Below are positions 1 through 64,000 of a stretch of 64,000 nucleotides of DNA, piece after piece. The stretch comes from Fodinibius salicampi. GTDB lineage: Bacteria; Bacteroidota; Rhodothermia; Balneolales; Balneolaceae. Numbering within the stretch: position 1 is the stretch's first letter; each line of letters starts with the position of its first letter. The translations under genes and the position numbers were made by a program. The notes below the pieces were generated by a model, which saw only the letters and a program-made list of their open reading frames with translations, was not told the origin of the DNA and ran no database searches. The stretch is from NCBI RefSeq assembly GCF_039545095.1, contig NZ_BAABRS010000001.1, positions 682,001 to 746,000 of the forward strand. The letters run 5' to 3'.

Positions 1-228
1 TGGAGCGGCCATCCGCTGAGTATCTACAGTATCGCTGAAAAAACTTTTGTGGACGGGAAGAAGTACTTTGACCGCGAAGAAGATCCCGATGATATGCGGG
101 TGAAGATAGATCCGGAAACCGACTATGACGAGGCTTCACGCCGCTGGTATGAGGAAAGCGGTCGGCATGGAGACAGTTGCCTGCGAGGCGCTGAGATCCG
201 CTTTAATGAAAACGGAATGGAGCTTTAG
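1..228 (+). CDS. Amidohydrolase family protein, C-terminal end only
   Basis: The reading frame enters from the left edge and ends at TAG 226-228, leaving 75 codons. The end of the protein reads WSGHPLSIYSIAEKTFVDGK followed by an acidic, charged tail. This resembles the C-terminal composite beta domain of imidazolonepropionase-like amidohydrolases found in Bacteroidota as large secreted enzymes. It sits directly before a second amidohydrolase-like gene in the same direction, a pairing common in this phylum. The catalytic part lies outside the window, so activity cannot be judged. The family call is by resemblance of the tail and by neighbour; substrate is unknown. Confidence 0.6.
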   Translation, partial: WSGHPLSIYSIAEKTFVDGKKYFDREEDPDDMRVKIDPETDYDEASRRWYEESGRHGDSCLRGAEIRFNENGMEL

Positions 229-273
229 AAGCAGATAGATATGCGAATCCAAATTACGAGATATACAGAAATA

Positions 274-1596
274 ATGATGAAGTATTATAAGCGAATTTAT
301 ACGGGCTGTGTGTTGCTGCTTTTGATTGCAGCAGGCGCACAGGCACAAATTACTGAGAAAGCGGAATTCGGTAAGTTTGCCATTACCAATGCTACCATCC
401 ATACGGTTTCTGATGGTGTTATTGAAAATGGCGTTGTTCTCATTAACGGTGAAAAGATCGAATTTGTAGGTAAGAATGCGAAGATAACTACCGAATATCA
501 GCGTATTAATGCAGAAGGAAAACATCTGTATCCGGGCTTTATGGATTCTGGTACCCAACTCGGACTCCAGGAAATCGGGGCCGTGGAGGTGACTAACGAT
601 CAGGCTGAGCTGGGGGCTTATAATCCGCATGTGCGTGCTTTTACGGCTATCAATCCCAGCAGCGCAAGTATTCCGGTAACGCGCGTGAATGGGGTCACGC
701 ACGTCATTTCTCTGCCTGTATCGGGACGGCTGTCCGGGAAGGCTACGCTTATTGATCTTTATGGCTATTCGCCTGATTCCATGGCGGTAAGTCCCAATGC
801 CGGGCTGCACCTGAATTGGCCTTCGGCTCAGAAAGGTGGTTCGTGGGACGATCGCAGTGATGAGAAGGTTCAAGAGGAGTATGAAGAGGATCTGAAAGAA
901 CTGAATGAGTTTTGGGAGAAGGCGGTTTTTTATGACAAGATGGTATCCGCTTACGAAGAAGACCCTTCTAACAAAGAACAGCCGGATGCGGATAAAAAAA
1001 TGGAGGCGATGCGGGAGGTGCTTAGCGGGGACGTTCCGGTCGTCATATCCGTAGATCGAAAACAGGATATCCTGAATGCCATTGAATGGACACAGAAGCA
1101 TCCGGATGTTCGTTTCATATTAGCCGGCGTCAAGGAAGGGTGGCGCGTAGCGGATGAAATTGCTGAGTCCGGATTGCCGGCACTGGTTGCCACGCTGTAT
1201 ACCCCGGAACGCGATTACGATAACTATCAGCGTCCGTACCAAAATCCGGGGATGCTGCACGAAGCGGGAGTGAAGGTGGCCATTGCCACCGGAGAAGTGG
1301 AGAATGTACGAAATGCCCCGTACCATGCCGGGTACGCGGCTACCTATGGACTTGGAAAGGAGGAAGCGCTGAAGGCTATTACGCTAAATGCAGCTGAAAT
1401 TTTTGGAGTGGAGGATAAGCTGGGCAGTATTGAGGCCGGAAAGCAGGCTAATCTTTTTCTGTCGGATGGAGATCCCTTTGAGCCGATGAGTCAGATTGAG
1501 CAGGTGTTTATTCGCGGATATAAGATACCGATGGTGAGTCGCCACACCCAGCTCAATGACGAATACCTTGACCGCGGAGCAGAGTCAACCAATTAA
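274..1596 (+). CDS. Secreted amidohydrolase-like protein lacking the usual metal-binding HxH
   Basis: About 440 residues from the ATG at 274 (MMKYYKR), chosen because a signal peptide follows at once (hydrophobic VLLLLIAAGAQAQ); an in-frame ATG at 241 would add 11 residues ahead of it. The N-terminal beta segment (ATIHTVSDGVIENGVVLING) and the C-terminal GSIEAGKQANLFLSDGDPFE are typical of amidohydrolases. At the place where the family normally has HxH after 'YPGFID', this protein has YPGFMDSGTQLGL, so the first two metal ligands are absent, and no clear late Asp ligand is visible either. It follows the partial amidohydrolase with a 45-bp gap, so the two are probably one operon, and this one may be a non-catalytic or specialised partner. 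Known: such degenerate partners occur in Bacteroidota. Inferred: periplasmic location. Confidence 0.75.
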   Translation: MMKYYKRIYTGCVLLLLIAAGAQAQITEKAEFGKFAITNATIHTVSDGVIENGVVLINGEKIEFVGKNAKITTEYQRINAEGKHLYPGFMDSGTQLGLQEIGAVEVTNDQAELGAYNPHVRAFTAINPSSASIPVTRVNGVTHVISLPVSGRLSGKATLIDLYGYSPDSMAVSPNAGLHLNWPSAQKGGSWDDRSDEKVQEEYEEDLKELNEFWEKAVFYDKMVSAYEEDPSNKEQPDADKKMEAMREVLSGDVPVVISVDRKQDILNAIEWTQKHPDVRFILAGVKEGWRVADEIAESGLPALVATLYTPERDYDNYQRPYQNPGMLHEAGVKVAIATGEVENVRNAPYHAGYAATYGLGKEEALKAITLNAAEIFGVEDKLGSIEAGKQANLFLSDGDPFEPMSQIEQVFIRGYKIPMVSRHTQLNDEYLDRGAESTN

Positions 1597-1616
1597 TGAT
1601 ATTAAGGATCTGCAAT

Positions 1617-1650
1617 AATAAAGGCGTGAGGATATTCCCACGCCTTTATT
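1617..1650. terminator. Bidirectional Rho-independent terminator
   Basis: A perfect 12-bp stem (AATAAAGGCGTG at 1617-1628, complement at 1639-1650) with a 10-nt loop. The stem itself begins with A-rich and ends with T-rich sequence, so it can work on both strands. It lies between the convergent amidohydrolase and carbonic anhydrase genes. Confidence 0.8.
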
Positions 1651-1678
1651 AGAATACTTACTTGGTGGGATATGAAAG

Positions 1679-2278
1679 TTATCCCGTTGATTTTACAGAG
1701 ACATCCAGATCCTTTAGCCGTCCATTCTCGAGATTATAGATCCAGCCGTGAACCGTTAAATTATCTCGCTGCTCCCAGGCGTCGGTAACAATATTCGTCT
1801 CTGCTATATTTTTTACTTGCTCCTGCACGTTTAGCTCACAGAGGAGATCATGCTTTTCGTCAAATGACAGGACCTGCAGCTGATCGCTGTGCAAGCGGGC
1901 CACATCCCGGATATATTCGAGCCAGTTATCAATAAGGCCCAGTTTCTGATCCTCAAGGGCTGCCTTAACGCCGCCGCATCCGTAGTGACCACATACTACA
2001 ATATGCTCAACCTCAAGCGCTTCAACGGCATATTGGAGTACAGAAAGCAGGTTCAGATCAGAATGAACCACCATATTTGCAATATTGCGGTGGACAAACA
2101 TTTCGCCCGGCGGCAGGTCCATGATTTGGTTGGCCGGTACACGACTGTCTGAACAGCCAATCCAAAGCAAGTTCGGCTGTTGTCCTTTTGAGAGGCGTTC
2201 AAAAAGCTCTGGATTCTTTTCCTTTTGCGTTTTCGCCCATTCTTTATTTTGATCTAAAAGAGATTGTAGGGTATCCAC
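1679..2278 (-). CDS. can: Beta-class carbonic anhydrase
   Basis: 199 residues. Interconverts CO2 and bicarbonate in the cytoplasm. The zinc and active-site signature of beta carbonic anhydrases is complete: CSDSRVP (Cys plus the Asp-Arg dyad, around residue 42-48) and HYGCGG (His and second Cys, around residue 98-103). The protein starts with MDTLQSLLDQNKEWA, the usual N-terminal helix, and its length fits E. coli Can (about 220). The start is GTG at 2278; no better upstream start keeps the helix, and no strong ribosome site is visible. It is a single gene, convergent with the amidohydrolase, with the terminator between them. Confidence 0.95.
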   Translation of the reverse strand: MDTLQSLLDQNKEWAKTQKEKNPELFERLSKGQQPNLLWIGCSDSRVPANQIMDLPPGEMFVHRNIANMVVHSDLNLLSVLQYAVEALEVEHIVVCGHYGCGGVKAALEDQKLGLIDNWLEYIRDVARLHSDQLQVLSFDEKHDLLCELNVQEQVKNIAETNIVTDAWEQRDNLTVHGWIYNLENGRLKDLDVSVKSTG

Positions 2279-2430
2279 GAATATATGTGATTTGTTTGTG
2301 GTTTATTTATGCGTTCAATAACCGACCTGAACGGTTATTGGCAGTTAACTAAAATAAGTTACTGCATAATAAAAATGATCTCTAATCAAGAGGCAAATAA
2401 AAAACAGGAGGGAGGTATGTAGAAATAATA

Positions 2431-2844
2431 TTATTCATCTGGAGATAGAGATACCGTATCGGTACCGGCCAGTTTCTCTACGTGGCAGGGGCCACTGCGA
2501 AAAGCGTATTCTTCGCTAAAATGAAGACTTTCTTTTGTGCCTTTAACCAAAACAATTTCTTTGGTTTCACTTAACTCTCCAAAGAAACCATCATGCATAA
2601 TGGTATAGGTTCCGGTATTAAATTCATAGCAGTTATTATTTTCACAAATATCATATTCATTACCGGTCTGCTTATTCGTCACCTCAATTTCAACAGAATC
2701 CGCGGGTTCTTCATTGGGCCCAAGAACGGTTATCGTATGTATGACAAACTCATCCGTACAGGCATAGGGTGCTTCGCTGTTTGAGCAGTATTGGAACAGC
2801 AAGAGCGTCAGGATGAGAAAAGTTATCCATAGAATATCTCTCAT
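2431..2844 (-). CDS. Small secreted protein, probable lipoprotein, unknown function
   Basis: 137 residues starting MRDILWITFLILTLLLFQYC. A hydrophobic signal is followed by Cys20 in a poor lipobox (LFQYC), so lipid attachment is likely but not certain. The mature part contains a short beta-sandwich-like stretch (ITVLGPNEEPADSVEIEVTN) resembling carboxypeptidase-regulatory-like domains, with several cysteines that could form disulfides. It stands alone between carbonic anhydrase and a decayed region. No specific function is recognised. Confidence 0.6.
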   Translation of the reverse strand: MRDILWITFLILTLLLFQYCSNSEAPYACTDEFVIHTITVLGPNEEPADSVEIEVTNKQTGNEYDICENNNCYEFNTGTYTIMHDGFFGELSETKEIVLVKGTKESLHFSEEYAFRSGPCHVEKLAGTDTVSLSPDE

Positions 2845-2967
2845 AAGCGGTTATCAGTTAAGGATTAAGGTCTCCGACTGGTACTATCTTAGATGTAGAT
2901 ATACACATCAAAGCTAGGTAATAACTACTGAATAGTTGATTAATTTTTAAGTAGAAAGCCGTTAGGG

Positions 2968-3081
2968 GGCATAACACGTGGGGTTAAGGGTCGTAACACG
3001 TCGTGTTAAGAGGATAAAAACGGCCTGAGGTTTGGCGAGCCGCTATCGGTGGATTTAAATTTCTCTTTTTGTGGGGGGGGG
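2968..3081. repeat. Short palindromic repeats TAACACG and a G9 tract in a gene-free stretch
   Basis: The interval 2845-3109 has no gene. It holds two copies of TAACACGT, about 22 bp apart; the second forms a perfect odd palindrome TAACACG-T-CGTGTTA at 2994-3008. A run of nine G lies at 3073-3081. No promoter or terminator function can be assigned. Adjacent sequence is the decayed dehydrogenase gene. Confidence 0.5.
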
Positions 3082-3109
3082 ATTTTGAGTTTAAAGTATC
3101 AATATCTTT

Positions 3110-3420
3110 TCAGTTATCAATGTTTTCCCAAACCATTGCTACTTTTCCTTTGGTACGCATGTTTTCAATATAGCTGATGACTTTAGGTATTTCTTTATAT
3201 AAGAATAAGTTTTATCAATATTAACGTTAATTTTACCCTCCTTGATCAACGTTGACAATGTCTCTAAATCAGTGGTGTTCACTTCAGCGGTAAACTGAGC
3301 CAAAGGGTACTAGCTGAAAACATTAACCAGAATGTGGTTACTCTTCAAATTAGGTTTTTCAACATCTTCTAATTGAAGATTTTTTTGTCCTCCATATTTA
3401 GATTTTGTAATAGCTTTCAT
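3110..3420 (-). pseudogene. Zinc-type alcohol dehydrogenase / quinone oxidoreductase pseudogene with internal deletion
   Basis: Read on the minus strand from ATG 3420 the frame gives MKAITKSKYGG, then LQLEDVEKPNLKSNHILVNV, the start of NADPH:quinone-reductase-like medium-chain dehydrogenases. It then hits a stop (TAG) near 3312. Sequence resumes after the break with the family's C-terminus: DLETLSTLIKEGKI, NVNIDKTYS, a frameshift, then IPKVISYIENMRTKGKVAMV and the final residues before TGA at 3110-3112. Only about 100 codons of a gene that is normally about 320 remain; the Rossmann fold and most of the catalytic domain have been deleted. Both ends are recognisable and in the right order, so this is an internally deleted pseudogene and not a chance resemblance. 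Confidence 0.8.
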
Positions 3421-3470
3421 TTTATTTTTTTCCTAGTTGAAGAATTGGATTTTTGGGGAAATGCAATGTA

Positions 3471-3582
3471 AGTCCTAAACGCATAATCGGCAGACGCCGG
3501 AGTTTTTAATTATTTGTAAAAGAAAGGTTAGCTAAAAAATGGGGAGCGGGCAAGGCTTGTCCGTTTGAAAAGCGTGTTATAC
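3471..3582 (+). repeat. attC-like recombination site relic, copy 1
   Basis: The core cgcataatcggcagacgcc (3480-3498) is nearly identical to one at 4893-4911; over 22 bp, 19 positions match. The element ends at GTTATAC (3576-3582), which is the exact inverse complement of GTATAAC that opens the second copy (4879-4885), as expected for the R' and R'' ends of an integron attC site. Inside is a small hairpin, GGGCAAG/CTTGTCC (3549-3562). The left end here (CCTAAAC) is degenerate. The next gene, a beta-propeller lipoprotein, would be the cassette. The repeat is seen directly; the attC identity is inference. Confidence 0.45.
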
Positions 3583-3677
3583 CAAAATTTATAGCAATAG
3601 TTGATAAATTGCCGTTAATTCAAGATCGTATCTAGAGACGTTACTTGAAATAAAAGTGCTGTAATCATAATTAATCT

Positions 3678-4832
3678 ATGGAGATGAGAAGACTTTTCCC
3701 GTTCGTCATATTCTTTTTTTTAGCAAGCTGTACATCCAATTCAGTTCCAGATGAAGTTATTCATCCGGTACCCGATAAATTGCCTCCTGATGAAAACATT
3801 AGTTTCACAATTGATATAGAAGCAGCACAAGAAAGTCGGGAAATCCCCGATTTTTCCGGGAATATTCACTCATCAATTGATCAAGATGCTTCTGGCTCAG
3901 AACTATATGAGCTGGAGGATGTAACCATTGACGGAAATGGGTACGTCTATACCAGAACTCTTGAATCAAACTCGATTGAGGTCTATGATTTTGACGGGAA
4001 TTATCATTACACAATTGGCAGAGAGGGCAGAGGCCCGGGTGAGTTCACTAACCTGCGGGCAATGGATTTTGATCCCTCATATGAGAACCTGTATGTGCTC
4101 GAAATGAATGAAATTGAGATCTTTTCAAGGTCTGAATATGGGCAATTTGAACCAACAAATACCATTTATCATGGCTTAAATCTTCCGGCTGATATATGTG
4201 TATTGAGGGATAACATATATGTGAGCGGTATGAGTTTATCAACGCTGGATGCGCCGAGTGCCCCGAACGACCCTCTGTCTATTTTTCAATTCAAAGACGC
4301 TTCAATACATTCATTCAATGTGGATAGCGGTGAACATACAGACTCGTTTGGTCAAACTTACAATTCCTACTCAGGTAACCCAATTGCAGATGCAAACTTA
4401 TCAAGAACGTTTCTGTCATGTAATGAAACTACCAACACAATTGTTGGCTTGTTCGCTAATTATGGATATTTCTTTGGTTATGATTTGCAGGGTGAATCAA
4501 AATGGATATCCAAAGTCAATAACTTCAAAAGTCTTAAGATAAGAGAAACCGGCATACATTCACCTACCCCAGGTTATGGAGGAGTGCCTAATTCAACAGC
4601 CGATTTCTTTACTCCATTTAGAGAGACTGATTTACAGATGGAACTGATCCAGATAATACGTGATGATGCTGAAGTATCTACGTTGTATCTGGATTCAGAA
4701 ACTGGCGAATTAATTTTTGGAGGCTCTTCTTCAATTATACCCGTTTCAAAAACTCAAAATGTTGGCGCTACGATCACATTGCACGACGATGAGTATCATT
4801 CTATGTCAATTCAAACAATAGAATTTGAGTAA
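3678..4832 (+). CDS. 6-bladed beta-propeller lipoprotein
   Basis: 384 residues (start ATG 3678; ATG 3684 is an equally good choice). The signal ends in a lipobox, FFFLASC, so the protein is probably anchored in a membrane on the outside. The mature part has the signature of Bacteroidota 6-bladed beta-propeller proteins: LEDVTIDGNGYVYTRT, VYDFDGNYHYTIGREGRGPG, MDFDPSYENLYVLE. Such proteins are of unknown biochemical role. The gene is flanked by two attC-like repeats and has no co-directional partner, so it looks like a mobile cassette with its own promoter region. Its last 86 residues are repeated, with moderate divergence, as an isolated gene fragment at 17.1 kb. Confidence 0.85.
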   Translation: MEMRRLFPFVIFFFLASCTSNSVPDEVIHPVPDKLPPDENISFTIDIEAAQESREIPDFSGNIHSSIDQDASGSELYELEDVTIDGNGYVYTRTLESNSIEVYDFDGNYHYTIGREGRGPGEFTNLRAMDFDPSYENLYVLEMNEIEIFSRSEYGQFEPTNTIYHGLNLPADICVLRDNIYVSGMSLSTLDAPSAPNDPLSIFQFKDASIHSFNVDSGEHTDSFGQTYNSYSGNPIADANLSRTFLSCNETTNTIVGLFANYGYFFGYDLQGESKWISKVNNFKSLKIRETGIHSPTPGYGGVPNSTADFFTPFRETDLQMELIQIIRDDAEVSTLYLDSETGELIFGGSSSIIPVSKTQNVGATITLHDDEYHSMSIQTIEFE

Positions 4833-4878
4833 ATACTACCAATCGAATGAATTAATGAAGATCCGATCTGAATTTTGA

Positions 4879-4914
4879 GTATAACGATCTGGCGCATAAG
4901 GGGCAGGCGCCGGA
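4879..4914 (+). repeat. attC-like site relic, copy 2 (5' arm)
   Basis: Opens with GTATAAC (4879-4885), inverse complement of the end of copy 1, and carries the core cgcataaggggcaggcgcc (4893-4911). It begins 47 bp after the stop of the beta-propeller gene, where a cassette's attC site should lie. The matching right arm is not clearly found: the following 200 bp hold an inverted repeat TTAGTT/AACTAA near 4923-4948, a second TAACGATCTGG at about 5056, and a GTAGC/GCTAC hairpin at 5071-5087. The interval 4833-5128 contains no gene. Confidence 0.4.
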
Positions 4915-5128
4915 ATGTCGAATTAGTTTAAATCGAAAGATTAACTAATAAATGGAAGTGAAGCAAGGTGATGACGAGCCCCCAGTCGTTCAACCCGTAC
5001 GTCTAAAGGGGAGATAGTAAATTAAGCCATGTGTGGGACTTGGGAATTGGCCGGTTAACGATCTGGGATGGTAGCTCCACGTGCTACAGTCTTTGTTGAT
5101 ATAAAATCACAGGCCGATCGTAGTAACT

Positions 5129-5638
5129 TCATTCTATTCTTTCGATAAAGCTAGCCCCAATTGTATCCCGACGGGAGTTGATAAATAATTGTGAACGTAC
5201 AGCTTGTCGTGCAACTGAATCAGAAGTTCGTTTTTTATTCTTATCAAATAGTTCCCCTGGATGGGATCTCAAATGCAGACTATACTTAAATTCATTTTCT
5301 GAAAATACAAAGTCAACATTGAGAGTGCTATCAACCTCAATTCTATTCGATTGTATTACCATAGCATAACGTTGATTCATTGCAGTATATGTTGTCCAGG
5401 CATTTATGATATAAGTGCTTGTGTCAATTCCAGTAATCCTGTAATATCCTGTAGAATCTGATATCACCCTGAGTGAATCTCCAAGTGATAACCCATACTT
5501 ATCGTTTAGAAAAATGGTGGCATTACTTATCGGTTTAGCAGTTTCCAACGAAACCACATATCCGTAAATATTATTTTGGGCTTTGCCAGAATGAGTAACG
5601 AAAAGTAAAACGGTCCCAAGCAGCAATAATTTCTTCAT
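5129..5638 (-). CDS. Secreted carboxypeptidase-regulatory-like domain protein
   Basis: 169 residues. Signal peptide MKKLLLLGTVLLFVTHSGKA with a cleavage-like AQN after it. Residues 23-110 (NIYGYVVSLETAKPISNATI, then GYYRITGIDTSTYIINAW) show the pattern of a carboxypeptidase regulatory-like/CNA-B beta-sandwich, in which a value is 'displayed' through a GYY.I.GI..G/TY motif. The C-terminal third is polar and has no known domain. Function unknown; such domains usually serve adhesion or surface display in Bacteroidota. It is monocistronic, 76 bp downstream of the phosphotriesterase-like gene on the same strand. Confidence 0.7.
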   Translation of the reverse strand: MKKLLLLGTVLLFVTHSGKAQNNIYGYVVSLETAKPISNATIFLNDKYGLSLGDSLRVISDSTGYYRITGIDTSTYIINAWTTYTAMNQRYAMVIQSNRIEVDSTLNVDFVFSENEFKYSLHLRSHPGELFDKNKKRTSDSVARQAVRSQLFINSRRDTIGASFIERIE

Positions 5639-5714
5639 TTTAAGTGAATACTGAATTCATAATGGATAATCTACAAGACACAAAGGATAACAGGTCATTA
5701 CCATATAACAAAGA

Positions 5715-6797
5715 TTATTGGACGGTTCGCGTCCGTATGCCATAGGCTTCCTGCGGATTGCGGACCAACAGCTGATTGATTTCATCATCCGTAAATCCAT
5801 TTTCCCGAAGGGCAGGGAGGAGGTACTCAATGATATCGGTGTACTCACGGAAATCTCCGCCGTTTTCCTCATCCGGATTGTAATAGCCGGCATCGTGGGA
5901 GATCAACACCCTGTCTAACAAGCCGGCTACTTTAAGATCAGTAAGACGTTCCACAAACCAATCGATACTGTCATCTTCGCCTTCCTCTTCTTTATCGGCT
6001 GCTACAGATGGATCATAGCTGAAATTATCCAGTGATATCCAGGCCCCTTCTTTACCAAGTTCAATCTGCTTTTCGAGTGTGCCTCCCTGTGCATGGGTCC
6101 ATACCCAGGCCGAAGGGGATAAGTCCATCTCTTTAAGCAGATCTACCTGCGCCTGTGCCGGCTGGTCGCCCGGAGAGTGAGAAACAATCGTCAATCCCGT
6201 TTCCTGATGGGTAAGGCCTGCCGCCCGGACAATCTTTTGGTGCAGCTCGGATAAAGGCCCTTCGCCTTTGACAGAAATTTTTATAAAGCCCGGACGGATG
6301 CCCGTGTCCTCGATTCCATTTTCAAATTCATCAATCCAGCGGTCAGCAAGCTCCCGGGCGGTCTCTTCCCAGGCGTGTTCCGGCATAAAATTGTTATCAA
6401 CAGCCCCGTAATATCCGGTATTGGTGAGGATCTGCACTCCCGAACGCTTGGATAACTGCTGCAGTAAAACAGGATCGCGTCCCAGGTAAGCCGGAGTCGT
6501 TTCCAGCATCGTTTCGACGCCCTGTTTCTTCGCTTCATTTATAAATTGCAGAACCCGCTCCACCACCGCATCGCGGTCCCACCGGTGATAGCCGGTACTG
6601 TCCGCACCGATCCAGTCGACCAGCACGTGTTCATGGATTAAGGTGGTCCCCATATCCTCCGAAGAAATTTCGCCGGTGACCGTCATAACGGGATACGTTT
6701 CTTCAGGGGCTTCATCGCTTTGTTGGCAGGCCGTAAATCCGATAGAAAGCAGAAAAAAGCTGAATAGAAGTGTTGATAGTGAGTAACTGATATTCAT
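5715..6797 (-). CDS. Phosphotriesterase-family lipoprotein hydrolase
   Basis: 360 residues. Signal ends with lipobox GFTAC, so a periplasm-facing lipoprotein is likely. The TIM-barrel metal site of the phosphotriesterase (Php/PTER) family is visible: IHEHV (HxH, about residue 54-56), FIKIS (lysine that is carbamylated in the family), IVSHSPG and WTHAQGG (two His), and LISHDAGYY (final Asp). Length fits the family. Members hydrolyse phosphotriesters, lactones or N-acyl amino acids, and the substrate cannot be read from sequence. A lipoprotein version is less usual than the cytoplasmic E. coli Php. Confidence 0.88.
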   Translation of the reverse strand: MNISYSLSTLLFSFFLLSIGFTACQQSDEAPEETYPVMTVTGEISSEDMGTTLIHEHVLVDWIGADSTGYHRWDRDAVVERVLQFINEAKKQGVETMLETTPAYLGRDPVLLQQLSKRSGVQILTNTGYYGAVDNNFMPEHAWEETARELADRWIDEFENGIEDTGIRPGFIKISVKGEGPLSELHQKIVRAAGLTHQETGLTIVSHSPGDQPAQAQVDLLKEMDLSPSAWVWTHAQGGTLEKQIELGKEGAWISLDNFSYDPSVAADKEEEGEDDSIDWFVERLTDLKVAGLLDRVLISHDAGYYNPDEENGGDFREYTDIIEYLLPALRENGFTDDEINQLLVRNPQEAYGIRTRTVQ

Positions 6798-6859
6798 TTG
6801 GTTATAACTTTATGAATTGATTAACAAATTTAGAAAGTATGGCTGGTACAAGCATTACC

Positions 6860-7213
6860 CTATGGACGTCCCCATTCTATTTCCCGAATTTTGTACTTTT
6901 TGTTCTCTTCGGATACTACCACAGACACAGCCTCAGAAAATCCGTCGCCGACCATGGCCACATAGGCCCAGCCAACATCTTTTGCTTCTTTTGATGGCCA
7001 TTCCGTCATTTCTTTCATGAGCTCGATATGATGAACCGGACCCTTTCCGTATTCAATCATTTTTTCAAATGCCTTTTCCAATCGTTCAGGATTCAGTTCG
7101 TTTTGTTGTTCTTCTGAGAGTAGTCTATAGGCTTCAGAAAAATTACCATTGGTTATGGCCGAAGCAAACTGAAAAGCCAGTTTGCCATGCTTTGATTTTA
7201 TCGATCCCTTCAT
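6860..7213 (-). CDS. Small hypothetical protein with a DUF3887/DUF4878-like pattern
   Basis: 117 residues, no signal peptide. Residues 10-45 (GKLAFQFASAITNGNFSEAY followed by RLLSEEQQ) and the end (EENKKYKIREIEWG) look like the small alpha+beta NTF2-like domains such as DUF3887/DUF4878, where a helical 'capacity to change' segment precedes a beta sheet. I do not recognise a specific family. It lies between the phosphotriesterase gene (same strand, 62 bp further) and the divergent membrane module. Confidence 0.6.
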   Translation of the reverse strand: MKGSIKSKHGKLAFQFASAITNGNFSEAYRLLSEEQQNELNPERLEKAFEKMIEYGKGPVHHIELMKEMTEWPSKEAKDVGWAYVAMVGDGFSEAVSVVVSEENKKYKIREIEWGRP

Positions 7214-7448
7214 TTTGTTCTAGGTTTTGAATATGATCCCGTTGTACATACCGACGAAAAGATAAATAACTAAAATAATTTGTGCAGGCAAGCAGCAGTA
7301 AATCTCTATGTAAATAGTTATTGTTTCCTACTTGTAATTTTATCTAATTGCCTATATACTCTTTGAAGAAAAGAAGGGATTGTAAAAATATATTTTGGAA
7401 TTATTTCTTCCTCTTTAAACCTTTTAACATAACAATCGAGTTGTAAAA

Positions 7449-8063
7449 ATGCCTCAGCAGCAAACAGCAAGTGACCCCACCATTGCATTGATACCAGCAT
7501 TGAAGTCTTCTTATGCAGACATGGTAGAAAAGCTAAATGTAGGCTGGCATGAGAGGGCCCTGCAGATTTTTCTGGCCATCGTGCTTGCCCACTGGGCCGA
7601 ACATTTGGTACAGGCCTATCAGATTTGGGGACTTGGCTGGCCTATCCCGGAGTCGCGGGGGGTGTTAGGTTATTGGTTCCCATGGATGGTATCGTCTGAA
7701 CTTTTACACTATGGCTATGCGCTGATAATGCTTATTGGGCTGTGGATATTACGCACCGGCTTTACCAGCAGCGCTTATACCTGGTGGATGGTCTCTTTTT
7801 GGATTCAATTCTGGCATCATATTGAGCATGGATTGCTTCAGGGGCAGGCGATAGTGGGCGAAAATTTAGCCAACTCACCGGTTCCGGTTAGTATTTTACA
7901 ATTCGTGATTCCACGTGTTGAGCTGCATTTGATCTATAATACGGCGGTGTTTATCCCAATGATTATAGCCATGTATCTGCATATGTTTCCGCCCCCCGGC
8001 GAGGAACAACACATTAAATGTTCCTGTGTGGTACAGCCTAAATCGTCATCAAATTCATCATAG
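7449..8063 (+). CDS. Polytopic membrane protein rich in histidine, unknown function
   Basis: 204 residues, first gene of a four-gene run. About four membrane segments can be seen (roughly 40-62, 80-105, 112-135 and 160-185). Histidines sit in or beside them: AHWAEH, LLHYGY, FWHHIEHG, VELHLIYN. This arrangement suggests metal or haem binding, but no known family motif is recognised. The protein ends in a Cys/Ser-rich tail (KCSCVVQPKSSSNSS). It is followed by a FixH/YtkA-like lipoprotein (20-bp gap) and a polyferredoxin, so a shared redox or metal-handling task is likely. Start ATG 7449. Confidence 0.75.
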   Translation: MPQQQTASDPTIALIPALKSSYADMVEKLNVGWHERALQIFLAIVLAHWAEHLVQAYQIWGLGWPIPESRGVLGYWFPWMVSSELLHYGYALIMLIGLWILRTGFTSSAYTWWMVSFWIQFWHHIEHGLLQGQAIVGENLANSPVPVSILQFVIPRVELHLIYNTAVFIPMIIAMYLHMFPPPGEEQHIKCSCVVQPKSSSNSS

Positions 8064-8083
8064 TTTTGAGGTACTGATTAGCT

Positions 8084-8527
8084 TTGAATCACTTGTACCG
8101 TTGTATTTATAGCAATCATTGGTCAGAGAACTATTCGCAGGTATTGGGTCTCTTATTTTTACTTTTACTATTTGGGTCATTAACAGCAGGATGTGCTTCA
8201 AATGCGGAAAAACATTCAGATATCAGCCTCAGTTGGGAAGTAGAACCTGATCCGCCCAGGGTTGGGAGAACTACGATGGATATCACTCTAACCGATAGTA
8301 CGAACCAATTGATAAAGGGGGCCAAAGTTGAGCTGCAAGGGAATATGTCACATCCGGGTATGAAACCGGTGGTGGTAACTGCCGAAGAGGTGAAACCGGG
8401 ACATTATTCGGCTGATTTTGATTTTACAATGGGCGGTGATTGGTTTTTTATCATAACTTCAACGCTTAGTGATAAACGGGTTGTGGAACGAGAAATTACA
8501 ATACCCGGAGTTCGTTCAAAGGAATAA
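8084..8527 (+). CDS. FixH/YtkA-like lipoprotein
   Basis: 147 residues starting at TTG 8084; GAGG at 8068-8071 is a fair ribosome site, and no ATG lies between it and the signal peptide. The signal ends at lipobox LTAGC. The mature domain (SWEVEPDPPRVGRTTMDITL, then NMSHPGMKPV) has the immunoglobulin-like YtkA/FixH pattern, including the His/Met pair that in this family is associated with copper handling or cbb3-type oxidase assembly. Position between a His-rich membrane protein and an Fe-S membrane protein supports a redox role. Copper binding is inference. Confidence 0.75.
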   Translation: MNHLYRCIYSNHWSENYSQVLGLLFLLLLFGSLTAGCASNAEKHSDISLSWEVEPDPPRVGRTTMDITLTDSTNQLIKGAKVELQGNMSHPGMKPVVVTAEEVKPGHYSADFDFTMGGDWFFIITSTLSDKRVVEREITIPGVRSKE

Positions 8528-8550
8528 TAACAGGATAACAACAGGCAGTA

Positions 8551-10008
8551 ATGGGCTACAATAATCCTACAGGGCAAGGCGGATCCGCAACAAACCTGTT
8601 GGATCTTCCACTCATCGGAGATTTTTTGCGTTGGCGCCACTCCCGCATGTTTATGCAGAGTATCATGTTGATCATTGCCCTTGCAATGATTTTACATGGG
8701 TTGCTTGGTCCGCAACAAGCTCCCAGAAATCTTTCAACGCTGCTTACGTGGGTTCATTACCGTGGTGTCTTGGTACTAATACTGCTGGTAGCGGGTAACT
8801 TTTTCTGTATGGCCTGTCCGTTTATGCTACCGCGGGAGCTTGCAAGGCGCTTTTCCAAGCCCGTACGAAACTGGCCGCGATGGCTACGAAACAAATGGCT
8901 TTCTATCGGATTATTTGTTCTGATTCTATTTTCCTATGAGTATTTTGACTTGTGGGGATCTCCCTGGTGGACAGCCTGGCTTATCATTGCTTATTTCTCG
9001 GCCGCACTCCTTGTGGATGCATTCTTTAAAAAGGCTTCCTTTTGTAAATATGTATGCCCGATCGGACAGTTTAACTTTATCTCTTCCACCGTTTCTCCGC
9101 TTGAGGTCAAGGTAGCGGATCCTGATACCTGTTTGGAATGTACCACAAAAGACTGCATTAAAGGCACTCGTGATCCAAACGACCATGATAAGGTTGTTCA
9201 GCGGGGATGTGAGCTTGCCCTTTTCCAGCCGAAGAAAGTAGGTAACATGGATTGTACTTTTTGCATGGATTGTGTCCATGCCTGTCCCCACGACAATGTT
9301 GCCGTTTCCACGAAGGTACCGGGAAGCGAACTGTGGGCAGACACACGTCGGTCTGGAATCGGACGTTTTGGAAACCGCAAGGATCTGTCCGTGTTGGCGC
9401 TAGTTTTTACGTTCGGGGCGTTGCTGAATGCCTTCGGGATGGTTAGTCCGGTTTATGCATTTCAGAACTGGCTTGCAGGAATCATGAATACCACCTCGGA
9501 AGCCACGGTCTTGGGCACCCTGTTTTTTTTGATGCTTGTTGTGGAACCGATTGTTTTGTTGGGGCTGGCAGCTTATGGCACCAGCAGCTGGACCGCAACC
9601 GGCGAAAAACTGCTTCCCGTGGTTATGCGCTATTCCTATGCGCTGGTTCCCTTTGGGTTTGGTTTATGGGTCGCTCATTACAGTTTTCATTTCCTGACTG
9701 GTATATGGACTTTTGTTCCGGTAATTCAGGAAATGCTTGCAGATTGGGGAATCCCTATTTTCGGAGCCCCAGCTTGGCAATTATCTGGATTACCAGAACA
9801 GCTCGTATATCCACTGGAACTGGGTTTTCTTAGTTTGGGTTTATTAGGTTCACTTTTAGTGACATATCGTATCTCATTCAGAGAATACAAGGCTCGTCCC
9901 TGGCAGGCATTTATTCCCTGGGCCGTTCTTTGCGTAGTATTATTTTGTGCAGCGTTATGGTTGCTTAACCAGCCTATGGAAATGCGGGGTACATTTCTCG
10001 GGGGATAG
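8551..10008 (+). CDS. Membrane-bound 4Fe-4S polyferredoxin, NosR/CcoG/NapH-like
   Basis: 485 residues. Four membrane segments precede and about five follow a cytoplasmic iron-sulfur domain. Within the N-terminal half is FCMACPF (CxxCP) and CKYVCPIGQFN (CxxxCP), typical of NapH/NosR/CcoG. Then come CLECTTKDC and a classical CTFCMDCVHACPHDN site (CxxCxxCxxxCP) for 4Fe-4S clusters (around residues 190-250). A later segment carries HYSFHF, possibly a haem ligand pair. In NosR and CcoG such proteins move electrons from quinol across or along the membrane. No nosZ, napA or oxidase gene is next to it, so the final acceptor is unknown. The gene follows its neighbour by 23 bp and is clearly in the same operon. 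Confidence 0.85.
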   Translation: MGYNNPTGQGGSATNLLDLPLIGDFLRWRHSRMFMQSIMLIIALAMILHGLLGPQQAPRNLSTLLTWVHYRGVLVLILLVAGNFFCMACPFMLPRELARRFSKPVRNWPRWLRNKWLSIGLFVLILFSYEYFDLWGSPWWTAWLIIAYFSAALLVDAFFKKASFCKYVCPIGQFNFISSTVSPLEVKVADPDTCLECTTKDCIKGTRDPNDHDKVVQRGCELALFQPKKVGNMDCTFCMDCVHACPHDNVAVSTKVPGSELWADTRRSGIGRFGNRKDLSVLALVFTFGALLNAFGMVSPVYAFQNWLAGIMNTTSEATVLGTLFFLMLVVEPIVLLGLAAYGTSSWTATGEKLLPVVMRYSYALVPFGFGLWVAHYSFHFLTGIWTFVPVIQEMLADWGIPIFGAPAWQLSGLPEQLVYPLELGFLSLGLLGSLLVTYRISFREYKARPWQAFIPWAVLCVVLFCAALWLLNQPMEMRGTFLGG

Positions 10009-10051
10009 ACGGAAACTTGATCAGGAAAAATAATAAGGAATAATAGCTTAA

Positions 10052-10609
10052 ATGAATACGCCTCAGGATAATGTAAGTACTCGAAAAAGGAAATGGTATT
10101 ATGCCATGGTTCTTATTTGTTGCCTGATTCTTTGGGCACCCAAGACCGATGCCCATGAAGGACCGCCTTTTCGTATTATTGTTGACCAGGAGGTAGGCCC
10201 TTATTTAGTAACGGTTTGGACCGATCCTGATATTGGTATAGGGACCTTTTTTGTGGTTCTGGAACCCATCTCCGGTGATAATGAAAAGTTACCGGAGATA
10301 TCCGCGGTTAAGGTTGGCGTTGCGCCTACTTCCGGGAGACTTGAAGAGAAAATTTATTCAGCGGAATCGCAACAAGTAAGAAATGGCGCCCGGTATCTTG
10401 CTGAAGTAGAGTTCGATCAAGGGGAGATGTGGAAGGTGCGGGTAATAATAGAAGGACAGGATTGGGAAGGAGAGCTTAATTCCGAAGTAGAAGCTACCCC
10501 TGATGGTTCAATCGGACCGATTGTTATTGTAATTTATGCGCTTCCCTTTATTGGTATTGGTATACTCTGGATTCGTGCAATTATGCGTAGACGGGAAACA
10601 GAAGAGTGA
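10052..10609 (+). CDS. Periplasmic protein with C-terminal membrane anchor, unknown function
   Basis: 185 residues, last gene of the four-gene module. A signal peptide (MVLICCLILWAPKTDAHEGP) is followed by a beta-rich periplasmic domain (YLVTVWTDPDIGIGTFFVVL) and one membrane segment near residue 152-174 (IVIVIYALPFIGIGILWIRA) with a basic cytoplasmic end. The mature N-terminus begins HEGPPF, a possible metal site. The pattern resembles YtkA/CopC-type beta proteins only in general. Co-transcribed with the polyferredoxin (43-bp gap). Confidence 0.65.
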   Translation: MNTPQDNVSTRKRKWYYAMVLICCLILWAPKTDAHEGPPFRIIVDQEVGPYLVTVWTDPDIGIGTFFVVLEPISGDNEKLPEISAVKVGVAPTSGRLEEKIYSAESQQVRNGARYLAEVEFDQGEMWKVRVIIEGQDWEGELNSEVEATPDGSIGPIVIVIYALPFIGIGILWIRAIMRRRETEE

Positions 10610-10618
10610 ATATTTCGA

Positions 10619-10632
10619 GCCATGTGCATGGC
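10619..10632. terminator. Possible weak terminator hairpin
   Basis: GCCATGTGCATGGC lies 7 bp after the stop of the membrane module and before the convergent nadE end. Stem of at most six pairs, followed by ATTTGC and not a clear T-run, so function is doubtful. Confidence 0.25.
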
Positions 10633-10667
10633 ATTTGCAATACAAAACAGGAGGGAGAGATGCATTA

Positions 10668-12539
10668 TTATATTTCCTTTAGCAGTTTTTCTTTTATCTC
10701 CCCGTACCTGTGGGTAAAATGAACGCCGATTTGGGATTCCCGAAGATCAAAGCCAAAAGCTCTTTTGCTTACCACAATAATGGGTGGTGATTGGATACGT
10801 TTAAAATAATTGGTTTTAAAAAGTGTCCAGGTATGCTCCAGGTCTTTTATAAAATCCTGGTGGCTATCAAATATTTGAGATACCAAGCCCGGTTCTATAC
10901 CCAACTTTTCTTCCAGGCTTCCATCCCTATAATAACTGAGTATATCTTCCGGATCGAGCCGGAATTCTATAAAGGCTTTCAGCAACTGATCATGGTAGGG
11001 ATAGACAAAGGGATCTCCTTCTCCATTCTCGATATTCTGTTTATCACTCAGTTCGGCCGAAGCGGGGATATCAAAAAGTTTGTCGGGGAAAATATTCTCA
11101 TCTTCGATGGAATTGATGTGGCGGCAAAGGTCATAGACTTCGGTTTTATAGAGATCCGCAATAGGAGCCAGGGCACCGTTAATATCCCCGTAAATGGTGG
11201 CATAGCCGGTAGCCGTCTCACTTTTGTTGCCGTTATTCACAAACACCGCCCCCAGGGCAGAGGCAATGCCGGCTATTATCCGGCTTCCCCGGTCGCGGGC
11301 CTGTATATTTTCCCGCACCAAAGAATTGAGCGGTAGCTCAGTTGTTTGGCCGGAGCCATCCAGTCGTGTAAATTCAGTGTTTTCAAACTGCTGGACGGTA
11401 TAATCAAAAGCTTTCTGTATGGGGACAATCGCATAGTTTAGATGAAGGGTTTCGGCCAGCTCCTGTGCGAGTCCCTTCGTGATATCCGAGTTGAATTTCG
11501 AGGGCATATTTACCGCATACACATTGTCCGCTCCCAATGCCCTGCAGAGCAGATATGCGCTCAGGGAAGAGTCGACGCCACCGCTTATGCCGATGACCAC
11601 TTTTGAGGCATTGATCAGTTCGAAAAACTGTTGAATTCCATATATCAAGCCCTCCAATAATTCTTCATTATCTTTGTTCGCTGAAAGTGCCGGTTTCTTT
11701 TGCCCCTCTTGGTGATCGCCATTCAGGGGTACCCGTAAAACTTCTTCTTTATAGTCTTCTGCGACTTTACGTACCGATCCATTAGGATTATAGACCGTGG
11801 TGTCTCCATCAAAGAGGTATACATTTTTCCCATTATTCTGGATACCAATATTATTCACATAGATAAGCGGTGCCGAATGATTTTTTAGACGATCTTTTAC
11901 CACCCGGTGGCGCTTGTCATTTTTCCGCCAGGTCCAAGGGGAGCAGGAAATATTGATAATACATTCCGCTCCCTTAGACAAGAGTATTTGGATAGGATCG
12001 GCAGCATAATCATCGCTCCACATATCTTCACACAGGGTAATGCCGATTGTTCTCTGTTCACCATTGATATCTACTTGTAACGGCTGCAAGAAATCCTCTA
12101 TCGCAATATCCTTATCCGCGGACAGTTTCCGGGCAGAATAGAAGTGGCGATCATCTTCGAACTCCCGGTAATTGGGATGCAGCGTTTTGTGGAACTTTCC
12201 AACCATCTTTCCGTTCTGAGCGGCAAAGGCGGTGTTCAGTTTTCGGATTCTTCCGTCTTCCCCCGCGGCATCTTTATTTATATCTACATTTCCCCATACC
12301 ACTACTATTCCTTCGGACGATTCAACGATCTGTTCGTTATACCGGTAGCAGTCGGTAACAAATGCCTTATTTTGCCATTCATCGCCAATAATATAGCCCG
12401 GTACGGCCATCTCGGGAAAAACTACGATATCATCTCCCTTGGCTTTTGCTTCTTCAATATGGCGGATGATCTTCCTGGTATTTTCATCCGGATGGCCCGG
12501 AGAGACTTCGATCTGGCATGCTGCAATATTTAAATCCAT
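10668..12539 (-). CDS. nadE: Glutamine-dependent NAD+ synthetase
   Basis: 623 residues. Makes NAD+ from nicotinic acid adenine dinucleotide, ATP and glutamine. The N-terminal half is a nitrilase-type glutaminase with its triad in order: Glu in VFPEMAVPGY (about 42), Lys in KFHKTLHPN, Cys in LCEDMW. The C-terminal half is the ATP-pyrophosphatase domain with the P-loop GISGGVDSS (about residue 319) and the NNGNKSETATGYATIYGD segment of NAD synthetases. Length fits the two-domain form. Single gene, convergent with the membrane module. Confidence 0.95.
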   Translation of the reverse strand: MDLNIAACQIEVSPGHPDENTRKIIRHIEEAKAKGDDIVVFPEMAVPGYIIGDEWQNKAFVTDCYRYNEQIVESSEGIVVVWGNVDINKDAAGEDGRIRKLNTAFAAQNGKMVGKFHKTLHPNYREFEDDRHFYSARKLSADKDIAIEDFLQPLQVDINGEQRTIGITLCEDMWSDDYAADPIQILLSKGAECIINISCSPWTWRKNDKRHRVVKDRLKNHSAPLIYVNNIGIQNNGKNVYLFDGDTTVYNPNGSVRKVAEDYKEEVLRVPLNGDHQEGQKKPALSANKDNEELLEGLIYGIQQFFELINASKVVIGISGGVDSSLSAYLLCRALGADNVYAVNMPSKFNSDITKGLAQELAETLHLNYAIVPIQKAFDYTVQQFENTEFTRLDGSGQTTELPLNSLVRENIQARDRGSRIIAGIASALGAVFVNNGNKSETATGYATIYGDINGALAPIADLYKTEVYDLCRHINSIEDENIFPDKLFDIPASAELSDKQNIENGEGDPFVYPYHDQLLKAFIEFRLDPEDILSYYRDGSLEEKLGIEPGLVSQIFDSHQDFIKDLEHTWTLFKTNYFKRIQSPPIIVVSKRAFGFDLRESQIGVHFTHRYGEIKEKLLKEI

Positions 12540-12590
12540 GTGTTAAATAAATGCTGTATGATTAAAGAAGCTATCGCTGTTATTATTAGC

Positions 12591-12842
12591 TTTACGGAAT
12601 ACCCGGATGGGGTAGGCCACCAGGCAAACTACAGATAGGGTTAGGATACTAATTTTAACCTCATCAATCCAGACTTTGAAATTATTACTCCGCAACATGT
12701 AGTCTGGCTGAAGGATGCTAACTATCGTCCAATACTGCCTGTAGCAGACAATCCCGGGAAGGGTATTAATATCAGTTAGGCAAGGAGAGATTTCTCTTAT
12801 CAAAAATGGGGATTGTCTGTTGACTTTAAAGGCCAATTATAG
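12591..12842 (+). pseudogene. Degenerate coding remnant, family unknown
   Basis: On the plus strand a protein-like reading appears in pieces: FTEYPDGVGHQANYR, two stops, then after a frame change FNLINPDFEIITPQHVVWLK, DANYRPILPVADNPGKGINI, a TAG where Gln would fit, and FSYQKWGLSVDFKGQL before TAG 12840-12842. The aligned, well-formed segments separated by stops suggest the C-terminal relic of a larger gene. No family is recognised. It abuts the broken end of the truncated beta-lactamase gene, so the two were probably joined by a deletion. Confidence 0.35.
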
Positions 12843-13426
12843 TTTTTACTCCTTTTATTATAAATCGGACCGAGTCTATTGTCCCAGTGGTAAGTTAGCC
12901 CCGAGGTATGGGTAAGCAGATCGCGAATAGTGACCGGATTTTCTGCTGGTGTCGTTGTCGGATCTGAACTGGTACTGTTTTCTGAATCCGCTAACACGCG
13001 GGCATTTTCAAAAGCGGGAATATATTTTGAAACGGGATCGTTGAGCAGAAACCGTCCTTCTTCGTAGAGCATCATAACAGCCGCCGTTGTGATAGGCTTA
13101 GTCATGGAGGCAATGCGGAAGATGGTGTTTTCCTTCATGGGGATATTCTCCTCAAGGTCTTGCATGCCGGACGCATTCAGGTAGGCGATTTCTCCGTCCC
13201 GGGCAATGAGTACCACGCTTCCGGCCAGCTGGCCCTCTTCAATGTTATGTTCTATCTCACGGGTGAGATGCTTTAATCGATCACTTGACAGGCCAACCTC
13301 CTCCGGTGGGGTAACGGTAACTGAAAGATCATTAACGTCAGCCGACCGGGCTTTTACGGGGCTGTTTAAAAGACCAACTCCAGCGATGAGGAATAGAAAC
13401 AACAATCCCCAAGCGAATGAATTCAT
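12800..13426 (-). pseudogene. Truncated serine beta-lactamase-like hydrolase
   Basis: Read from ATG 13426 (MNSFAWGLLFLF, signal peptide; an ORF extends upstream to 13534). The N-terminal part of a class C/DD-peptidase-type serine hydrolase is intact: LAGSVVLIARDGEIAYLN, the catalytic SxxK in RIASMTKPITTA, and IRDLLTHTSGLTYHWDNRLG. Soon after 'GPIYNK' the sequence loses family character (YNWPLKSTDNPHF, stop). The Tyr-x-Asn motif and the C-terminal half, about 200 residues, are missing. Since the family needs both motifs, the product cannot be active; call it a pseudogene. The break is at about 12840-12855. Confidence 0.8.
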
Positions 13427-13805
13427 TACATTGACTTGCTTTGAATCAGAATCAACCCGGAATGGGGATTCGCTATTTTTGTTAAAACCAGCACTGTTCC
13501 TATGCCTTATAGATTTGTAGAATCCCATCATCATCCTCTGTTTAAGTAAGTTATTATATTAATTTGCATCGTATTGAACGACCTTGCAGCCTACTACATG
13601 CACCGTCGGCGAAGCATTAACCACCCATTCCCAAGTGTTAGAATACATGCTATGGTGCGTAGGAGACCAATGAACAAACTACGTAGGCTGTATATTAGGT
13701 GCGTAATAAAAATTGTTTTTTGATAAATAATGAACGGGGAGCTAAAAAGCCAAAAGATTGTCAGAGGGCTAGACCCTTTTAACCCGCTATACTCACAGAG
13801 AGTAA

Positions 13806-13895
13806 CTACTACGTACCGACCGTAGTTATAACTACATACCGACTGTACTTACTACTCCAGTCGCACTGTACTTAGAAGTACAGTGGGAGCGGAGT
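13806..13895. repeat. Diverged tandem repeat and long hairpin
   Basis: The 490-bp interval 13535-14024 has no gene. At about 13806-13851 the sequence ACTACGTACCGACCGTA recurs, diverged, as ACTACATACCGACTGTA after 23 bp. It runs into a perfect 10-bp hairpin CACTGTACTT-AG-AAGTACAGTG (13864-13885), extended outward by ACTCC (13854-13858) and GGAGT (13891-13895). An additional inverted pair CAGCCTAC/GTAGGCTG spans about 13585-13690. No T-run follows, so a terminator is unlikely. Confidence 0.6.
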
Positions 13896-14024
13896 GAAAA
13901 CTAAAGACACCAACAATTGAGAGCATAACCCTGATCCGCCAGTCCGCGGAGATTTTGGATGCCGGCAGATTGAGATTTCCCTTTTAAGGAAACTGTAGAA
14001 AAAATATAACCCTGCCCCAAACAA

Positions 14025-15248
14025 CTACAGCTTATCAATTTTTCCTAGAATAGTCTGTTTGTCGGTCTGTGTTTTGGCAAGAGACAATGCTTTTTGGAAA
14101 TACTGCTTAGCCTTTTGGGTCTCAGTGTCTTTGTAGAGCTCTCCAAGAAGGGTATAGTAATAATGGTTATCTGTTAATTTCAGTTTCTCGGCTTCGGCAA
14201 TGGCAGCTTCTTTTCCATGTATTTTTGAAAGGGCATACGTTCTGTTGAGTGCCGCAATGGGTGAATATTCCTTAATCAGCAGTTGATTATATAGTTGCAG
14301 AATATTTTTCCATTTTTCTTTGGTGCCTTCCTTATTTGTATGCCACCAGGCAATGCTTGCTTCCAAATGGTATTTAGAGACGTTGTTTCCTTGTGATGCC
14401 TGCTTGAGGTAATAGGCACCTTTTGAAATTAATTTCTCATTCCATAACGTTTCGTCCTGATCCTGATACAAAATAATCGTTCCATAGTCATCTTTTCTGG
14501 CTTCAAACCGAGAAGAGTGAAAGCACATAAGTGCCAGCAGGGCATTTACGGCAGGTCTATTGGTCTGTTCGTTTTCAGCAAGTAAATACGTTAATCGCAT
14601 CGCTTCAAGACACAGGTCCTTTCTCAAGACCAGATCATTGCTTTCTGAATAGTAACCTTCGTTAAAGAGTAAATACAATGTTCTCAATACCGTATCCAAA
14701 CGATTGTCAATTTCGGTTTCGTTAGGCACTTCAATGTCCACGTTCTCTTCTCTCAATTTCTTTCTGGCTCTGTACAGTCGTTTATTAATGGTTTCTTTGT
14801 TGGTTAAAAAGGCATCGGCAATCTCTTCAATGCCGAATCCACAAAGAATCCGAAGTGCCAGTCCGATTTGCGGTTTTTGAGAAATAGAAGGGTGGCAAAC
14901 CGTAAATAGCATCTGAAGCTGACTGTCCGAGATATTTTCATCAGAAAGGTCGATGTTTGCTTCCCTGCTTTTTGGAGCGGCATATTTTATCTGTTTCGAA
15001 ATTTTATTCTGGAAGAGAGCTCTACGATTAAAGTGATTCCGGGCTTTGTTTTTTGCAACCTTTTAAAGCCAGGCGGCAGGATTTTCAGGAACTCCTTTAT
15101 AGCTCCATGATTCTGCGGCTGCTAAAAAGGTCTCACTTGCAATGTCTTCTGCCGTTTCAATGTGAGCGATGCCGAAGCGTTTACAGAGCACAGCCGTAAT
15201 TTTGCTGAATTCTGTTCTGAATAAATGAGGGATGATCTCTTGTTCCAT
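14025..15248 (-). pseudogene. ECF sigma factor (DUF6596/ECF42-like) with one in-frame stop codon
   Basis: From ATG 15248 (MEQEIIPHLFRTEFSKITAV) the sigma region 2 reads normally through EDIASETFLAAAESW and ENPAAWL, then meets TAA at 15063-15065. In the same frame it resumes at once with KVAKNKARNHFNRRALF and continues unbroken to 14025: sigma region 4 (GFGIEEIADAFLTNKETINK), then the long C-terminal helical repeat domain with tetratricopeptide-like order. Family members have Tyr, Phe or similar at the stop position, so a single nonsense base (for example TAC or TAT to TAA) explains it. The full length, about 407 codons, fits ECF42-type sigma factors. It sits beside a DGPF-domain gene, the known partner of this group. 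Confidence 0.85.
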
Positions 15249-15298
15249 CTTAAAAAAATAGCTTCTGCCCTGAACAAGCAGAGCAGAAGCCAAGATTA

Positions 15299-15655
15299 TT
15301 ATTCAGGTTGTTCGTGTTTAGCAATTTTGCGTACTTCTACGCTATTGCCTTCCCCCTGCAATACCGGGCTTCCTTTTGCAAATTTTACAGCTTCATCGAC
15401 AGATTCTGCCCTGACTATGATATAACCGCCGATGGTTTCTTTTATATCCCCAAAAGGTCCATTAGTTACCACATCGTCATGTTTGACAACTCTGGCGTCG
15501 TCAAAAGATAATCCATTTCCCTGGCTGACCAATTTGTCCTGAGCGGCGATATCTCCCAGCCAGTCCATGGTTTGTTGCATCCATTTTTGCATTTGTTCCG
15601 GTGAAGTCACCTCACTGCCATCTTCGTGTCTGAATATTAAAAGAAATTCTTCCAT
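15299..15655 (-). CDS. YCII/DGPF-domain protein, partner of the ECF sigma factor
   Basis: 118 residues, small dimeric ferredoxin-like fold of the YCII family. The DGPF-type signature appears as NGPFGDIKETIGGYIIV, with MEEFLLIFRHEDG at the start and AVKFAKGSPVL near the end. Genes of this family lie almost always beside ECF42-type sigma factors; here the sigma gene follows 50 bp downstream on the same strand but is interrupted. The partner is intact, so the break in the sigma gene may be recent. Precise biochemical role is unknown. Confidence 0.88.
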   Translation of the reverse strand: MEEFLLIFRHEDGSEVTSPEQMQKWMQQTMDWLGDIAAQDKLVSQGNGLSFDDARVVKHDDVVTNGPFGDIKETIGGYIIVRAESVDEAVKFAKGSPVLQGEGNSVEVRKIAKHEQPE

Positions 15656-16188
15656 GGTACTTGAGTTTTCGTTGTTATTATTATTGAATAATGAACTTCA
15701 CTCTTATAACAAACAAGTCAGGAGAAATTGGACAAAAACTGAAAATAATTTTGATATCCTTTGAGCACATGGAAAATGCCCTATAATACGACTAATTTAT
15801 TATATATCATCCGTCTGATAAAATCCAGAAAATACCTTTATTATGCTTATAAAGGGTATATATGGATTTTATACGACTTGCTATTCGTATATACCGGTCG
15901 CATAAAACCACATTCTTTTCAGGCGTTTATGAAAAGATTTGGAGTAAATCGACGATTATATAATAATTTGAAATTTTTATTTTATACACTACATTTATAG
16001 AAATAATCATAGACTTCAAGAGTAAAGAATAAAAATACCACAAAACGAAGAAGAGTTGATACAGCATTTGCGGAAGCTGGAAAAGGTTTTATGAATGGCC
16101 TGCTTGAACAATACCCTGCCCCAAAACCGGTTCCAATCACAGTTACCCCAGCTGCATTATCTGTTCACTTACAAAAAAGAGATTGCCC
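15656..16188. other. AT-rich gene-free stretch
   Basis: No convincing gene. It contains an 8-bp inverted pair GGTATATA/TATATACC at about 15848-15895. A protein-like reading of about 30 residues (MNGLLEQYPAPKPVPITVTP, start near 16092) ends at a TGA overlapping the next gene's start; it could be a leader or relic but is not supported further. Confidence 0.4.
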
Positions 16189-16794
16189 ATGATGTTTCGA
16201 CAGTATTCACCGTTCCGATCAGGTTCAAAGACCGCTCTGCTCTGGCCTTTCCTGGCTTTGCTTACGCTTACGTTCTGCAGCCAAAAAGCTGATTATTCAG
16301 ATTCCAAAACAAGTAAAATATACCATGATCCAGAACTTCATTTTGATGGCGAGCTCTCTGAAGAGCTCGGGAAGCCTTTGGCCACGCATTATACTTCTTC
16401 CGGAGAGCCTTTCACGGGAACCCAAAAGGTGTATTACACCGAGAATGACAGCCTGCATATGGAGCTATATTTCGAAGACGGGTTAAATACCGGTTCTGTC
16501 CAATATAAAGATGGAGACACTATTCGAATAAAGAGTGGTATATATCAGAAGTTCCCTCGCTTACAAGAAATGTATGTCAATGATCATTTAGTATATAAAG
16601 ATGTTTTTCCTACTGAAAGTGAAGACGGAATGGGAAATATTCGCATGTGGCACAATAACAGACAGCTCTCCGTTAAAGTAAACTACACCGGCGACCAAGT
16701 ATACCAGGGACTTATGACGGAATACGACAAAGAGGGTAATATCATCACCCAAGAGCGGTATGAGGACGGGGAAATGGTGGAGAAGATAAAATAA
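16189..16794 (+). CDS. MORN/YwqK-like repeat lipoprotein
   Basis: About 201 residues from ATG 16189 (or 16192). A long signal (LLWPFLALLTLTFC) ends at a lipobox-like LTFC. The mature protein has repeated 'G-x-x-x-x-Y-x-x-x-G' units, for example YTSSGEPFTGTQKVYYTEN, LYFEDGLNTGSVQYKDGD and MTEYDKEGNIITQERYEDGE, as in the MORN-variant (YwqK) family, whose function is generally unknown. It lies in the decayed region but is itself unbroken; no operon partner. Confidence 0.7.
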   Translation: MMFRQYSPFRSGSKTALLWPFLALLTLTFCSQKADYSDSKTSKIYHDPELHFDGELSEELGKPLATHYTSSGEPFTGTQKVYYTENDSLHMELYFEDGLNTGSVQYKDGDTIRIKSGIYQKFPRLQEMYVNDHLVYKDVFPTESEDGMGNIRMWHNNRQLSVKVNYTGDQVYQGLMTEYDKEGNIITQERYEDGEMVEKIK

Positions 16795-16819
16795 CGAGCG
16801 TTTGTAATAGGCTCTTCGA

Positions 16820-17139
16820 TTAGAAAACCGGAACGGGCATTCCCTCATAATACTTATCAGCCGGTGGATTAAATATCTTTTCGATACGTTGGGATTTACG
16901 GTTAATCCAGACTTCAAGAACAGGTGTTTTATTTACTGCCTGAAGCAATATTTCCTGACCGTTAGCCTTGCCATCGGGACCAAAATGTGCCAAAGAAAAA
17001 ATAATTTTGTAGCGACTTTGGTCTTTACTGCTTGGCCACTCATGAGTAGGTACTTTTCCCTCCAGTATAAACATTGGTACCTCTGATACAAAAAGTGAAG
17101 CAGGCATCACATAGTTGATGAACCGTTGATCTTGAGGTT
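16820..17139 (-). pseudogene. 5'-truncated gene, C-terminal fragment, family unknown
   Basis: On the minus strand the frame reads through KPQDQRFINYVMPASLFVSE, MFILEGKVPTHEWPSSKDQS, IIFSLAHFGPDGKANGQEIL and ends VFNPP-like with EGMPVPVF before the stop at 16820. An ATG at 17107 exists, but coding character continues upstream of it to about 17137, where it abruptly stops at the join with the beta-propeller fragment. So the N-terminus has been lost. I do not recognise the family. Confidence 0.6.
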
Positions 17140-17395
17140 TGGGGGAGTGCCTAATTCAACAGCCGATTCATTTACTCCCTTTAGAAAAACTGATTTACAT
17201 ATGGATATGATACAGATCAGAAGTGACGACAATAAACTATCTACTTTGTATCTGGATTCAGAAACTGGTGAATTAATTTATGGAGGCTCTTCTTCAACTA
17301 TACCAGTTTCAAAAAATCAAAATGTCGGAGCCACTATCACATTTCGCGATGATGAGTATCAATCTATGTCAATTCAAACCATTATAATTGAGTAG
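17135..17395 (+). pseudogene. 3' fragment of a second beta-propeller lipoprotein gene
   Basis: About 86 codons closely matching the C-terminus of the protein encoded at 3678-4832. Shared blocks include GGVPNSTAD, STLYLDSETGELI, GGSSS.IPVSK, QNVGATIT and DDEYxSMSIQT; most residues are identical. There is no start codon or signal, and the match ends abruptly at about 17135-17141 in the sequence GGGGGAGTGCC. It is a remnant of a paralogous gene, not a gene of its own. DNA identity continues for a short way past both stops, into the attC-like elements. Confidence 0.88.
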
Positions 17396-17441
17396 AATAG
17401 TATGACTCCTACAAATTGATTCAGATCTGGCTTGATTTTTT

Positions 17442-17578
17442 GGGTAAAGCGGGATGGCATTTAAGCGGCGCAGGGATTATTCTTTCGTAAAAGGCTACAC
17501 ATTTCGACAAATATTGGCAAGAAGCCAAACTAAAGCCGCGTCTGCGTCCGACTTGAAATGCCTAACCTATAATTATAC
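17442..17578 (+). repeat. attC-like imperfect hairpin, copy 3
   Basis: The arms GGCATTTAAGCGGCGCAG (17456-17473) and the complement of 17542-17562 pair over about 18 bases with single unpaired extra bases (C, T, A) on the right arm only. Bulged, extrahelical bases on one arm are a hallmark of folded integron attC sites. Outer ends are degenerate: GGTAAAG on the left and ATTATAC on the right, against GTATAAC/GTTATAC in the other copies. Inside is a hairpin TTGGC-AAGAA-GCCAA (17515-17529). It lies 47 bp after the stop of the beta-propeller fragment, the same spacing as copy 2. The interval 17396-17789 has no gene. Confidence 0.5.
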
Positions 17579-17789
17579 AAACAAGCCAATGTCATAATGA
17601 TATTATCGTGCAAAGACATAGTTTGCTAAAAATACCGTTCAAACACAAAAAACGTATTATGCTGGGATATTATCATGCATAGCGCCCCTTTTTTGTTCAT
17701 ATAACAGATTGACATAATATTTTTTGTAAGGATTGGTCTCTTTTTAGGTCTTACTTAAGAAAACAGACTTAAAATTAACAGGAGGGAAG

Positions 17790-18128
17790 ATGGCAAAATC
17801 AGTATTGCTTAATAAAATGCGTACCGAAATCAGGAGACAAAATTACAGTTATCGTACGGAACAGGCCTATACGAAATGGATTGTTCGGTTTGTGAGATAT
17901 CACCAGCTTAAACATCCGCTTTCGATGGGGGAGGAGGAAGTGGAGACTTATTTGAATTATCTTGCAAATGAACGAAAGGTCTCGGCTGCTACGCAAAACG
18001 AGGCGTTGTCTGCAATACTGTTTCTTTATGAAAAGGTATTAAAACGTCCACTGGGAGAAGGAATGGAATTCCGAAACATTTTAAATTCCCAAAAAGGTCT
18101 TGGAATTTTTAATCAAGGAGCTAAATAA
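17790..18128 (+). pseudogene. Integron-integrase-like tyrosine recombinase, N-terminal domain only
   Basis: 112 codons. Strong ribosome site (AGGAGGGAAG directly before ATG 17790). Residues 7-90 closely follow the SAM-like core-binding domain of integron integrases: YSYRTEQAYTKWIVRFVRYH, LSMGEEEVETYLNYLANER, then KVSAATQNEALSAILFLYEK. After PLGEGMEF the match ends, and the reading stops at TAA 18126. The catalytic domain with Arg, His-x-x-Arg and Tyr, about 200 residues, is absent, so it cannot recombine DNA alone. It lies 210 bp to the right of the third attC-like element, which makes a decayed integron likely. A stand-alone DNA-binding product is the alternative. Confidence 0.75.
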
Positions 18129-18141
18129 CTAGGGGATAAGG

Positions 18142-18885
18142 TTATTTTCGCTTGTCTCTTACATAAATGGCGGCTGCATGTCCGTGGCCGGTGGACCGCT
18201 CTTCTATCTGAAACAGCTTGACGGCTTCTACCAGCTCACCGAGCTTGCGGTAGCCGTAGTTTCGGGGATCGAATTCCGGGGATTGCTTGGCAATATAGCT
18301 GCCAACTTGTCCTAGGTGAGCCCAGCCGCTCTCATCAGAGGAAGCCTCAATGGCATTCCGGATTAGTTTTACGAGCTTGGTATCCTGTTTAAGTTCCCGG
18401 GATGACATCCGGTCAATGGAGGTGCTTTCATCTTTTTCGTCTTCACTTCTGAGGACTTCCGTATAAACAAATTTGTCGCAGGCGGCCACAAAAGGATCAG
18501 GTGTTTTCTTTTCCCCAAAGCCATAAACCGTCAATCCCGATTCCCGGATGCGGGCTGCCAGCTTGGTAAAGTCACTGTCGCTGGTAACCAGGCAAAAACC
18601 GTCAAATTCTTCGGTGTAAAGTAAATCCATGGCATCAATAATCATGGCGCTATCCGTGGCATTCTTACCGGTGGTATAGCCAAACTGCTGGATAGGCTGG
18701 ATAGAATACTGGAGGAGATGTTCCTTCCAGCCCCGGAGTCGGTTCGAGGTCCAGTCGCCGTAAATACGTTTTACACTGGCGGTTCCAAACTTGGCAATTT
18801 CAGCCAGCATCCCCTCAACAATGGAAGGTTGAGCATTATCGGCATCAATAAGGACGGCCAGCTTGTTATTCGGTTCTGTATCCAT
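18142..18885 (-). CDS. NYN-domain ribonuclease-like protein with C-terminal LOTUS/OST-HTH domain
   Basis: 247 residues. The N-terminal PIN-like NYN domain shows its acidic residues: LAVLIDADNAQ (about residue 10-20), NATDSAMIIDAMD (about 77-89) and LVTSDSDFTKLA (about 101-112). The C-terminal 75 residues (LVKLIRNAIEA, then GWAHLGQVGSYIAKQSPEF and YGYRKLGELVEAV) fit a LOTUS/OST-HTH RNA-binding domain. Known: such NYN-LOTUS proteins (LabA-like group) are thought to cut or bind RNA. Substrate unknown. The gene is convergent with the integrase fragment and divergent from pstS. Confidence 0.9.
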   Translation of the reverse strand: MDTEPNNKLAVLIDADNAQPSIVEGMLAEIAKFGTASVKRIYGDWTSNRLRGWKEHLLQYSIQPIQQFGYTTGKNATDSAMIIDAMDLLYTEEFDGFCLVTSDSDFTKLAARIRESGLTVYGFGEKKTPDPFVAACDKFVYTEVLRSEDEKDESTSIDRMSSRELKQDTKLVKLIRNAIEASSDESGWAHLGQVGSYIAKQSPEFDPRNYGYRKLGELVEAVKLFQIEERSTGHGHAAAIYVRDKRK

Positions 18886-19114
18886 CTATGTATAAAAATT
18901 TAGGCACTAAGTGGTAGTATTGGTGTTAAGGTACAGTAAAAGCGTCGGATTCCCATATCTTATTCCAGGGCCCGCATAGTACCCGGATTTGTTAGGTGGA
19001 GTCAGACTTCCTGCAAAACTGAAATAGAATAATTGCTAAATGAATATTTTAACTATTTAAATAGCATATACTTATATAGTATATGTAGATTTATTATAGA
19101 TCCATATTAAAAAT

Positions 19115-19131
19115 TTAACATTAGCTTAACA
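19115..19131 (+). promoter_or_regulatory. Pho-box-like direct repeat upstream of pstS
   Basis: TTAACA (19115-19120), five bases, TTAACA (19126-19131): two identical hexamers with an 11-bp period, the known spacing of PhoB/PhoP half-sites. It lies 82 bp before the pstS start in the 327-bp divergent interval 18886-19212, the only gene-free space upstream of the pst operon. Recognition by a PhoB-type regulator is inferred; no phoB is in the window. Confidence 0.6.
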
Positions 19132-19212
19132 ATACTTTGCTTTCAAAAACTTACCTTAGCTTTCTCAAATTTTAAGGACAGCACACATATAAAGTCTAAA
19201 CATCCTATAATA

Positions 19213-20172
19213 ATGAAAAAAATATATACAGCGTTATTTTTGGTTGGAGCTCTCTTCATTACTTCCTGTGGATCCGGAGGTTCTGATGATCAGATGTCCG
19301 GTGAGATTAAAATTGACGGATCCAGTACGGTATTTCCCATTTCGGAAGCAGTAGCGGAGGAATTCCGATCTGAAGCTCCTCGCTTGCGCGTTACGGTTGG
19401 GGTATCCGGAACAGGCGGAGGCTTTCAGAAATTCTTGCGGGGTGATACTGATATTAATAATGCCTCTCGAGAAATTAGTCCGGGCGAAATAGAAACGGCC
19501 GAAGAGAATGGAGTGGATTATGTACAGCTGTCAGTAGCTTATGACGGACTTTCAGTTGTGGTTCATCCAGAGAATGACTGGGTTGATCTTTTCACGGTAG
19601 AAGAATTGAAAACGATCTGGGAACCGGAAGCACAGGGAGAAATTACACACTGGAGCGATGTGCGCGAAGAATGGCCAAATGAAGAACTGCATCTTTTTGG
19701 TCCGGGTGTTGCTTCAGGTACCTATGATTACTTTACAGAAGCAATTGTAGGCGAAAGTGGAGCCAGCCGGGGCGACTTTACTGCCAGTGAGGATGACAAC
19801 GTGCTGGTGCAGGGTGTAAGTACCGATCAACATGCATTGGGATTCTTTGGGATGGCCTATTACGAAGAGAACAGCGAAGACCTTAAACTGGTAGGCGTGG
19901 AAAACGATGAGGGAGAAGTCGTCAAGCCCACTATGGAAACCGTTTCAAACGGGACCTATAATCCGCTCTCACGTCCGCTGTTTATTTATGTAAACAAACA
20001 AGCTGCTCAAAAGAAAAGCGTCCAGCAGTTTGTAAATTTCTATCTGGATAATGCGGGTGAATTAGCCAGACAAATTGGTTACATTCCCATGCCGGATTCT
20101 CTTTATGAGAAACAAAAGGAAAAATTTGAAGCTTTTACAGCCTCAGATTCGGCCTCTGTAAATAATCAATAA
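19213..20172 (+). CDS. pstS: Phosphate ABC transporter substrate-binding lipoprotein PstS
   Basis: 319 residues. Lipoprotein signal ending in FITSCGSG (Cys19), so it is anchored at the membrane facing the periplasm. The phosphate-binding fold of the PstS family is clear: [18 protein letters not shown] (about residue 36-53, with the phosphate-contacting SST), [20 protein letters not shown] and [12 protein letters not shown]. It captures phosphate for the PstCAB channel encoded next. Gap to pstC is 46 bp. A Pho-box-like repeat lies upstream. Confidence 0.96.
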
Positions 20173-20218
20173 TAAAGGGGAAAATAACTTCCCGACTGAT
20201 ACTCCGAATGCTTTGTCT

Positions 20219-21094
20219 ATGAAGGTGAAGGAAAAGATTATTGAAAAAGCACTGGCAGTCTGTGCTTTAATCACGATACTTACTACGGTCGGTATTATTT
20301 TGATTCTGGCCATTGAGGCATTCAGCTTTTTCAAGGAAGTATCCATTATTGAGTTTTTTACCGCTACCGAGTGGACACCGCTCTTCACACAAAAGAGTTA
20401 TGGTATTTTACCACTGCTAAGCGGAACATTCCTGACGGCAACCATCGCAATTTTGGTTGCCCTGCCGATGGGACTTACCATTGCGATTTATCTGAATGAA
20501 TATGCGACCAAGAAGTTTCGGAAAATTCTGAAACCCTTACTGGAGATTTTGGCCGTGGTGCCGACCGTGGTGTACGGGTTCTTCGCTCTCATGATTGTAA
20601 CTCCTTTTCTAAAAACATTTATCCCTGAGTTATCCGGCTTTAATGCACTTTCTCCGGGGATTGTGATGGGGATTATGATCATTCCTTTTGTTTCATCTCT
20701 CAGTGAAGATGCCCTCAGCTCGGTCCCGAATTCTCTTAGGCAGGCCTCTTTTGGAATGGGTTCTACAAAATTTCAAACGGCATTTCGGGTGATGGTTCCG
20801 GCGGCTTCATCCGGTATCATCGTATCAGCTATTTTAGCGGTTTCCCGTGCCATTGGTGAAACCATGATTGTAGCCATTGCAGCGGGCCATCAGCCACGCT
20901 TTACCTTAGATCCAACGGTGCCTATTGAAACGATTACCGCCTACATTGTACAGATTAGTATGGGAGATGTGCCGCACGGTTCAACGGCCTATCAGACCAT
21001 ATTTGCAGCTGGAATTACTCTTTTTGTGTTTACTTTTATCTTAAACAACATTAGCTACTGGATTAAAGACCGATATCAGGAGCATTATGAATAA
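20219..21094 (+). CDS. pstC: Phosphate ABC transporter permease PstC
   Basis: 291 residues from ATG 20219 (a TTG two codons upstream is possible). About six membrane segments. The inner-membrane permease motif typical of the PstC family is visible: AVSRAIGETMIVAIAAG (about residue 219-235), with LSEDALSSVPNSLRQASFGMG before it, the EAA-like loop that contacts PstB. The last 8 bases overlap the start of pstA, so the two are translationally coupled. Confidence 0.96.
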   Translation: MKVKEKIIEKALAVCALITILTTVGIILILAIEAFSFFKEVSIIEFFTATEWTPLFTQKSYGILPLLSGTFLTATIAILVALPMGLTIAIYLNEYATKKFRKILKPLLEILAVVPTVVYGFFALMIVTPFLKTFIPELSGFNALSPGIVMGIMIIPFVSSLSEDALSSVPNSLRQASFGMGSTKFQTAFRVMVPAASSGIIVSAILAVSRAIGETMIVAIAAGHQPRFTLDPTVPIETITAYIVQISMGDVPHGSTAYQTIFAAGITLFVFTFILNNISYWIKDRYQEHYE

Positions 21095-21938
21095 TAAGGG
21101 CAGTACAAGAGATAAAATTTTTCGTTCCATAGGACTGACGGCCACTATTTCCTGCCTGCTTGTGTTGGCGATCTTTCTTGGATTTATATTATATATGGGA
21201 CTGAGCCGGCTAAGCTGGGATTTTATGATGAGTCTGCCTTCCCGTTTTGCGGATCAATCGGGGATTTATACCGCTTGGATCGGTACCCTCTGGGTACTGG
21301 TATTGACCACCCTTATTTCCTTTCCACTTGGGGTTGGCGCCGGCATTTATCTTGAGGAATACGGAAAGAAAACCCGGCTAAACAAGCTATTGGAAATTAA
21401 CATTGCAAATTTGGCCGGAGTCCCATCCATTATTTACGGTTTACTTGGTCTGCAGGTTTTTGTGCGGATGATGCAGATGGGGAGCAGTATTCTCGCAGGT
21501 GCTCTTACGTTGGCACTGTTAATTCTGCCTATTATAATTGTAGCTACACGTGAGGCCGTTAGTGCTGTTCCAAGTTCTATCAGGGAAGCTTCATTGGCTA
21601 TGGGAGCATCCAAATGGCAGACTATTTGGAAACAAGTTTTACCAGCTTCTTTCGGGGGTATTCTCACAGGTGTTATTTTGGCCCTTTCCCGGGCCGTGGG
21701 AGAGACAGCCCCGCTTATTGTGGTAGGCGCATTGGCCTACGTTCCCTTTGCTCCACGGGGACCGTTAGATGAATTTACAGTACTGCCTATACAGATTTTT
21801 AACTGGGTATCGCGTCCCCAGCACGAATTCGCAATAAATGCTGCAGCGGCTATTATTGTGTTACTATTAATTACTTTTATAATGAATGGTATCGCCGTCT
21901 ATTTACGCAATCGCTGGCAAAGCAAGATGGACTGGTAA
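21087..21938 (+). CDS. pstA: Phosphate ABC transporter permease PstA
   Basis: 283 residues, second permease subunit. Six membrane segments; the EAA-type loop reads AVSAVPSSIREASLAMGASK, followed by ALSRAVGETAPLIVVGA, diagnostic for PstA. Overlaps pstC by 8 bp (ATG 21087 inside the end of pstC) and is followed after 42 bp by pstB. Confidence 0.96.
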   Translation: MNNKGSTRDKIFRSIGLTATISCLLVLAIFLGFILYMGLSRLSWDFMMSLPSRFADQSGIYTAWIGTLWVLVLTTLISFPLGVGAGIYLEEYGKKTRLNKLLEINIANLAGVPSIIYGLLGLQVFVRMMQMGSSILAGALTLALLILPIIIVATREAVSAVPSSIREASLAMGASKWQTIWKQVLPASFGGILTGVILALSRAVGETAPLIVVGALAYVPFAPRGPLDEFTVLPIQIFNWVSRPQHEFAINAAAAIIVLLLITFIMNGIAVYLRNRWQSKMDW

Positions 21939-21980
21939 TAGTAATTGTATATAATTTTGATGATAAGATATTTTTAAACT

Positions 21981-22814
21981 ATGGATGAAGTTAGCTCAAA
22001 ACCGTCAGGGCCTAAGGCTTCAAAGCAGAAAACAAAGCCTAAAGTTACAGATGGAACAAAAGACTATAAGCTGCGGGCCAAAAATATTGATGTCTTCTAT
22101 GGCGATTTTCAGGCTGTTTATGATATCTCATTAGATATTCTTGAGCAGTCGATTACTGCTTTTATTGGTCCGTCGGGTTGCGGTAAATCTACTTTTCTTC
22201 GCTTATTCAATCGCATGAATGATTATATTGACGGTTTTAAGATGAATGGGAGTATTCTGCTGGAGGGACAAGATATTTATGAACCCTCCGTCAAAGTAGA
22301 GGAGCTTCGGAAGAAAATCGGCATGGTATTCCAGAAGCCAAATCCTTTTCCAAAATCAATTTTTGAAAATGTGGCGTACGGATTGCGCATCCAGGGCATA
22401 AAGGATAAAGAATTTATTGAGCAGCGTGTAATTGAATCCCTGAAGCAGGCCACGCTCTTTGATGAAGTGAAAGATAATCTCGAAAAACAGGCACTATCTC
22501 TTTCCGGGGGACAGCAACAGCGCCTTTGTATTGCTCGTACGCTGGCGGTAAAACCCTCCGTGCTGCTCATGGATGAACCCACTTCTGCGCTTGATCCTAT
22601 ATCAACCGCAAAAATTGAGGAGCTTATTTTCGAGCTCAAAAAGAAATATACCATAGCTATTGTAACCCATAATATGCAGCAGGCAGGACGTATTAGTGAT
22701 AATACCGCTTTCCTTTATATGGGAAAGCTCATTGAGTATGGAGATACACAAAAAATATTTACGAATCCGGAAAAAGATCGCACACAAAATTATATAACCG
22801 GTCGTTTTGGATAA
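21981..22814 (+). CDS. pstB: Phosphate ABC transporter ATPase PstB
   Basis: 277 residues. Walker [10 protein letters not shown] (about residue 59-67), Q-loop [13 protein letters not shown] signature LSGGQQQR, Walker [12 protein letters not shown] and the switch His in VTHNMQQ are all intact. A polar N-terminal extension of about 30 residues ([15 protein letters not shown]) precedes the domain and is longer than in E. coli. It powers uptake through PstCA. Confidence 0.97.
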
Positions 22815-22848
22815 TATTTCCAAATTTATAAACGAAGAGGTTTGATTT

Positions 22849-23559
22849 ATGTCAAATTTAGATAATGAAATTAAGTTACTGAAAGACAATATCTTAGAGC
22901 TGATGTTCATGGTTAAGAATCAGCTGGAAAAAGGTCAGCGGGCACTGGACAGTTTTGATGAAGAGCTGGCTGAAGAAATTACCATCAATGAAAAAAGGGT
23001 AGATAGCCTGGAGCTCACAATCGACCGGGATTGCGAAAACCTACTAGCCCTGTATAATCCCGTTGCTGTAGATCTTCGGTTTGTGATGGCTTCCTTTAAA
23101 ATAAACTCTGACCTGGAGCGTATTGGAGATCATGCTAACAGTATCGCCAAATATATACTGGATTTCGGTGAGGCGATGGATGAGGAATCCATCAAAAAAA
23201 TGCAGTTAGATAAGATGTATAAAACCTCACTCCGCATGATGAGTAATATATTTAATGCCTTTATCACCGAGGATACAGATTTAGCCCGCAAGGTCTTTAA
23301 ACTGGATAAAACGCTCAACCAGATTAACAGGGAGGCTTCTTCGATAACGACCGAACTAATTAGTGCAGATGTAGAACATACCCAAAACTATCTTTACCTG
23401 TTTTCGATTATCCGGAAACTGGAGCGGGTTGGTGACCTCACGAAAAATATTGCAGAAGAACTCATTTTTTATATCGAAGCGAAAGTCCTTAAGCATCAGA
23501 AAATGAAGTCGAAGAATGGGAATGGGACTAATGATGAGAATGGAAATGAAGAAAAATAG
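22849..23559 (+). CDS. phoU: Phosphate signalling protein PhoU
   Basis: 236 residues, two PhoU three-helix repeats: about residues 10-95 and 115-200. The repeat signature E/D-x-x-x-D occurs as RFVMASFKINSDLERIGDHA and LFSIIRKLERVGDLTKNIAE. PhoU links the transporter to the phosphate sensor kinase and prevents phosphate overload. Ribosome site GAAGAGG at 22834-22840. Final gene of the conserved pst block, before the porin. The extra C-terminal tail is Asn/Lys-rich (KNGNGTNDENGNEEK). Confidence 0.95.
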   Translation: MSNLDNEIKLLKDNILELMFMVKNQLEKGQRALDSFDEELAEEITINEKRVDSLELTIDRDCENLLALYNPVAVDLRFVMASFKINSDLERIGDHANSIAKYILDFGEAMDEESIKKMQLDKMYKTSLRMMSNIFNAFITEDTDLARKVFKLDKTLNQINREASSITTELISADVEHTQNYLYLFSIIRKLERVGDLTKNIAEELIFYIEAKVLKHQKMKSKNGNGTNDENGNEEK

Positions 23560-23677
23560 GCTCATTCTCTGCCGGATAGTTTAAAAATATATTTGATCCG
23601 ATACCGCTTGCGGATTGGTTTGTAAAAGCGGAATAAAAATAGATCAGTACACTTTCATACAAATTAAAATATCATTT

Positions 23678-24721
23678 ATGAAACGCGCGGTATATCTCTG
23701 TATCACTGTTTTCCTATTATTGGCTAGTAATGTATATGGACAGCTTTCAGTCGGCGAAAATGGCACTCTTAAAGGTTTAGCATATACCGATTACTATTGG
23801 TTTGCACAGAGCCATAATGATAGTTACGAGGGGAAAAATGGATTTTGGTTCCGTAGAATTTACCTGACCTACGAACATGATTTGGGGAATTCATTTTCCA
23901 GCAGAGTACGGCTGGAGATGAGTAATCCGGGTGACTTATCGAGTGGAAGTAAAATGAGTACTGTAGTAAAAGATGCCTACCTGAAATGGTCGAATGAACA
24001 GCACCAGATACTGGCCGGTATTTCGGGGTCTCCAACTTTTGGACTAACTGAAGATGTTTGGGGATATCGTGCTGTTGAAAAAGCTCCTCAGGATCTGTTC
24101 AGTTTTGGAAGCTCCCGTGATTTTGGGATCGCCTTTAAAGGGGCATTGGGCAGTGAGGAAAAATGGAACTACCATTTCTTCCTGGGCAATGGGAATAGTA
24201 ATGGCACCGAGATGAATAAGGGTAAAAAAATTATGGGCGCCCTGGGTTACTATATCACTGAGAACTGGGTTGTACAGGGATATTTTGACTATAATTCTAC
24301 CGGTGATGAACCGGGTGCGCGGGACCATTATACCCTGCAGGGCTTTACCGGCTATGAATCTGAGGAACTAAATGTTGGCTTTCTGTATGCCCGTCAGCAC
24401 CTTGAGGCACTACTAGGAACTGGTCCTACTGAATTGGATCTTGTTTCTGTATTTGCCAATGCAAAGATAAATGATAAGCTTCATGGTTTTATCCGGGCTG
24501 ATCACCTGCTTGATCCCTATGCCGGGGGACCAACCACCAGTTATCTGCCAATGAGCGACCAGGGGAAGCCGCTTTTTTTAGTAGGAGGGGTGGACATCAG
24601 CCTGGCAGAGCAGGTACATTTAATGCCTAATATCGAGTCCGTTCTGTATAGGGTAGATGAGCAGGGAAATAGTCCGGATGCTGATATTGTGCCTCGTTTA
24701 ACGCTCTTCTATTCTTTTTAA
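23678..24721 (+). CDS. Outer-membrane porin, probably phosphate-related (OprO/P-like)
   Basis: 347 residues from ATG 23678, chosen because a signal peptide (VYLCITVFLLLASNVYGQ) follows directly; in-frame sequence further upstream has none. The mature protein alternates polar and hydrophobic residues in beta strands (WFRRIYLTYEHDLGNSFSSR, YHFFLGNGNSNG, NWVVQGYFDYN) and ends in the C-terminal aromatic LTLFYSF expected for BAM-assembled barrels. The location, 118 bp after phoU and co-directional, suggests phosphate or polyphosphate uptake across the outer membrane, as for OprO/OprP. The specificity is inferred from context. Confidence 0.8.
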   Translation: MKRAVYLCITVFLLLASNVYGQLSVGENGTLKGLAYTDYYWFAQSHNDSYEGKNGFWFRRIYLTYEHDLGNSFSSRVRLEMSNPGDLSSGSKMSTVVKDAYLKWSNEQHQILAGISGSPTFGLTEDVWGYRAVEKAPQDLFSFGSSRDFGIAFKGALGSEEKWNYHFFLGNGNSNGTEMNKGKKIMGALGYYITENWVVQGYFDYNSTGDEPGARDHYTLQGFTGYESEELNVGFLYARQHLEALLGTGPTELDLVSVFANAKINDKLHGFIRADHLLDPYAGGPTTSYLPMSDQGKPLFLVGGVDISLAEQVHLMPNIESVLYRVDEQGNSPDADIVPRLTLFYSF

Positions 24722-24743
24722 GTGCAACACTGGCTATAACTTT

Positions 24744-25271
24744 TTACCAATATTTTTGTAAAAAGGCATAGAGGGCTACCCCAACCGTAACCGATACGTT
24801 CAGGGAGTGTTTATGGCCATATTGCGGGATTTCCACAAAATCATCTATGTAAGGGAGTAATTCTTCATCGATTCCCGTTACCTCATTTCCAAATACCAGG
24901 CAAATTTTCTGTTTCTCAGGCAGGGGATAGTCGGGAAGCAGAATACTTCCTGTCATCTGTTCAAGCGCTATGAGGCAATAATCTTCTTTTTTTAATTCTT
25001 TAATCGTTTGGACAGGGTTTTCCGATGATTGCCACTCGATATGCTTTTCGGCCCCTATAGCTGTTTTACTGATTTCAGGACGCGGTGGAGTAGGAGTATA
25101 TCCTGAGAGCAATAATTGGTGAATACCAAAAGCATCAGCACTTCGAAAGGCCGCACCCACATTATGCATGCTGCGGACATTATGGAGCAGTATTTTTACA
25201 TCACCCAGCTTACCCGGTGTTGTACGCTCCAGATTTTGGTGTAGAATTTCTTTTGTGCTCAGTTTTTCCAT
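24744..25271 (-). CDS. TrmH/SpoU-family RNA 2'-O-methyltransferase
   Basis: 175 residues from ATG 25271 (MEKLSTKEILHQNLER); a longer in-frame extension to 25466 has no domain character. The three SPOUT motifs are present: NVGAAFRSADAFG (motif 1, about residue 39-51), LVFGNEVTGI (motif 2) and IPQYGHKHSLNVSVTVGVAL (motif 3), which form the knotted S-adenosylmethionine site. Members methylate ribose in tRNA or rRNA; which nucleotide is not decidable from sequence. Convergent with the porin, 22 bp apart. Confidence 0.9.
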   Translation of the reverse strand: MEKLSTKEILHQNLERTTPGKLGDVKILLHNVRSMHNVGAAFRSADAFGIHQLLLSGYTPTPPRPEISKTAIGAEKHIEWQSSENPVQTIKELKKEDYCLIALEQMTGSILLPDYPLPEKQKICLVFGNEVTGIDEELLPYIDDFVEIPQYGHKHSLNVSVTVGVALYAFLQKYW

Positions 25272-25403
25272 CTTTATTGCAAGTTTAGCATAGTTTTTAA
25301 AATAAGAAGGCAAAAGATATAAACTCCTCGCAGATAATAATAATGAACACCTGTACGGACGGTTATTATGATTGAGGCTGGTGCAAAAGTAAGCTTTTAA
25401 ATT

Positions 25404-25417
25404 ATTTCTTAAGAAAT
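25404..25417. promoter_or_regulatory. Perfect 14-bp palindrome between divergent genes
   Basis: ATTTCTTAAGAAAT lies between the divergent methyltransferase and chemoreceptor genes. Its length and symmetry would suit a dimeric repressor, but no matching regulator is evident and AT-rich palindromes arise by chance. Confidence 0.25.
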
Positions 25418-25540
25418 TCTTAATACCTCCGATAACACTGCTAGAGATGAGTAGAAGTAATAACAATTCGGGGTCTCTGCAGTATTCTTTATCCCTACAC
25501 CTAGATTCAAGATACCATCAGAAATTAAAATGTCTCTTAT

Positions 25541-27574
25541 ATGAGCTTTATTAAAAATCTTTTCGATAAATTTTTATCAACCACCGGTGATGCTAACAAA
25601 ACGATCGGTAAACGTATTATGTATATCGTTGTTGGTGGTTCAGCAATTACCCTGATTGTTGGCCTTGCGGCTATTGTTTCTCTTTATACGATTAACAACT
25701 ATTCCGATCAGCTTGTTGATGTAAATATCTCTGAATGGGATGTGGCAAATGCTATAGAAAAGAATATGTGGGAGGCTGGCTACAATCTTTCTATGTACAG
25801 CAGAACTCATGAAGAGGAATTGTATGATAAGGCGATCAGTCGTTTACAGCAGGTAAAAACAGAAATCGATAGTGGCAAGACTCTGGCCGAAACCTATGAT
25901 CTCCAGGAATTTAAAGCAGAACTCAATAATATTGAACAGGCTCACGTCAATTATAAAGAAGCAGTAGATCTTTTTCACCAGGCAATACAGGATTTAATCC
26001 AATATAGAAGGAATACGGGGGAGGCATCCGGAGAGTTTGTAAGCAGCATGGACGAATTTGTGGCCATTGGAACCTCAAAAATTAAAACGCTTAATAATGC
26101 CCAGGAGATACAGCAAGTTCAGGAAGGGATCGCCAAAGCCGATGAGATTACTAAAAAATTCTTAAACAATACCAGTTCATTATGGCAGTCAGAAGCTTTA
26201 AATAATACTGATCAGCTGGCAAGTCTGGAGTCTGATTTTGATAATCTCCGCTCAGAACTGGGTAATTTATATGAAGGGGTGTCAGATCCTGAAGGAGATA
26301 TGCTGCTGAGTATTGCCCTTGCTGTGCTTAATGACAATGTTGAGGCCATTAAAGCGATGATTACGGCCCGGAATACGGTGGATAAGCAGGAGCAGATCCG
26401 GGTAGAAGCCTATAACCAGATCATTAATAATGCCTCCACATTAGCCGATCATTCCAAAACGTGGGCCGATGAACAGGGAGAGCTGATGAGTTCTACTGTA
26501 ACGAGTTATGTCTCATTTCTGGGTATTGGGGTTCTTTTGGCTTTAGCCGGGACAATCGTATTCGGACTATTCATGCGAATGTCTATAAATAATGTTTTGA
26601 ATGATATTATTGAACGTCTTTCTGCAGGGGCTCAACAGGTAAACGAATCCGCGATACAGATGAGCGGTACGAGTCAGGAATTAGCTGAAAGCTCAAACCA
26701 ACAGGCAGCCGGACTCCAGCAAACTACAGCTTCTCTTGAAGAGATTTCAGCTCAATCAAAACAAACGGCTGAAAACGCCAAGCAAGCTGAAGTTGCAATG
26801 AAAGAGGCGAAACCGAGGGTAGAGGATGGAGTAGAAGCAATGGAGCGAATGAATGAGGCTATGGAGGAGATCCACGAATCTTCATTAGAAACGTCAAAGA
26901 TTATTAAAACCATTGATGATATCGCGTTCCAAACCAATTTATTAGCACTCAACGCGGCAGTAGAGGCCGCACGGGCTGGTGAGGCAGGTAAAGGATTTGC
27001 GGTGGTTGCAGAAGAGGTGAGAAGCTTGGCGCAACGAAGTGCTGAAGCTGCTAAAAATACTTCTGAACTAATTGAGAGTTCCCAGGAGAGCTCGGAAAGA
27101 GGAGCAAAAGTCGCTGATGAAGTTTCAGAAAACCTTCAGCAAATTGAGGAAAGTGTCAGCGATGTAAATACGTTGGTTGTTGAAATATCAGCGGCATCAT
27201 CCGAGCAGCGTAAGGGTATTGAGGAGATGAATTCAGTGATGCACGATCTGGATAAAAATGTGCAGAATAATGCTTCCAACTCTGAGGAATCTGCAAGTTC
27301 AGCGGAGCAATTGTCATCCCAGGCTAAAGAATTAACGAAAATTGTAGAATCCCTTGAATCGCTGGTGGGGAAAAGAAATGCGACCGATGATATGGAAAAT
27401 GAAGAGGATGATTTCGAAGAGTACAATGGAGAATTATCCTCAAACGGACATAAGGATAATAGGATATCCGAGTCAAGTAATTATTACGACAAAAATTATT
27501 CTACCAAAGAGGATAATGGTAAGAATGGAAATGTCCTTTTTGAAGAGGATCAGGAAGCTTTCAATAGTTTTTAG
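25541..27574 (+). CDS. Methyl-accepting chemotaxis protein
   Basis: 677 residues. Membrane segment 1 at about 25-50 ([20 protein letters not shown]), a periplasmic helical sensor to about 325 and a second membrane segment at about 327-350. No clear HAMP follows; after a short link the coiled-coil signalling rod begins ([20 protein letters not shown]). The hairpin tip, the binding site for CheA and CheW, is complete: [20 protein letters not shown] (about residue 465-484), [20 protein letters not shown]. An acidic, Asn-rich tail of about 60 residues ends in EAFNSF and lacks the NWETF pentapeptide. It senses an unknown signal and controls taxis; no che genes adjacent. Confidence 0.94.
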
Positions 27575-27670
27575 TGTGTGTGCAACAACCAAATTTCATC
27601 TATTTATATAATATCTATCATTAAAACATTAAACCAGTCCCTTTTAATTACAACCGCCTAAATAAATATC

Positions 27671-28093
27671 ATGCAGATTTCAATCAAATATATCATTCTT
27701 TCGTCAAGTTTTTCAATGGGTTTATTCGCATGCCTCCTTTTTACTTTTGTATTTAGTCGGCCTGCGATGAGTCAGAGTGCCTCGGGTGAAATACATACCG
27801 TGGTTGATGTAATGCCAGAAATAGAGGGAGGATTATCAGCCCTTTATAAAAAAATAAAATATCCCCAGAAAGCTATAAGTGAAGGCATATCGGGCAGAGT
27901 TTATCTGCAACTTATAGTGGATGAAAACGGGAATGCCCAAAATCCTGAAGTGTTAAGAGACATCGGCGGAGGTTGTGGCGAGGCTGCAGTAGAAGCAATT
28001 AAAAAGGTTAAATTTACTCCGGGTAAACAGGGTGGAAAGGCTGTAAAAGTTAAATATTCCCTGCCGGTTACCTTTAGAATTGAAGAGTCCTAA
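27671..28093 (+). CDS. Secreted TonB C-terminal-domain protein
   Basis: 140 residues: signal or anchor segment (LSSSFSMGLFACLLFTFVF), then a single TonB C-terminal domain (residues 45-138): MPEIEGGLSALYKKIKYP, GRVYLQLIVDENG, VEAIKKVKFTPGKQGGKAVK, VKYSLPVTFRI. The proline-rich spacer that lets true TonB cross the periplasm is absent, so it cannot bridge the envelope like TonB. Such short forms are common in Bacteroidota and their role is unclear. A strong terminator follows. Confidence 0.85.
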   Translation: MQISIKYIILSSSFSMGLFACLLFTFVFSRPAMSQSASGEIHTVVDVMPEIEGGLSALYKKIKYPQKAISEGISGRVYLQLIVDENGNAQNPEVLRDIGGGCGEAAVEAIKKVKFTPGKQGGKAVKVKYSLPVTFRIEES

Positions 28094-28167
28094 ACGGAAC
28101 GTTTCGTAACTCAGACTCACGTGTATGAGTTATGAATAAATATGCCATATCCCCATTTGTTTTTGAG

Positions 28168-28203
28168 AAGTCCTGTATTTATTTAATACAGGACTTTTTT
28201 ATT
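28168..28203 (+). terminator. Rho-independent terminator
   Basis: Perfect 12-bp stem AAGTCCTGTATT (28168-28179) with complement at 28185-28196, 5-nt loop, followed by a T-run TTTTTATTTTTG. It ends the TonB-C gene transcript. Confidence 0.92.
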
Positions 28204-28337
28204 TTTGTTATTAATTTTCATATACGGTTATTTATCTAATTATCAGTTTAATAATAAACCAGAAAAGGAACGGGGAAACTGATTTTTTGTTCTTTTATCA
28301 TACGGTAAAGACTTAATTAAATAGTGGAGGCTTAATA

Positions 28338-29426
28338 GTGAAATATAGAAAATTGGGGAACAGCGGACTCATTGTAAGTGAAGTTGGGCTTGGTACCATG
28401 CAATTTGGAGAAGATATGCAGATGGGTGGACTTGGTCAGGAAGAGACAAATGAAATGGTAAAGTTTGCTCTTGATCATGGTATTAACTACATCGATACGG
28501 CAGATGTTTACAGTCTGGGTGAAAGTGAAAAGTTGCTGGGTAACGCTTTAGAAGGCATCCGGGATGAAATTGTTCTGTCGACTAAATTTCGCCTGCCAAT
28601 GGATGAGAACATAAACCATAGCGGGGCCACACGCGTAAATATTATGCGTGAGGTTGAGGCAAGTCTGCGACGTTTAAAGACCGACTACATTGATCTCTAC
28701 CAAGTACATAGCTGGGATCCTTATACTCCGCTGGAAGAAACCTTGCGGGCTCTTGATGACTTAGTCCGGCAAGGCAAAGTGCGGTACATTGGACTCAGTA
28801 ACTATATGGCCTGGCAGGCAGCTACTGCTTTAGGATTGCAAGAACGACAGGGCTTGGAAAAATATATAACTGCGCAGATGTATTATAGCTTGGTTGGCCG
28901 GGATCTGGAGCATAATTTTATGTCGTTTGCGGATTATCATGATATGGGTATTATTGTGTGGAGTCCGCTGGCCGGTGGTTTTCTTTCAGGAAAATACGAT
29001 CGTAACAATCCACCTCCCGAAAATTCGCGATTTGCTGAAGCAGGCCAATTCGTTCCTTTTGATATTGATAAGGGTTTTGAGATCGTTGATGCCTTGCATA
29101 AAGTGGGCAAACGCCACGGGGTAAGTCCAGCCCGGGTAGCCATTGCCTGGACGCTCTCCAGAGATAATATCAGCAGCGTATTAATCGCTGCCCGCAAGCA
29201 TAAACATCTGGAAGATAATATTAAGGCGGTGGATCTCGAACTCTCAGAAGAAGATTTAGAACTGCTTGATGAGGTTTCCGATCCGGGCGTTCCTTATCCC
29301 CGCTGGATGGTACTGCAACAGGCAATGGCAGAAGATCCCAGGGCCCGGACGCTTGAGCCGGAAAAATTCGAAGACGGTGGTCCTTGGGAGGATCTGCGTT
29401 TTAAAAAGATGCCGCTCGAAGAATAA
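28338..29426 (+). CDS. Aldo/keto reductase
   Basis: 362 residues, starting at GTG 28338 with ribosome site TGGAGG at 28325. NADPH-dependent reductase of aldehydes and ketones, cytoplasmic. The catalytic tetrad Asp-Tyr-Lys-His is visible: IDTADVYSLGE (Asp, Tyr), LSTKFRLP (Lys) and YQVHSWD (His). The NADPH pocket appears as GLSNYMAWQAA and SPLAGGFLSGKY, with the AKR C-terminal loop. Length is somewhat over the usual 320-330 owing to a charged C-terminal extension. It is a single gene; substrate unknown. Confidence 0.93.
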   Translation: MKYRKLGNSGLIVSEVGLGTMQFGEDMQMGGLGQEETNEMVKFALDHGINYIDTADVYSLGESEKLLGNALEGIRDEIVLSTKFRLPMDENINHSGATRVNIMREVEASLRRLKTDYIDLYQVHSWDPYTPLEETLRALDDLVRQGKVRYIGLSNYMAWQAATALGLQERQGLEKYITAQMYYSLVGRDLEHNFMSFADYHDMGIIVWSPLAGGFLSGKYDRNNPPPENSRFAEAGQFVPFDIDKGFEIVDALHKVGKRHGVSPARVAIAWTLSRDNISSVLIAARKHKHLEDNIKAVDLELSEEDLELLDEVSDPGVPYPRWMVLQQAMAEDPRARTLEPEKFEDGGPWEDLRFKKMPLEE

Positions 29427-29445
29427 CCAATAATTTATTATAAGA

Positions 29446-29530
29446 CAGGATCAACGGAATAACTGTCGTTAGATAATAGAACGTCCATTAGTAAAATAAT
29501 TTACCTATTTTATTTATGACGTTGATCCTG
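29446..29530. repeat. Structured intergenic inverted repeat
   Basis: An 11-bp perfect inverted pair CAGGATCAACG (29446-29456) and CGTTGATCCTG (29520-29530) encloses a second stem TAAAATA/TATTTTA (29492-29512). The nested fold of about 85 nt resembles a small mobile element or a structured leader. It is the only notable feature in the gap before the DUF5916 gene. Confidence 0.5.
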
Positions 29531-29713
29531 CTTAACATGTTATTTAAACACTTTAAGTCTTTTTGAATAACGTATCAATTTCCTTCAGTTTTGCTTTATA
29601 CATTAAGTTAATTTTATCAAAGGGTTCATCTAACTAAATTAGAAGCATACTAAACTTTGACACCTCTATTGGAAGAGTTCCATTTATTTTTTCGATTAAA
29701 AAATCAATACAGC

Positions 29714-32281
29714 ATGCATTCTGATAGTTTTGAACAGGAAATTGTACCATTTATAGTCAATAGGTTATGCGTCTGTGTGGTGATATTATTTCTTATGCCC
29801 ACCGGCCTTCTGTTTGCCCAAAATTCGCTCCCCTCGGTTTCAGCATATCAGGTAGAATCCTCTATTTCCGTTGATGGGAGACTTGATGAAGTGGTCTGGC
29901 AACAGGCCGAAGCCGTATCGGGATTCCGGCAATTTGAACCCAGGGAAGGGGACAACGCCTCCCAATCTACAGAGGTACGTGTTCTTTATGGTAATGGTAG
30001 TATTTATATAGGAGCTATATTATATGACGATGAGCCTCAAAAAATTGAACAAACATTAGGCCGGCGTGATGAATACAACAGAGCAGATTGGTTCTTGGTA
30101 TCCATTGATTCCTATTTTGATCGAAGAACAGCCTATAGCTTCGGGGTCAATGCTGCAGGGGTACAGTTCGATGCATTTCGTACCGGAGGGGGTGGAGGCC
30201 CAACACCGGGCATGGATACTTCCTGGGATGCTGTCTGGTACTCCAGTGCAAATGTAACTGATCAAGGATGGATAGTTGAGATGGAAATCCCTTACAGCAT
30301 GTTACGCTTCTCAGAGGAAGAGCTTCAAACGTGGGGAATTCATTTTTCCCGCCGCATTCCTCGCCAGGGAGAAGAGTCAGAATGGCCCCTAATTCCACGA
30401 ACTGAACGGGAAAATCTGGTAGCCCGTTTTGGTCGTTTGACAGAAATTAGAAACATAAAGCCCAGGCCCAATATACAGGTTACTCCCTATTCACTTGGAC
30501 GACTCAATACTTACGAAAGTGAGACTAATCCGGGGGAACTGGCCACCCAATCTAGCATGGATGTTGGCGGCGACATTAAAATTGGGTTAGGTCCAAATAT
30601 TACCATGGATGCAACTGTTAATCCGGACTTTGGACAAGTAGAATCTGACCCCGCAGTTCTAAACCTGACAGCCTTTGAAACCTTCTATGATGAACGTCGT
30701 CCGTTCTTTTTGGAAGGGGCTAGTATCTACGAGTTTTCGGTAGGACCGGGTGAGCTGCTTTACACAAGAAGAATCGGGGCTAGTGATCCCATTATTGGAG
30801 CTACGAAGATTTCTGGACGGACTGCAAAAGGCCTCTCTTTTGGTGTTTTAGGAGCTACTACCGGAGATGATTTTTCTCCAACCCGTAATTCCGGAGTGGC
30901 TCGTATGAGTCAGCAACTGGGAGATTTTTCCAGTGCAGGAGGGATGCTTACCGTTTTTGACGGGCCAAATAAACAGGATGAGGGGCGGATACAGTCCCTG
31001 TCGGGTGGAGCTGATTGGGATCTTCGAATGCTTGATAACCGATATGGCATTGAAGGGTTTACAGCATTTACTCACCGTAACTGGACGACAGAAAACCGGG
31101 ATGCCCAGACCGGTTTTGCAGGCAAGATGTGGATGAGAAAGCGGCAGGGAGTAATTAATGGCTTTGCAGGAGTTGATGTATTCAGCGACCAATTTAATCC
31201 CAATGAGTTGGGTCAACTTCGCGAAAATAATTTCATTGCCACTCTGAGTGAAATTGAATATCAAATTAATGGAGGTCAGCCATTTGGATCTTTTCAACGT
31301 GCAAATGTAAATGTGTTTGGGCTTCAACAATTTTCTTATCAGGAGAAATTAGATCTTGGCTTAAACTTGGATATAGAATCTCAATGGATATTGGAAAGCT
31401 TTCAGCAATTTGAAGTAGGTACATCATTTGAGAATATTTTCGGCGGCTACGATCTCTATGAGACAAGAGGTCTTGGTCCCTGGGCTCGTCCCTCGAGTAT
31501 TGAATTCGTATCAGAACTTGAGACGGATGACCGGCGGAACTGGGAAGTAGAACCGGAAGTAGCCTATACCATAACAAGTGACGGTGGCCGAGGCTATAGC
31601 ATGGGTTTGCGTGCCGACTGGGATGCCGGAAGCCGGTTATCTTTATCCGGAAACCTGGAAGGGGAATGGGAAAACAATGTTACGGCTTGGGTATCGAACG
31701 AATCTTTTAGAAGCGTAGACGGGGGATGGCAAATCGGACAAGAATCAGCATCCCCCGATCAGCTGGATAATGATGACTATGTCAATTTTAATGACGAAGG
31801 AATGCTTAACAACATTTTATCTGATGTAGAGCCTTACGATACAGGTCAATATTATGTTCCTGTCTTTGGAGGCCGGGATACGCGCTCTCTCGATTTTACA
31901 TTGCGAGGCACCGTAACCTTCACACCGGATCTTTCATTACAACTCTATAGTCAGCTGTTCCTGGCGCGCGGACATTTTGAAAAGTTCCGAATCCTGCAAA
32001 ACCCGGATCAGCTAGCCGGGTTTGATCCGTATCCCAAAAGGAACGATTTTACATTAAACAGTTTACAGTCAAATGTGGTGCTGCGATGGGAATATCGTCC
32101 GGGATCCACCCTCTTTTTAGTCTGGACACAAGGAAGAAGTCAACGAAACCAGCAAAACCCACTGGCTCCCCAAACACCTTCACCCTACAATAGGTCGATA
32201 GGAGATCGCATAGGTGATACTTTTGATATATTCCCTCAGAATGTGTTTCTGGCTAAAATAAAATATACCTTCTTGTATTAA
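29714..32281 (+). CDS. DUF5916 outer-membrane protein with N-terminal CBM9-like domain
   Basis: 855 residues from ATG 29714 (MHSDSFEQEI), with a signal ending MPTGLLFAQN; the in-frame TTG 57 bp earlier is less likely. Residues about 40-230 are carbohydrate-binding-module-9-like (ISVDGRLDEVVWQQAEAVSG, then YIGAILYDDEP). The rest is the DUF5916 region, starting with the hallmark NPDFGQVESDPAVLNLTAFE and ETFYDERRPFFLEG, and then a repeating beta-strand pattern ending FLAKIKYTFLY, which fits an outer-membrane barrel. Function unknown in the family; proposed roles include surface glycan or metal binding. Monocistronic. Confidence 0.9.
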   Translation: MHSDSFEQEIVPFIVNRLCVCVVILFLMPTGLLFAQNSLPSVSAYQVESSISVDGRLDEVVWQQAEAVSGFRQFEPREGDNASQSTEVRVLYGNGSIYIGAILYDDEPQKIEQTLGRRDEYNRADWFLVSIDSYFDRRTAYSFGVNAAGVQFDAFRTGGGGGPTPGMDTSWDAVWYSSANVTDQGWIVEMEIPYSMLRFSEEELQTWGIHFSRRIPRQGEESEWPLIPRTERENLVARFGRLTEIRNIKPRPNIQVTPYSLGRLNTYESETNPGELATQSSMDVGGDIKIGLGPNITMDATVNPDFGQVESDPAVLNLTAFETFYDERRPFFLEGASIYEFSVGPGELLYTRRIGASDPIIGATKISGRTAKGLSFGVLGATTGDDFSPTRNSGVARMSQQLGDFSSAGGMLTVFDGPNKQDEGRIQSLSGGADWDLRMLDNRYGIEGFTAFTHRNWTTENRDAQTGFAGKMWMRKRQGVINGFAGVDVFSDQFNPNELGQLRENNFIATLSEIEYQINGGQPFGSFQRANVNVFGLQQFSYQEKLDLGLNLDIESQWILESFQQFEVGTSFENIFGGYDLYETRGLGPWARPSSIEFVSELETDDRRNWEVEPEVAYTITSDGGRGYSMGLRADWDAGSRLSLSGNLEGEWENNVTAWVSNESFRSVDGGWQIGQESASPDQLDNDDYVNFNDEGMLNNILSDVEPYDTGQYYVPVFGGRDTRSLDFTLRGTVTFTPDLSLQLYSQLFLARGHFEKFRILQNPDQLAGFDPYPKRNDFTLNSLQSNVVLRWEYRPGSTLFLVWTQGRSQRNQQNPLAPQTPSPYNRSIGDRIGDTFDIFPQNVFLAKIKYTFLY

Positions 32282-32422
32282 GGCACTCTCAGCATCTAGC
32301 CAAATCCTCCGCTTGGCATTAACAAGCGGGGGGAAGGTACAATATCCTTGTCCAATTCAGAGTATTCATTCTGAGAAATATGTAGAAGCTGATGATATTC
32401 CCCGCAGACCTAACCAGAGTCT

Positions 32423-32899
32423 TTATTTTAGTAATAGGTCCTTTTTAATGGGAATAAATTTGCTTGCCGCATTAATGAGCGAGGCTGCCGTAAGCTGCTC
32501 TACTCCATATACCTCCATCGTTACGTCATAATCTTCTTTTACTTTATCCGCGAGCAGGGCAAAGTCGCCGTCTCCAGAGGCCAGTACGATAATATCTGCT
32601 TTTTGGGCCCACTCCATGACATCAATGGTAATTCCCACATCCCAGTCTCCTTTTGCTGAGCCGTCACTTCGCTGTATGAAAGGCTTCAGTTTTACTTCGA
32701 AACCGATCCCACGGAGGATGTTCTGGAACTGCTTTTGCTTCTCGTCATCCCGGTGGATGGCATAGGCATAAGCCTTCAACACTTCCCGGTTCGAGGTAGC
32801 CCGATCCCAGAAAGTATTGTAATCAAAATTACAGCTAAAGGCTTCCCGATTGGTGTAATAGATATTCTGTACATCCACAAACAGGGCTACTTTTTTCAT
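32423..32899 (-). CDS. NYN-domain protein (LabA/DUF88-like)
   Basis: 158 residues, only the NYN ribonuclease-like domain. Acidic positions: VALFVDVQNIYY (about residue 4-15), KGDWDVGITIDVMEWA (about 84-99), IIVLASGDGDFALLADKV (about 104-121). No LOTUS domain, unlike the one at 18.1 kb. The family acts on RNA or is fused to toxin partners. Monocistronic; ends 37 bp before the M3 peptidase gene begins on the same strand, so both may be co-transcribed from upstream. Confidence 0.9.
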   Translation of the reverse strand: MKKVALFVDVQNIYYTNREAFSCNFDYNTFWDRATSNREVLKAYAYAIHRDDEKQKQFQNILRGIGFEVKLKPFIQRSDGSAKGDWDVGITIDVMEWAQKADIIVLASGDGDFALLADKVKEDYDVTMEVYGVEQLTAASLINAASKFIPIKKDLLLK

Positions 32900-32936
32900 A
32901 TGGGTCTTTGAGTTCTTGGGAAATAGGCAGAACAGC

Positions 32937-35075
32937 TTACCGGTCCGTGTTGAGCCCCCTTCTTTCCAGGAGATGCTTCACATCCGGTTCCTGGCCGCGA
33001 TATTCTTGATAGAGCTCCATTGCTTCCTGGCTGCCACCCTGTGATAGAATATACTGTCGAAAACGATCGCCGTTTTCTCTTTCAAGTCCACCTTCTTCCT
33101 GCATATATGCAAAAGCATCGGCAGCAAGGACCTCACTCCAAATATAGGCGTAGTAGTTGGCCGCATAACCTCCCGAAAAGATATGTGCGAAGTAGGGCGA
33201 CTTGTACCGTGGAGGTACTGCTTCCATATCCAGATTATATTTGGCAAGAGCTTTATTTTCAAATGCCTGCATATCTTCAGGAATATCTTCCGTACCCAGC
33301 AGATGCCACTCCATATCCAGCATGGTAGCTGCCAGGTATTCCTGGGTATCAAAACCCTGGTTGAAGTCGCGTGCGGCAATAACCTTGTCAAGGAGATCCT
33401 GCGGGATCTGTTCTCCGGTTTCGTAATGAACAGCGTAATTTTCCAGTACTTCGGGCTGGATGGCCCAGTCCTCTTCAAAAGTAGAAGGAAACTCCACGAA
33501 ATCACGAGGAACCGATGTACCAGACTGAGAGGGATATTTTACATCCGAAAAGAGTCCGTGTACTGCGTGTCCCATTTCATGGAACATAGTAGTTACATTG
33601 TCAAAACTGATGAGGGCAGGTTCGCCTTCGGCCGGCTTTGGAATATTCATTACATTCACGATGACTGGCTTCTTATCGAGCAGATGCGACTGTGACACAA
33701 AGGAATTCATCCAAGCTCCACCACGCTTAGAATCGCGCTCAAAGTAATCGGCGTAAAAAAGTCCGATCTGTGAATCATCTTCATTATAGACGTTAAATAC
33801 ACGAACATCGGGATGGTAGACGGGAAGATCATGGCGTTCTTCAAAACTAATCCCAAAGAGCTTATTCATCGTATAGAATACTCCATCTTTTAACACACGG
33901 TCTAACTCAAAATAAGGACGAACCTCCGATTGATCGATATTATATTCGGCCTGGCGGACCTTCTCAGCGTAGTAGTTCCAGTCCCACGGCTTCACTTCTT
34001 CCTCAATACCTTCCTTCCTCATCATCTCTTCGATAGCTTCTGCTTCCTGTTCGGTATTATTAATAACCGGTGGAACCAGGTCGGTGAGCATGTCAAGCGC
34101 AGCCTCAGGTGTCTTTGCGGTCTGAGGCTCTAATTTATATGCGGCATGGTTTTCATAGCCCAGCAATTCGGCTCTTTCTGCACGTAATTCGGCCAGATCC
34201 AGGATAATCGGGCGGTTATCAATACCGCCATTTTCACCGATACCGCGGTAGGCAGAAGCCTCCCAGATTCGCTGTCTCAATTCCCGGTCATTTAATTCCT
34301 TTAGAATGGGCACCCGGGTGGTATTGGTAATGGTAAGCAGATACTGATTGTCGTGACCGCGTTCGGCGGCGGCTTCTTTAGCAGCAGCAATACGGTCTTC
34401 ACTGAGTCCGTCTAGTTTTTTTCTATCATCTACCACTACGGCTCGCTCCTTGGTTAATTCAAGCAAATTCTCTTGAAACTCCGTAGTCAGCGTAGAGATT
34501 CGTTCATTGATTTCACGCATGCGCTGCTTTTCATCTTCGGTTAGTTGAGCACCGGCACGTACAAAATCGCGATGTGTGTCTTCCAGTAGTTTCAGTGAGG
34601 ATTCATCCAGATCGAGTTCATCACGCCCTTCATAGAGGGTTTTTATCCGTTCATAAAGCTTGGCATTCAGCAGTATATCATCGGAATGGGCTGACAGCTT
34701 GGGCGCCATTTCCTTTTGAATCTCCTGTATTTTGTCATTCGTATGGGCTGAGGTCAGGTTGTAAAACACCGATTGTGTGCGACGCAAAAGCGCCCCGCTT
34801 TTCTCCATGGCCACAATTGTGTTTTCAAAAGTGGGAGATTCGGGATTAGAAGCGATGGCCTCTATCTCTTTGATTTCTTCCTCCATGCCTGCTTCAAATG
34901 CAGGACGAAAATGTTCAACATTAATTGCATCGAAATCAGGTGCTTCAAAGGGGAGTGAACTCGGGGAAAACAGGGGATTATCGGTCATTTTTCTTGATTG
35001 ACTATCGGTTTTGCTACAGGCCGATAACAATAGACTACCTGCCAGCAGTATGATAAAAAGTGATGGAATTCTCAT
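32937..35075 (-). CDS. M3-family oligopeptidase / dipeptidyl carboxypeptidase lipoprotein
   Basis: 712 residues. Lipoprotein signal ending LLLSAC, so membrane-anchored outside the cytoplasm, unlike the cytoplasmic Dcp of E. coli. The zinc site is complete: FHEMGHAVHGLF (HExxH, about residue 494) with the second ligand Glu further on in FVEFPSTFEEDWA. The helical N-terminal half (FENTIVAMEKSGALLRRTQS) closes over the cleft in M3 peptidases. Length fits the Dcp/OpdA group (about 680). It trims short peptides. Alone, next to the NYN gene. Confidence 0.94.
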   Translation of the reverse strand: MRIPSLFIILLAGSLLLSACSKTDSQSRKMTDNPLFSPSSLPFEAPDFDAINVEHFRPAFEAGMEEEIKEIEAIASNPESPTFENTIVAMEKSGALLRRTQSVFYNLTSAHTNDKIQEIQKEMAPKLSAHSDDILLNAKLYERIKTLYEGRDELDLDESSLKLLEDTHRDFVRAGAQLTEDEKQRMREINERISTLTTEFQENLLELTKERAVVVDDRKKLDGLSEDRIAAAKEAAAERGHDNQYLLTITNTTRVPILKELNDRELRQRIWEASAYRGIGENGGIDNRPIILDLAELRAERAELLGYENHAAYKLEPQTAKTPEAALDMLTDLVPPVINNTEQEAEAIEEMMRKEGIEEEVKPWDWNYYAEKVRQAEYNIDQSEVRPYFELDRVLKDGVFYTMNKLFGISFEERHDLPVYHPDVRVFNVYNEDDSQIGLFYADYFERDSKRGGAWMNSFVSQSHLLDKKPVIVNVMNIPKPAEGEPALISFDNVTTMFHEMGHAVHGLFSDVKYPSQSGTSVPRDFVEFPSTFEEDWAIQPEVLENYAVHYETGEQIPQDLLDKVIAARDFNQGFDTQEYLAATMLDMEWHLLGTEDIPEDMQAFENKALAKYNLDMEAVPPRYKSPYFAHIFSGGYAANYYAYIWSEVLAADAFAYMQEEGGLERENGDRFRQYILSQGGSQEAMELYQEYRGQEPDVKHLLERRGLNTDR

Positions 35076-35210
35076 AATTTTGTGGGTTAAGATAAATAGG
35101 GATCCATACTAAATCAGGATCATGACAAAATTACATATAGTTTTATAAGTATTGGTAAGGTAAACACTTGAGAATAAGTTTGTGCCAATGTTTCTACTAT
35201 AAATTATAAA

Positions 35211-35237
35211 ACCCTGCAAGCCAATGGCTTGCAGGGT
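35211..35237 (-). terminator. Rho-independent terminator downstream of tRNA-Val
   Basis: Inverted repeat ACCCTGCAAGCC / GGCTTGCAGGGT, stem of about 12 pairs, just 5 bp downstream of the tRNA 3' end on the minus strand and followed by TTTTATAATTT. Confidence 0.85.
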
Positions 35238-35242
35238 CTAAG

Positions 35243-35317
35243 TGGGTGCTACTGGATTCGAACCAGTGACCTCTACCGTGTCGGGGTAGCGCTCTAAACC
35301 AGCTGAGCTAAGCACCC
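35243..35317 (-). tRNA. tRNA-Val (anticodon GAC)
   Basis: 75 nt, full cloverleaf on the minus strand: acceptor GGGTGCT pairing with AGCACCC, D-stem GCTC/GAGC, anticodon stem CTACC/GGTAG enclosing the loop CCGACAC (anticodon GAC), T-arm ACTGG-TTCGAAT-CCAGT, discriminator A. The CCA end is not encoded. Anticodon GAC reads GUC and GUU valine codons. Confidence 0.97.
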
Positions 35318-35450
35318 CAATGTAACTGGAGCGCTAATATAGTCATCTTTGGGGCTAGTTAGCAAGAATAAATATTTCATTCATTTAGCTTTCAGCTGTA
35401 GAGTAGGTTTTGTATTTTTAAGCTTCCTGAAATTTTCGCCAATATATAGT

Positions 35451-35912
35451 ATGTCTCAACGAAGAAAAGCAAGAAAAGCAGTTTTGCAAGCACTCTATGC
35501 CAATGCAATTAGTAAAGGCAAGTGGACTCATATTACAAATTCAGTGCTTAAACCCAGGCTCAAGGATGATAAAGAAAATTTTAAATTTGCAGAGCGCCTG
35601 TTTTTAAAAGCAGTTAATAATAGTGAAACGGTTGATGAGATTATTCAAAATCATATTAATAACTGGAAAATAGAGCGTTTGAACACTATCGACCGTCTTA
35701 TTCTCGAGATGGCTATTACAGAATTTCTTTTCTTTGAGGAAATCCCTCCAAAGGTAACAATTAATGAGGCGATTGAGATCGCCAAAAAGTTTTCAACGAA
35801 ACAATCTGGGAATTTTGTAAATGGTATTCTGGATTCCGCCCTTGAACAGCTCCAAAAAGACGGTAGAATTAATAAAAAGGGCAGGGGCCTCATTGAAACC
35901 TCTTTAAATTAG
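35451..35912 (+). CDS. nusB: Transcription antitermination factor NusB
   Basis: 153 residues from ATG 35451 (MSQRRKARKAVLQALYA); in-frame sequence upstream has no domain character. The helical bundle of NusB is recognisable, with the arginine-rich start and IERLNTIDRLILEMAITEFL and TINEAIEIAKKFSTKQSGNF, the conserved last helices. NusB with NusE binds boxA RNA and supports rRNA transcription. First gene of a tight trio with the phosphatase (13-bp gap) and ychF. Confidence 0.93.
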   Translation: MSQRRKARKAVLQALYANAISKGKWTHITNSVLKPRLKDDKENFKFAERLFLKAVNNSETVDEIIQNHINNWKIERLNTIDRLILEMAITEFLFFEEIPPKVTINEAIEIAKKFSTKQSGNFVNGILDSALEQLQKDGRINKKGRGLIETSLN

Positions 35913-35925
35913 AATAAACCCTAGT

Positions 35926-36606
35926 GTGAAAAAAAAGAAGTATATTGCTATTGGAGATGTACATGGTTGCGCAGAATCACTTAAGGCTTTAATAGAAAAG
36001 TTGGATGATTTTGGTAACCGTTCTTTTGTGTTTTTGGGAGACTATATAGATCGGGGGCCAAGCTCACGCGAAGTCGTTGACTATCTGCTTGATTTTAAGG
36101 AAGAGGCAGATTGTATCTTTTTGAGAGGTAATCATGAGCAGATGATGCTCGATGCCATTGATGAGGGGGATACGAGTTTATGGATTATGAATGGAGGAAG
36201 AGAAACTATTGATTCGTATGAACGAGATGGAAAGCGCTTTAAGCTTTCAAAGGCCCATCGAAAGTTTTATGAGCAGACAAAATTTTATTACGAGACGGAC
36301 GATTACTTCTTTGTGCATGCAGGGCTTTCGCCCGACAAAACTATTGCAGAATCCCTCAATGACGAGCAAGAAATCGATAAATTCTTGTGGGAGCGTTCTC
36401 ATCTCAATTCCATGGATAAGCCTTGGGAAAAGACCGTGATCTTTGGTCATACTCCCCGACCCGAACCCGTACAGGATTCCAAAATGATTGGTATAGACAC
36501 CGGTTGTGTGTACCAACGCGTTGGATATGGCAAGCTGACCGCAGTAAAACTGCCGGAAAAGGAATTTATTCAGCAGGAATGTATAGATGAAAAGTACTTA
36601 AACTAA
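35926..36606 (+). CDS. Serine/threonine-type metallophosphatase (PrpA/ApaH-like)
   Basis: 226 residues, start GTG 35926. The two-metal phosphatase signature is complete: IGDVHGC (about residue 8-14), LGDYIDRGP (about 37-45), LRGNHEQ (about 68-74), FVHAGLSP and IFGHTPRP. Length and the order fit the PrpA/PrpB type of bacterial protein phosphatases and the symmetric ApaH. Substrate not decidable. Cytoplasmic, co-transcribed with nusB. Confidence 0.92.
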   Translation: MKKKKYIAIGDVHGCAESLKALIEKLDDFGNRSFVFLGDYIDRGPSSREVVDYLLDFKEEADCIFLRGNHEQMMLDAIDEGDTSLWIMNGGRETIDSYERDGKRFKLSKAHRKFYEQTKFYYETDDYFFVHAGLSPDKTIAESLNDEQEIDKFLWERSHLNSMDKPWEKTVIFGHTPRPEPVQDSKMIGIDTGCVYQRVGYGKLTAVKLPEKEFIQQECIDEKYLN

Positions 36607-36628
36607 TTTTCATAACTAATTTATTTAC

Positions 36629-37723
36629 ATGAGCTTACGATGTGGAATTGTAGGACTACCTAATGTGGGTAAGTCCACACTTTTTAATGCCCTTAGCGAT
36701 GCGGGAGCTGACGCCGCTAATTTTCCTTTTTGTACTATTGACCCAAATATTGGAGTTGTTCCCGTACCGGATAAACGATTGGATAACCTTTATGAGATTG
36801 TCGGATCAGAGGAAAAGATCCCGACCAGTGTTGAATTCGTAGATATCGCTGGATTGGTAAAAGGGGCCTCTGAAGGAAAGGGGAAGGGCAATGCTTTTCT
36901 TTCTCATATCCGGGAAGTGGATTTGATTGTTCATGTTGTCCGCTGTTTTGATGATGAAAATGTGATTCACGTGGAAGGCGATGTCAATCCGACGCGTGAT
37001 GTGCATATCATTGAAGATGAACTTATATTGAAAGACCTCGAATCCGTTGAGAAACGCCTCGAGAGTCTAAAACGGGATGCAAAAAGCGGCGAGAAAGAAG
37101 ATCTGAAGCGCATGGAAGTAGTGCAACGCCTAAAGGAACATCTCGAAAATGGAAATGCAGCACGGACCTTTGATGCCAAAGAAGAGGAGCAGCAAGCCTA
37201 CAGGGAGCTTTTTTTGTTATCCGATAAACCGGTTTTATATGCCTGTAACGTATCAGAAGACGACTTGGATAGCGGAAATCAATGGGTTGATGAGGTCCAG
37301 GAAATCGCTGATCGCTTTAATGACGAGGTGGTTACTTTTTGTGCTAAAATTGAAGAAGAAATTGCTGAACTTGATGAAGATGAAAAACAGGCCTTTCTTG
37401 AAGAACTAGGAGTGGAAAGCGGGGGACTTGAGCGGCTGATTCGTGCTGCTTATAAAGAATTGGGACTTATTACCTACTTTACCACTGGGCCTAAAGAAAC
37501 TCGTGCCTGGACTGTCAGAAAAGGGGCAAAAGCTCCGGAAGCTGCAGGAGTGATCCATAGCGACTTCGAGCGAGGATTTATTCGTGCTGAAACAGTCAGT
37601 TACAAAAAATATAAGGAACTGGGTTCTGAAAAGGCCGTCAAAAATGCCGGTGAGATGCGTCAGGAAGGCAAGGATTATGTGGTACAGGATGGGGATGTAA
37701 TGCTCTTCCGTTTTAATGTATAA
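36629..37723 (+). CDS. ychF: Redox-regulated ATPase YchF (Obg-family)
   Basis: 364 residues, the usual length. G1 GLPNVGKSTLFNAL (about residue 8-21), switch NFPFCTIDPNIG, G3 DIAGLVKGASEGKGKGNAFL, and the altered G4 (NVSED) that makes YchF prefer ATP. The C-terminal TGS domain ends in VQDGDVMLFRFNV. It binds the ribosome and is linked to the oxidative stress response. Follows the phosphatase by 22 bp. Confidence 0.97.
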   Translation: MSLRCGIVGLPNVGKSTLFNALSDAGADAANFPFCTIDPNIGVVPVPDKRLDNLYEIVGSEEKIPTSVEFVDIAGLVKGASEGKGKGNAFLSHIREVDLIVHVVRCFDDENVIHVEGDVNPTRDVHIIEDELILKDLESVEKRLESLKRDAKSGEKEDLKRMEVVQRLKEHLENGNAARTFDAKEEEQQAYRELFLLSDKPVLYACNVSEDDLDSGNQWVDEVQEIADRFNDEVVTFCAKIEEEIAELDEDEKQAFLEELGVESGGLERLIRAAYKELGLITYFTTGPKETRAWTVRKGAKAPEAAGVIHSDFERGFIRAETVSYKKYKELGSEKAVKNAGEMRQEGKDYVVQDGDVMLFRFNV

Positions 37724-37841
37724 ATATAAATATTTTCATTGTATACGTTTTATCCAGGGGAAGGCTTGTCTGGGGAACTCCTGTTTTTAATAGTAGCTAT
37801 GGCCTATGGTTATTACTTTGGACAACCGGGATGGTATTTTT

Positions 37842-38447
37842 TTAATTTAGTTGGTAATCATTAATACTGGTCTCTGACGAATCTTCTGCCGCAAAGCTGA
37901 CGCTATCCGCCGGAACATTAGCGGGGTCAATACGATCGGGAACCATCCAGGCTTCAGGATATCCTTTTTTTACCAACCGGGTAAACCCTATTGCTTTGGA
38001 GCGGCTTTGAAAGTCCCCCACATGTACCCTGTAATAGGGCTGCTTGAAAAAGACGTAGGTCGGAGCCTGGTATTGCGGAACTTCTTCCTGCACCCAATCC
38101 TCAAATTCGGTCGCAACGGAATCTGCTGTTTCTACATTTCGGGTAGAAATGAGCTGAACACGAAATCCTTGATAGGGATTACTTATTGCTGAATCCTCTG
38201 GATTTTGAGTAAAGATCGGAGGAATTTCCAGTTCTTCATTGGTTTCATTGATGTCAGCAAGGGAACTCCTGTGTTGGGTTAACAATCGCTCCAACGCTTC
38301 CATATCCTCTTCAGTAGAAACTTCCTCATCTTCTAAATCAGGTCCGCCGGAATCATTCCCGGACGGTCGCATGGTAGAACAGGAAGTTAGAAGGACCATA
38401 AAAGCAATTGCAATGGTTAAGTATAAGTAGCCTGAAAAAGTTTTCAT
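37842..38447 (-). CDS. SPOR-domain lipoprotein
   Basis: 201 residues. Lipoprotein signal ending VLLTSCS (Cys23). Residues about 95-175 form a SPOR domain (GFRVQLISTRNVETADSVAT, then YYRVHVGDFQSRSKAIGFTR), which binds peptidoglycan stripped of stem peptides at the division site. A low-complexity acidic linker lies between. Its start is 4 bp from the end of the upstream half-ALDH gene, so it is translated from the same transcript although its function is different. Confidence 0.9.
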   Translation of the reverse strand: MKTFSGYLYLTIAIAFMVLLTSCSTMRPSGNDSGGPDLEDEEVSTEEDMEALERLLTQHRSSLADINETNEELEIPPIFTQNPEDSAISNPYQGFRVQLISTRNVETADSVATEFEDWVQEEVPQYQAPTYVFFKQPYYRVHVGDFQSRSKAIGFTRLVKKGYPEAWMVPDRIDPANVPADSVSFAAEDSSETSINDYQLN

Positions 38448-38451
38448 ATGA

Positions 38452-39321
38452 TCAGTATCCTACCGGATGCCAGGTTGTTTTGGTTTCTTGGAATTCAGTG
38501 ATAAAATAGGGGGATTGTGTTTCTTTATCCTGCCAGTTTTCAACGGGTTTTCTTACAATATGTTTTAAATTTAAAGCCCCGTTCTCGTCAATTTGTTTCC
38601 GCTGATCCTGATCAATATCAGGATCGGTATAAAAGAAAGCATTAACATCCATATGGGTCGTCATATGTTCAAGTAATTCTTCCCGGAAACCTGTTAAAAT
38701 ATTCACAACACCACCGGGTACATCTGAAGAGTTTAATACTTCAGCAAAGCTTACAGCACAGAGTGGATATTGTTCTGAAGCTAAAACTACACAGGTATTT
38801 CCACCTACAATTACAGGAGTAATCACAGAAATTAGTCCCAGTAGTGGTTGTTCTTCTGGTGCCCAGACATTAACCACACCGGTAGGCTCGGGCATTGAAA
38901 AGTTAAAGTGTGAACTGGCGACAGGATTTATAGTTCCGAATACCTGCTGATATTTATCTGCCCAGCCGGCGTAATAAATTAGCCGGTCAATAGAGTCATT
39001 AACTTCGGCCTTTGCGCCCTTGCTTTTATAGCCGATGGTTTCCAATTCCTCAATAAATTGAGCCTTACGTGTTTCGAGCATTTCTGCAATACGGTAGAGA
39101 ATTTGTCCGCGGTTATAAGCGGTTCGGTTGCTCCAGCCTTCTACGGTCGATCGAGCGGCTACAACAGCATCGCGAACATCTTTACGCGAGCACTGGCAGG
39201 CATTGGCCAGAATATTGCCATTGCCGTCATAGACTTTATAGTAGCGCCCCGACTCGGTACGGGGAAAATTACCGCCTATGTAGGTTTTATATGTTTTCAA
39301 TACTTCAATTCTATTTGACAT
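38452..39321 (-). CDS. Half-length, catalytically dead aldehyde dehydrogenase (ALDH16 second domain)
   Basis: 289 residues, about 60 percent of a normal ALDH. It has the ALDH N-terminal fold (KTYIGGNFPRTESGRYYKVY, RKDVRDAVVAARSTVEGWSN, NRGQILYRIAEMLETRKAQF) but the Rossmann segment reads GVVNVWAPEEQPLLGLISVI and the protein ends before the catalytic Cys region, with ETKTTWHPVGY. This layout, with an incomplete second ALDH unit lacking Cys and Glu, closely matches the C-terminal domain of ALDH16 (human ALDH16A1 and bacterial homologues). Here it is a separate gene, 40 bp after the full ALDH, next to deoC. Role is probably structural, as dimer or substrate-channel partner. Confidence 0.85.
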   Translation of the reverse strand: MSNRIEVLKTYKTYIGGNFPRTESGRYYKVYDGNGNILANACQCSRKDVRDAVVAARSTVEGWSNRTAYNRGQILYRIAEMLETRKAQFIEELETIGYKSKGAKAEVNDSIDRLIYYAGWADKYQQVFGTINPVASSHFNFSMPEPTGVVNVWAPEEQPLLGLISVITPVIVGGNTCVVLASEQYPLCAVSFAEVLNSSDVPGGVVNILTGFREELLEHMTTHMDVNAFFYTDPDIDQDQRKQIDENGALNLKHIVRKPVENWQDKETQSPYFITEFQETKTTWHPVGY

Positions 39322-39361
39322 AATACGACTTATTTAATCTGGACTTTGGCAACCAATACCA

Positions 39362-40885
39362 TCAGTTTTCTAGTTTTACATATGGGTACAATCCTTGCAG
39401 GCCACCTTCACGACCTTTGCCGCTTTCTTTATAACCACCGAAAGGTGAAGTCGGATCAAAATGATTATAGGTATTCGCCCAAACCACACCATTGCGAATC
39501 TTACTTCCCACTTTAAAAATTTTGGAACCTTTATCAGTCCATACTCCACCAGCTAATCCATAGGCAGTATTATTCGCTTTTTCAATACCTTCCTCAGCTG
39601 TTCTAAATGTTTGGATAGTTAATACGGGACCGAATATTTCTTCACGAACTATTCGGCTCGATTGACTCACATTTGTAAAGAGGGTAGGGCGACAAAAATA
39701 TCCCTGTTCCGGAAGCGTACAAGAACTCTGATACATCTCGGCCCCTTCATTTACTCCCAGTTCAAGGTATTCATTAATTTTGTTGTACTGCTGCTCGGAG
39801 TTAATAGCCCCGATATCTGTATTTTTGTCCAATGGATCCCCTACAATCAGTGTTTCCATTCGGTCACGAAGCTTTTGGATAATCCGGTCAGCGATTCCTT
39901 CCTGAACCAGCAACCGCGAACCTGCGCAACAAACATGTCCCTGGTTGAAGAAGATAGCGTTGATGATTCCCTCCACGGCTTGGTCGACAGGGGCATCTTC
40001 AAAAATGATATTAGGACCTTTGCCACCCAGTTCCAGCGTATATTTTTTATCAGTGCCGGCCAATGATTTCATAATAATTTTTCCAACTTCCGTTGATCCG
40101 GTAAAGGCAATTTTATCAACATCCTCATGGTTCACTATCAACGAGCCGGTTTGTCCGGTACCGGTAACGATATTGACAACGCCTTCCGGAAGTCCGGCAT
40201 CCCGGCAAAGTTCAGCAAATTTCAATGCGGTCAGGGAGGTGGTTTCAGCGGGTTTTAGTACTACGGTGTTACCTGTGGCAAGGGCGGGAGCCACCTTCCA
40301 GGCCAGCATCAGCAAGGGAAAGTTCCAGGGAATAATTTGTCCAGCTACTCCCAGAGAATGTGCTTTTTTCCCGGGAAAAGCGTAGTCAAGTTTGTCGGCC
40401 CATCCGGCATAGTAGAAGAAATGAGCTGCTGCCAGGGGGATGTCCACGTCCCGGGATTCACGAATCGGCTTGCCGCCGTCCAATGATTCAATGATAGCAA
40501 ATTCACGGGCACGTTCCTGAATCAACCGGGCCAGGCGAAAAACGTATTTTCCTCTTTCAGAGGCGTCAATCTTGGACCAAATTTTGGTATAGGCCTTGCG
40601 GGCAGATTTAACAGCCTTATCTACATCCTGCTGGGTCCCTTCCGCTATAGAGGAGAGTTCTTCTTCTGTAGCAGGGTTAATGGAAGGCAAGTACCGCCCC
40701 TTCACTGGCTCCTGGAAAGTACCATCGATAAAATGTCCGTATTGGTCATCTATTTTAGCATGATCAGTACTTTGGGGAGCATCATCGTAGGTCCAGACAT
40801 CTTTGAAATTTAGCTTCGATGTTGGAGAACTCGGCTTAAACGTCTCCTCCTCAACCTGTTCAGCAGTTTCTTGTTCTTCAGCCAT
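39362..40885 (-). CDS. Aldehyde dehydrogenase, probable catalytic half of a split ALDH16
   Basis: 507 residues. Oxidises an aldehyde with NAD(P)+. Catalytic residues are present: the Glu segment LELGGKGPNIIFEDA (about residue 284), and Cys in NQGHVCCAGSR (about 316). Cofactor fold motif IIPWNFPLLMLAWKVAPALA and FTGSTEVGKII are intact, and the C-terminal FGGYKESGKGREGG is typical. A 50-residue polar N-terminal extension precedes the ALDH core. Located between deoC and the half-length ALDH; acetaldehyde from DeoC is the likely substrate. Together with the half ALDH (796 residues in total) it has the size of fused ALDH16 (about 780-800). Confidence 0.93.
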   Translation of the reverse strand: MAEEQETAEQVEEETFKPSSPTSKLNFKDVWTYDDAPQSTDHAKIDDQYGHFIDGTFQEPVKGRYLPSINPATEEELSSIAEGTQQDVDKAVKSARKAYTKIWSKIDASERGKYVFRLARLIQERAREFAIIESLDGGKPIRESRDVDIPLAAAHFFYYAGWADKLDYAFPGKKAHSLGVAGQIIPWNFPLLMLAWKVAPALATGNTVVLKPAETTSLTALKFAELCRDAGLPEGVVNIVTGTGQTGSLIVNHEDVDKIAFTGSTEVGKIIMKSLAGTDKKYTLELGGKGPNIIFEDAPVDQAVEGIINAIFFNQGHVCCAGSRLLVQEGIADRIIQKLRDRMETLIVGDPLDKNTDIGAINSEQQYNKINEYLELGVNEGAEMYQSSCTLPEQGYFCRPTLFTNVSQSSRIVREEIFGPVLTIQTFRTAEEGIEKANNTAYGLAGGVWTDKGSKIFKVGSKIRNGVVWANTYNHFDPTSPFGGYKESGKGREGGLQGLYPYVKLEN

Positions 40886-40992
40886 TTCTAAAAAGGGTTA
40901 TTGAAAGTTGACTATAAAACTATTTTTGATTGTTAACTAAGTGTGTCTGGCATCATTAATTTATTTTTTATTGAGTTAACCAGATGCAAAAG

Positions 40993-41886
40993 TTAATCAT
41001 TTGAAAAGTAAAGTTCGCTTTGGTAAACGCCGGTACTCTGTTTAACAATCTGCAGTAACAGATCATTTGCCAGCGAGCTGGCTCCAAACCGAAAATATTC
41101 GGGAGTCAGCCAGTCAGCTCCCAGCGTTTCCTTAACCAATACCAGGTATTGAAGTGCCTGCTTGGCTTTGCGGATTCCTCCCGCTGGTTTCATTCCCACC
41201 ATTCGATCAGTTTCGTAGTAGTAATCCCGTATCGCCTCCAGCATAACCAGTGTAACTGGTTGCGTTGCTGCCGGTTGGACTTTTCCGGTAGATGTTTTAA
41301 TAAAATCTGCCCCGGCCTCCATGGCAAGGTCACTTGCCTTGCGTATATTTTCAAACGTTTGGAGCTCTCCTGTTTCCAATATCACTTTCAAGTGAGCTTC
41401 TCCGGCAGCTTCTTTTACGGCCGCAATTTCTTCAAATACATAATCATAATTACCTCTCAGGAATTCACCCCGCGAAATAACCATGTCCACTTCATCGGCA
41501 CCGTTTTCCACAACCTGACGGGTTTCCTCAATTTTTGCTTCAAAAGTAGCCATTCCGCTGGGGAAGGCTGTAGCAACACTGGCAACATTTATGTCGGTTC
41601 CGCGCAGAGCTTTATAGGCGGTCTTAACCATACTTGGATAAACGCAAACGGCTGCAACGGTGGGCAGGTCAGGCATTTCGGCATGGGGCTCTTTTGCTTT
41701 TTGACAAAGTTGAATGACCTTGCCCGGTGTATCCATCCCTTCCAGAGTGGTTAAGTCAACCATGCTTAAAGCCATCTTGAGCGCCTGTACCTTTGATTCT
41801 TTTTTTATGCTTCTGCTGTTCAGGCGGCTCACGCGTTCTTTTACCCCCACTTCGTCAATGGGTACAGTCTGATTAAAATCCTGCAT
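40993..41886 (-). CDS. deoC: Deoxyribose-phosphate aldolase
   Basis: 297 residues. Splits 2-deoxyribose-5-phosphate into glyceraldehyde-3-phosphate and acetaldehyde. TIM barrel with the Schiff-base lysine in DFIKTSTGK (about residue 203) and the activating lysine in GMKPAGGIRKAKQ; EVDMVISRGEFLRG is also conserved. Slightly longer N-terminus than E. coli DeoC (259). First gene of the minus-strand set deoC, ALDH, half-ALDH, SPOR; the acetaldehyde it makes is probably oxidised by the following enzyme. Confidence 0.96.
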   Translation of the reverse strand: MQDFNQTVPIDEVGVKERVSRLNSRSIKKESKVQALKMALSMVDLTTLEGMDTPGKVIQLCQKAKEPHAEMPDLPTVAAVCVYPSMVKTAYKALRGTDINVASVATAFPSGMATFEAKIEETRQVVENGADEVDMVISRGEFLRGNYDYVFEEIAAVKEAAGEAHLKVILETGELQTFENIRKASDLAMEAGADFIKTSTGKVQPAATQPVTLVMLEAIRDYYYETDRMVGMKPAGGIRKAKQALQYLVLVKETLGADWLTPEYFRFGASSLANDLLLQIVKQSTGVYQSELYFSND

Positions 41887-42185
41887 TTATTATTCAAGTT
41901 ATTTTAAGAATAAAACATCATAGCCGATAAATAAATCAATACAGTGAAGGTAACAATTAGTTTTAAATGTCCCCAAGTATAATGTCTGCTTTAAGTTACT
42001 ATTAAGTACTATTGCCTAAAGGTATTTTAATTTTTTTATACCCTTATTTTATATTAATTTTTAAAAGATTAATATTTTCTAACATTTTTATTCGGCTAAA
42101 AAGGGATCAAATTATTACTTAGGGTATAAAAGGCATATAGTTAGAAGGCTCAGTTAAAAAAGGTATAACTAATTACAGGTTGGCT
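41887..42185. other. Divergent AT-rich promoter interval
   Basis: 299 bp between the divergent deoC and kinase genes, no gene. Very AT-rich, with TATAAAAGG-like tracts near 42124-42131 that could be promoter elements for the kinase. No operator or terminator is clear. Confidence 0.5.
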
Positions 42186-43946
42186 ATGCAACAACATCGT
42201 ATATTGCTGGTGGATGACAACGAGGCTATCCATGAGGATATTGAAACTATTTTAAAAGGTTTCCAAAAGGACAGGGAATTCAAGGATATTGAAGATCGGC
42301 TTTTTGGTTCCTCATCTGAAGAGAATGAAGATGTTGAAGTAAGTTATGCCATAGACCATGCCTATCAAGGCCAGGAAGCCATTGAAATGGTCGAAGAAGC
42401 AAAGAAAGAAGGAGATCCTTATTCACTTACATTCATGGACGTACGCATGCCGCCGGGAATGGATGGGATACAAGCCATTAAAAATATTTGGGATATTAAT
42501 CCATATACGGAAGTAGTCATTTGCACGGCTTACTCCGATTATTCATGGGATGAAATTGTTCAAACCTTGGGTAATACAGACAAGTTCCTGTTCATGAGAA
42601 AACCTTTTGACTCGACAGCCCTAAAGCAAACGGCTATGTCGTTGACCGCTAAAAATCAGCTTCAGCAGGAAACCCTAAGGCATACCCAACGACTTGAGCA
42701 AAAAGTTGCAGAGCGCACGGCCGAGCTCAATAAGTTGGTCAAGGATTATAAAAAAATGAAAGATAAAGCCGAGGAAGTATCGGCTGCCAAAAGTATTTTC
42801 CTTGCAAATATGAGCCATGAGATACGTACACCTATGAATGGAGTTATAGGGATGAATGACCTGTTGCTTGATACGGACTTAACCGAGGAACAGCGCGAGC
42901 TCTCCCAAATGGTTAAAAGGAGTGCGCAATCATTATTGCGGGTAATCAATGATATCCTGGACTTTTCAAAGATTGAGGCCGGGAAAATGGAAATTGAGTC
43001 CATTCCTTTTGAAGTTAAAGAACTGGTTAAAGAAACCGTTCAGTTGGTATCATTTGCTGTAGATGGTAAAAAGGAGTTAAGGATAGAGCATCTTATCGAT
43101 GATAAAGTGCCCGAAGAGCTTGTTGGGGACCCCACCCGTATAAAACAGATTCTGGTAAATTATGGAAGCAATGCCGTCAAATTCACGGATGAAGGAGAAA
43201 TAATATTTAATGTGGAATGCCTTGAAGCTGAGGATGACAAATTCCTGATTGAATTTTCCGTTCAGGATACCGGGGAGGGGATCCCACAGGAAAGACAAGA
43301 AAAGCTTTTCGATTCATTTACCCAGGGAGATTCTTCAACAACCCGAAAATTTGGCGGTACTGGATTGGGTTTAGCAATCTGTCGTCAACTGGCTGAGTTG
43401 ATGGCTGGAGAGGTAGGGGTAAGTAGTACAGTTGGAAAAGGGGCTACGTTTTGGTGCCGTATCCCCTTGAGAGAGTATAAGGGTGAAGAAAAAGATCAAG
43501 CTGATGAGCAGGAAACTGTACAGGATACTGCCATCCAGTCCAAACCCAGTCAATTTAAAATATTGGTAGCTGAGGATAACAAGGTCAATCAGATTGTTAC
43601 TCAGAAAATCCTCGAAAGGGAAGGATATGAAGTTAATATTGTAGAAACAGGTACAGAGGCGGTAAAGGCTGTTGAAGAAAATGACTATGACTGTGTATTA
43701 ATGGATATACAGATGCCTGAAATGGATGGCTATGAAGCAGCGTCTTTAATCAGGGAAACAGAAAAGGTAAGCAACGAATATATTCCAATCATTGCATTAT
43801 CCGCTGCGATCACTGAAGAAGATCGTCAGAGATCTCAGGAAGTGGGGATGAATGCTTATGTGGGGAAACCGGTGGAAAGGGAAGATCTTTTGGAAGCGAT
43901 AAGAGAGGTGGTTGGTGCGAATGTTGATGTCTCTGATAATACGTAG
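42186..43946 (+). CDS. Hybrid sensor histidine kinase with receiver domains at both ends
   Basis: 586 residues from ATG 42186. Order: receiver domain 1 (about 1-155, [18 protein letters not shown], phospho-Asp in [14 protein letters not shown], Lys in MRKPFD) with an insertion of about 35 residues after the first acidic pair; coiled coil; HisKA with the phospho-His in [20 protein letters not shown] (about 213); HATPase ([28 protein letters not shown]); receiver domain 2 (about 455-575, [34 protein letters not shown]). No membrane segment, so cytoplasmic. Followed closely by two more kinases, the first 17 bp on. Confidence 0.95.
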
Positions 43947-43963
43947 GTTTAGTCCGCAACTAT

Positions 43964-46900
43964 ATGCATAAACATTTACTAAAAAGGGGACTTGTAAATA
44001 GTTGGGGAGTCAGTATCATTTGTTTATTGATACTATTAGTGCTCTTTCAGGCGGAGGAGACTTTTGCACAGGATCGAAATATCGAGTTTAATCACCTGAC
44101 CCAACAGGACGGGCTTTCGCAAAGTACGGGCCAGGTAATCTATCAGGATAGCGATGGATTTATGTGGTTTGGCACCAACGATGGCCTAAATCGGTATAAT
44201 GGCTATCAAATGACGGTGTTTAAGCATGACCCCGAAGATTCCACCACCATTAGTAGTAATAATGTAAGTGAAATTTATGAAGATAATGAGGGGGTGCTGT
44301 GGGTGGGGACCTCAGGCGGGGGACTTAATAAGTTTGATAAAGAAACGCAGCAATTTTCGCATTACCGGGTTAATTACGAAAACCGGGAAGAGAGTATAAG
44401 TGATTATTCGATCACGAGTATCGTCGAAAGAGAAAACGGCGAATTCTGGATAGGAACCTATAATGGATTGAATCGTTTTGACCGGGACAGTGAGGAGTTC
44501 TTCCACTTCTATACAGATCCTGATGATCCTGAAAGCTTAAGTAATAGTTATATCAACTGCGTGTATGAAGATTCGCAGGAGAATTTGTGGATAGGAACCA
44601 ATGAAGGACTCAACCTATGGAATTCAGAAACGGAAACTTTCAAAGTTTTCAAACATGATCCGGCAGATCCATCCAGTATTAGCGGGAATCGCGTAATGCA
44701 GGTCTATGAGGATGACGGAGGCACTCTTTGGGTGGGGACAGGTAGTGGATTGAATAAGTTCAATCGGCAAACAGAGGCCTTCCAATCGTATATCCATGAG
44801 GATGATGATCCCTATAGTATTAGTGGAAATACTATTTACTCAATTTTGGAAGACAGCAGGGGCGTCTTGTGGGTTGGCACCGAAAATAATGGATTAAATC
44901 AATTTGACCGGAATACAGGTCGATTTTACCATTACCAGAGCAATCTGGATAACCCCAATAGCATTTCTGACGATGCAATTTATTCATTATATGAGAATAA
45001 TGATCAGATTTTATGGATAGGTACATATTCCGGGGGAATTAATTTTTTAGACCGAAAAAATCCAAAGTTTGAGCATTACAAATACGAATCGTTCAGTGAC
45101 TACCCCTTAAGTAATAATTCGGTTACCTCTTTTCTAAAAGATAGCAGGGGTAATATGTGGGTGGGAACCGATGGAGGGGGATTAAATCTTTTTGATCAGA
45201 AAACCGGCCGGTTTTATCCCATCAGGCATAATCCCAATAATAGCAACAGCCTTGCCAGCGATATAGTATTAGCTCTGCTCGAAGATCATAATCAAAATAT
45301 ATGGATTGGATATTATAATGGCGGCATCAGTAGATTTAATGTGGCCGATAGTACTTTTGAGCATTATAAACATGATCCTGAGGATGCAAATAGTCTTTGC
45401 CATAACGATGTTTTTGCTCTTTATGAAGATAAAGAACACAATATATGGGTCGGCACAAACGGAGGTGGAGTTTGTAAACTTAATCCTGAAACCGGGAATT
45501 TTACCCAATATTCACAGGAGGAAGGAACGATTAGGGATATCTCTATTGATCCCCAGGATAGAGTCTGGATGGGAACGTATGGAGGAGGACTGAAACTACT
45601 CAATAGAGAACAGAATTCGATTTGGAATTTTTATGAAGGGGATCAAGGGTTAACGAGTAATATTGTACTGACTATTCATGTAGATCAGAAAGATAGATTT
45701 TGGATTGGTACTAAAGAAGGAGGCCTCCATCATTTTGTTTTTGATTGGGATCACCATGAATTTACAAGCTTCAGTGTGGATGAGGGCTTGCCCAACAATC
45801 AGGTGAAAGGCATATTAGAGGACGACTCCGGGAACTTGTGGCTCAGCACAAATAACGGTATTTCAAAGTTTAACCCCAGTGATACCACCTTCACAAACTT
45901 TCATCTGGAAGACGGGTTACAGGGACAAGAGTTTAATGACCTTTCGTATTATAAAGATAATGAAGGATATATGTATTTCGGGGGCAATAACGGGTTCAAT
46001 CGATTTCATCCCGACAGTGTTCGAATAGATTCCTTTGTGCATCCGTTGGTCTTAACGGATTTTAAAATTTTTAATGAGTCTGTGACCATCGGGGAAGATT
46101 CGCCTCTTCAAAAAAATATTAATCATGCAGATCAGATAAAACTTTCCCATACAGCTTCGATTTTCTCTTTTGAATTCGCTTCCCTGAATTATAATACCAT
46201 CAAGGGAGATACTTATGCTTATATGCTTGAAGGGTTTGACTCCGACTGGAACCAAGTAGGGGAAGATCGATCAGCCACCTATACAAACATTGATCCCGGT
46301 GAATATACCTTTAGAGTTAAGTCGGCAAACAGTGATGGGATATGGAATACAGAAGAAGCCTCGATCAAGCTGGTCATAACGCCTCCTTTTTGGCGGACTA
46401 CCTGGTTTTACTTGTTATCTGCCTTATTTGTATCTGGATTAATCTTTGGCGGATATCGTTACCGGATGCGCATTGTTAGAAGGCAAAATAAACTACTTGC
46501 CCGAAAAGTGGCGGAGCGAACCAGTCAGTTAGATCAGAAAAACAAAGAGCTTCAGGAGACCCTGGAAGATTTAAGCAGCATGCGAAGTGAGCTTATAAAG
46601 AAGGCTCACAAGGCGGGGATGGCGGATCTGGCAACAGGGGTACTGCATAATGTTGGTAATATTTTAAATAGCGTGAATACGTCAAGCGATGTGATTCACG
46701 AAACGATTCATCGGTCCAAGATAAATAACTTTAAGAAGGCGAATCAATTGCTGAAGGATAAAAAAGACAATTTTGAAGATTTTCTTTTAAATGATCCGAG
46801 AGGGAAGGATCTAATTCAATATTACTTGAAGCTTGAAGAACCGCTTGATAAAGAATATGAGAAGATTAAAGAACAGGCTAAAAGACTTAAGGACAAGGTC

Positions 46901-47431
46901 AATCTCATCTCCGAAGTAATTGAGGCGCAGCAGGATTATGCAAAGGTTGGGCGTGTGAATGAAGAAATTAGCCTTAAAGAGGTGACTAAAGACGCTCTCA
47001 AGCTACAGGCGGGTAGTATTGATCGTCATAATATAAATGTTCGGGAAGATTACAATGATACCGTAAAAATCCCCGTCCAGAAGAGTAAGTTTATTCATAT
47101 CCTGATCAATCTTTTTAAAAATGCCAAAGAAGCGATGGAAGGGATGGCTCCAGGCGAAAAAAATCTTTTTATCCGTACCTGGGAGGATTTGGAAAAGGTC
47201 CATCTTTCTATAACTGATAACGGGGATGGGATAAAGAAGGAGAACCTTAACAGCGTTTTTAATCATGGATTCACTACCAAAGAAGATGGCCATGGGTTTG
47301 GTTTGCATACCTGTGCAAACTATATGACCGAAATGGGGGGAGAGATTAAAGCGGAAAGTGAGGGGAAGGGAGAAGGTACCACATTTACTGTAAGTTTTAC
47401 TCGTAAGTCAGAAACAGAAAATAGCTCTTGA
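43964..47431 (+). CDS. Two-component-regulator-propeller sensor histidine kinase
   Basis: 1155 residues. Signal or anchor (VSIICLLILLVLFQ), then about 14 repeats of the W-[VIL]-G-T-x-x-G-G type (LWVGTSGGGL, FWIGTYNGL, IWVGTNGGGV and others), making two seven-bladed periplasmic propellers. Then a Y_Y_Y domain (AYMLEGFDSDWNQVGEDRSA), one membrane segment (WFYLLSALFVSGLIFGGYRY, about 820-840), a coiled coil and a kinase core with LHNVGNILNSV as the phospho-His box, NLFKNAKEAM and DNGDGIKKE, and HGFGLHTCANY. The kinase core is nearly the same as in the next gene. This family often senses glycans in Bacteroidota. No receiver follows within it. Confidence 0.95.
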   Translation: MHKHLLKRGLVNSWGVSIICLLILLVLFQAEETFAQDRNIEFNHLTQQDGLSQSTGQVIYQDSDGFMWFGTNDGLNRYNGYQMTVFKHDPEDSTTISSNNVSEIYEDNEGVLWVGTSGGGLNKFDKETQQFSHYRVNYENREESISDYSITSIVERENGEFWIGTYNGLNRFDRDSEEFFHFYTDPDDPESLSNSYINCVYEDSQENLWIGTNEGLNLWNSETETFKVFKHDPADPSSISGNRVMQVYEDDGGTLWVGTGSGLNKFNRQTEAFQSYIHEDDDPYSISGNTIYSILEDSRGVLWVGTENNGLNQFDRNTGRFYHYQSNLDNPNSISDDAIYSLYENNDQILWIGTYSGGINFLDRKNPKFEHYKYESFSDYPLSNNSVTSFLKDSRGNMWVGTDGGGLNLFDQKTGRFYPIRHNPNNSNSLASDIVLALLEDHNQNIWIGYYNGGISRFNVADSTFEHYKHDPEDANSLCHNDVFALYEDKEHNIWVGTNGGGVCKLNPETGNFTQYSQEEGTIRDISIDPQDRVWMGTYGGGLKLLNREQNSIWNFYEGDQGLTSNIVLTIHVDQKDRFWIGTKEGGLHHFVFDWDHHEFTSFSVDEGLPNNQVKGILEDDSGNLWLSTNNGISKFNPSDTTFTNFHLEDGLQGQEFNDLSYYKDNEGYMYFGGNNGFNRFHPDSVRIDSFVHPLVLTDFKIFNESVTIGEDSPLQKNINHADQIKLSHTASIFSFEFASLNYNTIKGDTYAYMLEGFDSDWNQVGEDRSATYTNIDPGEYTFRVKSANSDGIWNTEEASIKLVITPPFWRTTWFYLLSALFVSGLIFGGYRYRMRIVRRQNKLLARKVAERTSQLDQKNKELQETLEDLSSMRSELIKKAHKAGMADLATGVLHNVGNILNSVNTSSDVIHETIHRSKINNFKKANQLLKDKKDNFEDFLLNDPRGKDLIQYYLKLEEPLDKEYEKIKEQAKRLKDKVNLISEVIEAQQDYAKVGRVNEEISLKEVTKDALKLQAGSIDRHNINVREDYNDTVKIPVQKSKFIHILINLFKNAKEAMEGMAPGEKNLFIRTWEDLEKVHLSITDNGDGIKKENLNSVFNHGFTTKEDGHGFGLHTCANYMTEMGGEIKAESEGKGEGTTFTVSFTRKSETENSS

Positions 47432-47532
47432 CTTTTTAAATAGTTTCTTGCATCTAAAATATTTTATATGCTGGTAGAAATATAGGATCGGACTATTCAA
47501 AACGAATTACTGTTTTGCAGAAATTATTTTAG

Positions 47533-49116
47533 ATGCTCATATCTACGAATATTATTATAACACTATTCGCGATAAATTCAGGTTGTGGGAATGTTATCTT
47601 TCCTTTTATAACTGCTATAGGATTTATTTTATTTGGCTTCGCTGTAGGATTTGATAACGAAGAATCGGGATCATCAGGAAACAATACTTTTACATTAGGG
47701 GAAGCACACCGTCTTTCGCAAGCTAATTACAGTCCCCGCATATTAGGCTTTGCCGGGAGTTTTCTACTGATCGCACTGTTAGTCATCAGCAATAATTGGT
47801 CTAACTGGTTTTTCCTCTATATGAGTATCTATTTTCTCATATATCCTCACTTGGTGCTGTTAGTGGCAAAGATTTTTCCCGAAAAGAAAAAAGTTGAAGT
47901 TAGGGCCATGATGTTTGATGCCTTTATACTTGGTCTATGGACTGCTCATATTCACTTTTCGCTTTGGATATCATTTGCTTTTCTGACTTCAACAGTGCTA
48001 AACCATATTATGGTCGGTGGTCATCGCCAGCTATTGAAGGGGTTGGGGCTATTTCTGCTTGGAATAATCATTGGTGGCGTTATGACGGGCTTCCGGATGG
48101 AGCTTGAAGCTGCTTTTCATATTGAACTTTTGGCAATGGCCGCACTACTGGCATATATTTTTAGTTCCGCCGGAATATTTTATAAACAGACGCGTCGTTT
48201 GGCAGAAATCCGTGTGGAATTAGAAGACAAAAATGAAATGTTAAATGAGACTGTACAGGAGTTGGAGAGCACCAGAAACGAACTGGTGGAAAAAGCCCAC
48301 AAGGCAGGTATGGCAGATATCGCTTCTGGGATATTACACAATGTAGGCAATATCCTCAATAGCGTAACTACTTCAGCTTCTTTAATCAGGGATACTGTCA
48401 AGCAGTCTAAAGTTGAAGGATTAGAACAGGCGAATACTATTCTTCGGGAACATATTAATCATATTGAGGAGTTTATAAGTAATGATCCAAAAGGAAAAAA
48501 GCTGATGCATTACTACCTGAAGATTGAAGAACCCCTTAAAGAAGAACAGAATAAGGTGATCAAGCAGTCAAATCGGCTCATTGATAAAATAGAGATGATT
48601 AATAGTACAATTGCCGCCCAGCAGAATTATGTTGGGGCAAGAATGCATGACGATCATATCTCCCTATCCGAAATAGTTGATGATGCGCTTGCGTTGCAGG
48701 CGGGTTCCATTGAGCGACATGAACTGAAAATTAAAAAAGATTTTCAGCCAGTGGATGTTATTGAGGCTCACCGTTCAAAATTGATTCATGTATTGATTAA
48801 TATTATTAAAAATGCCAAAGAAGCGATGGAAGAGGTGAATCAGGAGGAGAGAAAACTTGAATTTTCTACTTGGCAGGATTCAGAAATGGTTTATCTCTCC
48901 ATAATGGATAATGGGGAGGGAATTAAGGAAGAGAATAAGACAGCTATTTTTAAACACGGTTTTACGACCAAAAAGGAAGGACACGGATTTGGGTTACATA
49001 GTAGTGCTAATTATATGGCTGAAATGGGAGGTGAAATAAAAGTAAATAGTGGTGGGAATGGAAAAGGAACCACGTTTATTTTGAGTTTCTCCAGGAAAAA
49101 GAAAAATACTGATTAA
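47533..49116 (+). CDS. Membrane-sensor histidine kinase with MASE2-like N-terminus
   Basis: 527 residues. About six membrane segments in the first 230 residues; PRILGFAGSFLLIALLVISN and FLIYPHLVLLVAK resemble the MASE2 membrane sensor usually linked to GGDEF proteins. A coiled coil follows, then a kinase core with LHNVGNILNSV, the N-box NIIKNAKEAM, DNGEGIKEE and HGFGLHSSANYMAEMGGEIK, parallel to the preceding gene. ATG 47533. The core is likely a tandem duplicate; the sensor differs, so it should answer another signal but may feed the same response regulator. Confidence 0.92.
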   Translation: MLISTNIIITLFAINSGCGNVIFPFITAIGFILFGFAVGFDNEESGSSGNNTFTLGEAHRLSQANYSPRILGFAGSFLLIALLVISNNWSNWFFLYMSIYFLIYPHLVLLVAKIFPEKKKVEVRAMMFDAFILGLWTAHIHFSLWISFAFLTSTVLNHIMVGGHRQLLKGLGLFLLGIIIGGVMTGFRMELEAAFHIELLAMAALLAYIFSSAGIFYKQTRRLAEIRVELEDKNEMLNETVQELESTRNELVEKAHKAGMADIASGILHNVGNILNSVTTSASLIRDTVKQSKVEGLEQANTILREHINHIEEFISNDPKGKKLMHYYLKIEEPLKEEQNKVIKQSNRLIDKIEMINSTIAAQQNYVGARMHDDHISLSEIVDDALALQAGSIERHELKIKKDFQPVDVIEAHRSKLIHVLINIIKNAKEAMEEVNQEERKLEFSTWQDSEMVYLSIMDNGEGIKEENKTAIFKHGFTTKKEGHGFGLHSSANYMAEMGGEIKVNSGGNGKGTTFILSFSRKKKNTD

Positions 49117-49385
49117 GCTGAAAAGCTAAATCTTTAGAGGAGAAATGGAAACCCCCAATTAATATTTGGGCAGTAATAGTAGCCATGAATCCTCCATTCT
49201 TTATAGTTTAGACCTTAGTACAGATCTCTTTCGGAACAGTCTTGGATGTCGGCAGTGGAAATGACGGAAGAGGACATTGGAGACAGGAATATGGCCAAAA
49301 TATTTGGATTTACATTTATTTTTGAACTCATTATTGCTTTAAGTTGGCAATTATTTGAACGGTAAAAAGAAAAGGTGTTGTTTTT

Positions 49386-50246
49386 ATGAAATATATCGGA
49401 GCCCATGTTAGTGCTGCGGGCGGGGTTGAAAACGCGCCCAAACGAGCATATGAAATAGGTGCTACTGCTTTTGCCCTGTTTACTAAAAATCAGCGGCGAT
49501 GGGAAGGTCCCCCGCTAACCAGGGAAAATATTGAAGGATTTAAAAAGAACTGTGAGAAATACGGTTACTCCATGAACCAGGTGATGCCCCACGACAGTTA
49601 TCTTATAAATTTAGGGCATCCGGAGCAGGATAAGCTGGAGAAATCGCGAAATGCTTTTCTGGATGAAATGCAACGCTGTGAGCAGCTGGGAATAGAATTG
49701 TTAAACTTTCATCCCGGTAGTCATCTAAACAAAGTAAGTGTGGAGGAATGTCTTAATCGTAATGCAGAGTCCATAAATTGGACATTGGATCAGACCAAAG
49801 GAGTAACAGCTGTTATTGAAACAACGGCCGGACAAGGCACCAACACCGGCTTCACCTTTGAACACCTCGCTGCTATTATCGATGGAGTAGAAGATAAGAG
49901 TAGGGTGGGGGTTTGTATTGACAGTTGTCACGTTTTTGCCGCAGGCTATGACCTTTCTACCGAAGAAGGGTATCAACAAATGTTTAAGGAATTTGAAGAG
50001 ATTGTAGGGTTTGAATATTTAAAGGGGATACATCTCAACGATTCTAAAAAAGAGTTGGGCAGTCAGGTCGATCGCCATGATAACATTGGTGAGGGAAAAA
50101 TAGGACTAAATTCCTTTAAGCTGATGATGCAGGATGAGCGTCTGAATGAGATTCCAATGATTCTGGAAACCCCTAACACAGAGCGATGGCCCCAGGAAAT
50201 TGAAATGCTAAAAGAATTTGAAGCCACAGGCTCTGTACAGCAGTGA
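49386..50246 (+). CDS. nfo: Endonuclease IV (AP endonuclease)
   Basis: 286 residues. Repairs abasic sites in DNA with three zincs. Family motifs with metal ligands: [17 protein letters not shown] (residue 5 on), [53 protein letters not shown] and ETPN. Length fits Nfo. A single gene after the kinase run, with its own 269-bp upstream gap (49117-49385) that holds nothing else clear. Confidence 0.96.
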
Positions 50247-50567
50247 AAGCTTATCTTATATAACTGAAAATTCTTTTATAATTTTAAATTTTAGCCTTAA
50301 TAAGGAAACTAAGGTACGGTTAAAAAATCCTCTGAAGGTTGCCTCATATCCTTAACTTTTCGTTCTTGCATTATTCCCCCATTCCTTTATTTTGGATGGG
50401 TGGCTTTTTAAGGCTCTTAATAGCTATGAAAGTTATTTGCGACGCGGGAAATATAATTTCAAATATATTAAGGATTTTAAAGCGATAAATTGGAAAGCTA
50501 CTGAAATTTATTTACTGAGCACTAAAGGAGAAACTGAGTTTTAACTTTTTATTGATAGTTATACAAG
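50247..50567. other. Gene-free interval upstream of xylB
   Basis: 321 bp without a gene; presumably carries the promoter of the xylose operon. It is AT-rich towards xylB. I could not find a convincing LacI-type operator palindrome or a terminator. Confidence 0.5.
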
Positions 50568-52061
50568 ATGCAATTATTAGGATTTGATATAGGGAGTTCA
50601 GGGATTAAAGCATCACTCGTTGAAGCCGCCACGGGGAAGGAAATTGCTTCGGCTACTTCTCCTGAAAAAGAGCTGGAGATGGATGCTCCCGAACCGGGAT
50701 GGGCGGAACAAAATCCGGAAACATGGTGGCAACATATCGTAAACGTAAGTCATGAGGTATTAGAAGCAGAACAGGCGGAACCCGCGGCTGTAGCGGGTAT
50801 CGGAATTGCCTATCAGATGCACGGGCTGGTATTGGTTGATGAGGATCAAAACGTATTGCGTCCCGCTATTATTTGGTGCGACGGTCGGGCCGTTGATATC
50901 GGGAATAGAGCTTTTAAAGAGATTGGGGAATCCTACAGCTTGGAACACTATTTGAATTCTCCCGGTAACTTTACCGCTTCCAAACTGCGGTGGGTCAAGG
51001 AAAATGAGCCGGAGCTGTTTTCAAAAATACACAAGGCAATGCTGCCCGGCGATTATGTTGCTATGAAGCTATCCGGCCAAGTTCGAACTTCAATATCAGG
51101 ACTTTCAGAAGGTATTTTCTGGGATTATCTTTCTTCTGATATTGCTACTAGATTATTAGATTTCTATGAGCTATCCCCGGATTTACTTCCCGAGTACGAT
51201 CCAAACTTTGCTGTTTCTGGCACGCTTACATCACAGGCGGCAGAGGAACTGGGGTTGAATGAGGGTATTCCCATAGGTTATCGCTCCGGCGATCAACCCA
51301 ATAACGCGCTTTCACTTAATGTATTAAATCCCGGGGAAGCTGCCGCAACAGCCGGTACTTCGGGTGTTATCTATGGCGTTACCGATAAGCCACTCTATGA
51401 CGAACAATCGCGCGTTAATACCTTTGTGCATGTAAATCACGATGAGGAGCAGTCCAGGTATGGGGTACTGTTATGCATCAACGGCACGGGTATCTTAAAC
51501 AGCTGGTTAAAGAATGAACTGTTTAATGAATTGAACAGTTACGAAGAGATGAATACGATGGCCTCTGAAGTAGCAGTGGGATCAGAAGGTATTCATGTGT
51601 TCCCATTTGGCAACGGACCCGAACGGGTGCTGGGACAGCAGGGCATTGGTTCTCAATTCAGAAATATTGATTTTAATCGACATTCCAGGGCGCATATTAT
51701 TCGGGCGGCTCAGGAAGGGATCGCTTTTTCCATGAATTATGGGCTACAGGTAATGCATCAGATGGGTCTGGATATCGATACTATTCGCGTAGGAAAGGGA
51801 AATATGTTTTTGAGTAATGTTTTTCGGGAAGCCTTTACGAATACGACCGGGTTATCGGTTGAACTTTACGACAGCAGCGGTTCTTACGGCGCCGCTATCG
51901 GAGCGGGTATCGGTATCGATGCTTTCCCTAACAGGGAGGAAGCATTTAAAGGACTTAGAAAAAGCGATACGCTACAGCCCGAACCGGAATTAGAAAAAGC
52001 CTATTCTTCGGCCTATGACCAATGGAAGGAGAAACTAGAAAAGGAATTAAAAACTGATTAA
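50568..52061 (+). CDS. xylB: Xylulokinase
   Basis: 497 residues, FGGY-family sugar kinase that phosphorylates D-xylulose. Phosphate-binding N-terminus LGFDIGSSGIKASLVEA (residue 3 on), the substrate site YQMHGLVLVDEDQ, ICWCDGRAV-type WCDGR motif (IIWCDGRA), AATAGTSGVIYG (ATP site) and the late GSYGAAIGAGIG loop all fit XylB. Downstream by 163 bp is xylose isomerase, completing the pathway from xylose to xylulose-5-phosphate. Confidence 0.95.
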   Translation: MQLLGFDIGSSGIKASLVEAATGKEIASATSPEKELEMDAPEPGWAEQNPETWWQHIVNVSHEVLEAEQAEPAAVAGIGIAYQMHGLVLVDEDQNVLRPAIIWCDGRAVDIGNRAFKEIGESYSLEHYLNSPGNFTASKLRWVKENEPELFSKIHKAMLPGDYVAMKLSGQVRTSISGLSEGIFWDYLSSDIATRLLDFYELSPDLLPEYDPNFAVSGTLTSQAAEELGLNEGIPIGYRSGDQPNNALSLNVLNPGEAAATAGTSGVIYGVTDKPLYDEQSRVNTFVHVNHDEEQSRYGVLLCINGTGILNSWLKNELFNELNSYEEMNTMASEVAVGSEGIHVFPFGNGPERVLGQQGIGSQFRNIDFNRHSRAHIIRAAQEGIAFSMNYGLQVMHQMGLDIDTIRVGKGNMFLSNVFREAFTNTTGLSVELYDSSGSYGAAIGAGIGIDAFPNREEAFKGLRKSDTLQPEPELEKAYSSAYDQWKEKLEKELKTD

Positions 52062-52224
52062 TATACTAAAAGCCTCAGAATGTAATTTCGAGGAATTAAA
52101 CAGGATTTTTTAGATATATTTCCATTTCTTTGGCTTAAGGATGGGTTTCTGATGGAAATTATATAAATAGGAAATTCACAAATACACTAAATTATTACTA
52201 ACTATTTAATATTATTGACCTTTT

Positions 52225-53553
52225 ATGAAGATTACTACCGGAGACACTTCTTACTTTCCAGACATCAATGAAATTCCCTTTGAAGGCAAAGATTCAGAGA
52301 ATCCGTTATCATTTAAATATTATGATGCCGGCCGAAAAGTAGGGGATCAAACCATGGAGGAACACCTTCGGTTTGCGGTGGCCTATTGGCATACCCTCTG
52401 TGAAACCGGCGGAGATCCATTTGGATGGGGAACCCGCGAGTGGCCATGGATGAAGTTCGATGATCCCCTGGATCGCGCCCGGGCGAAGATGGATGCAGCC
52501 TTCGAGTTTATCACTAAACTGGGAGTTCCTTTTTACTGTTTCCACGATGTGGATGTTGTAGATGAAGCGGACAGCATTGCTGAAACAGACCGGCGGCTGC
52601 AGACCATGGTTGATTATGCCAAACAAAAACAGGAAGCAAGTGACGTACAGCTGTTATGGGGTACCGCGAATCTGTTTAGCCATCCACGATATATGAATGG
52701 GGCGGCAACGAATCCTGATTTCGAAGTGGTTACGCACGCAGCAACACAGGTAAAGCGAGCGCTGGATGCTACCATTGAACTAGGGGGACAAAACTACGTG
52801 TTCTGGGGCGGAAGAGAAGGATATATGTCACTGCTCAACACGGAGATGAAGCGCGAAAGAGACCATCTTGCGCGATTTTTACATACAGCGAGAGATTATG
52901 GACGAAAAAATGGTTTCGAGGGGACCTTCCTTATCGAGCCAAAGCCAATGGAGCCCACCAAACATCAATACGATTTTGATACGGCTACCGTCATCGGTTT
53001 TTTACGGGAATACGATCTATTGGACGATTTTAAGGTGAATATTGAGGTAAACCATGCCATACTTGCCAAGCATACCTTCGAGCACGAGCTTCAGGTAGCT
53101 GCCGATGCCGGACTGTTGGGAAGCATTGATGCCAATCGCGGTGACTACCAAAACGGCTGGGATACCGATCAGTTTCCTGCCGATATTTTTGAGCTCACTC
53201 AGGCCATGTTGATAATTCTTCAGTCAGGCGGCTTTGATACCGGGGGAATAAACTTTGATGCAAAAATTCGTCGTAATTCTACCGACCTTGAAGACCTGTT
53301 TTATGCCCATATTGGCGGGATGGATGTACTGGCGCGGGCTCTGCTGACTGCTCATGAAATTCTTGAAGAATCATCCTATGAAGAACTCCGCAAAGAACGA
53401 TACGCCTCTTTTGATAAAGGAGCTGGAGCTGCCTTTGAAAATGGAGAGTTGAGTCTGACAGACCTTAAGAAACTGGCTGAAGAAAATGGAGAGCCAGAAC
53501 AAATTAGTGGACGTCAGGAATATTTTGAAAATCTCATTAATCAATACATCTAA
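52225..53553 (+). CDS. xylA: Xylose isomerase
   Basis: 442 residues, class II length. Isomerises D-xylose to D-xylulose. Metal and catalytic motifs: [10 protein letters not shown] (active His, about residue 103), [26 protein letters not shown] (the metal-ligand Glu and Lys), [14 protein letters not shown] and [14 protein letters not shown]. Starts ATG 52225. Between xylB and galM, all in the same direction; regulated probably by the LacI-type protein just downstream. Confidence 0.97.
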
Positions 53554-53618
53554 TAAATATATGATAATGAGCAGGGTATTCTTTATTCATTTATAAGCCA
53601 ATAGTACAGAATAATACA

Positions 53619-54641
53619 TTGAAAAGATCAGATTTCAAGGGCGTACTTGGAGAAAAACAGGTTGATTTATTCAAACTTGAGAATGCCAATGGAGCTAAAG
53701 CCTCTATTACAAATTATGGAGGCCGATTAGTGGAATTGTTAGTTCCGGATCGTTCAGATAATTTTGGAAATATTGTCGTAGGCTATTCTTCTATGGAGGA
53801 ATTCATGGATAAACCTGAGCGGTATTTTGGAGCGATTATCGGCCGATACGCCAATCGAATTGCTAATGGGAGGTTTAGTATTGAGGATAAAACATATACC
53901 CTTAATACGAATGACGGGGTCCATCATCTTCATGGAGGTCCGGGTGGTTTCCACCGGGTAGTATGGGGTGCCAATCAGATAGATGATCAAACGCTCAGCC
54001 TGTCTTACCGTTCTCCTGATGGGGAAGAAGGATATCCGGGTAACCTGGGTATTGGCGTGAGGTATAAACTCACTGATGATAATGAGCTGAAGGTTAGCTA
54101 TAAAGCGGAATCTGATCAAAAAACAATCCTGAACCTTACAAGTCATCCCTATTTTAATTTGAATGGAAGTTCCGGCGGATCAACCGCTTACAGTCATCAC
54201 CTGAAAATAAATGCAGATAAATATACGCCTATTGATGAGGGGTTAATTCCAACGGGGAAATTAGTCGGCGTAGAGGAAACCCCATTCGACTTTCGGGAGA
54301 GTAAATCTATTGATTCGGCTTACGATCCCCATCATCCTCAAATACAGAATGCTGATGGATTTGATCATAATTTTGTATTGAACAAGAATAGTGGTGAGGA
54401 CCCTACTCTTGCTGCCTCTGTTTATGAACCAAAGGGAGGGCGACAGCTTGATATCTATACTACCGAACCGGGCCTACAGTTTTATGCCTGTTCCGATCCA
54501 GTCGAAGGTATTCAATCGGCCATCTGTCTTGAGCCCCAGCATTATCCGGATTCCCCCAATCAGCCTGAATTTCCTTCGGTTGTGATTGATGCTTTTCAGC
54601 CGTTTCGTTCAGAAACTATTTACCGTTTTACTTGTAATTAA
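53619..54641 (+). CDS. galM: Aldose 1-epimerase (mutarotase)
   Basis: 340 residues; starts at TTG 53619 (MKRSDFKGV), since no ATG precedes the conserved ITNYGGRLVELLVPDR. Catalytic His and Glu are visible in the expected order: HHLHGGPGGFHRVVW, NLTSHPYFNLNG and SAICLEPQHYPDSPN. Interconverts alpha and beta anomers so that xylose enters the isomerase. Signal peptide absent, so cytoplasmic. Between xylA and lacI. Confidence 0.94.
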   Translation: MKRSDFKGVLGEKQVDLFKLENANGAKASITNYGGRLVELLVPDRSDNFGNIVVGYSSMEEFMDKPERYFGAIIGRYANRIANGRFSIEDKTYTLNTNDGVHHLHGGPGGFHRVVWGANQIDDQTLSLSYRSPDGEEGYPGNLGIGVRYKLTDDNELKVSYKAESDQKTILNLTSHPYFNLNGSSGGSTAYSHHLKINADKYTPIDEGLIPTGKLVGVEETPFDFRESKSIDSAYDPHHPQIQNADGFDHNFVLNKNSGEDPTLAASVYEPKGGRQLDIYTTEPGLQFYACSDPVEGIQSAICLEPQHYPDSPNQPEFPSVVIDAFQPFRSETIYRFTCN

Positions 54642-54718
54642 TATTTAAAAAAGAATACTTATTGCCTTAATAGTAAGGGATATTGATTTGATAGCGATAA
54701 TAACTAAAAAACACCAAG

Positions 54719-55747
54719 ATGAGTTCAGAGGTTACCCTTAAGGAGATAGCAGAGTCGCTGGGCGTTTCAGCGATGACGGTTTCACGAGCCCTTAATAATA
54801 GAGATAATGTAGACGAGGATACCCGAAAAAAAGTCGTATCTAAAGCGGAAGAAATGGGGTATACTCCCAATTATGTAGCCAAAAGCCTTGTTTCGAACAA
54901 AACATATACCATTGGGGTGGTGATACCGGAAATTACCCACGCTTTTTTCCCGGAAGTAGTTCGAGGCATAGAGGAAGTAACGAATAAATCCGACTATCAG
55001 CTCCTGTTAACCAATGCAAATGAGCAATTTATCAGGGAAAAAAAGGCCGTAAATGCGTTACGGTCCCAGCGTGTTGATGGTTTATTGATATCCACTTCTA
55101 TTGGTATCGACGATTTTTCTTTTTACGAACAGATTATAAATAGCGGTACAAAGCTCGTCTTTTTTGATCGCTGTATCGAAGGGCTTGGGGCAAGCTGCGT
55201 AAGTGTAAATGATCGGACTAGTTCTTATCAAATTACCGAGCATTTAATAACGGAACATGGTTATTCTAAAATAGCCCATTTAAGTGGTCCCCCTAATGTA
55301 TCCATTGGGAAGGAAAGGATGGAGGGATATCTGGAGGCCCTGGAAGAATATGAGTTACCTATAAATAATCAATGGATTATAGAAGGTGGATTCCAGAAAA
55401 TAAAAGGATATGAGTCCATGCAAAGTCTTTTGGAGCTGCCCGAGGAGGAATACCCGGAAGCGGTAGTGGTTGTGAACGATCCTGCAGCCTTTGGAGCAAT
55501 AAAAGCGCTAAAAGATTTTGGATTATCCGTTCCTGAGGACATGGCAGTTGTGGGTTTTACAGATGATATTAGAGCTCCTTTGTTGGAAACACCTTTGACA
55601 ACAGTGCACCAGCCTGCTTATGCCGTTGGTCAAAAAGCGGCAAAAAAACTAATTGCTGCCATAGAAAATAAAGATGAGCCTATCGAAAATATTGAAGTTT
55701 TAACCACACTGAAAATTCGGGCTTCTTGTGGGTGTGGGAATTTTTAA
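54719..55747 (+). CDS. LacI-family transcriptional regulator
   Basis: 342 residues. N-terminal helix-turn-helix (TLKEIAESLGVSAMTVSRAL, residue 5-24, with the hinge NNRDNVDEDTRKKVV) and a periplasmic-binding-like ligand domain (IGVVIPEITHAFFPEVVRGI, VNDPAAFGAIKALKDFGLSV, AVVGFTDDIRAPLL). Located at the hinge between the xylose genes and the secreted glycosidases, so it probably controls both in response to a sugar. Ligand unknown. Confidence 0.93.
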   Translation: MSSEVTLKEIAESLGVSAMTVSRALNNRDNVDEDTRKKVVSKAEEMGYTPNYVAKSLVSNKTYTIGVVIPEITHAFFPEVVRGIEEVTNKSDYQLLLTNANEQFIREKKAVNALRSQRVDGLLISTSIGIDDFSFYEQIINSGTKLVFFDRCIEGLGASCVSVNDRTSSYQITEHLITEHGYSKIAHLSGPPNVSIGKERMEGYLEALEEYELPINNQWIIEGGFQKIKGYESMQSLLELPEEEYPEAVVVVNDPAAFGAIKALKDFGLSVPEDMAVVGFTDDIRAPLLETPLTTVHQPAYAVGQKAAKKLIAAIENKDEPIENIEVLTTLKIRASCGCGNF

Positions 55748-55828
55748 CCATAATAAATGATGTAGTAAACTTTTGTATTATAGCTACAAATGTACCTAAA
55801 CCTGCTTATATAACTAAATAACGCCAAA

Positions 55829-57640
55829 ATGAATATTAGAAATTGTTCAGTTCTGACTGTTCTTTTTATTGGATTATTTTTTATTCAAACTGTAAATGTG
55901 CAAGGCCAGTCAGGGCAGTGGCAGCCCGCCAATGGACCTCTAATGAGCCAATGGGCAGATGAGGTAAGTCCCCAAAATGCCCTTCCCGAGTATCCTCGGC
56001 CTATGATGGAACGGGAGCACTGGCAAAATCTGAATGGTCTTTGGGATTTTAAGATAACAGGGAAGGACACTGATCACGGGGAGTACAATCAGCAAATTTT
56101 AGTTCCGTATCCGGTGGAGTCGGCCTTATCGGGGATTGGAGAAACCGTAGGTGCTGATAATCGAGTATGGTACCGGCGCACCTTCCAGGTTGAGAATCCC
56201 TATGAAAACGGACGCGTACTACTTCATTTCGGAGCCAGTGACTGGGAGACGGATGCATGGGTAAATGGGGAATATATTGGTAAACACCAGGGAGGATATG
56301 ATCCTTTCACCTTTGACATAACCGATCAGCTGACAAATGGAGAGCAGGAAATTGAAATTACCGTTTGGGATCCGACGGATCTGGGAAGTCAGCCGGTAGG
56401 CAAGCAGACGCATGATCCCCGGAGTATCTGGTATACCGCTGTAACGGGCATTTGGCAAACGGTATGGCTGGAATATGTACCGGAATCCTATATTCAGGAT
56501 CTTAAAATTACTCCTGATATCGATAACAATAGAGTGAAAGTAGAGGTAGAGGGCAAGCATCTGTCAGAGGGACATCAGTTAAGGATAGAAGCCCTGAAGG
56601 AAGGGGAAGTTGCAGGAGTAGCAGAAGGAAATCCGGAACAGGATTTTTTAATCCAGCTGGATGACCCTGAATTATGGTCGCCCGATAATCCTTATTTGTA
56701 TGACCTGGAGGTTAAACTCATAGCAGAAAACGGAGAAGTGGTGGATGAGGTATCCAGTTATTTTGGTATGCGCAAGATCGAAATTGCCCGAGCCGAAGAT
56801 GGACATATGCGATTATTCCTGAATAACGAACCGCTTTTCCAATTGGGTCCCCTGGATCAGGGATGGTGGCCGGATGGATTATATACCGCGCCCACCGATG
56901 AAGCGCTCAAATACGATATTGAGGCGACAAAAAAACTGGGTTATAATATGCTCCGCAAGCATGTGAAGGTGGAGCCGCAGCGCTTCTATTATTGGGCGGA
57001 CAAGCTCGGCATTTTGGTCTGGCAGGATATGCCTAGTGGAGATATGCGTCCCGAACCTATTCCCGAACGTACCAAGGAGTCCGCTAAACAGTTCAAGAAA
57101 GAATATAAGCGAATGATTGATGCCTTCTATAATCATCCATCTATTGTTATGTGGGTTCCATTCAACGAGGGCTGGGGGCAATTTCAAACGGAGGAGATTG
57201 TCAATTGGACCCAAAAGCTTGATCCCACCCGATTGGTTAATAATGCCAGTGGTTGGACCGACCACGGGGTTGGAGATGTCATTGATATGCATGAATATCC
57301 GGGTCCGGACATGCCAGAAACAGAAGACAGTAGGGCCGCCGTGTTAGGTGAATTCGGGGGACAGGCATTGGTTGTTAAGGATCATTTATGGATACAGGAT
57401 TTTAGCCGTGCGCCCAGCCATTATGAGACCTCGCAGTCAGAGTCCAAGCTGCATGATACCTATGATCAGATGATTGAGGAGCTTTATAAGCTCAAGGACA
57501 AGGGGCTTTCTGCTGCCGTCTATACCCAAACCACGGATGTGGAATCAGAAGTCAATGGCCTTATGACTTATGATCGAGAGATTATCAAATTTGATGTTGC
57601 GCACATGCAGGAAATTCACAAGTCACTAATCGAGGAATGA
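55829..57640 (+). CDS. Secreted glycoside hydrolase family 2 enzyme (beta-galactosidase-like)
   Basis: 603 residues. Signal peptide (TVLFIGLFFIQTVNVQGQ). GH2 sugar-binding domain NLNGLWDFKITG and VWYRRTFQVE, Ig-like domain in the middle, and a TIM barrel whose acid/base Glu is in WVPFNEGWGQFQ (about residue 448) and nucleophile Glu in AVLGEFGGQAL (about 509). Shorter than LacZ (1,024) and lacks the later C-terminal domains. May be a beta-galactosidase or beta-glucuronidase; cannot tell. First of four secreted enzyme genes with gaps of 8 and 23 bp and an overlap. Confidence 0.9.
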   Translation: MNIRNCSVLTVLFIGLFFIQTVNVQGQSGQWQPANGPLMSQWADEVSPQNALPEYPRPMMEREHWQNLNGLWDFKITGKDTDHGEYNQQILVPYPVESALSGIGETVGADNRVWYRRTFQVENPYENGRVLLHFGASDWETDAWVNGEYIGKHQGGYDPFTFDITDQLTNGEQEIEITVWDPTDLGSQPVGKQTHDPRSIWYTAVTGIWQTVWLEYVPESYIQDLKITPDIDNNRVKVEVEGKHLSEGHQLRIEALKEGEVAGVAEGNPEQDFLIQLDDPELWSPDNPYLYDLEVKLIAENGEVVDEVSSYFGMRKIEIARAEDGHMRLFLNNEPLFQLGPLDQGWWPDGLYTAPTDEALKYDIEATKKLGYNMLRKHVKVEPQRFYYWADKLGILVWQDMPSGDMRPEPIPERTKESAKQFKKEYKRMIDAFYNHPSIVMWVPFNEGWGQFQTEEIVNWTQKLDPTRLVNNASGWTDHGVGDVIDMHEYPGPDMPETEDSRAAVLGEFGGQALVVKDHLWIQDFSRAPSHYETSQSESKLHDTYDQMIEELYKLKDKGLSAAVYTQTTDVESEVNGLMTYDREIIKFDVAHMQEIHKSLIEE

Positions 57641-57648
57641 CCTAAAAG

Positions 57649-59004
57649 GTGAAACTTATCTCTATATTTATAAACGTACTCTCCAGAATAGTCCTTATCC
57701 TGATTATTGCTTTCACCATTAGCTGGTCCGCTAATACAGCGGTTGCACAATCGGAAGAAACTCTTTCAGGCAATACTGAAATCATTCCGGTAGCAGAAGG
57801 ATGGGCCCGTAACTCTATAAATACCGTTATTTTTCGGACAAATAGTGTTACTACCTTTCAAAATAAGCAATATACCGCTTTCTATGATTCCGACGGAAAT
57901 GTAATGGCTGCCAAAAGAGAACGTGGAAAGAAAGAGTGGGAAATCAATAAAACGGGACTTCAGGCTGATGTGGAAGATGCCCATAATTCTATCAGTATTG
58001 CTGTAGACGGGAATGGCTTGTTGCATCTTTCATGGGGAATGCATGGGCAAGAGATCCTCTATGCACAGGGGAAAAAGCCGGGTAGCCTGGAGTTTGATCG
58101 TCAACCCACTATGACGGGAAAAAATGAGGAGGCGGTAACCTATCCACAATTTTATCGATTACCAGATGGGGATCTCCTTTTTATGTACCGTGAGGGTAGT
58201 TCCGGGCGGGGAAATGTAATGGTCAACCGCTATAATATTGAAGATAAGGAGTGGAAGGCCATACAACATCCCCTGATTGATGGCGAAGGTGAGCGAAATG
58301 CCTATGTAAATGGAATAGCTATAGATGAAAAAGGCGGTTGGCATCTATCCTGGACTTGGAGAGAAAGCTGGGATGTAGCCACGAATCACGATATCATGTA
58401 TGCTTATTCACCAGATGAAGGCAACAGTTGGGAGACGTCAAAAGGAGAAAGGTATGTGTTACCAATAACCTTGGATAATGCTGAAATTGCATATAAAATT
58501 CCGCAGGGAAGCGAGTTAATTAACCAAACCTCTATGACTGTAAATAGTGAAGGTAATCCGGTTATAGCTTCGTATTGGAAAGGCCAGAACGATGATGCCC
58601 CCCAGTTTTATGTGGTATGGAATAACGGAGAGGAGTGGAAGAAAGAAAAAGTAGGAAACCGCACACTCGACTTTTCGCTAAGTGGAGGAGGGACCAAGCG
58701 TATACCTATTTCTCGTCCCCAGATTATAGCTGGAGAAAAGGGAAAAGTGCACCTTATTTTTAGGGATTTTGAGAGAGGAGGCGGGATTTCTATTGCTGCC
58801 TCAGAGGGTTCGGACTACAGTAAGTGGAGTGTTAATGATATCTATCAGGAATCAGTAGGACTTTGGGAACCAACTTTGGATTCACAAGCCTGGAAAAAGC
58901 ATCGCGAGCTATATCTCTTTGTACAAAATGTAGGTCAGGGGGATGGGGAAACGCTGGAAGACATTGCTCCCCAGGAAATCTTTCTATTAAAATGGAGACC
59001 ATAA
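57649..59004 (+). CDS. BNR_4 beta-propeller secreted protein, possible polysaccharide lyase
   Basis: 451 residues, start GTG 57649 (MKLISIFINVLSRIVL), 8 bp after the GH2 stop. Signal sequence to about residue 33. Propeller of BNR_4 type: VEDAHNSISIAVDGNGLLHL (about residue 104), VNRYNIEDKEWKAIQ, HLSWTWRESWDVATNHDIMY. Known: this fold includes polysaccharide lyase families PL24/25 and PL42 (rhamnose-glucuronate lyases). Two His sit at the positions where such lyases have catalytic residues, but I cannot assign one family. Its place between GH2 and GH16 argues for a role in glycan breakdown. Confidence 0.75.
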   Translation: MKLISIFINVLSRIVLILIIAFTISWSANTAVAQSEETLSGNTEIIPVAEGWARNSINTVIFRTNSVTTFQNKQYTAFYDSDGNVMAAKRERGKKEWEINKTGLQADVEDAHNSISIAVDGNGLLHLSWGMHGQEILYAQGKKPGSLEFDRQPTMTGKNEEAVTYPQFYRLPDGDLLFMYREGSSGRGNVMVNRYNIEDKEWKAIQHPLIDGEGERNAYVNGIAIDEKGGWHLSWTWRESWDVATNHDIMYAYSPDEGNSWETSKGERYVLPITLDNAEIAYKIPQGSELINQTSMTVNSEGNPVIASYWKGQNDDAPQFYVVWNNGEEWKKEKVGNRTLDFSLSGGGTKRIPISRPQIIAGEKGKVHLIFRDFERGGGISIAASEGSDYSKWSVNDIYQESVGLWEPTLDSQAWKKHRELYLFVQNVGQGDGETLEDIAPQEIFLLKWRP

Positions 59005-59027
59005 CTTTTTGAAAATTTGAGATTAAT

Positions 59028-59909
59028 ATGGGAGCATCAAAATGGATTATTCTAGTTGTATGTTTGAGTTTTGTCGCCTGTAGCGGCAACCAGGAATCAT
59101 CAAAGGGAGAGGAAGAATTAGAGCCTGAAGCTATTGACGGATACACTTTGGTCTGGCATGACGAATTTAACGAAGGCAACAAGCCCGATACTTCTAACTG
59201 GGGCTATGAGCACGGATTTGTTAGAAATAATGAGCTTCAGTGGTATCAGCAGGATAATGCTACTATTGAGGATGGCCGCTTGGTTATTGAAGGAAGGAGA
59301 GAGCGTGTTGAAAATAGCTTCTATGATTCTACAAGTGACGATTGGAGAAGAAGCAGACCTTATGCAGGATATACCTCGTCCAGTATTAACACCCGCGGGA
59401 AACAAGAATTTCAATTTGGACTTTTTAAAATTCAGGCCAGAATTGATACTGCCAAAGGAATGTGGCCGGCCATATGGACCTTGGGAACTCATCCCGAAAG
59501 AGGTTGGCCGGCAAATGGTGAGATAGATGTTATGGAGTTTTACCGAAGCGAGGGGGAACCGGTGATCCTTGCAAATGCAGCATGGACTGATGGGAATAAT
59601 CAGCCTGTTTGGGACGAAGGGAAAGTATCTTTTGAACATTTTCTAAATCAGGACCCGGATTGGCCGGAAAAATTTCATGTTTGGAAAATGGATTGGACGC
59701 AAGACTACATAAAGTTATACTTGGATGATGAATTGATAAATGAAATAGATTTGAGCAAAACAGAAAATCCGGATGGATTCAATCCCTTCCATCAGCCCCA
59801 TTATATTTTGTTAAATCTGGCCATTGGCTCAAATGGAGGGAATCCTTCTGATACCCAGTTTCCAAAACGCTATGAAATAGACTACGTAAGGATATATCAA
59901 AAAGAATGA
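59028..59909 (+). CDS. Glycoside hydrolase family 16 lipoprotein
   Basis: 293 residues. Lipoprotein signal ending SFVACSGN. The GH16 jelly roll is clear, with catalytic GEIDVMEFY (about residue 164, motif ExDxxE) and conserved MWPAIWTLG, FHVWKMDWTQDYIKLYLDDE. Subgroup GH16_3-like (laminarinase or beta-1,3-galactanase). It cuts internal beta-1,3 bonds; the exact glycan is unknown. The last four bases (ATGA) overlap the GH30 start. Confidence 0.93.
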   Translation: MGASKWIILVVCLSFVACSGNQESSKGEEELEPEAIDGYTLVWHDEFNEGNKPDTSNWGYEHGFVRNNELQWYQQDNATIEDGRLVIEGRRERVENSFYDSTSDDWRRSRPYAGYTSSSINTRGKQEFQFGLFKIQARIDTAKGMWPAIWTLGTHPERGWPANGEIDVMEFYRSEGEPVILANAAWTDGNNQPVWDEGKVSFEHFLNQDPDWPEKFHVWKMDWTQDYIKLYLDDELINEIDLSKTENPDGFNPFHQPHYILLNLAIGSNGGNPSDTQFPKRYEIDYVRIYQKE

Positions 59910-61480
59910 ATATTAAATTTACCTATTTAATTCTGCTACCGGTCGTATTGTTTGCCTGCCAGTCCATTAAAGTCGATGAGGCTAATAATGACCCGGAACC
60001 ATTGGAGTTGACCATAAATTTTGAGGACAAGAAGCAAGAGATCGAGGGATTTGGGGCCTCCGATGCCTGGAGCGTGCAGTTTGTGGGAAAGAATTGGCCA
60101 GTGGATAAACGGGAACAAATCGCCGATTACCTGTTCAGCACAGCTACTGATACCGAAGGGAATCCGGAAGGCATTGGCCTTTCGATGTGGCGATTTAATA
60201 TAGGGGCTGGTAGCGCCCGGCAGGGAGAAGAAAGTGGTATAGATGATCCCTGGAGACGGGCGGAAAGTTTTTTGACGGCCGACAGCACCTACGACTGGAG
60301 TAAACAGCAGGGCCAACAATGGTTTATGAATGCAGCCAGTGACCGTGGAGTGGAGAAGTTCATTGGCTTTGTAAACAGTCCACCGGTACTCCTTACCCAA
60401 AATGGTAAAGCCTTTGGCGATGGCAGCGGACAAGCCAACATCATTCCGGAGTATTCTGACGAATTTGCGGATTACCTGTCAAAAATTGCCCGGTATTTTA
60501 ACGATCAGGGAACGCCGTTTACCTATATTAGCCCCGTAAATGAACCGCAGTGGGACTGGTCTCAGGATAACGGGCAGGAAGGCTCTCCTTACCAAAACGA
60601 ACAAATTTCGGGTGTAGTAAAAGCTCTTGATCAGAAGATCCAGGAATATGGATTGGATAGCAAAATTGAGATACCGGAAACTGCACAAATTGATTTTTTA
60701 TACGATGGCGATCTTTCCGGCAGAAGCCATCAGGCCGAATACTTTTTTGGACCGGAAAGTGAAGTTAAAGATCTGCCGACTGTGGCCCGGAAAATGGCGG
60801 CTCACAGCTATTTTACCACCTGGCCAGTCAGTGAGATGATTGATCAGCGCAGGCAGGTTAGAGAAAGTATACAGAATACGGATATCCCCATTACATACAC
60901 GATGTCCGAGTACTGCATCCTGGCCGATAACGAAGAGATACAAGGTAATGGTCGGGATCTGGGAATGGATCCGGCCTTGTATGTGGCCCGCGTGCTGCAT
61001 TTTGATATGACCATCGCTAATGCCACTTCCTGGCAGTGGTGGTTGGCTATAAGCCCCTATGATTATAAAGATGGTCTGGTCTACATCGATAAAAACACTC
61101 AGAACGGTACGGTTTCAGATTCCAAGCTGCTTTGGGGACTGGGGAACTACAGTCGCTTTATTCGACCCGGGGCCGTTCGGCTGGGAATTTTCCGATCCGA
61201 TAACGCAAGCCCTGAGGAGGCTGCACAGCAGCTAATGGCCTCCGCTTATGTCCATGAAGAGCAAGGTACCCTTACAGTGGTAGTGGTGAACTATGGGCAT
61301 GCAGACCAAAGGGTGAGTGTGAGCGGCACGAATGTAGAAGACTATAATCTGTCGGATTTTGAATCTTACCTTACTTCCGGAAAAATGGATCTTCGGAAAC
61401 AAGAGCCGGTAGCTCAAGATGAATCGGTGATCATACCCGCCCGATCCATTATGACACTGCAGGCCAATATTGAAAACTAG
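59906..61480 (+). CDS. Glycoside hydrolase family 30 lipoprotein
   Basis: 524 residues, lipoprotein signal ending VLFACQS. (beta/alpha)8 barrel with side beta domain. IEGFGASDAWSVQFVG at the start of the barrel, acid/base Glu in SPVNEPQWDWS (about residue 212) and nucleophile Glu in TMSEYCILAD (about 332) are as in GH30. GFVNSPPVLLTQNGKAFGDG resembles GH30_5, whose members are endo-beta-1,6-galactanases, so galactan is a reasonable but unproven substrate. Overlaps GH16 by 4 bp. Confidence 0.9.
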   Translation: MNIKFTYLILLPVVLFACQSIKVDEANNDPEPLELTINFEDKKQEIEGFGASDAWSVQFVGKNWPVDKREQIADYLFSTATDTEGNPEGIGLSMWRFNIGAGSARQGEESGIDDPWRRAESFLTADSTYDWSKQQGQQWFMNAASDRGVEKFIGFVNSPPVLLTQNGKAFGDGSGQANIIPEYSDEFADYLSKIARYFNDQGTPFTYISPVNEPQWDWSQDNGQEGSPYQNEQISGVVKALDQKIQEYGLDSKIEIPETAQIDFLYDGDLSGRSHQAEYFFGPESEVKDLPTVARKMAAHSYFTTWPVSEMIDQRRQVRESIQNTDIPITYTMSEYCILADNEEIQGNGRDLGMDPALYVARVLHFDMTIANATSWQWWLAISPYDYKDGLVYIDKNTQNGTVSDSKLLWGLGNYSRFIRPGAVRLGIFRSDNASPEEAAQQLMASAYVHEEQGTLTVVVVNYGHADQRVSVSGTNVEDYNLSDFESYLTSGKMDLRKQEPVAQDESVIIPARSIMTLQANIEN

Positions 61481-61552
61481 TCTTTTGTAAGAAAAGTAAT
61501 CCATGGTTACGTCTCAGCGATCAGATCCAGTATTCAAAATTAGGTTACGGTT

Positions 61553-62182
61553 ATGACTCAAAAAAATTTACAAAGTAAACTATTACCTGCAGTCACTCTT
61601 TCGGATGCAGATTCCGCTCTTAAGATAGCTGAAGCTTTACTCAAAGGTGGTCTTAATGTCATGGAAGTTACCTTTCGTACTGAAGCAACGGCACCAGCTA
61701 TCTCTGCAATAGTCCAGGAATTTCCTGAAATGCAGATTGGAGCGGGAACTATCCTTTCACCAGATCAATTGGCCGTGGCCAGAGACGCCGGTGCACAATT
61801 TGGGTTATCGCCGGGATTTAGTAATCCGGTAACTAAAAAAGCTAAGGAGCTGGATTTTCCATTCATTCCTGGTGTTATGACTCCCACGGATATAGAAACA
61901 GCACTGAATGCTGGTTATAAAACACTAAAACTTTTTCCCGCATCTGATATGGGTGGGATTAATTATATCAACAGTTTGGCAGGTCCCTATCAGCATACCG
62001 GAATCAGATTTTTAACGATGGGAGGTATAAATGAAACTAATCTGGACTCCTACCTCAAACACGAGATGGTTATTTCGGCGGGAGGATCATGGCTATGTCC
62101 CACAGACTTAATTCAACAGAAAAAGTTTGATGAAATTACTGCAGTAGCACGAAAATCAGTCAAACTGGCAAATAATATTTGA
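61553..62182 (+). CDS. eda: KDPG/KDPGal aldolase (2-dehydro-3-deoxy-6-phosphogluconate/galactonate aldolase)
   Basis: 209 residues. Class I aldolase with Schiff-base lysine in YKTLKLFPASD (about residue 126) and the catalytic Glu in GLNVMEVTFRTEA (about 38). GAGTILSPDQLAVARDAGAQ is also conserved. Splits 2-keto-3-deoxy-6-phosphogluconate or galactonate to pyruvate and glyceraldehyde-3-phosphate. With a GntP-type transporter and a KDGal kinase (DgoK) next to it, a DeLey-Doudoroff-type galactonate route is likely. Follows the GH30 gene by 72 bp. Confidence 0.92.
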   Translation: MTQKNLQSKLLPAVTLSDADSALKIAEALLKGGLNVMEVTFRTEATAPAISAIVQEFPEMQIGAGTILSPDQLAVARDAGAQFGLSPGFSNPVTKKAKELDFPFIPGVMTPTDIETALNAGYKTLKLFPASDMGGINYINSLAGPYQHTGIRFLTMGGINETNLDSYLKHEMVISAGGSWLCPTDLIQQKKFDEITAVARKSVKLANNI

Positions 62183-62192
62183 GGGCTTTCAC

Positions 62193-62277
62193 CTGTCATT
62201 GCGATCCGCCGGTGGAGAAGCAATCTCCTGATTTAAACCTCAAAAAGGAGATCGCAGTACTCCTTTCGCGATGACAG
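62193..62277. repeat. Small inverted-repeat element, 'cattgcga' type
   Basis: Terminal inverted repeats CTGTCATTGCGA (62193-62204) and TCGCGATGACAG (62266-62277) match at 11 of 12. Inside, GCAATCTCCT and AGGAGATCGC form a second stem. The motif with CATTGCGA ... GAAGCAATCTC is known from dispersed palindromic repeats in many Bacteroidota and other genomes. It lies between convergent eda and gntP and may also help end transcription, with GGTTT/AAACC near 62281-62293. Confidence 0.75.
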
Positions 62278-62349
62278 TTTGGTTTTGCAAACCCTCTATT
62301 CAGTATATTTACTGTCATATTTTTTTAAAAAATCGCTAACTGTAAACTA

Positions 62350-63720
62350 TTATACCACGATATAATAGAGTAGCAGGGCCATTGCAAAACCGACAACCGA
62401 GATAATAGTCTCCATTACCGTCCATGATCGAAGGGTTTGTTTTTCCGTTAATCCCAGGTATTTATTAACTAACCAAAAGCCGCTGTCATTTACGTGCGAC
62501 ATAATGGTTGAACCTGCTGCTATAGCAATTACGATTAACGCCTTTTCTGGTGATGACATATCAAACTCACTGATTATAGGAGCGACCATCCCGGCAGAAG
62601 TGACCATTGCTACAGTAGCGGATCCCTGGGTAATACGAATTACTACGGCTAAAATATAGGCTAGGACAATAGGTGCTACCTGGTAGGCTAAAATAGTTTG
62701 AGCCAGTGCTTCCCCAACACCACTGTCAATAAGAATTTCCTTGAATACGCCTCCGGCACCGGTTACTAGAATAATCAAGCCGGCCGGGGCAAGTGCTTTA
62801 TCCGAAAACTTGAGCACCTCCTTGCCAGTAAATCCTTTTTTATATCCCAGAAAGTATGCCGCCACAAGCGTTGCAATAATCAAGGCAATAAAGGGATGAC
62901 CTAAAAACTGGATGAGATTCAATAAAAAGTACTCTCCGGCTATAACTCCAGAGGACTGAAGGGTATCAAATATTGTTGCATTTACGATTAAAAAGAGGGG
63001 AAGGAGAATAACAATGAGGATAATATAGAAATCCCATCTGTTTTCTAAATCAGGTTCTTTGGTCTTAGCTGTTTCACTGAAGTCAGGAGGAGCTACATCT
63101 ATTTTATTGCCAATATACTTCCCAAATATTGGGCCCGCTAAAATGGCTGCAGGGATACCAGCCGCAAAACCAAAAATGATGACCCAGCCAAGAGAAACGC
63201 CGATGATTTCTGCCACTGCTGTAGGACCAGGTGTAGGAGGAATAAAGGCATGAGTTACGGCAAGCCCCGCCAAAAGGGGAATAGCATAAAATAAAGTAGA
63301 TTTTTTAGATTTTCGGGCCAGGGCATAGACAATGGGTACAAGTATAATGAATCCAACATCCAGAAACACCGGAATGGAAATGATAAAGCCAGTAAGGGTA
63401 AGTCCCCATGAGGTGCGTTCTGTACCAAAAATTTGTACAATATTTCGGGCTAATGCTTCGGCTCCACCGGATACTTCAAGCAGTTTCCCAATAATGGAAC
63501 CAAGACCTACAATGATAGCAATAAAGCCTAAAATACCGCCCATCCCTTCCTGTATACTGTCCAGAACTCCCTGGAAGTCCATACCGGCCCCCAAGCCTAC
63601 AAATGCGCTGACAATGAGAAGAGAGATAAAAGCATGAATTTTAAGCCTCATTACTAAAACAAGCAGAATTACAATAGCAATGAGAGTAATAAGTAGTAAA
63701 TAAAGCGGTTCCCCTATCAT
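62350..63720 (-). CDS. GntP-family gluconate/sugar-acid transporter
   Basis: 456 residues, about 12-14 membrane segments, the normal length for GntP permeases. Conserved segments include FIPPTPGPTAVAEIIGVSLG (about residue 160-179), a helix-breaker characteristic of this family, and GSATVAMVTSAGMVAPI and MSHVNDSGFWLVNKYLG. Moves sugar acids such as gluconate or galactonate with protons. With the kinase and aldolase it forms an uptake-and-breakdown set. Confidence 0.94.
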   Translation of the reverse strand: MIGEPLYLLLITLIAIVILLVLVMRLKIHAFISLLIVSAFVGLGAGMDFQGVLDSIQEGMGGILGFIAIIVGLGSIIGKLLEVSGGAEALARNIVQIFGTERTSWGLTLTGFIISIPVFLDVGFIILVPIVYALARKSKKSTLFYAIPLLAGLAVTHAFIPPTPGPTAVAEIIGVSLGWVIIFGFAAGIPAAILAGPIFGKYIGNKIDVAPPDFSETAKTKEPDLENRWDFYIILIVILLPLFLIVNATIFDTLQSSGVIAGEYFLLNLIQFLGHPFIALIIATLVAAYFLGYKKGFTGKEVLKFSDKALAPAGLIILVTGAGGVFKEILIDSGVGEALAQTILAYQVAPIVLAYILAVVIRITQGSATVAMVTSAGMVAPIISEFDMSSPEKALIVIAIAAGSTIMSHVNDSGFWLVNKYLGLTEKQTLRSWTVMETIISVVGFAMALLLYYIVV

Positions 63721-63730
63721 AGTGATTCGT

Positions 63731-64000
63731 TTAGTCGTTTATCATTTGATTTAGAATAATACGCTGACCGGCCGAAGTGATATCTTCCTGTGGATTTAAC
63801 TCCGGTATTATATAATCTAGTCCCAACACATCCAGTGCTGTTTTATAATAGAGCGTTAGTTGGCTGTCGCCCCATAGAACAATATTTTCAGTCTGACTAA
63901 TACACAGTTCATTTAGTTCTGTCCCGATGAGCAGGCCGCTCAGAAAGTCGTAATTATCAGTTGGTTCTGAGCTGTTGAGAAGATCATTTGCCCGGATCGT
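63731..64000 (-). CDS. dgoK: 2-dehydro-3-deoxygalactonokinase, C-terminal end (partial)
   Basis: 90 codons, cut at the right edge. The frame reads NDYDFLSGLLIGTELNEL-like (DFLSGLLIGTEL), NIVLWGDSQLTLYYKTALDV and ends ILNQMIND before TAA 63731-63733. DFLSGLLIGTEL is diagnostic of the DgoK C-terminus. Phosphorylates 2-keto-3-deoxygalactonate to the substrate of the aldolase at 61.5 kb. Upstream of gntP in transcript order, 10 bp before its start. Confidence 0.85.
   Translation of the reverse strand, partial: TIRANDLLNSSEPTDNYDFLSGLLIGTELNELCISQTENIVLWGDSQLTLYYKTALDVLGLDYIIPELNPQEDITSAGQRIILNQMIND

Follow-up and report, generated by a model that had tools for sequence, protein, structure and literature searches.

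Within a 64,000-nucleotide stretch of the genome of Fodinibius salicampi (hereafter, the window), a salt-loving member of the Balneolaceae (genus Fodinibius/Aliifodinibius, Balneolota), the segment at positions 17444–18128 constitutes an integron platform in which only the N-terminal DNA-binding domain of the integrase gene is left. Read along the minus strand, the locus consists of this shortened gene, which is divergently oriented and which we call mini-IntI, followed by an attI site and then an attC site. The mini-IntI gene (17790–18128, plus strand) encodes 112 amino acids, and a ribosome-binding site (AGGAGGG, 17780–17786, plus strand) lies 3 bp upstream of its ATG. At its right edge, the integron-derived segment meets a core gene with NYN and OST-HTH/LOTUS domains (18142–18885, minus strand) that was found in all 12 searched genomes of the genus. 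In the congeners that were inspected, this NYN/LOTUS gene is flanked by an ftsX-like gene and, in most cases, by a pstS-like gene on the opposite side. F. salicampi has kept the pstS side, but no ftsX-like gene turned up in the window, so that the locus was rearranged where the integron-derived segment lies. Two short ORFs to the left of attC, at 17126–17395 (plus strand) and 16820–17110 (minus strand), have no family match, and the first of these, which the initial annotation regarded as a truncated cassette-like gene, is not accompanied by an attC site in its own orientation.

Profile searches confirmed the proposal that the gene product corresponds only to the N-terminal domain of integron integrases. 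mini-IntI scores 99 bits against the integron integrase model TIGR02249 (E = 3e-28), with the match confined to profile positions 1–91 of 315, 110.8 bits against PF13495, the N-terminal core-binding domain of IntI (gathering score 27), and 90 bits against PRK15417, as compared with 28 bits or less against the XerA, XerC and XerD models. The protein ends just past the N-domain boundary and has no tyrosine-recombinase catalytic domain, and tblastn found no remnant of an IntI C-terminus near the gene. A programmed frameshift into a hidden catalytic domain was considered and rejected, as no such domain is present at the locus. Among solved structures, the integron integrase VchIntIA (2a3v) comes closest, whether the search is made by sequence, with a profile from ten mini proteins (E = 1.2e-21), or by fold (E = 5e-6; TM 0.74 relative to the query and 40% identity). 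Its N-terminal domain matches mini-IntI, although its entire catalytic domain has no counterpart here. An AlphaFold2 model built from a 20-row alignment (mean pLDDT 82) shows four main helices; block means of pLDDT are at least 90 for residues 11–80, and the tail beyond about residue 90 is of low confidence.

An Rfam scan of the window returned a tRNA as its only match, with no attC, and a strict scan for RYYYAAC...GTTRRRY with ungapped arms gave two sites only. Because attC arms bulge, such a scan finds few sites, and we therefore built a covariance model from nine aligned attC sites, taken from the genome's own array and from relatives, with the window left out; an RNAalifold consensus was too short for use alone. 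The hairpin that had been described as attC-like at 17442–17578 was recovered by this model at 17444–17566 on the minus strand (60.7 bits), with E-values, rough for this model, of 8.5e-13 in a search of 304 kb and 2.3e-14 in one of 8 kb with filters off. Folded as DNA, it exceeds all 200 shuffled sequences in stability (z = -2.8). The site points away from the mini-IntI gene, as in classic integrons, so that the unusual orientation previously ascribed to the locus must be abandoned. It abuts and slightly overlaps attI at a gene-free junction, where the attI end GTTAGGC stands in place of its R'' box; the R' box has the sequence GCTTTAC. Lacking consensus R''/R' boxes, this attC is therefore degenerate. 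Its hairpin core recurs in relatives (about 80% identical), where it mostly has near-consensus R''/R' boxes (e.g., in G010, G028 and G023). The window holds two more attC-like matches, both on the minus strand and about 12–14 kb from the mini-IntI locus, at 4879–4994 (30.0 bits; R' box GTTATAC) and 3466–3582 (15.6 bits).

While the spacing between gene and hairpin had been noted in the initial annotation, its contents, a promoter-like motif and a recognisable attI, had not. The attI site (17561–17721, minus strand), which lies beside the integrase-derived gene, was identified by homology to the region preceding the full-length IntI gene of the same genome, and its recombination end, which reads GGTTAGG on the minus strand, is at the low-coordinate end. 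Further homologues in this genome comprise four orphan copies (L019:7913-8072, L020:7234-7396, L021:7163-7323 and L022:7146-7251) in addition to the leader of the full IntI. In the orientation of the window's plus strand, nearly all copies start with TAACCTATAATTAT, with small changes, L022 being the most altered, and three of the orphan copies diverge from the intI leader at one common place, near CATAATATT. Downstream of three of the four orphan copies we found attC matches in the correct orientation (L019, L020 and, weakly, L021 at 19 bits), and no integrase gene was detected at these three copies; they are possibly platforms served in trans. A complete integron, with an IntI scoring 450 bits (cut-off 265), is located on another contig (C5). 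The genome therefore contains one complete integron, integrase-less attI arrays and the window platform.

The combination of an IntI N-domain, an attC site and an attI homologous to the leader of a full IntI upholds the integron origin first suggested for the locus, which we regard as a real integron-derived locus. It shares order and polarity (integrase-derived gene, attI, attC) with a complete chromosomal integron, and its N-domain, attI and attC are homologous to those of such an integron, but the catalytic domain is missing, the attC is degenerate and the attI–attC interval contains no cassette gene. With respect to the In0 and CALIN classes of IntegronFinder (PMC9024848), the window platform is likewise a partial integron, and the orphan attI arrays of this genome resemble CALIN; however, attI together with a gene for a stand-alone DNA-binding domain is a combination that falls outside those classes.

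In a first search of 59 relatives, 31 exceeded the curated IntI cut-off, and ORFs encoding only the N-domain recur among them. Integron integrases are thus plentiful in this lineage, from which the initial annotation called integrons rarely described, and F. salicampi itself has a complete integron. In the literature searched, neither integrons of Fodinibius nor attI sites of Balneola-type organisms came up. In a later survey of 92 Balneolaceae genomes, 25 encode an intact stand-alone IntI N-domain of about 100–130 amino acids without a catalytic domain, 34 have a full IntI alone, and three have broken mini copies (G011, with a stop codon, G096 and G097). A full IntI was detected in 16 of the 25 genomes with an intact mini gene and not in the other nine, several of which are incomplete assemblies. 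Fodinibius halophilus and F. salsisoli are among the carriers. Outside the Balneolaceae, a scan of 64 loci revealed no conserved stand-alone N-domain family, the loci having mostly full integrases and a few short fragments. Among the papers listed by the literature search, nothing evident concerned stand-alone integrase N-domains, an absence that is not proof of novelty; the window gene is one of a class of such domains for which we found no description in the literature searched.

The genomic contexts of these genes recur. Four congeners (G002, G003, G005 and G008) have the mini gene between tadA and a cation-efflux gene, with a C-terminal tail common to all four proteins; in a fifth (G006), it adjoins tadA downstream of a full IntI, and in G004 and G010 it likewise lies downstream of a full IntI. 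A more divergent family in a second genus consists of intact genes for proteins of 104–110 amino acids, most of which end in the tail EPGxFRITA/G. TIGR02249 is still the best match for these (34–49 bits for the four tested), and their recurring neighbours often include thioesterase-like and acyl-CoA-synthetase-like genes, with no integron genes seen nearby in the stretches read. At the conserved mini genes tested, no remnant of an IntI C-terminus was found, with the exception of a 15-amino-acid trace just before the mini gene of G004 (L089:1420-1464), which may be the vestige of a second integrase copy.

Three of these lineages are conserved under purifying selection. By the Nei–Gojobori method, with dS often saturated, dN/dS is 0.07–0.12 in the tadA group where dS is computable, 0.06 between the mini genes of G004 and G010 (0.05 for their full integrases), and 0.06–0.23 among those of the second genus, i.e., about 0.06–0.23 overall. 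A weakly resolved tree of 105 N-domains (92 columns) nevertheless requires eight changes of the mini label (bootstrap range 7–9), at least two of them forced by well-supported branches, so that the tree does not support one common origin for these genes. We read this as recurrent truncation followed by retention in several lineages, whereby stand-alone N-domains would have arisen several times. Since the mini genes do not form one clade, each truncation must be judged on its own. Well-supported groups are the second-genus clade (13 rows, 100/100), the tadA clade and the G004/G010 pair.

Upstream of mini-IntI, 35 bp from the ATG, lies a promoter-like motif, TTGTAAGGATT-N15-CTTAC (17724–17754, plus strand; 16 of 16 positions), which is also found 34 bp upstream of the full IntI of this genome. 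Allowing up to one mismatch, the F. salicampi genome contains 34 such sites, compared with none for a reversed control pattern. Genes that follow the motif include radC, ssb, a recN-like gene, a comF-like phosphoribosyltransferase gene and genes for an HHH (comEA-like) protein, HU-family proteins and a GIY-YIG protein; at some sites, no nearby downstream gene is evident. In G029, a second-genus genome with a mini gene and no full IntI detected, the variant TGTAAGG-N17-TCATAC (20 sites versus none for the control) precedes comEC, comM, recA, radC, Y1-type transposase genes and the mini gene. All 23 mini genes examined are preceded by the motif at 12–16 of 16 positions; 20 of them reach 13 positions, a level attained by none of 101 control ORFs and none of 300 random stretches of the F. 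salicampi genome. From the content of the genes downstream, we infer a link between the motif and competence, and by its upstream motif the window gene would be a member of a putative Balneolaceae competence/repair regulon, although the motif could simply have been inherited from intI. TTGTAAGGATT-N15-CTTAC and the LexA motif published for Balneolaeota, TTACACATATTTTWTACATA (PMC7739468), are different consensus sequences, and control of mini-IntI by LexA is therefore not favoured. Two related 62-amino-acid proteins are also encoded downstream of TTGTAAGGATT-N15-CTTAC (L224:1282-1467, minus strand, and L245:1561-1746, plus strand); one of the two is close to an orphan attI, and the L245 protein has no Pfam match.

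Because short genes of this kind are kept under selection in relatives and share a motif with DNA-uptake genes, mini-IntI is probably a reused protein rather than debris. Overall, we lean towards the interpretation that the locus holds a recurrently co-opted, competence-linked DNA-binding domain on a reduced integron platform. Retention as a functional protein appears likely for the Balneolaceae family as a whole, and somewhat less so for the window copy itself. The term remnant, which the initial annotation applied to the whole locus, fits the degenerate attC and probably not the gene, considering that such genes are recurrent, syntenic in some species, mostly free of stop codons, under purifying selection in three lineages and associated with a shared motif.

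The strongest competing explanation is that the window copy is a recently truncated, decaying intI relic beside an old attI and a worn attC, its frame being open by luck; we consider this less probable, but a serious contender for this single copy. The attC has decayed, with its R boxes lost, and true relics are known in the family: in addition to G011 with its stop codon, G028 is a plain relic in which an internal deletion has left the N-domain followed by the remaining IntI C-terminus. Furthermore, no close orthologue of the window gene was found among the relatives searched, so that a recent relic has to be reckoned with for this copy, and its nearest relative is the full IntI of G009 (72–73% identity). 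The two group together in the tree (81/87), the window gene having an end branch of 0.43 as compared with 0.09 for G009, a length that fits relaxed selection after a recent truncation. On the other hand, the frame and the ribosome-binding site are intact, the promoter-like motif is perfect, and the C-terminal remnant seen in G028 is missing at the window. Selection can be judged for this copy from distant comparisons only: differences from G009 by codon position are 0.22/0.13/0.54, and of 5000 neutral simulations none reached the observed identity and 3% kept an open frame. As part of this divergence predates the truncation, and includes time as a full integrase, the simulations are weak evidence here and no proof of selection on the short form.

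It is also conceivable, though rather unlikely, that what has been selected is the attI platform, on which the genome's full integrase would act in trans, as on the orphan attI copies, and that the mini protein is left over from intI and serves only as spacer or leader. The integrase-free orphan attI copies that are followed by attC matches are consistent with this, as are their largely coinciding boundaries and the 80–88% identity between them and the window attI over the shared stretch. However, a spacer or leader leaves unexplained both the coding constraint in the conserved mini genes and the second-genus genes, around which no integron gene was seen in the stretches read. Finally, derivation from a Xer or phage tyrosine recombinase, with the hairpin an unrelated terminator or repeat, could appeal to a common SAM-like fold and to the weak XerA, XerC and XerD matches, but is refuted by the profile and attC tests, given the lead of more than 60 bits for the IntI models, 2a3v as the best structure, the attC model match (E about 1e-13) and an attI repeat in common with a true intI.

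If mini-IntI is a co-opted, competence-linked domain, it would be made during cellular DNA uptake, fold as a four-helix core-binding domain and bind attI, folded attC hairpins or single strands entering the cell, although it could not cleave them. In this way it could dampen or redirect the recombination carried out by full integrases whose genes lie elsewhere in the genome, a role in binding or modulating integron recombination that we propose only tentatively. With slightly more assurance, yet still as a conjecture, we suggest that stand-alone domains have repeatedly been carved from intI and kept in a natural-competence regulon as non-catalytic modulators of cassette capture or transformation; the full integrase would belong to the same regulon, tying integrons to DNA uptake without SOS.

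SOS control is the best-studied answer to the question of how integrons keep clear of harmful recombination and when they capture cassettes. In Vibrio cholerae, natural transformation induces the integron integrase via SOS and LexA (PMC8946536). Integrase expression appears to be tied to DNA uptake in the Balneolaceae as well, judging from sequence, but by a different wiring, in which intI and mini-IntI would share a non-LexA motif directly with competence genes instead of depending on the SOS route of V. cholerae (PMC8946536). The common promoter motif suggests that cassette capture in Balneolaceae may be timed to the arrival of single-stranded DNA, and a conserved, catalytically empty integrase domain co-expressed with competence genes would, if confirmed, represent a new kind of integron control. 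Fragments annotated as broken intI therefore merit a selection test before they are dismissed.

Elsewhere in the window, two adjacent minus-strand ORFs, at 14025–14912 and 15063–15293, resemble the C- and N-terminal parts, respectively, of a single sigma-factor gene that a frameshift may have split.
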